This document shows, piece after piece, positions 1 through 35,789 of a stretch of DNA of 35,789 bases. The DNA is from Dehalococcoidia bacterium (GTDB taxonomy: Bacteria > Chloroflexota > Dehalococcoidia > GIF9 > UBA5629). The notes beneath the pieces are model-generated. The model did no database searches. It worked only from the letters and a program-made list of their open reading frames with translations, and had not been told where the DNA came from. The translations under genes were made by a program, and so were the position numbers. The first letter of the stretch is position 1. Every line of letters begins with the position of its first letter. The DNA lies in the NCBI GenBank assembly GCA_016783155.1, contig JADHXB010000007.1, forward strand, positions 1 through 35,789, in the 5' to 3' direction.

Positions 1-1
1 G

Positions 2-91
2 GAGTGTGAGAAAGTCCTGCTCGATTATGGAGAAAGGCTGATATGGGAGGCTGTGCAAAGGGTAGAAGAAAATATGGAGGTTGGTAGATAG
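2..91 (+). CDS. C-terminal end of an unidentified gene (partial)
   Basis: An open frame enters from the left edge and ends at TAG 89-91, giving 29 residues that end in RVEENMEVGR. The residues are highly charged and helix-like. The stop lies one base before the ATG of the histidine kinase, and the kinase ribosome binding site (GGAGG, 76-80) lies inside this frame. That is the spacing expected for the preceding gene of the same operon. The piece is too short to identify the protein. Confidence 0.5.
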   Translation, partial: ECEKVLLDYGERLIWEAVQRVEENMEVGR

Positions 92-92
92 G

Positions 93-2186
93 ATGAAGAT
101 AAGGTTTGGTGTTAGGGCTAAAATCCTTATCTTTTTTTTAGCTCTATCTTTTATCTCGCTGGGTGTTATCAGCTCACTGGCATTTCGTACCATATATCAG
201 GTCAGCTACATTGCCACACAGAATAGCGCTACCATGGGGGAGGATGTTGCGCGTAAGAGCATTGCCGCATTGGAGGACTTGGGCAGGAGGTTGATACAGC
301 GGCGGGCACTGAACGTTGCCAACGAGATAGAGATATTTCTTCGGTACCATCTAGGCTTAAGCACTTCTGAAATGAAGGGGGATAAGGAGCTGGCGGGTAT
401 AGCGGTGCAAAGTGTTGGGCAGACCGGGTCTACGATGGTTTACGATAATGCTGGCGCAGTCTATTTTAGTGCCGACCCTAATATGATAGGTGTCAACTTA
501 TTTAAAGTGGGTGGTGAACCTGTTTACTTCTCGTCTATCGTAGAAAGGAGTTTTAAAGGAAACGCCTCAGGCTATTACGACTGGGAAGATGAAAAAGGGG
601 AGGTCAGGGTAAAATATATGCATTGTATACCTGTAAAAGGTACGAACCTTGTGGCAGCTGCATCTACATATATTGACGAATACTCTGCGCCTGCCGAAGG
701 GTTAGAAGAGGATATAACCGCCACAGTTCAGGATACTATTCAATCCATAGATGATGAGGTAGAGAAAGCGCAGTGGATTTTCACCGGTGTTTTCGGCGGC
801 ATGATTCTTATTGCAACTGCGGTTATATTTTTATTAGCAGGGGCGATTACCCGACCGATACGGGCTCTGACCAAGGGCGCTGAGGTTATAGCCAAGGGTG
901 AGCTCGACTATAGTATTAAGGCTGAAACTGGTGATGAAATCCAGCAATTGGCTGAACAATTTAATGAAATGGCTAAGGCGTTAAAGGAGTCTTATACTGG
1001 CTTGGAACAGAAGGTCGTGGAGCGAACCAAGCAAGAGCGACAGCGAGCGGAGCAGTTACGTACCATCAACGAGGTTGGTCGTAAGATCAGTTCCATCGTG
1101 AACCTTGATGAATTATTGCCGTATGTAGGCAACCTGCTCCGCGAGACTTTTAATTACTACAATGTCAATATCTTTCTATTGGAGCCTGGCTCTGGTGCAC
1201 TTACGCTTAAAGCACTGTGTCTGAGCGGGCAGAAGGGGGTTATACCAGTCGGGGTACCGCTGGAAGTCGATGAGGAGAGTATAATTGGCTGGGTAGCTCA
1301 GTCCGGTGAGCCAATTCTGGTAAATGATGTAAGTGATGATTCCAGGTATCGCGCTGTAGAAGCATTGAGAGAAACCAAGTCTGAGCTTGCCGTTCCCGTC
1401 AAGATTGGAAACAATGTTCTTGGAGTTCTGGATGTTGAGAGCACGGAAGTCGATGCTTTTAGCGAAGCTGATTTGTTCACTGTCCAGACACTGGCTGACC
1501 AGTTAGCTGTAGCTATTGAGAATGCTCGTCTTTATGAGGAGACACGTCAGATAGCGGTGATGGAGGAACGGAACCGCATGGCAAGAGAAATTCATGACAC
1601 ACTGGCTCAAGGGTTCAGCGGCATTATTCTACAGCTTGAGGCAGCTGAGCAAGCATTGGGTGAGGATAGCTCAGCAGCGGAGCGGCATTTAAACCAAGCT
1701 CGAAGCTTGGCTCGAAGAAGCCTAGCTGAAGCCCGGCGGTCGGTATGGAATCTGCGACCTCAGGCTTTGGAACAGCTGCCTTTAGTTGAGGCGATCAAAC
1801 AGGAGGTAGATAAATTCCGTCAAAGCATCGGGGTGAATGTGGGGTTCAGTATTTCTGGTATAAGGCGTGACCTACCACCTGAGATAGAAGCAGGTCTTCT
1901 TCGCATTTTCCAGGAGTCCATGACCAATGTGAGGAGGCATGCCAAGGCTACTGAAGTGGAGGTAAGTCTGACGTTTGATGAATCGGCGGTGGGGTTAAAC
2001 ATTCGTGACAATGGCGTTGGTTTTAGGCCAAGAACAGCAGATGCTGAAAAGAAGCGGGATACCTTCGGGTTGATAAGTATGAGAGAACGTGCTCGAGGCT
2101 TAGGAGGTACGTTTGAAGTACAGAGCAGAAGAGGTAAAGGAACGCTGGTTAGAGTAGTTATTCCTACCAGCAAGGAGGTTTCGTAG
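93..2186 (+). CDS. Membrane sensor histidine kinase (Cache-like sensor, HAMP, GAF, HisKA_3, HATPase)
   Basis: This is the sensor kinase of a NarL-type two-component pair: it autophosphorylates a histidine and passes the phosphate to the adjacent regulator. Reading order is an N-terminal membrane helix (about residues 9-29), a roughly 200-residue extracytoplasmic region resembling a Cache domain, a second helix (about 231-253), HAMP, a GAF domain (about 330-480), a HisKA_3 dimerisation domain with the phospho-acceptor in REIHDTLAQG (His near residue 501), and an HATPase_c domain with NVRRHAKA, DNGVGF and GLISMRERARGLGG. The frame could start at TTG 81, but GGAGG at 76-80 suits ATG 93 (697 aa). 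The stop overlaps the regulator start by one base. The ligand sensed is unknown. Confidence 0.93.
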   Translation: MKIRFGVRAKILIFFLALSFISLGVISSLAFRTIYQVSYIATQNSATMGEDVARKSIAALEDLGRRLIQRRALNVANEIEIFLRYHLGLSTSEMKGDKELAGIAVQSVGQTGSTMVYDNAGAVYFSADPNMIGVNLFKVGGEPVYFSSIVERSFKGNASGYYDWEDEKGEVRVKYMHCIPVKGTNLVAAASTYIDEYSAPAEGLEEDITATVQDTIQSIDDEVEKAQWIFTGVFGGMILIATAVIFLLAGAITRPIRALTKGAEVIAKGELDYSIKAETGDEIQQLAEQFNEMAKALKESYTGLEQKVVERTKQERQRAEQLRTINEVGRKISSIVNLDELLPYVGNLLRETFNYYNVNIFLLEPGSGALTLKALCLSGQKGVIPVGVPLEVDEESIIGWVAQSGEPILVNDVSDDSRYRAVEALRETKSELAVPVKIGNNVLGVLDVESTEVDAFSEADLFTVQTLADQLAVAIENARLYEETRQIAVMEERNRMAREIHDTLAQGFSGIILQLEAAEQALGEDSSAAERHLNQARSLARRSLAEARRSVWNLRPQALEQLPLVEAIKQEVDKFRQSIGVNVGFSISGIRRDLPPEIEAGLLRIFQESMTNVRRHAKATEVEVSLTFDESAVGLNIRDNGVGFRPRTADAEKKRDTFGLISMRERARGLGGTFEVQSRRGKGTLVRVVIPTSKEVS

Positions 2187-2830
2187 TGGGAGCTATAAAG
2201 ATTCTGATTGTTGATGACCATCCAGTAGTTAGGGAGGGGTTGTTTGCCATGTTGAGCAGAGAGGTTGACTTTGATGTGGTTGGAGAAGCTAAAGACGGGA
2301 TGGATGCGGTGAATAAAACCAAGGAGTTGAGCCCGGATGTAGTGCTTATGGACCTTCGGATGCCGGAGATGGACGGCGTGGAAGCTATACGCCAGATAAA
2401 GTCAACGATGCCTGATGTTAAATTCATAATCCTAACTACCTATAGTGATGACGAATATATATTTAGTGGTATCGAAGCTGGTGCTCGGGCATATCTCCTT
2501 AAAGATGCTCCGAGAGAAGATTTATTCAAGGCAATAAGAGCCGTTTATCGGGGCGAATCGCTTATTCAGCCAGTGGTGGCGTCAAAGTTACTCGACCGTT
2601 TCTCCGAGCTGTCTCGCGGGACACCATCTGGTGAGGGGCTTTCCGGGCGGGAGCTGGAAATATTGCAACTTATGGCTAAAGGTGCGGCTAATAAAGAGAT
2701 TAGTGCTCAACTGAGCATTGCTCAGAGTACGGTGAAGACGCATATTGCTAATATTTTTCAAAAATTGGGAGTGAACGACCGCACCGAAGCCGTAACTCAC
2801 GCTCTTAAGAAAGGCATAATCCGTCTTTAA
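2186..2830 (+). CDS. NarL/LuxR-family response regulator
   Basis: Cytoplasmic DNA-binding partner of the upstream kinase. The receiver (residues 1-120) has the acidic pair D10/D11, phospho-acceptor D56 in LMDLRMPEMDG, T84 and K106. The C-terminal LuxR helix-turn-helix (about 150-212) contains LSGRELEILQLMAKG and STVKTHIANIFQKLGV. The start is GTG 2186, sharing its G with the kinase stop (TAGTG), with AAGGAGG seven bases upstream, so the two are translationally coupled. Length (214 aa) is normal. Target genes cannot be read from the sequence. No clear terminator follows, and the 185-bp gap to the next regulator shows only a weak palindrome (ACTAA-AGTA-TTAGT). Confidence 0.95.
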   Translation: MGAIKILIVDDHPVVREGLFAMLSREVDFDVVGEAKDGMDAVNKTKELSPDVVLMDLRMPEMDGVEAIRQIKSTMPDVKFIILTTYSDDEYIFSGIEAGARAYLLKDAPREDLFKAIRAVYRGESLIQPVVASKLLDRFSELSRGTPSGEGLSGRELEILQLMAKGAANKEISAQLSIAQSTVKTHIANIFQKLGVNDRTEAVTHALKKGIIRL

Positions 2831-3015
2831 TCATACTAAAGTATTAGTTTACATCGGAGAAAAGGTTGATTTTAAGGTCAATCGTTTTATGTATGTGAAA
2901 CTGGCCACTCTCCCGATTGTGAAACTGAGCTAAGAAGGTAAACTTAAAGTAAGGTGATTGTTTAAGGAGTTGAATCACGCCGGAGAGAGTGCAAGCATTG
3001 ATATAGGGAGATAAT

Positions 3016-3411
3016 ATGGAAAAGATAAAAGTGCTGCTAGTTGATGATAATGAAGTAGTCAGGGAGGGACTTAAGAGCATACTTGAGCCCCAAGTTGACA
3101 TAGATGTGATCGGAGAGGCTGTGGATGGTTTGGACGCGGTGACGAAGGCGGAGAAACTGAACCCTGATGTTATTTTGATGGATGCTCATATGCCCGGTAT
3201 AGATGGTACAGAGGCAACCCGCCGCATAAAGAGAAGCTTGCCTGATGCCAAGATACTATTTCTAACAGTCTACGGCGATTATGTCGGTTCAGCGCTTAAT
3301 GCTGGTGCCAGTTGGTACCTGACTAAAGATTGCAGACGTCAGGACTTGATGGAAGCCATCAGGGTTTTGGCGCGGAGCAACCGGGCCAAGGTTAAAAAAC
3401 CGGCTGAATAG
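3016..3411 (+). CDS. Single-domain (receiver-only) response regulator
   Basis: A 131-residue stand-alone receiver with no DNA-binding domain. D10/D11, D56 (in LMDAHMPGIDG), T84 and K104 are present, so it should be phosphorylatable. It is strikingly similar to the receiver of the preceding NarL-type regulator: VREGL, the IDVIGEAVDGLDAV stretch and the motif spacing all match. This points to tandem duplication followed by loss of the output domain. The lysine-rich tail (RAKVKKPAE) is all that remains after the receiver. The start ATG 3016 has GGGAG just upstream. The stop codon TAG 3409-3411 is also the first three bases of the transposon target duplication. It may act as a phosphate sink or protein-interaction output, but this is inference. 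Confidence 0.88.
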   Translation: MEKIKVLLVDDNEVVREGLKSILEPQVDIDVIGEAVDGLDAVTKAEKLNPDVILMDAHMPGIDGTEATRRIKRSLPDAKILFLTVYGDYVGSALNAGASWYLTKDCRRQDLMEAIRVLARSNRAKVKKPAE

Positions 3412-3416
3412 ATTTT
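3409..3416. repeat. Left 8-bp target site duplication (TAGATTTT)
   Basis: TAGATTTT directly abuts the left inverted repeat of the transposon. An identical copy lies at 5860-5867 directly after the right inverted repeat. Eight bases is the usual duplication length for the IS1595 family. The first three bases are the stop codon of the receiver gene. Confidence 0.9.
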
Positions 3417-3443
3417 CCTTAGTATATACTTGACAAACGTACA
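3417..3443 (+). repeat. Left terminal inverted repeat of the transposon
   Basis: It begins CCTTAGTATATACTTG and matches the minus-strand right end (beginning CCTTAGTATGTAGTTG) at 21 of 27 positions. The first nine bases are identical, and a second conserved block AACGTA lies at positions 20-25. The transposase -35 hexamer (3430-3435) lies within this repeat. Confidence 0.85.
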
Positions 3444-3458
3444 CATTTGTGCTAGACT
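3430..3458 (+). promoter_or_regulatory. Transposase promoter with overlapping palindrome
   Basis: TTGACA (3430-3435), a 17-bp spacer and TAGACT (3453-3458) form a sigma70-type promoter 24 bp before the transposase ATG. A perfect TATAAT lies at 3458-3463, but at 22-bp spacing. An imperfect palindrome at 3433-3450 (ACAAA half-sites, 14 of 18 positions symmetric) covers the end of the -35 and most of the spacer. It could be an operator or a transposase binding site. Confidence 0.65.
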
Positions 3459-3481
3459 ATAATTGTAGGAGGGTAGCACAG

Positions 3482-4330
3482 ATGGAACGTTACACTATCA
3501 ATGACTTCAATAAACAATTCCCCAACGATGATGCCTGCCTTGAGTGGCTAAAGAACTATCTTTGTCCTAATGGTATTACTTGTAAATCGTGTGGTAAAGT
3601 AACAAACCACTCTAAGCTATCAAATCTGCCAGTCTACTCATGTAATCGATGTGGTAGCCATACTCACCCAATGTCAGGAACTATCTTTGAACGCTCTCAC
3701 ATATCATTATACAAATGGTTCTATGCTATGTTCCTTATGAGTGCTACACGCTGTGGTATCTCATCCAAGCAGCTAGAGCGAGAACTAGGCTGTAGCTATA
3801 AAACAGCACATCGTATGTTCAGGCAGATTAGAACCCTCTTACAAGACACGATACAACCTAAATCTGGAACTTTTGAGGTTGACGAATGTTATATTGGTGG
3901 TCATAGACCTGGCAAGCGCGGTCGCGGAGCTGCGGGCAAAATGCCGGTAGTTGGCATTACTCAACGCAAGGGCGAAGTCTCAGCTACCAAAGTTAATGAC
4001 CTTAAGAGTTCTACTGTCTATCCTCTTATCAAAGAGCGTGTATTGCCACAAAGCATGGTCTATACCGATGAGTTTCGAATGTATGACAAATTGCATAAGC
4101 AAGGCTATCAACACAAAAGAGTAAATCACTCTGCCAAAGTTTGGGTTAGGGGTGATGCACACACCAATAATATCGAGGGTTTTTGGAGTGTGCTAAAACG
4201 TGGTATTAGCGGTGTATATCATTCAGTAAGCGAGACTTATTTGCAAAACTATATTGATGAGTATGCCTTTAGGTATAACCATAGAAAAGATGAACAGCCT
4301 ATGTTTTTGACGATTTTGCAGAAGATTTAG
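3482..4330 (+). CDS. IS1595/ISXO2-like DDE transposase
   Basis: Catalyses transposition of the 3417-5859 element. An N-terminal zinc ribbon (C34, C37, C54, C57) precedes the ISXO2-type catalytic core: D134 in FEVDECYIGG, D196 in VYTDEFRMY and E232 in HTNNIEGFW, with a typical C-terminal NYIDEYAFRYNHR. ATG 3482 is chosen because GGAGG (3468-3472) sits nine bases upstream; the upstream GTG at 3449 would place that site inside the gene. The 282-aa product shows no frameshift or missing catalytic residue, so it is probably functional. Its 3' end overlaps the stop of a convergent small gene. Confidence 0.93.
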   Translation: MERYTINDFNKQFPNDDACLEWLKNYLCPNGITCKSCGKVTNHSKLSNLPVYSCNRCGSHTHPMSGTIFERSHISLYKWFYAMFLMSATRCGISSKQLERELGCSYKTAHRMFRQIRTLLQDTIQPKSGTFEVDECYIGGHRPGKRGRGAAGKMPVVGITQRKGEVSATKVNDLKSSTVYPLIKERVLPQSMVYTDEFRMYDKLHKQGYQHKRVNHSAKVWVRGDAHTNNIEGFWSVLKRGISGVYHSVSETYLQNYIDEYAFRYNHRKDEQPMFLTILQKI

Positions 4331-4500
4331 GCTATCTTCTTGGCATTACGCATTGCTGTGTGGTTTGCACGCATTTTGGCATTAATAACACGTTGCTCTG
4401 CGGATGGGCGGTGCGCAATGTCCCTATCTATGGCATCTCGTGATTCTTTATGAGCCTGCCAGAACTTCTTGGTATCTTGTATGTAATTGATTGTCTTCAT
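4327..4500 (-). CDS. Small charged protein, 57 aa, last gene of the passenger operon
   Basis: ATG 4500 to TAA 4327 gives a basic protein with KKFWQAHKES, RDAIDRDIAHRPS and AEQRVINAKM stretches. It overlaps the 3' end of the nucleotidyltransferase frame by 53 nt and the transposase stop by 4 nt. I do not recognise it with certainty. Short charged proteins that pair with minimal nucleotidyltransferases often have a similar helical layout, so a partner or antitoxin role is possible but inferred. It could also be the natural C-terminal extension of the nucleotidyltransferase in another frame. Confidence 0.5.
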   Translation of the reverse strand: MKTINYIQDTKKFWQAHKESRDAIDRDIAHRPSAEQRVINAKMRANHTAMRNAKKIA

Positions 4501-4976
4501 TACCAAACCTATCCAAAAGTTTGTTCAGTAGTTCAGTGTCGGCTTTTGGCAGTAATTGTATAATCCTCCATTTATCTGTTTCCCTAAAAGACACTAACGA
4601 AAGCGCTATTAAATGCTCTACCCCAATAACCTTAGTGGGTATTCCCTCAACTTCTACTTTATTTGCTTCTTCTACCGCATCGTTATGAAGTGGACTTATG
4701 TTAGGGAAGATTTGTATTGGTATATCCCCAATATAGATATGCTCCTTTTTTGTCTTATGTCCCCTTTCACGAAAGTATTCATAAATGGGTTGGAGCATAC
4801 GCAAACTATCTTCACTAACAACGATTGCAAATATATCCAAATCAATACTAGCAAATTCAACCTCATAGTGTATTACAGCATGACCGCCCCCGATAGCATA
4901 GTCTTCTATAACCCCCCAGGTTTTTCAATTCGTTAAGTATGACTAATGCCCCTGCAAACTCCTCCAATAAACCCAA
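4448..4976 (-). pseudogene. Nucleotidyltransferase (MNT/AbiEii-like), frameshifted at a G6 run
   Basis: The N-terminal part starts at TTG 4976 (AAGGA five bases upstream) and reads EEFAGALVILNELKNLG. Removing one base from the run of six G (plus-strand C 4912-4917) continues it as VIEDYAIGGGHAVIHYE, then DLDIFAIVV and on to TAA 4448. This restores about 175 residues with the fold signature YAIGGG...DLDIF of minimal nucleotidyltransferases. As written, the downstream part has only a weak internal TTG start at 4840. The break may be a real inactivation, a homopolymer sequencing error or slippage. Proteins of this type act as toxins that modify tRNA or proteins, or in abortive-infection modules; the role here is inferred. 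Confidence 0.75.
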
Positions 4977-4979
4977 AGT

Positions 4980-5093
4980 TCATCCTTGTTTTGGAGAGGG
5001 TTTAGGCTTTTGCTCACAAGCCTTTGCCAACAAAGTCTCTAGCTCCTGCCTTGTTGTGCTTATTTTGTTGACATCAATATCCTTCTTTGCCAT
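4980..5093 (-). CDS. Small ORF, 37 aa, between hicA and the nucleotidyltransferase
   Basis: ATG 5093 to TGA 4980, with GGAGG (RC 5099-5103) five bases upstream, encodes MAKKDIDVNK...QELETLLAKACEQ with a lysine/proline-rich tail. It begins about 16 bp after the hicA stop, and its own end supplies the ribosome binding site (AAGGA) of the nucleotidyltransferase, so the genes look coupled. A short amphipathic helix (residues 11-28) is the only visible structure. I do not recognise a family. Confidence 0.55.
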   Translation of the reverse strand: MAKKDIDVNKISTTRQELETLLAKACEQKPKPSPKQG

Positions 5094-5109
5094 CATCCCC
5101 TCCTTCGGC

Positions 5110-5367
5110 TCATTTGATGAATTTAAGCCTCCTCATTTCTTGCTCCGTCCAAGCTATGCAACCAAGTAAATACTTCAATTGATTGCGCCCATAAGTGCAA
5201 TTGGGATGGTAATGGATTACAACATGTCTCCCATTTTTATGCCTGTAGGCATATTCTGCCCCCTTGATTTCATCCGATGTCCAATTGTCATCTTTATTGA
5301 GAGCATCAATAAATTCCTTCGGTTGTTTGCCCTTAAGCTGAAGCCACACACTTTGCTTATATTTCAC
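5110..5367 (-). CDS. hicA: HicA-like mRNA interferase toxin
   Basis: The 85-residue protein matches the HicA/YcfA layout: a small basic N-terminal half, KGAEYAYRHKNGRHVVIHYHP with the expected catalytic histidine (H48 after GR), and the ending LLGCIAWTEQEMRRLKFIK typical of one HicA subgroup. HicA toxins cleave mRNA and are neutralised by HicB. The start is GTG 5367, overlapping the hicB stop by four bases (GTGA), so synthesis is coupled with the antitoxin first. It lies inside the transposon and is the second gene of the passenger operon. Confidence 0.8.
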   Translation of the reverse strand: MKYKQSVWLQLKGKQPKEFIDALNKDDNWTSDEIKGAEYAYRHKNGRHVVIHYHPNCTYGRNQLKYLLGCIAWTEQEMRRLKFIK

Positions 5368-5681
5368 GATAAAGCAGTAGCTACGACTAATTCCTCTTCC
5401 CTAGAACCACGTCCAGATTGACTTCGTGATTTTGTTCCTAAACCCTTAGGTAGCTTTATATCAGTTATAACACCTACGGGAATTGGGTCTCTGTGCTTTA
5501 TTAAAGAACGCAAGTATGCCGTGGCTGCATCTTTCATGTTCTCTAAAGCTTCATTTCTAGTATGCCCGCAGGTAGACAAACCTAAGAGGTCAGGGCAATA
5601 AGCAAAGAAATTATCATCATCAGGTTCTACAACAACACGGAACTTGAACTCAACCACAGCAGCGTGGTTGTCTCCTTTCAT
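5364..5681 (-). CDS. hicB: HicB-like antitoxin
   Basis: A 105-residue protein with the HicB ferredoxin-like core: FKFRVVVEPDDDNFFAYCPDLLGLSTCGHTRNEALENMKDA is spread over residues 12-52, with the diagnostic CPDL and GHTRNEAL motifs. It should bind and block the HicA encoded immediately downstream. The remaining C-terminus (RSQSGRGSREEELVV) is polar and shows no obvious helix-turn-helix, so whether it binds DNA itself is unclear. ATG 5681 has GGAGGAG five bases upstream. The order is hicB before hicA, the reverse of the commonest arrangement. Confidence 0.82.
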   Translation of the reverse strand: MKGDNHAAVVEFKFRVVVEPDDDNFFAYCPDLLGLSTCGHTRNEALENMKDAATAYLRSLIKHRDPIPVGVITDIKLPKGLGTKSRSQSGRGSREEELVVATALS

Positions 5682-5710
5682 TTCTCCTCCTTTTACTGGC
5701 TAACAGTTAT

Positions 5711-5782
5711 GGGCTATAACCGCTATAATTACTATAACAGTTTATGGCCCAAAATACAAACACATTTTCTTTAATTTGTCAA
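5711..5782 (-). promoter_or_regulatory. Promoter and candidate operator of the hicBA passenger operon
   Basis: On the minus strand TTGACA (5777-5782) is followed after 17 bp by TTGTAT (5754-5759). Downstream, between promoter and ATG, the plus strand shows three 9-bp units in tandem (CTATAACCG 5714-5722, CTATAATTA 5723-5731, CTATAACAG 5732-5740). These lie inside an imperfect inverted repeat GGGCTATAACCG (5711-5722) / AGTTTATGGCCC (5739-5750). Such iterated half-sites just after the promoter suit autoregulation by a toxin-antitoxin complex. The -10 is weak. Confidence 0.5.
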
Positions 5783-5832
5783 GTTTTGAATTTGACTAAC
5801 AGTGAGCATACCTCTAGTATTTTTGTACTACC

Positions 5833-5859
5833 TTTACGTTCCCCAACTACATACTAAGG
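5833..5859 (-). repeat. Right terminal inverted repeat of the transposon
   Basis: Read on the minus strand from 5859 inward it begins CCTTAGTATGTAGTTG, then AACGTA at positions 20-25. It mirrors the left repeat at 21 of 27 positions. Confidence 0.85.
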
Positions 5860-5867
5860 TAGATTTT
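5860..5867. repeat. Right 8-bp target site duplication (TAGATTTT)
   Basis: Exact copy of 3409-3416, immediately outside the right inverted repeat. The pair defines the insertion point directly after the receiver gene. Confidence 0.9.
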
Positions 5868-5918
5868 TATAAAACACAAACCGGGCAGCAGTTCCAGGAA
5901 TAAGTGACTTTTATTTTT

Positions 5919-7616
5919 TCAGATCAGTTTGAATTCTAGTACGTCTACCAGACCCATGTCAGTCAATCTAAGTTCGGGGATTACTGGTAAGGCGATGAAA
6001 GAAAGAAGAGCGAATGGTGCTGGGGGGATATTTCCTAGCCCTAATGCGGTTTTTCCCACCTTATTGGATTTTTTGACAACTGCTTCCAGGGGTTCTGGTG
6101 AAAGCAAGCCGGCAATGGGTAGCGGCAAAGCTGCCAGGATTTTACCATCAACACAAACTACTAACCCACCTTGCAATCCCTCAATCTCTTTGACTGCTGT
6201 GAAGATATCATGGTCATTCGTGCCGACGGCTACTATGTTGTGAGAGTCGTGAGCTATGGATGAGGCTAGCGCACCTCGTTTCAGGCCGAAGCCTTTGACC
6301 AGCCCCAGGCCAATGTTGCCGTTTGCCTTGTGCCTTTCCACGACAACTAACTTTAATATATCTTCCTCTACGTTGGGTGTGATTACACCTTCTTTGGCTT
6401 TCACACGCTCGATTCTTTTCTTGGTGACTATCTGGCCGGGTATGATTTCAATTACTGGGAAAGTTTCCCCGCGTGCTATTAGTTTTAATGCTTCTATCTT
6501 GAAGGGCTTGATGTGGATGGTATCGGTCAGCTTTTTAGAGGAAGCTTTGAATGGTGGCAGAAGATAACTGCCGCCCCTAGCTACTAGGCTGCCTTTATGA
6601 AAGACCATATCTATTTCCAGCTTTGGAAGGTTGGTAATGGTAATAAGATTGGCTATATAGCTAGGGGCAATGCCACCCCGGTCGTATAGTCTGAAATACT
6701 CGGCGGTATTAATAGTTGCCAGTTGTATTGCCCGCACCGGATCGAGCCCTTTTTTTATTGCCTTTCTGACTACAGCATCAATGTCACCTTCGCTGAGCAA
6801 ATCGGAGCAACTGCGGTCATCGACGACAAAGAAGCATCTACAAAACGTCTTATCGTTGACCAGAGGTAAAAGGGCATCCAGATTTTTCTCTGAAGAGCCC
6901 TCCCGTATCATCAGGTGCATCCCCCGCCTTAGCTTTTCCCTGCCTTCCTCTAAAGCAGTTGACTCATGGTCTGAGCCAATGCCAGCGGCTAAGTAAGCGT
7001 TTAACTGCTTATTAGTAACAGCTGGTGCATGTCCATCAATGACCTTGCCCTGAGCAGCAGCTATTTTCTTAAGAACCTCTTTGTTTCCGCTGATGACGCC
7101 GGGAAAGTTCATCATTTCACCGAGCCCTATGACATTTGGCAATTTTAGAGCCCTCTTGATACCCTCGGCGGTGATCTCGGCACCGCTGGTTTCCATGTGG
7201 GTAGCTGGAACGCATGAGGGAGCCATGAAGAACATGTCCAAAGGCAGCTTTTGTGCCCAGTCCAGGACGAACTTTATACCATCGAAGCCGGCAACATTGG
7301 TTATTTCGTGCAGGTCAGTAATCACTGTTGAGGTACCTCTAGTAACTACAGCTTGAGCGTATTGAGCGGGATGAAGCATGGAGCTTTCTATGTGGGTGTG
7401 ACCGTTAATAAGCCCGGGAGCTAAATAGCTGCCTTTTAAGTTGATTATCTCCTTAGCCTTCTGATAGTTGCCGATTCCAGCAATCCTGTCGCCGTAAATA
7501 GCCACATTGCCTTCTTCTATGATGCCGACGAAAGTGTTTATTATCTTGGCGTTCTTAAGCAGCAAGTCTGCTGGGGCGTCTCCACGAGCAACTGAAATCA
7601 GTTTAGACAGGCTCAT
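5919..7616 (-). CDS. ade: Adenine deaminase
   Basis: Hydrolyses adenine to hypoxanthine and ammonia in the cytoplasm; a metal-dependent amidohydrolase. Seen are the metal-binding GLINGHTHIESSML near the N-terminus, VITDLHEITNVAG, the AdeC-type GIGSDHEST and VVDDRSCSDLLSEG, and a C-terminal domain with KGFGLKRGALASSIAHDSHNI. The frame could begin at GTG 7631, but that codon overlaps the GGAGG that serves ATG 7616 eight bases downstream, giving 565 aa, normal for the family. It follows hpt on the same strand, so the product hypoxanthine is the substrate of the neighbouring enzyme: a compact purine salvage unit. No terminator is evident; its 3' end faces the transposon. Confidence 0.93.
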   Translation of the reverse strand: MSLSKLISVARGDAPADLLLKNAKIINTFVGIIEEGNVAIYGDRIAGIGNYQKAKEIINLKGSYLAPGLINGHTHIESSMLHPAQYAQAVVTRGTSTVITDLHEITNVAGFDGIKFVLDWAQKLPLDMFFMAPSCVPATHMETSGAEITAEGIKRALKLPNVIGLGEMMNFPGVISGNKEVLKKIAAAQGKVIDGHAPAVTNKQLNAYLAAGIGSDHESTALEEGREKLRRGMHLMIREGSSEKNLDALLPLVNDKTFCRCFFVVDDRSCSDLLSEGDIDAVVRKAIKKGLDPVRAIQLATINTAEYFRLYDRGGIAPSYIANLITITNLPKLEIDMVFHKGSLVARGGSYLLPPFKASSKKLTDTIHIKPFKIEALKLIARGETFPVIEIIPGQIVTKKRIERVKAKEGVITPNVEEDILKLVVVERHKANGNIGLGLVKGFGLKRGALASSIAHDSHNIVAVGTNDHDIFTAVKEIEGLQGGLVVCVDGKILAALPLPIAGLLSPEPLEAVVKKSNKVGKTALGLGNIPPAPFALLSFIALPVIPELRLTDMGLVDVLEFKLI

Positions 7617-7644
7617 ATTCTGTTCCTCCACAAAAGATTAGTGT

Positions 7645-7662
7645 GCGACCTTTTAAGGTCGC
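7645..7662. other. Perfect hairpin between hpt and ade
   Basis: GCGACCTT-TT-AAGGTCGC is an 8-bp perfect stem in the 86-bp hpt-ade gap. No run of T follows on the minus strand, so it is not a standard terminator. It may be an RNA stability or processing element, or an operator. Confidence 0.4.
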
Positions 7663-7702
7663 TATGGACGAGGTTAGAGTCTCGCACTATAGGCGACGGT
7701 TT

Positions 7703-8221
7703 CTAATCTAGATAACATATATCTCTCAAATGACGAAACTTCTCATTCCAGTCAATTCCGTAGCCGACTATAAACTTGTTGGGAACGGTGAAACCAAGAT
7801 AATCAATGGCCAACGGAACTTTGTGTCGTGATGGCTTATCGGTCAGGGCGCAAAGCTTTAAGGACGCCGGTTTTTTCTTCCGTAGATACTTCATTAGAAA
7901 GGAAACGGTTAGCCCGGTATCAACTATATCCTCGACTACTAATACATCTCTGTCTTTTATTGGTGTCTTCAAGCCTTGTACTATTTTCACCTTGCCTGAA
8001 GTTTCTGTGCCTGAGCCATAGCTGGAGAGTTTGACAAAGTCGATCTCTACAGGTAAGCCAAGCTCACGAATCAGGTCAGCCATAAAAACGAAGGAACCTT
8101 TAAGGATGCCGATAAGTAGAGGTTGCTTGCCTTGATAATCCCGCCTGATTTCAGAAGCCAGCTTGGCTACAGCCTGCCTGATTTCATCCTGAGTAATTAG
8201 AACTTTAGGCTGCGGGGACAT
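7703..8221 (-). CDS. hpt: Hypoxanthine phosphoribosyltransferase
   Basis: Transfers phosphoribose from PRPP to hypoxanthine (and usually guanine) to make IMP/GMP. Type I PRTase features are visible: PLLIGILKGSFVFMADL (substrate loop), the PRPP motif VLVVEDIVDTGLT, and the C-terminal VPNKFIVGYGIDW. The 172-aa length is normal for bacterial Hpt. ATG 8221 has no ribosome binding site; instead a TATAAT ends eight bases before it, suggesting a leaderless message. It lies upstream of ade, whose product it uses. Confidence 0.94.
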   Translation of the reverse strand: MSPQPKVLITQDEIRQAVAKLASEIRRDYQGKQPLLIGILKGSFVFMADLIRELGLPVEIDFVKLSSYGSGTETSGKVKIVQGLKTPIKDRDVLVVEDIVDTGLTVSFLMKYLRKKKPASLKLCALTDKPSRHKVPLAIDYLGFTVPNKFIVGYGIDWNEKFRHLRDICYLD

Positions 8222-8228
8222 GGGGGTG

Positions 8229-8258
8229 ATTATACCCTTAGCCCTTTCCCCTTGTCTA
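8229..8258 (-). promoter_or_regulatory. hpt promoter (apparently leaderless transcript)
   Basis: Minus strand: TAGACA (8253-8258), an 18-bp spacer and TATAAT (8229-8234). Only seven bases (CACCCCC) separate the -10 from ATG 8221, so transcription should start at or next to the A of the start codon. This agrees with the absence of a Shine-Dalgarno site. Confidence 0.65.
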
Positions 8259-8292
8259 TATGGTGGATTTACGGGGACTGCTTTAAGGGCTG

Positions 8293-9462
8293 TCAGTGCT
8301 TAACGATTAGTTTTTTGACGGCTTTTTGGAGGCCTTCGATGGAGAGCTCAAACATGGGAAAAATTCTTTTAATCATCATGATGGTAGGTTCATTCCAGTA
8401 GTTGATTGACTCGGGGTTTAGCCAAACGCAATGGCTGAAATGGTCGGCGATTTGTTTGAGGCGAGTTATCCCCGACTTGTAGTTTCGCTCATAGTAGTAA
8501 ATGGCACCGTAAATACTGTGTAGCTCTGATGGTGACATCCAGGCATCTCCTAACAGTATCACTTTATAATCTGGCTCCATGATTTGCAGCAGATGGTCGG
8601 TGCTTACTGCATCCCGGCGTTGGATGTCCTTGTAGACGTAGTCGTAGATGCAGTTATGGAAATAGTAGTATTGAAAGTCCTTGAAGTGTGTGCTGCGGTG
8701 GGCAGCCGAGAAGAGCAGGCTGCAGAGGTTAGCGAAGGGGTCCATAGAGCCTCCGACATCCATAAGGAGAAGCAGCTTCACCTTATTCTTTCGGCTCCGT
8801 CTCCAGATTAGGTCAATATCGCCAGCATTCTTGGCGGTAGCGTCGATTGTCTTGTCCAAATCCAGTTCGTCCTCTGGTCCGGTGCGATTCAATTGTCTTA
8901 GCCCTTTTAAGGCTACTTCAATTTGGCGGATATCGAGCGTTAGGTCATGGCGGTAGTTGCGGAATTGCCTTTGTTCGGCAATTTGAATGGCGCTCCTGCC
9001 GCCTCCACTACCGCCAATCCTGAAGCCAGCCGGGTGTTGTCCCGAATGCCCGAAAGGCGAGACGCCTCCTCTGCCGATCCAGTAGCCACCCCCGTCGTGT
9101 TGTTCTGTTTGTTCACGGAGTCTTTTTTCAAGCTCCTCTAACAGTTCATCCAAATCCATTCTATCCAGCAGGGCCCTTTCCTCTTCGGTAAGGAACATCC
9201 TGCTCAAGGGGTCTTTAAGCCAGTTCAGGATTTCCTCTGAGATTTCTGGTGGGGCCTTTATACCTTTGAAGTATTCTTGGAAAGCAACATCATAGTGGTC
9301 GAAGTAAGCCTCGCTTTTAACCAGTATAGACCGGGCGAGATAATAGAAATCGTTCAGACTGGAGATATAGCCCCTGGATAAAGCTTCCATAAGGGTCATC
9401 CATTCTGTGATTGAGACGGGTACCTTTCTCTCCCTTAAGGTGTAAAAAAAGCTAGTAAACAT
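8293..9462 (-). CDS. CoxE-like von Willebrand factor A domain protein
   Basis: A 389-aa protein of the VWA/CoxE group that works with MoxR-type ATPases, probably in metal-centre insertion or assembly of a protein complex. The N-terminal helical part (FFYTLRERKVPVSITEWMTLM) and a Gly-rich linker (residues about 125-155, GGGYWIGRGGVSPFG) lead to a VWA domain with a degenerate MIDAS, LLLMDVGGSMDP, characteristic of this group. VILLGDAWMSPSEL follows. It lies 22 bp after the MoxR gene, the standard pairing. No strong ribosome binding site precedes ATG 9462. The client complex is not encoded nearby, so the exact role is unknown. Confidence 0.85.
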   Translation of the reverse strand: MFTSFFYTLRERKVPVSITEWMTLMEALSRGYISSLNDFYYLARSILVKSEAYFDHYDVAFQEYFKGIKAPPEISEEILNWLKDPLSRMFLTEEERALLDRMDLDELLEELEKRLREQTEQHDGGGYWIGRGGVSPFGHSGQHPAGFRIGGSGGGRSAIQIAEQRQFRNYRHDLTLDIRQIEVALKGLRQLNRTGPEDELDLDKTIDATAKNAGDIDLIWRRSRKNKVKLLLLMDVGGSMDPFANLCSLLFSAAHRSTHFKDFQYYYFHNCIYDYVYKDIQRRDAVSTDHLLQIMEPDYKVILLGDAWMSPSELHSIYGAIYYYERNYKSGITRLKQIADHFSHCVWLNPESINYWNEPTIMMIKRIFPMFELSIEGLQKAVKKLIVKH

Positions 9463-9484
9463 ACGAGTGCCTATCTACTGCTTA

Positions 9485-10357
9485 TTAACGTAGTGTCTCG
9501 TAGCCATCTGCAGTCTTCGTGGTTCGCATCTTCTTCATGTAGTTATTTACGAAATAGGCGTGGTCTGCTTCTTTCTTCAACAAGGTGCCGGCAAAAGGAA
9601 TCTCACTGGGTATTACCTCATCTGGTGTGCTGCTGGCGATGAGAACACGAATCCAGTCTATAAGTTCGCTTGTTGACGGCTTCTTGCGGAAGTCGTCAAT
9701 CTTCCTTAGTGAATAGAATGTTGCCAGAGCTTGATGAAGTAGATTATCCCTGATGTCGGGGAAGTGTACCTTTATTATTTCCTCCATGAGTGCAGGGTCA
9801 GGGAATTCAATGTAATGGAATATGCAGCGTCGGAGGAATGCATCAGGAAGCTCCTTTTCAGCGTTGCTGGTTATGACTACTATGGGTCGATGAACGGTAA
9901 CAGTTGTCTCTCCAGTCTCAGGTATATAGAAGCTCATCTCATCTATCTCATTGAGCAAGTCGTTAGGAAATTCGATGTCGGCTTTATCTATCTCGTCAAT
10001 GAGGAGCACAATCTCTTCTTTAGAGACAAAGGCCTCTCCCAATTTACCCAGCTTTATGTATTGCCTGATGTCGGATATGTCTTTATCCCCGAAGCGGCTG
10101 TCGTTCAGCCTTTGGACAGTATCGTAAACATAAAGGCCTTCTTGGGCTTTGGTAGTTGATTTTATGTTCCAGACGATGAGCTTCTTGTCTATACCTTTAG
10201 CAATACTGTGGGCCAGTAGCGTTTTTCCCGTTCCAGGTTCGCCTCTAACCAACAAAGGCCTCTTTAAAGCTATGGCTACATTAACCGCATTTCTCAGAGC
10301 TTCAGAGGTAACATAGTCATGCGAGCCCTTGAATTTATCGAAACCATCAGTAGTCAT
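9485..10357 (-). CDS. MoxR-family AAA+ ATPase
   Basis: A chaperone-like AAA+ ATPase (290 aa). Walker A is RGEPGTGKT (G39-T46), Walker B is VLLIDEIDKAD, followed by the MoxR-type NDLLNEIDEMSFYIPETGE and VVITSNAEKELPDAFLRRC (sensor 1 and arginine finger). It precedes and probably acts with the VWA protein. ATG 10357 is 13 bases after a GGAGG (10371-10375), a longer spacing than usual. It is transcribed divergently from rpoB. Homologous MoxR-CoxE pairs activate molybdo-enzymes, CO dehydrogenase or Rubisco, but nothing here shows which client applies. Confidence 0.9.
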   Translation of the reverse strand: MTTDGFDKFKGSHDYVTSEALRNAVNVAIALKRPLLVRGEPGTGKTLLAHSIAKGIDKKLIVWNIKSTTKAQEGLYVYDTVQRLNDSRFGDKDISDIRQYIKLGKLGEAFVSKEEIVLLIDEIDKADIEFPNDLLNEIDEMSFYIPETGETTVTVHRPIVVITSNAEKELPDAFLRRCIFHYIEFPDPALMEEIIKVHFPDIRDNLLHQALATFYSLRKIDDFRKKPSTSELIDWIRVLIASSTPDEVIPSEIPFAGTLLKKEADHAYFVNNYMKKMRTTKTADGYETLR

Positions 10358-10412
10358 TATTTAAAATCTGCCTCCATTAGCGTTAGTGGTTTGTGGTGCT
10401 ATGCCGTTGCTA

Positions 10413-10441
10413 ATTGTAATCAATATTGAAGTCTAAAGCAA
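10413..10441 (-). promoter_or_regulatory. Probable promoter of the moxR-VWA unit
   Basis: Minus strand: TTGCTT (10436-10441), a 17-bp spacer and TACAAT (10413-10418), predicting a leader of about 49 nt before ATG 10357. The -10 is good, the -35 weak. Confidence 0.45.
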
Positions 10442-10442
10442 T

Positions 10443-10468
10443 CTGGCTTGGTGATGATGCCAAGCTAG
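10443..10468. other. Inverted repeat upstream of the moxR promoter
   Basis: CTGGCTTGG (10443-10451) and CCAAGCTAG (10460-10468) form a 9-bp stem with one G-T pair and an 8-base loop. It abuts the moxR -35 and lies in the divergent moxR/rpoB region of 369 bp. There is no T-run, so a terminator is unlikely; an operator is possible. The rest of this region holds only the two promoters and a roughly 128-nt rpoB leader. Confidence 0.4.
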
Positions 10469-10563
10469 GACATGAATGCTACTAATAAGATGGGTTCCCC
10501 CCGCATGATGGGAGATTTGTGCGAGGAAGCTTGAAATTTTTGTGAAAAAGGATTAAAATGCTC

Positions 10564-10592
10564 TTGACAGAAAGCAGATTTGGTGTTATAAT
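10564..10592 (+). promoter_or_regulatory. Consensus sigma70 promoter of rpoBC
   Basis: TTGACA (10564-10569), exactly 17 bp, TATAAT (10587-10592): both hexamers are perfect. Transcription should start near 10599, leaving a leader of about 128 nt before rpoB. No ribosomal protein genes precede rpoB. Confidence 0.85.
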
Positions 10593-10726
10593 TCTCGTTT
10601 ACTGTATTGGAATGCCTTGTCGACTGCCTATTAATTTTTTCCTCAATAAAGATCCTTAGTTGCAATCTATCTCTTGGTTAAAGTACCACTTTTGAGGCGT
10701 TTGTCTTAATTTTTGATGGGAGAGTT

Positions 10727-13700
10727 ATGTCTATTTCATTAGTGCCTGAAGGACAAAGCGTTGATTTGGAGGGGAGAAAATCCTTCGCTAAATTACCTGA
10801 GGTTTTAGAGATTCCTAATCTTATCAAAGTTCAACTTGATTCCTTTCGTTGGTTTCAGGAGGAGGGGTTAAGGGAGCTTTTCCAAGAAGTTTCCCCCATT
10901 TATGACTTCACCGGTACGCGGTTAGAGTTGCATTTCGTTGGATATGAGTTTCGCCAGCCTCCATGCTCAGTTGACCAATGTCGTCAGCGGGATATTGCAT
11001 ATGCAGCTCCTCTCTATGTTAGGGCTAAATTGTTAGTTAAAGACACAGGAGAGATTAAGGAGCAAGAGGTATTTTTTGGTGATATCCCCATTATGACGGA
11101 GAAAGGGACCTTTGTAATCAGTGGTGCGGAGAGGGTGGTGGTTAATCAATTACTTCGTTCCCCGGGTATTTATTTCAGCATAAAACAAGACTCAGCTAGT
11201 GGGCGTGAGCTATGTGCTGCCAAGTTGATCCCTGAGCACGGCGCTTGGCTGGAGTTTGAAACGTCCAACAGGGATGTGATTTTTGTAAAAGTAGACGGCA
11301 AGAGGAAGATCCCCGTGGCGGTTTTGCTGCGTGCCATCGGCTATGACAAAGATAGTGAGCTGCTAGAGCTTTTCCGGGACGTGGAAACCTCGTCAGAGCA
11401 TACTTTCATACAATCTACAATGGAAAGAGAGCCTTCTGTCAGTACCAGAGAAAAAGCTCTAGTTGATATCTATAAGCGTTTGCGTCCTGGTGAACCGCCT
11501 ACTCATGAGAATGCTCAAACCCTTCTAAATAATCTTTTCTTCAATCCCAGGCGTTATGACTTGGGTAGAGTTGGGCGATATAAGCTCAACAATAGATTAG
11601 GTCTTGATATTGATGAGCATCGCCGCTGCCTGACCAAGGAAGATTTTATAGAAATAGTACGGCGCATTATCAAGGTCAATAATGGTAAGGAAGAACCGGA
11701 TGATATTGATCACCTGCGTAATAGGAGAGTACGGACGGCAGGGAACCTTATACAGAACCAGTTTCGCATCGGGTTGCTGCGTTTAGAGCGGGCAATTAAG
11801 GAGCGAATGAGCATTGTTGGTCCTGAAGCTGCTACCCCTTCAACTTTAATTAATAACCGCCCTATAGTTGCTGCTGTGAGGGAGTTTTTTGGTGGTTCAC
11901 AGCTCTCACAATTCATGGACCAAACCAACCCCTTGGCTGAACTGACTCATAAGCGTCGTCTTTCGGCAATGGGGCCGGGTGGGCTGTCCCGTGAGCGTGC
12001 CGGTTTTGATGTTCGCGATGTGCACCATTCGCATTATGGAAAAATCTGCCCTATAGAGACACCGGAAGGGCCAAATATCGGTCTTATCGGCTCTCTTGCT
12101 ACTTATGCGTCAATTAATGACTATGGCTTTATACAGACACCTTACCGTAAGGTCATCCACGAGGTGCCTAATAACGTTGAAAGTCTGGTAAATAGAACAG
12201 TCTTTGAGGACATAACTGACTCAAAAGGGAATGTCATTGCTTCTAAAAGGACTCTAATTACTAAAGAAATTGCTAAAAAGATAGCCTCTTTGTCTTCTAA
12301 AACCATAAGAGTTGTTCCTTTCGTCTCTGAACGAATTGTCTATCTGACCGCCGACGAAGAAGAGCGATATGCGATTGCTCAGGCTAATACTCTTCTTAAT
12401 CAAAGAAACGAATTCATTGAGGATAGAGTCGGTGCCATAAGAGGGGGCAAATATCTTAAGGAACCTGCAGATAAGATAGATTTCATGGATGTTTCACCGA
12501 AGCAAGTTTTTAGCGTCACTACTTGCCTTATACCTTTTCTTGAGCATGATGATGCTAATAGGGCTCTAATGGGGTCAAACATGCAGCGCCAGGCTGTGCC
12601 TTTACTCCGCCCCGAGGCCCCATTAATAGCCACTGGGATGGAAAAAGAAGTAGCTAAATATAGTGGACAGGTTGTATTTGCCAGAGAGGATGGTGAAGTT
12701 GTTTCAGTTGACACTACTCAAGTTACGATTGTTGAAAAGAATGGGAATGAGCATATCTATCCGTTAATGAAATTTGTTCGAACTAATCAAGGAACTTGTG
12801 TAAATCAGCGCCCTGTAGTGTCTAAAGGTGATGAAGTTAAAAAAGGGCAAGTTATAGCCGATGGTTCAGCTACAGATCGTGGTGAGCTTGCCTTAGGGCA
12901 AAATATCATCTGTGCCTTTATGAGCTGGCGGGGATATAACTTTGAAGATGCTATTATCATTAGTGATAGACTGGTCAAGAATGATAGGTTTACCTCCATC
13001 CATATCGAGAAGCATGAAATAGAAGCCCGTGAGACAAAGCTGGGCACAGAGGAGATTACTAGAGATATACCCAATGTAGGGGAGGAGAGCCTGCGTGATT
13101 TGGATGAATCTGGCATTATCCGGGTAGGTGCTGAAGTTGGCCCGGGGTCCATCTTAGTGGGTAAGATCAGCCCCAAAGGGGAAACCGAGTTGACTGCTGA
13201 GGAGAAACTGCTGCGGGCAATCTTTGGCGAGAAGGCCCGTGAGGTAAAGGATAGCTCTTTGAGGGTGCCACATGGCGAATGTGGGAAGGTGATTGATGTC
13301 AGGGTTTTCTCTCGTGATGATCATACTGATTTACCTGCTGGTGTTTATTGTCTAATACGGGTGTGGATTGCACAGAAACGGAAAATCTCTGTTGGAGATA
13401 AGATGGCTGGAAGACATGGTAACAAAGGCGTTATATCCTGTATCTTACCTGAGGAAGATATGCCTTTCCTACCTGATGGTAGACCAGTGGATATAATCCT
13501 TAATCCTATTGGTGTCCCGTCACGCATGAATATAGGTCAAATCCTAGAGACCCACTTAGGCTGGGCTGCTGAAACACTAGGTCTTAAAATGCTCAACCCG
13601 ATTTTCGATGGAGCTAATGATATTGACATTGAGGATGCCTTAGCCAGGGCATGGATCATTCAGCAGGCAGGCGTGATTAACCAGGCAGGTCGAGGTGATT

Positions 13701-14395
13701 CTAAAACTGTTGAATTTAATCAGGCTAAGACTTGGCTTGCTGATAATGGTTATAACGCTGAGAAAGTATTCGATGATCGCTATCCTTTGGAGGCGAGGAG
13801 AGTTTGCCTTCGCTTATGGCTTGAAACCTTAGGTGTTAAGGTTTATGGACTTAGTGATGAGGAACTAGAAGTGATTGTAGAAAAGGTTTACATTGAGCAG
13901 AGACAGTCGCCGCCCATATTCGGCAAACTTAATCTTTGTGATGGGCGAACCGGCGAGCCTTTCGACCAGCCGGTGACTGTGGGTAGTATTTACATGATGA
14001 AGCTGATTCACCTTGTTGAGGATAAGGTGCATGCCCGGTCTACTGGTCCTTATTCTCTAATCACACAGCAGCCTCTCGGCGGAAAGGCTCAATTTGGGGG
14101 GCAACGATTTGGCGAGATGGAGGTGTGGGCATTGGAAGCCTATGGTGCCAGTCATACGCTTCAGGAACTGCTGACTATTAAGTCAGACGATGTAGCCGGT
14201 CGAGCCAAAGCTTATGAGGCTCTTGTTAAAGGTGAAGATATATTTCAACCTGGTGTCCCTGAATCATTCAAGGTTCTTTTTATGGAATTACGTAGCTTAG
14301 GTCTAGCCGTTGAGCTACTTAATGAAGAGGAGGAAATGGTAGGCTTCTTGGAAGAGAGGAAGAAAATTGGGAATAAGCTCAGAGGTTTGAGCTAA
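10727..14395 (+). CDS. rpoB: DNA-directed RNA polymerase subunit beta
   Basis: Catalytic-core subunit of RNA polymerase (1,222 aa). The rifampicin region reads [20 protein letters not shown] with D398, H408 and S413 in the positions of E. coli D516, H526 and S531, all the susceptible-type residues. Other landmarks are [20 protein letters not shown], the active-site [12 protein letters not shown], and the C-terminal [25 protein letters not shown] 10727 has GGGAG seven to eight bases upstream. It is followed nine bases later by rpoC, so the two are co-transcribed. The protein lacks the large lineage insertions of proteobacterial RpoB. Confidence 0.98.
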
Positions 14396-14404
14396 AGGAG
14401 ACAG

Positions 14405-17400
14405 ATGGCTGAGGTTAATGATTTCAATGCTGTCCGTATTTCGCTGGCTTCACCAGAACAAATTAAAAACTGGTCCTACGGCGAGGTAACTGAGCCTGAG
14501 ACAATCAATTATCGAACCCTGAAACCGGAAAAAGACGGACTTTTCTGTGAAAGAATTTTCGGACCAACTAAGAATTACGAATGTTATTGTGGGAAGTATA
14601 AGAAGATACGCTATCGTGGTATTACCTGTGATAGATGTGGAGTTGTGGTAGAGCATTCCAGGGTACGCCGGACGCGTATGGGCCACATAGAATTGGCTGC
14701 TCCGGTGTCTCACATTTGGTTTGCTAAAGGGGTGCCCAGTCGGCTGGCATTGCTTCTTGATGTCTCCCCCCGAAACCTGGAACGAGTGCTTTACTTTGCG
14801 CAATATATTGTCACCTCGGTTAATGAATCAGCGCGTGATGAAAGGGTTAAGGAACTTAAGGAGAGGTTCTCGCAGCAGATTGCTGAAGAAGAGCGGTTGT
14901 TAGAGAATCAGGTTGCGGAGATAGAAGCGAAAGTTCAGTCGCCTCCAGACCAAGAGGCTATAGAAAAGATAAATAATCTACGACGCGAGTTTGCTGATAA
15001 AAGAGGTGAGCTTGGAGGCGAGTTCAAAGACAAAATATCAGAGTTAGAGAATCTGCAACCGCGCGGGCTTCTTACAGAGAGCCAATATCAAGAGCTTAAG
15101 CAGGAATCCGGCGACTTTTTTGAAGTAGGCATGGGGGGGGAAGCTATTCTTGGTGTTCTCAAAGGTATTGATCTTGAAAAGCTGCGCCTGGAGCTTGTTG
15201 AAGAAGTCCGGTCGAGTTCAGGGCAGAGGCGCAAGAAGGCCAGCAAGCGATTGCGGGTAGGTGAGGCCTTCTGGCGTAGTGGCAATAAGCCTGAGTGGAT
15301 GATATGGACTGTGCTTCCAGTATTACCCCCGGAGCTTCGACCCATAGTCCAGTTAGACGGAGGCCGATTCGCCACCAGCGACCTTAATGATCTTTACCGA
15401 CGTGTGATCAATCGCAATAATCGTCTAAGGAGACTTATTGATTTAGGAGCTCCAGAAATTATCATCCGCAATGAAAAGCGTATGCTTCAAGAGGCTGTGG
15501 ATGCACTTATTGACAGCGGGCGAAAGGGACGAGTGCCGATAGTGAGAGGCACTCATAGATTAAAATCGTTGTCTGACATGCTTCGAGGTAAACAGGGTCG
15601 TTTCCGCCAGAACCTTTTGGGTAAACGAGTAGACTATAGTGGTCGTTCAGTCATTGTTGTCGGCCCTGAATTGAAGCTTCATCAATGTGGTTTGCCTAAG
15701 CACATGGCTTTGGAGTTGTTCAAGCCTTTTATTATGCGTCGGTTGATCGAGCAAGGCTATGCTCATAACATCAAGAGTGCTCGAAGACAAGTGGAAAAAG
15801 CTAGACCCGAGGTGTGGGATATTTTGGAAGAAGAGATTAAAGAGCACCCGGTGTTGCTTAACCGAGCTCCAACATTGCACAGATTAAGTATCCAAGCTTT
15901 TGAGCCTGTACTTATTGATGGCAGTGCTATTCAGATCCATCCTTTAGTGTGTACTGCCTTTAACGCTGATTTTGATGGTGACCAGATGGCGGTTCACGTG
16001 CCCCTTTCCCGAGCGGCGGTTAAAGAGGCTAGAGATAGGATGCTTAGCATATATAACATGTTGCTTCCGAGTAGCGGCGAGCCGGCGATGACGCCAACTT
16101 TGGATATGGTTTTGGGTTGTTATTATCTCACCAATACTAGACCTGGGGCTAGGGGAGAGGGGATGGTTTTTCGCGACTTTGAAGAAGCTAAGCTTGCCTA
16201 TGAACTAGGAGTAGTTAACTTAGGTGCTGAGATAGAGGTAAGAAGTAAAAACGGAGACGGGCAGAGGTTGAAGACTAGTGTCGGTCGGATTTTGTTCAAT
16301 GAAGTCTTACCCCCCGAATTTCAATTTTCTAATCAGGCAATGGACAAAGCTACCTTGAAGCGCTTGGTGTTAGACTGCTATCGTTTGTTAGGAAGCGCTC
16401 CCACCGTTACTATGCTTGACAGTCTTAAGCAGCTCGGCTTCGAATATGCTACTAAATCGGGCACAACCATTGCTGCGAAGGACATTGAAGTACCTAGGGA
16501 TAAAGCAAAGCTTCTTGAAGAGGGTGACGAGCAAGTAGCTGTTATCGAAAGCCAGTTTAACCGAGGGCTGATAACCGATGACGAGCGCTACAACAGTGTA
16601 ATTCAAGTTTGGATGGAGACTACGGATAGAATCACAGAAACCATCTCCCAGTCCTTGGACCGCTATGGCGGTGTATATATGATGGCAACCTCAGGGGCGA
16701 AAGGGAATATTTCGCAAATCAGGCAAATGGCTGGTATGCGAGGTTTAATGACTGATCCTGCGGGAAGGATAATCGAATTCCCTATCAAGGCAAGTTTTCG
16801 TGAAGGACTCTCGGTGATGGAGTATTTTATATCCACTCATGGGGCTCGCAAAGGATTGGCTGACACTGCTTTGAGGACTTCGGATGCTGGGTATCTTACC
16901 CGCCGCCTTATTGATGTGGCTCAAGATTTGATTATATTTGAAGAGGATTGTGGTACTGAAGAGGGTGTTTGGCTATTTGAGAAAGCTGAGAAGGAATTGT
17001 TAGTTTCCTTCAATGATCGGTTAGTTGGGCGTTCAGCTGCGCTTGATATTACTGATTCGGGTACGGGTGAGATTATCGTACGTAGAAATGAGGAAATTGA
17101 CGAGGAAAAGGCGAAACAAATTATTGATGCTGGTATTAGCCAAGTATATGTGAGGTCACCGCTTAGTTGCCATTCCCGCCGTGGTATCTGCCAAAACTGT
17201 TACGGACGCGATCTTGCCAGAAGAGGGCTAGTGGAAACTGGCACTGCAGTAGGCATAATCGCTGCCCAAAGTATTGGTGAGCCGGGCACTCAGCTTACAT
17301 TGCGCACCTTCCATACAGGAGGTGTAGTCGGGGCTGATATTACCAGTGGTTTACCACGGGTAGAGGAACTGTTTGAAGCCAGGGTGCCAAAAGGATTGGC

Positions 17401-18409
17401 TGTTCTATCTGAAATCGATGGTATTGCAGAGGTAATTGAGACTCAAGATTTGCGGAAAATCAGAGTCATCAGTTCTGAATCATATTTAGATGAATATACG
17501 TTGCCATCGGGAGCGGAGGTGGCTGTAAGTAATGGGCAGTGGGTCGAGGCAGGAACAAGTCTTGCCACGCTAGCACCGCCGTCGCCTAAAAAACGAACCA
17601 AAAGCAAGCAACCAGCAGTTATTGAAGAGCATCCGGTGATAGCTAGAGTTGCTGGCAATGTAGTTGTTGAGGATGATCGCCTCTATATCAAGTATGAAGA
17701 GGTGGAAGAGCGGGAGTATATAATTCCCTCCGGTAGCCACATTCGTATTAAATCAGGCGATAGGGTGAAAGCTGGAGACCAGTTAATTGATGGTGCCGTT
17801 GATCCACAGGATATTCTACGTATTATGGGGAGAGAAGCAGTGCAGCAGTATTTGGTTGAAGGGGTGCAAAAGGTCTATCGCTCGCAAGGCGTAAGCATTA
17901 ATGATAAACATATTGAAATTATTGCCCGACAGATGCTTAGGCGAGTTCGTGTAGAATCCCCAGGTGACACCGAGCTTCTTTCCGGAGACCTAGTTGATCG
18001 CTTCGAGTATGAGAGTATAAATGCCAAGGTTTTGGCTGAGGGGGGTGAGCCAGCCACTGCTCAAACTGTTCTCCTTGGGATTACTCGGGCTTCATTAAAT
18101 ACAAGTAGTTGGTTAGCCGCAGCTTCTTTCCAAGAAACTACGAGAGTGCTTACTGAAGCGGCAATTTGGGGGAAAACAGACAGGCTTCTCGGGCTGAAGG
18201 AAAACGTAATTATCGGTAAGCTTATTCCATCTCAGTCTTTGCCAATGGCTGAGAAAGGTGAAGCAGAAGCTCCACAGATAGATGTTTCAGTGGTGCCGGT
18301 GGTATCAGAGGTGTCAGAGGTGTCAGAGGTGTCAGAGGTGTCAGAGGTGTCAGAGGTGTCAGAGGTGTCAGAAGTGTCAGAAGTGCCGGGGGAAAAGCTG
18401 ATCACCTGA
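14405..18409 (+). CDS. rpoC: DNA-directed RNA polymerase subunit beta prime
   Basis: Largest core subunit (1,334 aa). Visible are zinc site 1 (C60, C62, C75, C78), the catalytic NADFDGDQM (D522, D524, D526), the bridge helix/trigger loop region from [13 protein letters not shown] to [16 protein letters not shown], and zinc site 2 (C849, C922, C929, C932). A charged coiled coil with extra residues follows zinc site 1 (about residues 140-215). A Lys/Pro-rich insert ([11 protein letters not shown]) sits near residue 1060. The last 40 residues are odd: nine consecutive Val-Ser-Glu units before the stop. AAAGGAG precedes ATG 14405. An intrinsic terminator follows. Confidence 0.98.
18302..18382 (+). 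repeat. Tandem 9-bp repeat, nine units, inside the 3' end of rpoC
   Basis: Nine in-frame copies of GTGTCAGAG (first unit GTATCAGAG, last two GTGTCAGAA) encode (VSE)x9 in the RpoC tail. The near-identity of the units at DNA level indicates recent expansion by slippage. Every unit is 9 bp, so copy-number changes keep the frame. Confidence 0.95.
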
Positions 18410-18441
18410 ACTAAAGGTTTTAATTTATAACTTGTGGTTTC

Positions 18442-18471
18442 AAAAATCCTCGCCATCAAGCGAGGATTTTT
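18442..18471 (+). terminator. Intrinsic terminator of rpoBC
   Basis: AAAAATCCTCGC (18442-18453) pairs perfectly with GCGAGGATTTTT (18460-18471) around a 6-base loop, with a T-run on the 3' side. It lies 33 bp after the rpoC stop. Confidence 0.9.
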
Positions 18472-18517
18472 GATTAATCGCCCGCTTGTATTGGCTTTAG
18501 TTTGCTGATACTTGATG

Positions 18518-18526
18518 TGATATAAT
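18518..18526 (+). promoter_or_regulatory. Extended -10 promoter of ruvB
   Basis: TGATATAAT is a perfect extended -10 (TGnTATAAT), with no good -35 at 16-18 bp. It predicts a start near 18533 and a leader of about 25 nt before ATG 18558. Confidence 0.6.
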
Positions 18527-18557
18527 TGCAAATAAGCCTTGGTTGACTTCCTGAGCG

Positions 18558-19598
18558 ATGAGAGAAAAGGAAGTAAAGACGCGAATAATATCAGGTAAGC
18601 CCAGTGCTGATGATGTTTCACTGGACACTAATCTTCGTCCCAAACATCTGAGTGATTTTGTCGGGCAGGAGAAGGTTAAGGGCAACCTCGAGATAGCTAT
18701 TGCAGCTGCTCAGAAACGCGGAGAACCTTTAGACCATGTTCTTCTTTACGGGCCACCCGGTTTGGGAAAGACTACATTAGCCTACATTATCGCTGCTGAA
18801 ATGGGAGTCAATATCAGAGTCAGCTCAGGGCCAGCTATAGAACGTCCCGGAGATTTGGCAGCTCTCCTGACAAATCTGCAAAAAACCGATGTTTTTTTCA
18901 TTGATGAGATTCACCGACTCAGCCGCCCGGTGGAAGAAATACTTTATCCGGCAATGGAAGATTTTGCCATAGATATAATTCTTGGTAAGGGACCAGGTGC
19001 CAGGAGTTTACGCTTAAGTCTACCTCGTTTTACCTTGGTCGGAGCGACCACACGCTATGCCTTGATGAGTCCGCCTTTGAGGGATAGATTCGGTGTTGTT
19101 TATCGCCTTGATTTCTATGATGAACCGTCCATAAGGGAGATCCTAAGGCGGGCAGCAAGTATCCTCAAGGTAGATATAGATGAGGCGGGCGTCAGCCAAA
19201 TTGCCTGTCGAGCTCGAGGTACACCACGAGTAGCTAATAGGCTTCTTAAACGGGTACGCGACTATGCTCAAGTAATGGCGGATGGGGTGATTACCGAATC
19301 TGTTGCCATTGAAGCGCTTTCCAAATTAGAGATAGATCAAATTGGTTTAGATGAGATAGACCACAAAGTTCTGCGCACCATAATTGAGAAATTCGATGGT
19401 GGGCCAGTCGGACTGGAAACTATTGCTGCTTCTATCAGTGAGGAAGCAGATACTATAATGGATGTTTACGAACCATATCTTCTTCAATTAGGATTCTTAG
19501 AGAGAAAACCTCGTGGTAGAGTAGCCACAAGGCTTGCCTGCGAGCACCTGGGAGTTGCTTATAAAAAAGGGCAGTCATCTCAGGTAAGCCTTTGGTAA
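18558..19598 (+). CDS. ruvB: Holliday junction branch migration ATPase RuvB
   Basis: Hexameric AAA+ motor of the RuvAB complex in recombinational repair. Seen are [19 protein letters not shown], Walker A GPPGLGKT (from G65), Walker [35 protein letters not shown] (sensor 1 and arginine finger), sensor 2 [20 protein letters not shown], and the C-terminal winged helix ending [12 protein letters not shown]. The 346 aa is the usual size. ruvA and ruvC are not in the window, so ruvB is detached from its partners here. Confidence 0.97.
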
Positions 19599-19666
19599 GT
19601 GCTAGCAGGTATCTTCCCTTCCTGTTGCCGTTCAGCAGCATAAAAGAGCCGTTGGTTTAAAGCAAA

Positions 19667-20107
19667 ATGAGCCTTAGAAGCGGATTTGTCATTGTACTTG
19701 TCTTGGCTTTTTTATTGCTGCCATTAGCTTGCCGGGAGCCATCTGGCACAACTACTGTTACCAGAGTCATCGATGGCGATACTGTTATTATTGAAGGTGG
19801 GTATCATGTTCGTTATATTGGCATAGATGCTCCTGAGAGCGGTGAGTTCTATTATTTGGAAGCGAAACAGATAAATGAAGGGCTGGTAGCGGGCAAGAAC
19901 GTTAGGCTGGAGAGAGATGTTTCAGACAAAGATAGCTATGGAAGGTTACTGCGTTACGTTTATGTTGGCGATGACTTTGTCAATGCCGAGATAGTAAGGC
20001 AGGGTTGTGCCTGGGCTAAAGCCTATCCGCCTGATGTTAAATATCAGGTCTATTTGGAGGCTATGGAAGAAGAAGCCAGACAATCAAAGCGTGGGATTTG
20101 GAGGTAG
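19667..20107 (+). CDS. Staphylococcal nuclease-like (thermonuclease) lipoprotein
   Basis: A 146-aa exported nuclease. The N-terminus is a lipoprotein signal: a hydrophobic stretch then LPLAC with C22 as the likely lipidated residue. The SNase fold begins VTRVIDGDTV. Catalytic equivalents are all present: R49 and E57 in VRYIGIDAPE and R93 in DSYGRLL, with D36 and D54 as calcium ligands. The end (EARQSKRGIW) is typical. It probably degrades extracellular nucleic acid at the cell surface. It follows ruvB by 68 bp and converges on the HAAS-protein gene. Confidence 0.93.
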   Translation: MSLRSGFVIVLVLAFLLLPLACREPSGTTTVTRVIDGDTVIIEGGYHVRYIGIDAPESGEFYYLEAKQINEGLVAGKNVRLERDVSDKDSYGRLLRYVYVGDDFVNAEIVRQGCAWAKAYPPDVKYQVYLEAMEEEARQSKRGIWR

Positions 20108-20124
20108 AGACAGCTTTTATCTTT

Positions 20125-21084
20125 TTAATTTCGCCTTGCCGAAATGATCGATAAAAGTCGGTGGGTTGATTTATTGGGCGACTTTATTCGTTTCCGGTCA
20201 GACTCTTTTATTTTTCGTTCCAGCAGTGCTGGACCAAGGAGAAGCAGTAAGGCTAATAAAACGAGGATTAGCCACCCGCCGAAGCCAATAGTACTCTTGC
20301 CACCCAGCCCTACTATTACCAGGATCAGTATTTCCAGGGTTAATAGAGCTCCGACTTTGGCCCAACGTTGCCTGATGCGGATGAAGGTGGCTACGGTTAG
20401 CGCCAACACTGCAAAGCTCAAAGCAATCAGAGGGGCAAACTCATGAAGTTGCTCGTGCCATATAACTTTGCCTTCTAATTCTAGTGCTAGCATCCAACCT
20501 AACACTATAGGGATAGGAAGCAGCATTAATGAGGCAAACAGCCAGTCCTTTCTGATGGTTTGCTTGGTTACGGCGAATATGACGAGTAGAGCTAAGGGAA
20601 TGTAAGCAGTGGCAGCGAACCAAGCCCAGCTGCCAGGTAAATATATCAGTAGAATGCCAACAGCCATCACTGGAATTAGGCAATAACCCAGCCAGGGGAA
20701 TAGCCAAGTTGGCTTGCCGTGACACCAACCATAAATTACAGAGCCGGCAATTGCAACTAACATTCCGATTAGCCAAAAGGTATTTTTCCAGCAATGCATG
20801 GCGAAGAGTGCGGCAACTAAAAGATGGGGCAGTGCAGCGAAGAGAGCTTGACGCCAACTGCCCTGGCTATATACCTCGTACATTTGCTTAGCAACGATTC
20901 CTGGGGAACCTAAAAGCTTTGTCGCAGTTGCAGTAGCTTCTTTTTTGGAGAGACCAGATTCTATTAATTCGCGGCTTTTGTCTTCGAGGTGTGCATTAAG
21001 CTCTCGCACCACATTGGCTTCGATTGTGGCATCGAGCCTTAGATAGTCTTTGAGACCAGCTATATACTTTAGCTTAGTCGGCAT
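20125..21084 (-). CDS. HAAS-domain multi-pass membrane protein
   Basis: A 319-aa protein. Residues 1-75 resemble the HAAS signalling domain (LKDYLRLDATIEANVVRELNAH and SGLSKKEATATATKLLGSP); about eight hydrophobic segments and a basic tail follow. It lies six bases after the padR gene, the usual partner of HAAS proteins, so the two form one operon in which PadR controls the membrane protein. Function is unknown; a sensor or transport accessory role is conceivable. No strong ribosome binding site precedes ATG 21084, suggesting coupling to padR. Confidence 0.8.
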   Translation of the reverse strand: MPTKLKYIAGLKDYLRLDATIEANVVRELNAHLEDKSRELIESGLSKKEATATATKLLGSPGIVAKQMYEVYSQGSWRQALFAALPHLLVAALFAMHCWKNTFWLIGMLVAIAGSVIYGWCHGKPTWLFPWLGYCLIPVMAVGILLIYLPGSWAWFAATAYIPLALLVIFAVTKQTIRKDWLFASLMLLPIPIVLGWMLALELEGKVIWHEQLHEFAPLIALSFAVLALTVATFIRIRQRWAKVGALLTLEILILVIVGLGGKSTIGFGGWLILVLLALLLLLGPALLERKIKESDRKRIKSPNKSTHRLLSIISARRN

Positions 21085-21090
21085 TGCTTT

Positions 21091-21426
21091 TTAACCGGTT
21101 GCTGGTTTCATAATTAAAGCCACGGCTGTGGCGAAGTCCTGCCAGACAGTTAGTCTTTCAGCCAAAGCTTTTCGTCCCTTTTGTGTTATGTAATAGTAGC
21201 GCCTTTCAGGGCCGCTTGGTAATCGTTGCCATTTACCTTGAATAAGCCCGGCTTTTTCCAGGCGGTGGAGCGCTGGATAGAGCGTGCCTTCCTTGAATTG
21301 AAAGTAGCCATTGCTTCTTTTCTCTAGTTCTTTTATGATCTGGTAGCCATACATTGGCTGGTGATTAACAAGGCACAGGAGCAAAGAATCCGTGTAGCCT
21401 TTGAGTAATTCACGTTCATAATTCAT
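21091..21426 (-). CDS. PadR-family transcriptional regulator
   Basis: An 111-aa winged-helix repressor. The diagnostic PadR core reads QPMYGYQIIKELEKR, FKEGTLYPALHRLEKAGLI and GPERRYYYITQKGRKAL, followed by a short dimerisation helix. ATG 21426 has GAGGT seven bases upstream. It is cotranscribed with the HAAS membrane protein, and an inverted repeat overlapping its promoter suggests autorepression. The inducer is unknown. Confidence 0.93.
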   Translation of the reverse strand: MNYERELLKGYTDSLLLCLVNHQPMYGYQIIKELEKRSNGYFQFKEGTLYPALHRLEKAGLIQGKWQRLPSGPERRYYYITQKGRKALAERLTVWQDFATAVALIMKPATG

Positions 21427-21462
21427 GTCTATACCTCGCTTAAAGAGCCAAGTTTAATTTTA

Positions 21463-21491
21463 AGAATAGCATTGACAGATGTTGTCGTCAA
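21463..21491 (-). promoter_or_regulatory. padR promoter with overlapping inverted repeat (candidate PadR operator)
   Basis: Minus strand: TTGACG (21486-21491), 17-bp spacer, TATTCT (21463-21468). A perfect TTGAC-N10-GTCAA inverted repeat (21472-21491) covers the -35 and most of the spacer, the place and size expected for an autoregulatory PadR dimer site. The 5S promoter lies divergently 15 bp away. Confidence 0.6.
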
Positions 21492-21505
21492 GTCGGTAGC
21501 TTTAT

Positions 21506-21534
21506 TTGACAAAAGGCACTTTTGGCTGTATATT
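21506..21534 (+). promoter_or_regulatory. Promoter of the 5S rRNA gene
   Basis: TTGACA (21506-21511), 17-bp spacer, TATATT (21529-21534). The predicted start, near 21541, is about ten bases before the mature 5S. Confidence 0.75.
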
Positions 21535-21549
21535 ATAAGTAGACTTTAT

Positions 21550-21669
21550 CCTCTGGTGGTTAGAGCGAGGTGGAACCACCCGTTCCCATCCCGAACACGG
21601 AAGTGAAACGCCTCAGCGCAGACGATACTAGGTGGGCAACTTCTTGGGAAAATATGCCACTGCCAGGGG
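21550..21669 (+). rRNA. rrf: 5S ribosomal RNA
   Basis: About 120 nt with the bacterial 5S consensus: GAGGTGGAACCACCCG, then TCCCATCCCGAACACGGAAG, then a loop E/helix IV region ending in GGGAAAATATGCCACTGCC. The ends pair as helix I (21550-21559 with 21660-21669). It is solitary: no 16S, 23S or tRNA lies nearby, and it has its own promoter and a T6 run after it. Confidence 0.92.
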
Positions 21670-21676
21670 GTTTTTT
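21660..21676 (+). terminator. 5S terminator (helix I plus T6)
   Basis: The 3' strand of helix I (CTGCCAGGGG) is directly followed by TTTTTT (21671-21676), so the closing stem of 5S may itself act as the terminator hairpin. Confidence 0.55.
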
Positions 21677-21739
21677 CTAAGGCCATTGAAGTCGGTTCTT
21701 CTTTGATGCAGAACACATTACCCCAAATATGTAGGAGCT

Positions 21740-21768
21740 TTGACACGTTAAACCAAACGCCTTATAAT
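21740..21768 (+). promoter_or_regulatory. Consensus sigma70 promoter of clpC
   Basis: TTGACA (21740-21745), exactly 17 bp, TATAAT (21763-21768). The predicted leader is about 50 nt and contains a small hairpin ACACC-AAGA-GGTGT (21795-21808) just before the AAGGA ribosome binding site. No clear CtsR or CIRCE operator is visible. Confidence 0.82.
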
Positions 21769-21825
21769 TCTAGTTAGTGGGGTCGGTTGAGCGAACACCA
21801 AGAGGTGTAAAGGATAAGGACAAAT

Positions 21826-24303
21826 ATGGCCAGCAGGTTTGAAAAATTCTCAGAGAGAGCTCGTCGAGCCTTAACCCGTGCCCAGGAAGAAGCGCAACGT
21901 TTTGGGCACAATTACATTGATACAGAGCATATATTACTGGGTCTTATAGCTGAAGAGGAATGCATAGCTAGTAAAGTCTTAAGTAACTTGGGTGCGATTC
22001 CGAGTAAGATACGAGCTGCTGTGGAGTTTGTGGTTGGGCGGGGAGAGAGGTCTGCAATCGGTGAAGTTGGGCTTACTCCCAGGGCAAAGAGGGTCATTGA
22101 GCTTGCGGTTGACGAGGCTCGCCGCTTGAACCATAGCTATATAGGCACTGAGCATCTCCTCTTAGGTCTTCTGCGTGATCGTGATGGTGCAGCTGCGGGT
22201 GTTTTGGAGAGCTTTGGTATCACCTTCGAGAAAGTTCAGACTGAGATAAACAACGTTCTAAGCCAGGGTGTATCTCAACAATCCCGCGAATCCCGTGCTG
22301 TGGCTCGAGGCACTACTCGGACACCGGTCTTAGACCAGCTTGGAATCGATTTAACCGGTGCGGCCCGAGCTGGAAAGCTTGATCCTATTGTTAACCGTAG
22401 CAAGGAGATTGAGCGGGTTATACAGATACTAAGCCGTCGTACGAAGAACAACCCGGCGCTTATAGGTGAACCGGGTGTTGGGAAAACTGCGGTTGTTGAA
22501 GGATTGGCACATCGAATTGTGGCAGATGAAGTCCCTGAGACGTTACAGGGCAAGCGACTGGTGACTCTTGATATAGGTTCGCTGGTAGCTGGCACAAAAT
22601 ATCGCGGTGAGTTTGAAGAAAGGCTGAAGAAGGTAATTGACGAGATAAAAAGCGCCGGCAATTGCGTGGTTTTTGTTGATGAGCTGCATACCATAGTTGG
22701 TGCTGGTGCTGCCGAGGGTGCTGTTGATGCTTCCAATATCTTGAAACCTTCGCTTTCTCGAGGTGAACTCCAGTGTATTGGTGCCACCACCTTGGATGAT
22801 TACCGAAAGTATATTGAGAAAGATGCTGCGTTAGAGCGTCGTTTTCAACCGGTAACGGTGGCTGAGCCGACTGTGGAGCAGACTCTGGATATACTGCAAG
22901 GCATTAAGGCGCGTTATGAGGACCATCATAAGTTAACTATAAGCGATGAGGCTTTACAGGCTGCAGTTTCTTTAGCGGTCAAGTATATACCAGACCGATT
23001 CTTGCCCGATAAAGCCATCGATTTAATGGATGAGGCTGCATCTCGAGTTCGTATTATGCGGGGTGGGGTGCCTATCGGTTTGACTGAAGCCAGGCGTGCT
23101 CTGGACATTGTGCACAGGGATAAAGAGACGGCCATTTCATCTAAAGAGTATGAGCATGCTGCTGAACTACGTGATCGGGAAGTTCAGTTGGTGGAAAAAA
23201 TCAATGACATGGAGCAAAAGTGGCAGGAAGAGCGGCAGCATGATAAGCCAGTTGTGACCGAGGAAGATATCGCCGAAGTGGTCAGTATGTGGACCGGAGT
23301 CCCTGTAGTGCGCTTGACCACCGATGAGTCCAGTCGCCTGTTGCAGATGGAGGAGGCTTTGCACTGCCGCATTGTTGGCCAGGACGAGTCTATAAATGTC
23401 GTGTCTAAGGCGGTGAGGCGTGCCCGAGCTGGCTTGAAGGAACCTCGCCATCCGATTGGCAGCTTTATTTTCCTTGGTCCGACAGGAGTTGGCAAGACTG
23501 AGCTGGTTAGGGCTCTAGCCGAGTTCATGTTCGGCAGTGAAGATGCCATGGTCCGCCTCGATATGTCTGAGTTTATGGAGCGACATACCGTGGCTCGATT
23601 GGTTGGTGCTCCCCCGGGATATGTGGGCTATGATGAGGGAGGGCAATTAACTGAGGCAGTGAGGCGGAAACCCTATTGCGTGATATTGCTCGATGAGATT
23701 GAGAAAGCACACCCTGATGTTTTCAATATTTTGCTCCAGATTTTTGATGATGGTCACTTGACCGATGCTAAAGGGCGACGTGTTGATTTTCGCAACAGTA
23801 TAGTGGTCATGACGAGCAATGTTGGAGCTAAGCATATAAAAGGCGTTATGGGCATCGGCTTTGCCGCTCGGACCGACGAAGAAAAGAATCGCCAAACTGA
23901 ATATGAGAAGATGAAGGAAAAAGTGCTGGCGGAGTTAAAGACGACCTTTCTGCCTGAGTTTCTAAATCGCATTGATGAAGTAGTCGTTTTCCATTCCCTC
24001 AATAAAGAACAGATCCGTCAAATCGTCGATTTGATGCTTACCCAGGTAGCTAAGTCATTAGGCGAGAAGAATCTGAAGCTGGAGATTACCGACGCTGCCA
24101 GGGATTTTCTGGGTGAAAAAGGCTTTGACCCGACTTTTGGGGCACGACCTTTGCGCCGTGTCATTCAGAATGAGCTTGAGGATAAGCTTTCTGATGCGCT
24201 ACTCCGTGGTGAGTTCAGTCCCGGTGACACCTTGAAGGTAGACTATGATGGTGAGAAGATTGTGATTCAGGTTGCTGCTGGAGCCTTATCGGTGGAGGGA
24301 TAA
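21826..24303 (+). CDS. clpC: ATP-dependent Clp protease ATPase subunit ClpC
   Basis: Double-ring AAA+ unfoldase (825 aa) that feeds proteins to ClpP. Domains: two N-terminal Clp repeats (DTEHILLGLI and GTEHLLLGLL), first AAA module with Walker A GEPGVGKT (G214-T221) and FVDELHTIVGAGAAEG, a middle region with a UVR-like coil (EYEHAAELRDREVQLVEKIN) marking ClpC rather than ClpB, second AAA module with GPTGVGKT (G551-T558) and ILLDEIEKAHPDVFN, and a C-terminal D2-small domain (FDPTFGARPLRRVIQ). A strong terminator follows. mcsA, mcsB and ctsR, usual neighbours in Firmicutes, are absent here. Confidence 0.96.
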   Translation: MASRFEKFSERARRALTRAQEEAQRFGHNYIDTEHILLGLIAEEECIASKVLSNLGAIPSKIRAAVEFVVGRGERSAIGEVGLTPRAKRVIELAVDEARRLNHSYIGTEHLLLGLLRDRDGAAAGVLESFGITFEKVQTEINNVLSQGVSQQSRESRAVARGTTRTPVLDQLGIDLTGAARAGKLDPIVNRSKEIERVIQILSRRTKNNPALIGEPGVGKTAVVEGLAHRIVADEVPETLQGKRLVTLDIGSLVAGTKYRGEFEERLKKVIDEIKSAGNCVVFVDELHTIVGAGAAEGAVDASNILKPSLSRGELQCIGATTLDDYRKYIEKDAALERRFQPVTVAEPTVEQTLDILQGIKARYEDHHKLTISDEALQAAVSLAVKYIPDRFLPDKAIDLMDEAASRVRIMRGGVPIGLTEARRALDIVHRDKETAISSKEYEHAAELRDREVQLVEKINDMEQKWQEERQHDKPVVTEEDIAEVVSMWTGVPVVRLTTDESSRLLQMEEALHCRIVGQDESINVVSKAVRRARAGLKEPRHPIGSFIFLGPTGVGKTELVRALAEFMFGSEDAMVRLDMSEFMERHTVARLVGAPPGYVGYDEGGQLTEAVRRKPYCVILLDEIEKAHPDVFNILLQIFDDGHLTDAKGRRVDFRNSIVVMTSNVGAKHIKGVMGIGFAARTDEEKNRQTEYEKMKEKVLAELKTTFLPEFLNRIDEVVVFHSLNKEQIRQIVDLMLTQVAKSLGEKNLKLEITDAARDFLGEKGFDPTFGARPLRRVIQNELEDKLSDALLRGEFSPGDTLKVDYDGEKIVIQVAAGALSVEG

Positions 24304-24359
24304 CAAAAGGGCTGAACTGAACCTCATAATTCCAGCTTTTCGATAGTCTGATTCTACTT

Positions 24360-24400
24360 AGGGCGGGACTGAGTATAGATTATAAAACCCCGCCCTTTTT
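24360..24400 (+). terminator. Intrinsic terminator after clpC
   Basis: AGGGCGGG (24360-24367) pairs with CCCGCCCT (24389-24396) followed by a T-run; the loop is long (21 bases) and partly AT-rich. It closes the clpC unit before radA. Confidence 0.75.
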
Positions 24401-24451
24401 AATATTCAAATTTGTTGAGGCGGTTTTGGTATTGACTGAGGGGTTGATAGT

Positions 24452-25834
24452 TTGAATAAGCCCAAGCCCAAGACTGTCTTTGTTTGCCAGCAGTGTGGTA
24501 AGGAAAGTCCAAAGTGGCTAGGCCGTTGTCCTGGCTGTCAGGAGTGGAATAGCTTCGTAGAAACCGTCGTCGCTGCTTCCAGCCAAGTATCCACGTGGTT
24601 ACATACAGAGGAAAATACCCCCCGTGAGCTTTCCAAGCTGAAAACCGAAGCATATCCCCGGCTGAGTTTTCCTTTTATTGAGTTCAATCGTGTTTTAGGT
24701 GGGGGTATGGTGACCGGCTCTTTGGTTCTTGTTAGTGGTGACCCGGGTATCGGAAAGTCCACACTGTTGCTTCAGGCCTCATCAGCGGTGGCTGAGCAGG
24801 GGGGTACGGTAGTCTATGTTTCCGGCGAGGAGTCATCCCAGCAGATTAAGCTGAGGTCGGAACGCCTGGGGATGGGCGGCGATAGGCTTTACATTCTTCC
24901 TGAGACTAATATTGAGGCTGTACTTGGAAGATTGGGAGAATTATCTCCGAATTTGGTGGTTGTTGATTCTATCCAGACTGTTTACATAGAGGAACTGACT
25001 GGCGCACCGGGAAGCGTTGGCCAAATACGGGAATGCACCCTGAGGCTTATGAGGTGGGCGAAACGAGCCGGTATTCCGGTGCTCGTTACCGGACATGTAA
25101 CTAAAGACGGGGCTATTGCCGGCCCTAGAGTGTTGGAGCACATTGTCGATGTGGTTCTTTATCTCGAGGGTGAGACCTTTAGCAGCTATCGGATATTGCG
25201 GAGCACCAAGAATCGTTTCGGTTCCACCAACGAGGTGGGTATTTTTGAGATGAGCGGTGGTGGTTTAATAGAGGTGTCTAACCCGTCTGAAGCTTTTCTG
25301 GCTTCGCATCGTGATGGTGCAGTTGGTTCGGCTGTGGTGCCGACCTTTGAGGGTAGCCGTCCTCTGCTGGTGGAAATCCAGGCTTTAACCAGTCCGGCTA
25401 GTTTTGCTCCTCCGCGGCGGATTGCTAATGGTGTGGATTTCAATCGGTTGCTTCTAATAGCGGCTGTGCTTACCAGGCGGGCTGGAGTCAGCCTTTCCAA
25501 TCAAGACGTCATAACTAACGTTATCGGCGGTATGCGGATTGGTGAGCCGGCTGCTGACTTAGGTATTGCTTTGGCAATAGCATCGAGTCATCGTGATGCC
25601 AGGGTTGTCCAGGGGCTTGTAGCCCTTGGTGAGGTGGGATTGAACGGCGAGCTTAGAGCCGTGCCTCAACTGGAGAGGCGGCTTAGTGAAGCAGCCAGGT
25701 TGGGTTTTAAGCGTTGTCTGATTCCTGAGACCTCGTACAAAACTTCATTCGATGTAAAGGGCATTGAGCTTCTGAAAGCAGGCTCTGTAGCTGAAGCTTT
25801 GCGAGCGGGTCTTGTAAGGCAAACGAGGAAGTGA
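24452..25834 (+). CDS. radA: DNA repair protein RadA (Sms)
   Basis: RecA-like DNA-dependent ATPase that processes recombination intermediates (460 aa). The N-terminal C4 zinc finger (C12, C15, C26, C29) is followed by Walker A SGDPGIGKST (G96-T104), YVSGEESSQQIKLRSERL, Walker B LVVVDSIQT, the RadA signature KNRFG (K253-G257), and a Lon-like C-terminal domain (MRIGEPAADLGIALAIASS). The start is TTG 24452 with GAGGGG about eight bases upstream; no ATG is suitably placed. It is followed at 10 bp by ispD. Confidence 0.95.
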   Translation: MNKPKPKTVFVCQQCGKESPKWLGRCPGCQEWNSFVETVVAASSQVSTWLHTEENTPRELSKLKTEAYPRLSFPFIEFNRVLGGGMVTGSLVLVSGDPGIGKSTLLLQASSAVAEQGGTVVYVSGEESSQQIKLRSERLGMGGDRLYILPETNIEAVLGRLGELSPNLVVVDSIQTVYIEELTGAPGSVGQIRECTLRLMRWAKRAGIPVLVTGHVTKDGAIAGPRVLEHIVDVVLYLEGETFSSYRILRSTKNRFGSTNEVGIFEMSGGGLIEVSNPSEAFLASHRDGAVGSAVVPTFEGSRPLLVEIQALTSPASFAPPRRIANGVDFNRLLLIAAVLTRRAGVSLSNQDVITNVIGGMRIGEPAADLGIALAIASSHRDARVVQGLVALGEVGLNGELRAVPQLERRLSEAARLGFKRCLIPETSYKTSFDVKGIELLKAGSVAEALRAGLVRQTRK

Positions 25835-25844
25835 GGATATCCTG

Positions 25845-26525
25845 GTGAAGAGCTGCACGTCTCAAACGGGAGTTGTCATTGCCGGAGCTGGCATTAGCCA
25901 GCGAATGGGGGTGGATAAAGTCTGTATGTCTCTGGCTGGCAAACCTTTGCTAGCCTGGTCGGTGGATGTCTGTCAAAGTTGTGGACTTGTCAACCAGATA
26001 GTAATCGTTTTACATGAGACTAAACTGGATTTGGGGCGGAGATTAGTCGCTGAAAGAGGCTGGTCTAAGGTGGTAGAGGTGTGTCCTGGTGGAGACCGGC
26101 GACAGGACTCTGTCAGACAGGGGCTCAGTAAACTGAAGGGCTGTGATTGGGTAATTATTCATGATGGAGCCCGTCCTTTCTTGACGTTGGAATTGATTCG
26201 TGATGGCTTAGAGGCGGTCCAAAGCACCGGATCAGCAGTGGCGGCGGTTCCAGTTAAGGATACCGTTAAACTCGGTGGTAGCGACCTCATGGTCAGGGAA
26301 ACGCTTAATCGTCAGGAATTGTGGGCGGCGCAGACACCTCAGGTTTTCCGCTTTGATATAATAACTAAAGCTCATGAACAAATAGAAGACGATGTTACTG
26401 ATGGTGCCAGTATGGTTGAGCAGCTGGGATACAAAGTGAAGCTTTATATGGGGTCATATGACAATATAAAGATAACCACTCCTGAAGACCTGGCTTTGGC
26501 TGAAGTTATAGCGAGGAAGAAATAG
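25845..26525 (+). CDS. ispD: 2-C-methyl-D-erythritol 4-phosphate cytidylyltransferase
   Basis: Third step of the MEP isoprenoid pathway: couples CTP with MEP to give CDP-ME. Seen are the nucleotide-binding loop (VVIAGAGISQRMGVDK), CPGGDRRQDSVRQGL, VIIHDGARPF, AAVPVKDTVK, and WAAQTPQVF with DDVTDGASMVE and NIKITTPEDLALAE. The start is GTG 25845 with GAGG nine bases upstream; 226 aa is normal. It is directly followed by ispF, which acts two steps later. Confidence 0.96.
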   Translation: MKSCTSQTGVVIAGAGISQRMGVDKVCMSLAGKPLLAWSVDVCQSCGLVNQIVIVLHETKLDLGRRLVAERGWSKVVEVCPGGDRRQDSVRQGLSKLKGCDWVIIHDGARPFLTLELIRDGLEAVQSTGSAVAAVPVKDTVKLGGSDLMVRETLNRQELWAAQTPQVFRFDIITKAHEQIEDDVTDGASMVEQLGYKVKLYMGSYDNIKITTPEDLALAEVIARKK

Positions 26526-26529
26526 CCTG

Positions 26530-27003
26530 ATGCGAGTCGGAATTGGGTATGATGTACATCCGCTGGTCCCGGGGCGCAGGTTGGTTCTGGGTGGAGTGGA
26601 GATTCAGTTTGACCGGGGGCTCTCCGGCTATAGCGATGCCGATGTGTTAACCCATGCTATAATGGACGCTCTGCTTGGTGCTGCTGGATTGAGAGATATC
26701 GGCAGCCGGTTTCCGACGGAGGACCCTAAGTATAAGGATATTTCCAGCCTGGTTTTGCTGGACGAAGTCAGCAAGTTACTCAAAGCGGAGGGTTTTAGAG
26801 TTGGAAACGTTGATGCGGTTGTTGTTGCTCAGCAACCTAAAATATCGCCTTTCATCGAGGATATGCGCGGTAACATCAGCCGGACTTTGGGGGTTAACCT
26901 GGAGCAGGTGATGGTTAAGGCAACCACCACCGACGGCTTGGGACTTGCCGGCAGGGGAGAAGGGATAGCTGCTTATGCCGTAGCTCTGGTGGAAGAAGGA
27001 TAA
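26530..27003 (+). CDS. ispF: 2-C-methyl-D-erythritol 2,4-cyclodiphosphate synthase
   Basis: Cyclises CDP-ME 2-phosphate to MEcPP in the MEP pathway; a zinc-dependent trimer. Metal ligands D8 and H10 lie in GIGYDVHPL, the next histidine in [23 protein letters not shown], and the tail has [22 protein letters not shown]. It is 157 aa, the family size, four bases after ispD and five before cysE, so these genes form one transcription unit. Confidence 0.97.
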
Positions 27004-27008
27004 GAGTT

Positions 27009-27665
27009 ATGGGGTTCATCAGGAATATCAGGAAGGACATACAGGCGGTCTTTGAGCATGACCCGGCAGCCAGAAATGCCTGGGAGGTCTTTTTCGCCTA
27101 CCCCGGCTTTCATGCCCGGCAGTTTCACCGCCTGGCTCATACCCTCTGGAACTGGCGTGTCCCGTTTTTCCCTCGCCTGATTTCGCACACCAGCCGTTTC
27201 TTTACCGGGATTGAAATTCACCCCGGAGCTAAGATTGGTGAGGGCTTTTTTATCGACCATGGCATGGGGGTTGTAATCGGAGAGACGTCTGAGATAAAGA
27301 ACAATGTTGCTTTGTACCAGGGAGTTACTTTGGGCGGCACGAGCTTGCTGAAAAAGAAGAGACATCCGACTTTGTGCAACAACGTGGTTGTGGGCGCCGG
27401 GGCGAAGCTTATCGGAGCCATCACCATCGGTGCAAATGTTAAAGTCGGCGCCGGTTCAGTGGTGATAACTTCGGTGCCGGCTAATGCTACCGTTGTCGGT
27501 GTGCCCGGTCGGGTGGTGGAGATTCGTAATCCTGATACTGATACTGTGGAGAAATTGCCTGACCCGGTTTGGGAGAGGCTTGAGGGTCTGGAAAAAAGAA
27601 TTGCTGGGCTGGAGAAGACCTCGAGAGGCATGCGGTCTAAGTCCAGGAAGACTACTAAACGTTAA
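27009..27665 (+). CDS. cysE: Serine O-acetyltransferase
   Basis: Acetylates serine with acetyl-CoA as the first step of cysteine synthesis. The N-terminal helical part has [19 protein letters not shown] and [11 protein letters not shown]; the left-handed beta-helix carries hexapeptide repeats, including [18 protein letters not shown] and [12 protein letters not shown]. The catalytic histidine is expected in FFIDHG. The lysine-rich tail ([12 protein letters not shown]) is unlike the usual feedback-inhibited C-terminus. At 218 aa it is the short form. It sits just before cysS, whose substrate cysteine it helps supply. Confidence 0.94.
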
Positions 27666-27681
27666 CCTTCGGAGAGGATAG

Positions 27682-29115
27682 ATGAAAGTATCTAATACGC
27701 TGACGGGGCAAAAAGAAGAGTTTCGTCCCAAGGGGAAAACGGTAAGTATTTATGTCTGCGGGGTTACTGTTTATGACGATTGCCATATCGGGCATGCCAT
27801 GAGCTATGTGCTGTTTGATGTCATCAGGCGCTACCTTGAGTTCAAAGGCTATAAGGTAAAGCACGTGCAGAACTTCACCGATATCGATGACAAGATAATA
27901 AATCGAGCCAATCAGCTGGGAGTTTCGTCTTCGGAGTTGGCTGAGAAATATATCGACGAATATTTCCGGGACATGGATGCTTTGAATATAAAGCGAGTCC
28001 ATGTCTATCCAAAGGCGACTGAAGAAATACCCAAGATAATCGAGGTGATACAGGGCTTGATAACCAAAGGCTTTGCCTATGAGTCTGAGGGCAGCGCCTA
28101 TTTTCGGGTGAAAAACTTTCCCGGCTACGGCAAGCTGTCTCATCAGGCTCTGGATGACATGATATCCCGTGGCTCCGCAGAAGAGGGCAAGAAAGAATAT
28201 CCGCTGGATTTTGCCCTATGGAAGGCAGCCAAGCCGGGCGAGCCTTTTTGGCCAAGTCCCTGGGGTCAGGGCAGACCGGGGTGGCATATAGAGTGCAGCG
28301 CTATGGCGTTGAAATACCTGGGTAAAAGCCTTGACATACATGGTGGTGGGCAGGACCTTATCTTCCCTCATCACGAGAATGAGCTAACCCAGTCCGAAAG
28401 CTTCACCGGTGTTGCCCCTTTCGCCAAATACTGGCTGCATAATGGGCTGCTACAGTTGGGTGAGGATAAAATGAGCAAGTCCCTGGGCAACCTGATAACG
28501 GTGAAGCAGGCCCTGGAACGCTACAGCGCCGATGCAATTCGACTGTTTATAATCGGCTCCCATTATCGCAGCCCGTTAACCTATAGCGAAGAGACGCTGA
28601 AAGCAGCCGAGGTTGGTATGGAGAGGCTGCGACAGGCGACCGGGAATGGTGGTGGGAGTGGTGGAAAAGATGTCCTTGGTAGTGAACCGTTCAGGCACAG
28701 GTTTGTTGACAGCATGGATGATGACTTCAACACCGCACAGGCGGTGGCAGTGCTTTTCGACTTGGCCAGGGAGATTAACCGGGCACGTGAAGAGAATTAC
28801 GATGTAACCAGTGCTCTGAATACACTGACGGAACTGGCTGGGGTGCTAGGCTTCACGCTGGAGGAGCCGAAGAAGCCGCCGCTCGAGACCGGACCTTTTA
28901 TTGGACTTCTAAGCGAGCTTAGTCATGAGTTTCGTCGGGCACCAAGGCATGACCTGAAGGTCGAGCAGCTTATTCAGCTGCTGATTGAGACCCGTGAGAA
29001 ATCGCGTAAAGCCAAACAGTGGCAACTGGCTGATATGGTACGGCAACGCCTCATCGAGTTAGGGGTGGCTCTCGAAGATACGCCCAAAGGGACGGTGTGG
29101 AAGCGCACCCTCTAG
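27682..29115 (+). CDS. cysS: Cysteinyl-tRNA synthetase
   Basis: Class I synthetase charging tRNA-Cys (477 aa). HIGH lies at residues 35-38 and KMSKS at 263-267. Zinc ligands appear as C26 in [11 protein letters not shown], the cysteine of WHIECSAM and the histidines of FPHHENE. A helical anticodon-binding part follows, ending [16 protein letters not shown] lies just before ATG 27682. The linkage to cysE is functionally sensible. No convincing terminator follows, only a bulged hairpin near 29128-29149 and then a palindromic repeat. Confidence 0.97.
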
Positions 29116-29158
29116 CTCCATCTTTTTTCCTCTCCCTTTACGGGAGGAAGGGTTAGTT

Positions 29159-29239
29159 TACGTGTCACCCGCCTTCGGGTGACCGTCGTGGTTTGTATCT
29201 GTGTGGTGGGTCACCTGTGGGCAGGTGACACCTAGAGAA
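29159..29239. repeat. 81-bp palindromic repeat, copy 1
   Basis: It has inverted ends GTGTCACCCGCC / GGGCAGGTGACAC and two internal hairpins: CACCCG-CCTT-CGGGTG and GTCACCTG-TGGG-CAGGTGAC. It matches copy 2 (30272-30352) at 76 of 81 positions in the same orientation. The pair brackets the chagasin-domain gene. Confidence 0.9.
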
Positions 29240-29280
29240 TCTATAGGGTGAAAGCTCTGCCTGTGTTGCTGAAAAAAGGG

Positions 29281-29309
29281 TTGCATATTTAGCTAAAATC
29301 CATGACAAT
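29281..29309 (+). promoter_or_regulatory. Possible promoter of the chagasin-domain lipoprotein gene
   Basis: TTGCAT (29281-29286), 17-bp spacer, GACAAT (29304-29309). It predicts a start near 29316 and a leader of about 45 nt, which would exclude the upstream ATG at 29310 as the translation start. Confidence 0.4.
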
Positions 29310-29360
29310 ATGAAAAACAGATTCTTGAAAGTGGTACCCGTCTGCGAAAAGGAGGTAATA

Positions 29361-30248
29361 ATGAGGATAGCTTCTGTATTGCTAGCATTGTCTTTACTGT
29401 TGGTTGTTTGCGCCTGTGCGGCGCCTCAAGCCGCTCGCCCCACGGTAAATCATTTCTATGCCAACCCGGCAAGCATATCCGAAGGAGATTCCTGCACTCT
29501 TAATTGGAGAGTGGCCGACGCAGATACTGTGACTATCGACCATGCTCTGGGCACAATGCCTGCCGTCGGCAGCTGCACCGTGACTCCGGATGAGACCACA
29601 GTTTATGAACTGACAGCCACCAATCGTTCCGGTGCCACTGTCGCGGATACTACGGTGACGGTTTCTACCAAACCGCCGGCAGTGGACATGCCGGTGATCA
29701 ACCATTTTGAATCGACTCCTAACTCAGTCATGCCTGGCGGCATCGCCACCCTGGCATGGGATGTTGCCGGCGCCTCGTCGGTGAGCATTGGCCAGGGTGT
29801 TGGTGACGTGGAGGCTCAGGGTCGCAAAGGCGTGATACCTTCCGGGACGACTAAATACACCCTAATGGCAGTCAACGCCTCGGGTGAGGTCAGTGCCTCC
29901 ACCAATGTTGTGGTAACGGAGCTGGCTACGTCACAGCCGCCGGCAGAAGTGGTTTCCCCTCATATTGGGCTGCAGGTAGGCACGGACAGACAGTTCACCA
30001 TCAACCTTGATGCCAGCCCGTCGACAGGCTTCCAGTGGGAGCTGGATTATTATGACCCCAGCTTTGTCGATCTGGTGGGAAGTGAATACGAGCCATATAG
30101 TGTGCCCCAGATGGGCTCAACCGGGTCGCGGCACTTTACCTTTAATGCTCTCAAAGTGGGGGATACCAAGATAAAGCTCTCCTATACTCATCCCGGAGAG
30201 CCGCTGAATTCTTCAAGCAAGTACTACCATGTGCATATAACCCCGTAA
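29361..30248 (+). CDS. Lipoprotein with two Ig-like repeats and a chagasin (I42) inhibitor domain
   Basis: ATG 29361 is preceded at four bases by AAAAGGAGGT, so it is preferred over ATG 29310. The 295-aa product starts with a signal peptide ending VVCAC (C19 or C17 lipidated). Residues about 27-100 and 110-185 are two homologous Ig-like repeats (VNHFYANPASISEGDSCTLNW against INHFESTPNSVMPGGIATLAW, each ending in a YELTATN/YTLMAVN strand). The last 90 residues resemble chagasin: SPSTGFQW in place of NPTTGYxW, then GSTGSRHFTFNALKVGDTKI and YTHPGEP in place of the RPW loop. Chagasins inhibit papain-like cysteine proteases. An external inhibitor on a wall-less or S-layered cell is plausible; the target is unknown. 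Confidence 0.82.
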   Translation: MRIASVLLALSLLLVVCACAAPQAARPTVNHFYANPASISEGDSCTLNWRVADADTVTIDHALGTMPAVGSCTVTPDETTVYELTATNRSGATVADTTVTVSTKPPAVDMPVINHFESTPNSVMPGGIATLAWDVAGASSVSIGQGVGDVEAQGRKGVIPSGTTKYTLMAVNASGEVSASTNVVVTELATSQPPAEVVSPHIGLQVGTDRQFTINLDASPSTGFQWELDYYDPSFVDLVGSEYEPYSVPQMGSTGSRHFTFNALKVGDTKIKLSYTHPGEPLNSSSKYYHVHITP

Positions 30249-30271
30249 TTATTGCCAGGAACGCGGTAACC

Positions 30272-30352
30272 TACGTGTCACCCGCCTACGGGTGGCCGTC
30301 GTGGTTTGTATTTGCATGGTGGGTCACCTGTGGGCAGGTGACACCTAGAGAA
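30272..30352. repeat. 81-bp palindromic repeat, copy 2
   Basis: Same length and orientation as 29159-29239 with five substitutions. The outer inverted ends and the right-hand hairpin are unchanged. It lies between the 3' ends of the chagasin-domain gene and the convergent MBL gene. Confidence 0.9.
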
Positions 30353-30376
30353 CACGGTGACAATGGGCGCACCGTC

Positions 30377-31210
30377 TTAGATGGTGATAACGTTGCCCGT
30401 GTTGTTGAAAAAGAATTTATCGCCGAACTCCTGAAACAATATGGCGGCTGCCTGCAGCCCGGTGCAGTGTGATACGCCTATCTTCTGGACACCAAGCTTT
30501 TTCAATTCGGCTATGGTCAGGCCCATCTGTTCTCTGGAAGCGTGTAGCAGGTGAGTCCCGCCGACAACCATGTGTATTTGTTCTACGCCGGTTATTTTTC
30601 GGGCATGATGTAAGGTGTTTATCATGCCTCTGTGTCCGCAGCCTAAAACAACTATCAAGCCCGTCCGAGTCTTAATGACAAGGGCAAGGTCGTCCTTGAG
30701 GGGGTCGGGACGGAGCTCTCCGCCTTCCTTGACAAGAAGCTCACGGTCGATCTTCTCATATTCGGTATGCATGGCTATCTCGCCGGTGGTGACGATGTTA
30801 TCGGTAATCCATACCGGCTCTTGGCTAAGCCTGAAGGAAGCTCCCCAGTTCTCCAGTGCTTCTCGGACAAAAGGTATACCGGCGTATTGCTCTTTGTTGC
30901 TGAAGGTGCGGGAGTACTTGGCTGCCCAGATGTCGGGATGAGCTATTACCTCGATTTCCTTTCTCATCACGTTCAGCACATGTTGTAAGCCGCCGGTATG
31001 GTCGCGATGTCCATGGCTCAGGGCTATCCTGTCAACTGCGGACAGGTCTACGCCCATAATGGCTGCATTATAGGCAGCCGATATACCCAGTCCAGTATCC
31101 AGCAGGACTTTATAGTTATCCGCTTCTACCAGTATGCTCAATCCCCACTCAGCCAGCAGCCCAGGCATGCCGGTGGTGTTTTCGCTCAATGTGGTAAGTT
31201 TTATCTGCAT
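30377..31210 (-). CDS. MBL-fold metallohydrolase
   Basis: A 277-aa metallo-beta-lactamase-fold enzyme of the group often annotated as dihydropterin ribofuranosyl aminobenzene phosphate synthase-like. The metal motif is LSHGHRDHTGG (H66, H68, D70, H71), with D38 in LLDTGLG, the later GCGHRGMIN, and the final VSHCTGLQAA. Natural substrate unknown; the wide LLDTG...HGHRDHTGG family also occurs in methanogens and anaerobes. ATG 31210 has a good AAAGGAGG at nine bases. It stands apart from neighbours, with repeat clusters on both sides. Confidence 0.88.
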   Translation of the reverse strand: MQIKLTTLSENTTGMPGLLAEWGLSILVEADNYKVLLDTGLGISAAYNAAIMGVDLSAVDRIALSHGHRDHTGGLQHVLNVMRKEIEVIAHPDIWAAKYSRTFSNKEQYAGIPFVREALENWGASFRLSQEPVWITDNIVTTGEIAMHTEYEKIDRELLVKEGGELRPDPLKDDLALVIKTRTGLIVVLGCGHRGMINTLHHARKITGVEQIHMVVGGTHLLHASREQMGLTIAELKKLGVQKIGVSHCTGLQAAAILFQEFGDKFFFNNTGNVITI

Positions 31211-31257
31211 CTCCTTTAACCTCCTTTAGCCTATTTGTCATTGCGAGCCCTTTTTTC

Positions 31258-31344
31258 TGTCATTGCGAGCGAAGCGAAGCAATCTCACCGCCTTTCCCGG
31301 CCACCACCGAGATTGCCACGTCGCTGACGCTCCTCGCAATGACA
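31258..31344. repeat. 87-bp palindromic repeat, GTCATTGCGAG family, full copy
   Basis: It has perfect 12-bp inverted ends, TGTCATTGCGAG / CTCGCAATGACA, and an inner inverted pair, GCAATCTC / GAGATTGC. A same-length copy lies at 32413-32499. It is noncoding, between the MBL and SAM hydrolase genes. Confidence 0.9.
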
Positions 31345-31350
31345 CCCCAC

Positions 31351-31444
31351 TGTCATTCTGACCCTGAACGAAGTGAAGGGGAAGAATCTCAACACATCGT
31401 CCCCTCCTGAGATTCTTCGGTCGCTTCGCTCCCTCAGAATGACA
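31351..31444. repeat. 94-bp palindromic repeat, TGTCATTCTGA family
   Basis: It has perfect 11-bp inverted ends, TGTCATTCTGA / TCAGAATGACA, and inner arms GAAGAATCTC / GAGATTCTTC. It is related in layout to its neighbour but of a different sequence type, and is placed seven bases after it. Confidence 0.88.
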
Positions 31445-31454
31445 GAAAAAGGAA

Positions 31455-31492
31455 CCGAGATTGCCACGGCACTCTGTGCCTCGCAATGACAG
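31455..31492. repeat. Partial GTCATTGCGAG-family repeat (right half)
   Basis: GAGATTGCCACGGCACT and the end CCTCGCAATGACA match the right half of the 87-bp repeat. It lies 14 bp from the 3' end of the SAM hydrolase gene. Confidence 0.7.
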
Positions 31493-31506
31493 GTGAACGT
31501 TACTTT

Positions 31507-32340
31507 TTATTGTCCCAGCTTTATTTCATCTCCCACCCTGGCATTCAGAGAGGCGGCGGCGCTGCCGTTATTTAGCGATATCTCCAGATAGCCGCTGCTG
31601 CCGATGATGGCTGCCAGGCCTTCTTTCTCGGCGTAGAACTGGCTTATGCCATCTATATGTTGCTTGCCGATAGCTACGGTAATTCTTTCACCGGGCAAAT
31701 CGCCGCTCCTGATATTGGTGACCAGGTTGCCGAAGTTATCTATGTGGAGAACACAGCCGGTGATGTTTCCCTGGTTATCACGGAAAGGTCGTGGTATGTG
31801 AAAGGCGTAAACATGGCTCAGGCTGTCGCCGAATTTGTGTATAGCTGTGCCGAGCGAGAGATGGGCGGCAACCGGAGCGAATATATCCCGTCCGTGGAAG
31901 GTGGTGCTGGCGGGCTTTCGCCAGAAATCGGGGTTGGTGATGGCGACTGCCTCAAATCCTGCCCCGAGTTTTCTTTGTTCGGGACCGGGGGAGAAATGAT
32001 GAGCTGGCTTGGCCGGCGCTGTGTCCAGCTCGTCTATTATATAGCTCAGAACGCCGTTATCGGGTGCCAGGAAGAAAGCCTTCGGTGTTTTCAGTACAAT
32101 GGCTTTCCTCCGGCTGCCGACGCCCGGGTCGACTATAGCCAGATGAATTGCTCCTTCAGGGAAGTAGCGGCAGGCGGTGCTGAGAATGAAAGCTGCCTGG
32201 AGTACATTCTGTGGCTCGATGGAGTGGCAGATGTCGACGATGACCGCCTTGGGGTTGATGGTCAGTATTACCCCCTTCATGCTGGCCACGTAGGCATCGC
32301 CAGTACCGAAGTCTGTGGTCAAAGTGATGACCGAGGCCAT
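31507..32340 (-). CDS. S-adenosyl-L-methionine hydrolase (adenosine-forming), DUF62 family
   Basis: Cleaves SAM to adenosine and methionine, using water/hydroxide; related to SAM-dependent fluorinases and chlorinases. The N-terminus ITLTTDFGTGDAYVASMKG, then IVDICHSI, IHLAIVDPGVGS, LAPDNGVLSYI, HGRDIFAPVAAHL, and the C-terminal HIDNFGNLVTNI and IGSSGYLEISLN are all family signatures. The 277-aa length is normal, and no halogenase-specific insertion is apparent, so hydrolase is favoured. AGGAG lies just before ATG 32340, inside the edge of a palindromic repeat. Released adenosine could feed purine salvage. Confidence 0.92.
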   Translation of the reverse strand: MASVITLTTDFGTGDAYVASMKGVILTINPKAVIVDICHSIEPQNVLQAAFILSTACRYFPEGAIHLAIVDPGVGSRRKAIVLKTPKAFFLAPDNGVLSYIIDELDTAPAKPAHHFSPGPEQRKLGAGFEAVAITNPDFWRKPASTTFHGRDIFAPVAAHLSLGTAIHKFGDSLSHVYAFHIPRPFRDNQGNITGCVLHIDNFGNLVTNIRSGDLPGERITVAIGKQHIDGISQFYAEKEGLAAIIGSSGYLEISLNNGSAAASLNARVGDEIKLGQ

Positions 32341-32350
32341 GCTTTTCTCC

Positions 32351-32405
32351 TGTCATTCCTAGCCACTACCGAGATTGCCACGTCGCTGATGCTCCTCGCA
32401 ATGAC
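32351..32405. repeat. Truncated GTCATTGCGAG-family repeat
   Basis: A 55-bp shortened copy: TGTCATTCC left end, GAGATTGCCACGTCGCT core, CTCGCAATGACA right end. It lies ten bases upstream of the SAM hydrolase start. Confidence 0.75.
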
Positions 32406-32412
32406 ACCCCTC

Positions 32413-32499
32413 TGTCATTGCGAGCGAAGCGAAGCAATCGCATCGCCTTCCCCAGCCATCACCAGGATTGCCACGTCGCTAATGCTCCTCGCAATGACA
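32413..32499. repeat. 87-bp palindromic repeat, GTCATTGCGAG family, second full copy
   Basis: Same length and ends as 31258-31344 (TGTCATTGCGAG / CTCGCAATGACA). It fills the gap between secG and the SAM hydrolase gene. Confidence 0.9.
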
Positions 32500-32502
32500 C
32501 CC

Positions 32503-32721
32503 CTAGATGATGACGACAACCAGGATGCAAATGGCTATAAATAATACAGTTAAGCCGATGGTGAACCGGAAAAGGCTTTTTTCCGCGCCCCGCCGTGTCC
32601 TGTAGACGCTGTCCGGCTGTCCGAATATGCCTCCAAGCCCGCCGCCCTTTACCTGTAACGTAAGCACGATAATTAAGGCTAGAGCTACCACAATCTGGGC
32701 AACAAGTAGATAGTCAGTCAT
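32503..32721 (-). CDS. secG: Preprotein translocase subunit SecG
   Basis: Small auxiliary subunit of the SecYEG channel (72 aa). Two membrane segments ([20 protein letters not shown] and [20 protein letters not shown]) flank the conserved cytoplasmic loop [27 protein letters not shown] 32721 is used because GGAGG lies eight bases upstream; the TTG at 32736 would precede it. The start overlaps the gatB stop by eight bases (ATGACTGA), so it is coupled to gatB. Confidence 0.94.
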
Positions 32722-34198
32722 TCTGTTTTCCTCCAAGTTTGCGTATCAGGATTTCTTTTGCCGTGCCGGGGTTAGCCCGTCCTTTGGTCGCCTTCATCAC
32801 CTGTCCGATGAGGAAAGCCAGGGCCTGCTGCTTCCCTGACTTGTAATCGGACACCGCCTGGCTGTTGCTGGCTATCACCTCGGCTACTATTTTCTCTATT
32901 TCCTCCGAGCTGCTTATCTGGCTCAACCCCTTCTCAGCCACGATGTCGCCGGCTTTCTTGCCGCTGAGGAACATCTCTTCGAAGACTGCTTTAGCCGCCG
33001 GTCCGCTTAGGGTTCCCTTGTCTGCTAGTTCTAGCAGTTCTGCCAGATGCTTCGGGGTGACCTTGGCATCTTCAATACCGGTGTTGGTGGAGTTTAGCAT
33101 CCGGCTGAAGTCACCCAGCAGCCAGTTGCTTACCGTCTTGGCTTTTTTGGGTAGGTCGGCTCTGTCTGAGGAACCTGCCATCAACTTAACGCAGTCCTCG
33201 AAGTAGTTTGCCATGGCTTTGGAATCGATGAGCAGGCTGGCGTCATATAACGGCAGACCGTACTGAGACATGAAGCGGTCTCGCCTGACATCAGGCAGCT
33301 CGGGCAGGTGCGACCTGATTTCCTCCACCCAGCTCTGGCTGAAGACCAGTGGCGGCAAATCGGGCTCGGGAAAGTAGCGGTAGTCGTGTGCATACTCCTT
33401 GCTTCTCTGGCTCACGGTTACTCCCTTTTGCTCCACCCAGCCCCGCGTTTCCTGTACCAGCTTACCGCTTTTCTCCAGCACCTCCTGCTGCCTTTTAGCT
33501 TCGTAGTCCAGAGCCCGGTATACGGCTCTGAAGCTGTTCATGTTCTTTACCTCTACCTTGGGTAGATATTCTTTGGTCCCCCTGGGGCGGATGCTGATGT
33601 TGGCATCGCACCTGAAGCTGCCCTCCTCCATATTGCCTGTTGACACGCCCAGGTACTGTAGAATGGTGCGCAGCTTCATCAGGTACTGCCTCGCCTCCTC
33701 AGGCGAGCTTATATCCGGCTCGCCGACGACTTCCATCAACGGTACACCGGAGCGGTTGACATCCACCAGGCTGTAGCTTTCGCCCTCCGGCGAGGTGCAG
33801 TGTGTCAGTTTCGCCACATCCTCCTCGAGGTGAACACGGGTAATGCCGATTTTCTTTTTATTGCCATTGACGCCGATCGTCAACCAGCCGTTTTTACTGA
33901 TGGGGACATCGTACTGTGATATTTGATAGCCTTTCATCAAGTCGGGGTAGGGGTAGTTCTTGCGGTCGAACTTGGCATGTTCGGCGATGGTGCAGTTGAG
34001 GGCCAAGGCGGTCATTGCCGTATACTCTATCGCCTTCTGGTTGATTGTGGGCAGGACGCCGGGCATACCCAGGCAGATGGGGCAGACGTAGGTGTTAGGC
34101 GGCGCGCTGGCGTAATCGGTGCTGCAGGAGCAGAACATCTTGCTCTTAGTCAGCAGCTGGGCATGCACTTCCAGCCCGATAATAATCTCGTAATCCAC
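32714..34198 (-). CDS. gatB: Aspartyl/glutamyl-tRNA amidotransferase subunit B
   Basis: tRNA-binding and kinase subunit of GatCAB, which converts Glu-tRNA-Gln or Asp-tRNA-Asn to the amide. Seen are [23 protein letters not shown] with CPICLGMPG (zinc-type cysteines), [53 protein letters not shown] and a C-terminal YqeY-like tail with [14 protein letters not shown]. The open frame runs to 34273, but homology begins at GTG 34198 (494 aa), which lies just after a -10 box, so initiation on a very short or leaderless message is inferred. gatA and gatC are elsewhere. Confidence 0.94.
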
Positions 34199-34208
34199 GA
34201 TGTTGGTT

Positions 34209-34237
34209 AGTATAGCAGCATGGCACGTATGAGGCAA
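34209..34237 (-). promoter_or_regulatory. gatB promoter (short-leader)
   Basis: Minus strand: TTGCCT (34232-34237), 17-bp spacer, TATACT (34209-34214). Ten bases separate it from GTG 34198, predicting a leader of only about 4 nt and no Shine-Dalgarno site. Confidence 0.55.
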
Positions 34238-34319
34238 ACGGATAGCGACGGCGTGAAATGCAGCACCCAACAAATTGGCTGCTTGTTACTTTTATTAGAC
34301 AACTGAGCTTTCAGACTGC

Positions 34320-35438
34320 TTAATGTTTCAGGGTCGCTGCAGTAACGACTGCATTTTCATATTCCATTAGTAAAGTCTCAATAAGCTTCTCAACAGAGAT
34401 GATTGTATCTATCCTATATGCATTAGCCCCGGCAAAAGCAAATCCTTTTTCAAGTTGCCCCTTTTTGGCATTGGTCAAGGCAGCACAAATGCAATATGGC
34501 GAACTCATAAAATCGCAGGTTTTCAGACATTGCCAGGGGCATTTAAATGGTCTTTTAATTCCCGATGATACATCCTCAAGAAACCTATTCTTTATGGCTC
34601 TTCCCGGTAATCCAACCGGGCTGTCAATTATGGTAAGATCCTCTTTTTTGCAATTAACGTATGCCTCCTTAAATTTTATGGAAACATCGCACTCGTGAGT
34701 TGCCACAAACCTGGTGGCCATCTGCACACCTTGCGCTCCCAATTGGATGAATTTATAAATGTCGGCACCTGTATACACACCACCGGCAGCGATTACGGGG
34801 ATGCTCTTATTAAAATTCTGCTCATAGGGCTTTATCACAGAGATTACTTCCGGGAGTATCTTTTCCAACGAATGGTCAGGGTTATTGATCTGCTCTTTTT
34901 TGAACCCGAGGTGTCCACCGGCTAATGGACCTTCAACAACCACAGCATCAGGCACCTGATTGTAGTGATTCCCCCAGTATTGAAATATCAGTTTTGTTGT
35001 CCTGGCAGAAGATACTATTGGAACAACCTTAACTGCAGCTTTTCTCAATCCACTCGTTAACAATGTCTCAGGGATATTTAGTGGAAGTCCGGCACCAAGA
35101 AAAACCATGTCCATGCCTTCGTCCACTGAAATCTGTAGAAGGTCATAGTAATCCGTAAGGGCTACCATTAGGTTAACGCCAACAATACCAGTAGTCATCT
35201 CCCTCGCTTTTCTTATTTCTCTCCGCAAGGCTTTTTCGTTGGCTCCCTTGAAATTACTGTTAAAATCAGGCTCAAGCATACCTATTCCAGTGGCAGAAAT
35301 GACACCTATGCCGCCTTCGTTGGCGACTGCCGAGGCTAGCCCTGACAAAGAGATGCCAACGCCCATTCCACCTTGAATAATGGGTATCTTAGCCTCCAAA
35401 TCACCTATCCGCAGTTTTGGTATGTTCCGGAAATCCAT
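34320..35438 (-). CDS. FMN-dependent nitronate monooxygenase / enoyl-reductase (FabK-like) family protein
   Basis: A TIM-barrel flavoprotein of the 2-nitropropane dioxygenase family (372 aa). FMN-binding features are IPIIQGGMGVGISLSGLASAVANEGG near the N-terminus (split here: IPIIQGGMGVG, then the AVANEGGIGVIS strand), VVEGPLAGGHLGF, and IPVIAAGGVYTGADIYKFIQLGAQGVQMATRF. The C-terminal third holds several cysteines (CPWQCLKTCDF, PYCICAAL), as in members that may carry extra cofactors. ATG 35438 has GGAG eight bases upstream and is preferred to GTG 35447. It may oxidise nitronates or reduce enoyl thioesters; the sequence does not decide. Confidence 0.88.
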   Translation of the reverse strand: MDFRNIPKLRIGDLEAKIPIIQGGMGVGISLSGLASAVANEGGIGVISATGIGMLEPDFNSNFKGANEKALRREIRKAREMTTGIVGVNLMVALTDYYDLLQISVDEGMDMVFLGAGLPLNIPETLLTSGLRKAAVKVVPIVSSARTTKLIFQYWGNHYNQVPDAVVVEGPLAGGHLGFKKEQINNPDHSLEKILPEVISVIKPYEQNFNKSIPVIAAGGVYTGADIYKFIQLGAQGVQMATRFVATHECDVSIKFKEAYVNCKKEDLTIIDSPVGLPGRAIKNRFLEDVSSGIKRPFKCPWQCLKTCDFMSSPYCICAALTNAKKGQLEKGFAFAGANAYRIDTIISVEKLIETLLMEYENAVVTAATLKH

Positions 35439-35468
35439 GTATTGCACTCCTTTGATCAGAACACAATG

Positions 35469-35657
35469 TTACCTATTGACCCCTACCCCCAACAGCAGGG
35501 ACGCCCGTAATTGGAGCTTCCCGGCACTTTCTGCAAACTCCTTGGGGGTGAGACATCCCAGTGAGGTATGTAGTCTGCCCCCATTATAATTCTTTCGCTG
35601 GGATTCGACAAAATTCCTGGCATGCTTCTTCCCGGCAAGAAAGATTGCCCCTACCAA
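35469..35657 (-). pseudogene. C-terminal remnant of an integrase-core (IS3-like) transposase
   Basis: The frame encodes FVESQRKNYNGGRLHTSLG then CLTPKEFAES, the classic last segment of rve-type transposases (the YN..R.H..LG..TP.EF pattern). The catalytic D, D, E region is absent and nothing upstream to the window edge continues it, so it is a truncated relic. No inverted repeats or target duplication were recognised. Confidence 0.75.
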
Positions 35658-35700
35658 AGGCGAAGAGCTTTGGTTGCCAGGGCAATCGCCTTTGCCCTGG
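35654..35700. other. Two adjacent hairpins next to the transposase remnant
   Basis: CCAAAG (35654-35659) pairs with CTTTGG (35668-35673). CCAGGGCAA (35677-35685) pairs perfectly with TTGCCCTGG (35692-35700). No T-run follows either. They may be leftovers of the insertion sequence or part of another repeat. The remaining bases to 35789 show no gene I can support. Confidence 0.4.
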
Positions 35701-35789
35701 ACCTGTGATGAAGCGATTTAAGCAACGGTGGCTGGTGAGCGAGTCTCAGCCGGTTGCGGCGGGTAAACTTTCGTGGCTGCTAATAAATG

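Follow-up and report, generated by a model that had tools for sequence, protein, structure and literature searches.

The window, a stretch of 35,789 nucleotides from a Dehalococcoidia bacterium, carries the cysteinyl-tRNA synthetase gene cysS (27682..29115, forward strand), whose stop codon lies 43 nt before the first of two copies of an 81-bp repeat (29159..29239, forward). Downstream of this copy lies a gene (29361..30248, forward) for a lipoprotein-like protein that combines Ig-like repeats with a chagasin domain (I42) at its C-terminus, the latter recognized by profile match; the second repeat copy (30272..30352, forward) follows. The stop end of a convergent gene for a metallo-beta-lactamase-fold (MBL) protein (30377..31210, reverse) is situated 24 nt past copy 2. 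The chagasin domain (PF09394, E 1.5e-18) covers residues 225-310 of an open reading frame (ORF) with a mechanical start at 29310; as judged by eye, an AGGAGG-type ribosome-binding site near 29350 favours the ATG at 29361, and a lipobox-like VCAC motif is located near the N-terminus of the protein. Elsewhere in the window, another dispersed palindromic repeat, TGTCATTGCGAGCGAAGCGAAGCAATC ... CTCGCAATGACA, occurs in three copies of about 93 nt (31256-31348 and 32318-32503), and the ORFs called over it, for example 31238-31486, look spurious. A further array at 18271-18396 consists of 9-bp tandem repeats with AGAGGTGTC units.

A repeat search of the window returned exactly two 81-bp copies, which share their orientation and 76 of 81 positions (94%), at a spacing of 1113 nt. 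Each copy has inverted ends, GTGTCACC...GGTGACAC, and contains two 21-nt hairpin units that face each other. In copy 1, a CG-type unit on the left (29164-29184, forward, 5' tag TTAC) is separated by a spacer of 24 nt from a TG-type unit on the right (29209-29229, reverse, 5' tag CTAG); in copy 2, the left unit (30277-30297, forward) carries the tag CTAC and the right unit (30322-30342, reverse) the tag CTAG. The pair is not a chance match: the 25-nt right half occurs twice in the window against 0 expected occurrences. Alternatively, each 81-mer folds into one long hairpin, as seen by RNA folding of four genomic copies, with minimum free energies of -39.4 kcal/mol for copy 1 and -47.6 kcal/mol for copy 2 (z -4.3 and -6.3 versus shuffles). 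The original prediction had described two copies of equal length and orientation, with inverted ends and two hairpins each, enclosing a single gene, and all of these features are confirmed.

Copy alignment and unit scanning resolve the 81-mer into two inverted copies of one hairpin unit of about 21 nt. Its left half reads GTCACCCG-loop-CGGGTGAC, and its right half, read on the opposite strand, GTCACCTG-loop-CAGGTGAC. The two halves differ by paired stem changes, with CCCG..CGGG in one and CCTG..CAGG in the other. The 5' tag is YTAG in 15 of 16 TG-type units and YTAC in nine of 11 CG-type units, counts which omit one unit with three mismatches that lies outside the scan. YTAG and YTAC occupy the tag position, in place of the 5' GTAG (or GTGG) tetranucleotide of REPs; in one study, a CTAG mutant is reported to have retained reduced cleavage (PMC8266576).

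The window's own genome (G000) is represented by an assembly of 1.45 Mb that is 77% complete. Here, the 81-mer gave 19 BLAST matches and the 21-nt unit 31 pattern matches, compared with one for a reversed-pattern control. After dropping two self-complement duplicates (C74:4691 and C81:2802) and one weak match on contig C92, 28 units remained at 20 places: 11 solo units and nine inverted doublets, of which one (C81:6816-6903) has its left half disrupted. Thus, besides the window pair, 18 further places carry the repeat, whole or half, none of which had figured in the original prediction. No copy lies wholly within a called gene, and one unit overlaps the end of an ORF by 10 nt. At nine of the 20 places, this short palindrome of intergenic DNA forms inverted pairs, separated by a spacer, that can fold into a single hairpin. 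Since palindrome, extragenic site and inverted doublets are present and the GTAG tag is not, we label it REPIN-like: it belongs to the REP kind broadly, and not to the GTAG super-family.

The copies are also clustered. Seven neighbouring pairs lie less than 2 kb apart, five of them in one cluster on contig C30, versus 0.51 expected when random placement is simulated along a single line without contig breaks; collapsing the C30 cluster leaves two such pairs against a mean of 0.29 (P(>=2) = 0.03). Clustering of REPs is described in two earlier reports (PMC3733652; PMC3116915).

Neighbouring genes were called with a simple hexamer caller of our own rather than a standard tool, and 17 of the 20 places could be scored, the other three lacking a called gene on one of their sides. 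At 15 of these 17 places at least one gene 3' end adjoins the repeat, and at nine a stop codon lies no more than 50 nt away or is slightly overlapped by the repeat. Many copies are found directly downstream of housekeeping genes, and the neighbours, named by eye, include mutS, argJ and a glcD-like gene. The earlier suggestion of a dispersed repeat at gene ends is thus supported. These positions, together with the strong folds of the copies and the REPs near 3' ends noted in PMC3733652, would also suit hairpins of any origin that were retained at the ends of genes because they terminate or stabilise transcripts. However, the arrangement of the neighbours (11 unidirectional, four convergent and two divergent) resembles that of background adjacent pairs on the same contigs (63, 13 and 10, respectively), with no convergent or unidirectional enrichment by eye. 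Furthermore, the repeat is absent from most genomes of the family, no U-tract directly follows its hairpins, unlike in intrinsic terminators, and a better terminator-like site exists in a separate hairpin after cysS (29124-29152). A role as intrinsic terminator was accordingly rejected. Selection at transcript ends seems unlikely as the explanation of the repeat, and it would be a possible side effect rather than an alternative origin, so that its probability overlaps with that of the reading preferred below. A terminator scan gave four terminator-like sites versus 1.9 expected, including a weak one inside copy 2, and the only Rfam match at the gathering threshold was 5S rRNA.

The complete copies read TA...TA with inverted ends, as would a MITE bounded by TA-flanked terminal inverted repeats and mobilised by a DDE transposase in the style of IS630/Tc1. 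This origin is nevertheless highly improbable, as half-units standing alone at 11 of 20 places, and a REP-associated tyrosine transposase (RAYT) with this type of hairpin on its flanks, fit REP biology better. No transposase bearing these ends was seen, the transposase searches having been directed at RAYTs.

This RAYT was encountered among the relatives. The repeat is restricted to a single family of Dehalococcoidia-type Chloroflexota: it is present in 10 of 30 genomes of this family, whereas 30 genomes from elsewhere in the order lack it. When the GTDB collection was scanned for the exact pattern, a scan which may omit records near the window's genome, 10 stretches were found in five assemblies, all titled Chloroflexi or Dehalococcoidia bacterium. 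In one relative, G005, contig C191 encodes a RAYT (P0001) that scores 89.7 bits against the NCBIfam model NF047646 (cut-off 80) and matches TnpArep of PDB entry 4er8 by sequence (E 1.6e-4). REP clusters made of a sub-type of the studied hairpin lie on both sides of the gene, with units GTCACCCGCCTTCGGGTGAC and GTCGCCTGCCYACAGGCGAC arranged as inverted pairs. While GTCACCCGCCTTCGGGTGAC is identical to a unit of copy 1 over 20 of 20 nt, the pairs differ from the window copies in their 5' flank and in their spacer, which measures about 7 nt. The idea of a mobilised repeat, likewise raised beforehand, gains support from this flanking hairpin and from the dispersed intergenic copies.

Within the family, RAYT genes matching NF047646 occur in G003 (two), G005, G006, G015 (two) and G011 (cut by a contig end); among 18 RAYT loci scanned, only that of G005 carries the studied repeat. 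Four RAYTs of another clade (the two of G003, that of G006 and G015a; loci L152, L153, L154 and L156) have a GTAG-tagged hairpin, TGTAGGGACAGGTCTTTAGACCTGTCC, on their flanks; this hairpin constitutes a second REP family in the same bacterial family, here called REP-B, and occurs once in the window's own genome (contig C87). The second RAYT of G015 (G015b) is flanked by another hairpin, and no flanking hairpin was seen at the truncated RAYT of G011. RAYTs scoring at least 60 bits against NF047646 are found in five of the 10 genomes that bear the repeat and in none of the family's remaining 20 (Fisher P 0.0018). We do not lean on this association, because four of the seven RAYTs carry REP-B, G015b another hairpin, and G011 none that was seen. 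Given the flanked RAYTs in G005 and in the REP-B clade, the lineage has RAYT/REP pairs, and the studied repeat is most simply read as the cognate of a RAYT related to that of G005. Outside the family, the best homologue of the G005 RAYT among the matches listed (35% identity; L213 in G257) is flanked by GGGTCAGGT...ACCTGACACCC hairpins of its own.

In the window's own genome, at 77% completeness, neither a search with PF01797 nor one with the G005 RAYT protein as query revealed a RAYT. A weak NF047646 match on contig C61 (16 bits, with stops) was rejected, as it overlaps a TrmO-like gene identified by eye.

Several described systems resemble this arrangement. With REPINs (Bertels and Rainey, 2011; PMC3116915), the repeat shares inverted REP hairpins, a short, less-conserved spacer, the fold into one long hairpin, and extragenic solo units beside doublets; it differs in its few copies, in halves that diverge in stem and loop, and in that no RAYT was found in G000. 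With BIMEs, or head-to-head REP heterodimers, it has in common the head-to-head heterodimer, the occurrence as clusters and singlets, and many positions near gene 3' ends, as described in PMC3733652; its tag, in contrast, is YTAG/YTAC instead of GTAG, and its sequence turned up in a single Dehalococcoidia-type family. The REPtron, in which a RAYT (TnpAREP) is flanked by its own REPs (PMC6006769; PMC8266576), has counterparts in the G005 RAYT on C191, flanked on both sides, and in the four other RAYTs of the family with GTAG-tagged REP-B, but none was found in the 77% complete genome of the window. Among the papers listed by our literature searches, none dealt with RAYTs or REPINs in Dehalococcoidia. 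T. roseum is a member of the Chloroflexi. GTAG repeats have been reported in this phylum, with T. roseum named for GTAG-23 (PMC3733652), and the RepRanger paper gives palindrome counts for Dehalococcoides mccartyi (PMC12306157).

The arrangement in the window could further suggest a composite mobile cassette, in which the two repeats served as ends and carried the chagasin gene into the spacer between cysS and the MBL gene. Almost all of the insert lies within the bounds set by the repeats, with 43 nt before and 24 nt after them, and in all five relatives in which both genes are adjacent (G001, G003, G008, G009 and G012), the spacer holds neither the gene nor the repeat. The spacer of these relatives is, however, host to other accessory material: it is nearly empty in three of the five, contains two small ORFs in G003, and in G001 carries other dispersed repeats, including a REP-B hairpin. 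The spot therefore collects accessory DNA and the bracketed gene is accessory, but nothing ties its arrival to the repeats. The spacer is too diverged in the five relatives for an exact empty site or target duplication to be defined.

The gene itself has no close orthologue, nor a second locus, among the matches listed. Its Ig-type family, at E <= 1e-10, is represented in at least 35 of 60 genomes (its own included), many of them without the repeat, which speaks against a cassette. Matches to the Ig-repeat part are strongly expanded in the family, with at least 37 in G014 and at least 32 in G022.

The similarity between copies is equally relevant to this question. The nearest relative of copy 2 in its genome is a copy on another contig (C73:37427; 72/75), ahead of copy 1 (70/75), and copy 1 is equally close to copy 2 and to the C73 copy. 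The two window copies are hence not uniquely closest to each other, a comparison that weakly favours separate insertion, the signal being weak because the differences between copies are few. In line with a cassette, pairs less than 2 kb apart slightly exceed random placement even with the C30 cluster collapsed, and two more single genes lie between same-orientation units, a membrane protein gene (C30:1985-2902) and a methyltransferase gene on C6 (both named by eye). Against a cassette, the three bracketed genes are mutually unrelated and the two further brackets consist of solo units, not doublets. According to the original prediction, a genome-wide search was to count against a cassette if many solitary copies stood at gene ends with no tendency to bracket accessory genes, and this is largely what was found, most copies being solitary or clustered beside unrelated genes. 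As the repeats are ordinary members of a small, scattered intergenic family, the gene they enclose most likely does not form a mobile cassette, and we regard that origin as very improbable. Among the three readings offered originally, those of a dispersed and of a mobilised repeat are supported and that of a mobile cassette is not.

REP and REPIN elements are believed to travel as single-stranded hairpins, with a RAYT, a trans-acting HUH (Y1) enzyme, as their mover, and to build up between genes, often directly behind one. We consider it likely, with a probability of about 0.84, that the 81-bp repeat is a dispersed REP/REPIN (BIME-like) family which is, or once was, moved by a RAYT and is apparently orphaned, and that the bracket represents two neighbouring insertions. 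The repeat would consist of two inverted, non-identical REP hairpins forming a head-to-head heterodimer; two such elements would have landed, probably separately, in the cysS-MBL spacer, where they came to flank an accessory Ig/chagasin lipoprotein gene. The bracket would then arise from nearby insertions, in keeping with REP clustering, and not from movement of the enclosed gene. A RAYT of the G005 type probably moved the window copies, and the element may be orphaned or have its RAYT within the missing 23% of the assembly. Counting against the RAYT/REPIN reading are the failure to find a RAYT in G000, the single positive among 18 loci, with its differing 5' flank and spacer, the non-GTAG tag and the low copy number (20 places).

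A variant to which we give very little credence is a non-GTAG (YTAG/YTAC) heterodimeric REPIN system of the RAYT type that occasionally carries a gene between neighbouring REPINs; if true, such pairs would provide a rare route of gene shuffling in Dehalococcoidia. The observation holds up but is an ordinary one: an accessory gene has a REPIN-like insertion on either side, and an eye-catching bracket is explained by common REP/REPIN biology. It adds a lineage-restricted REP family for uncultured Dehalococcoidia-type bacteria, as well as RAYT genes that have hairpins of their own on their flanks, of the studied family in one case and of the GTAG-tagged one in four.
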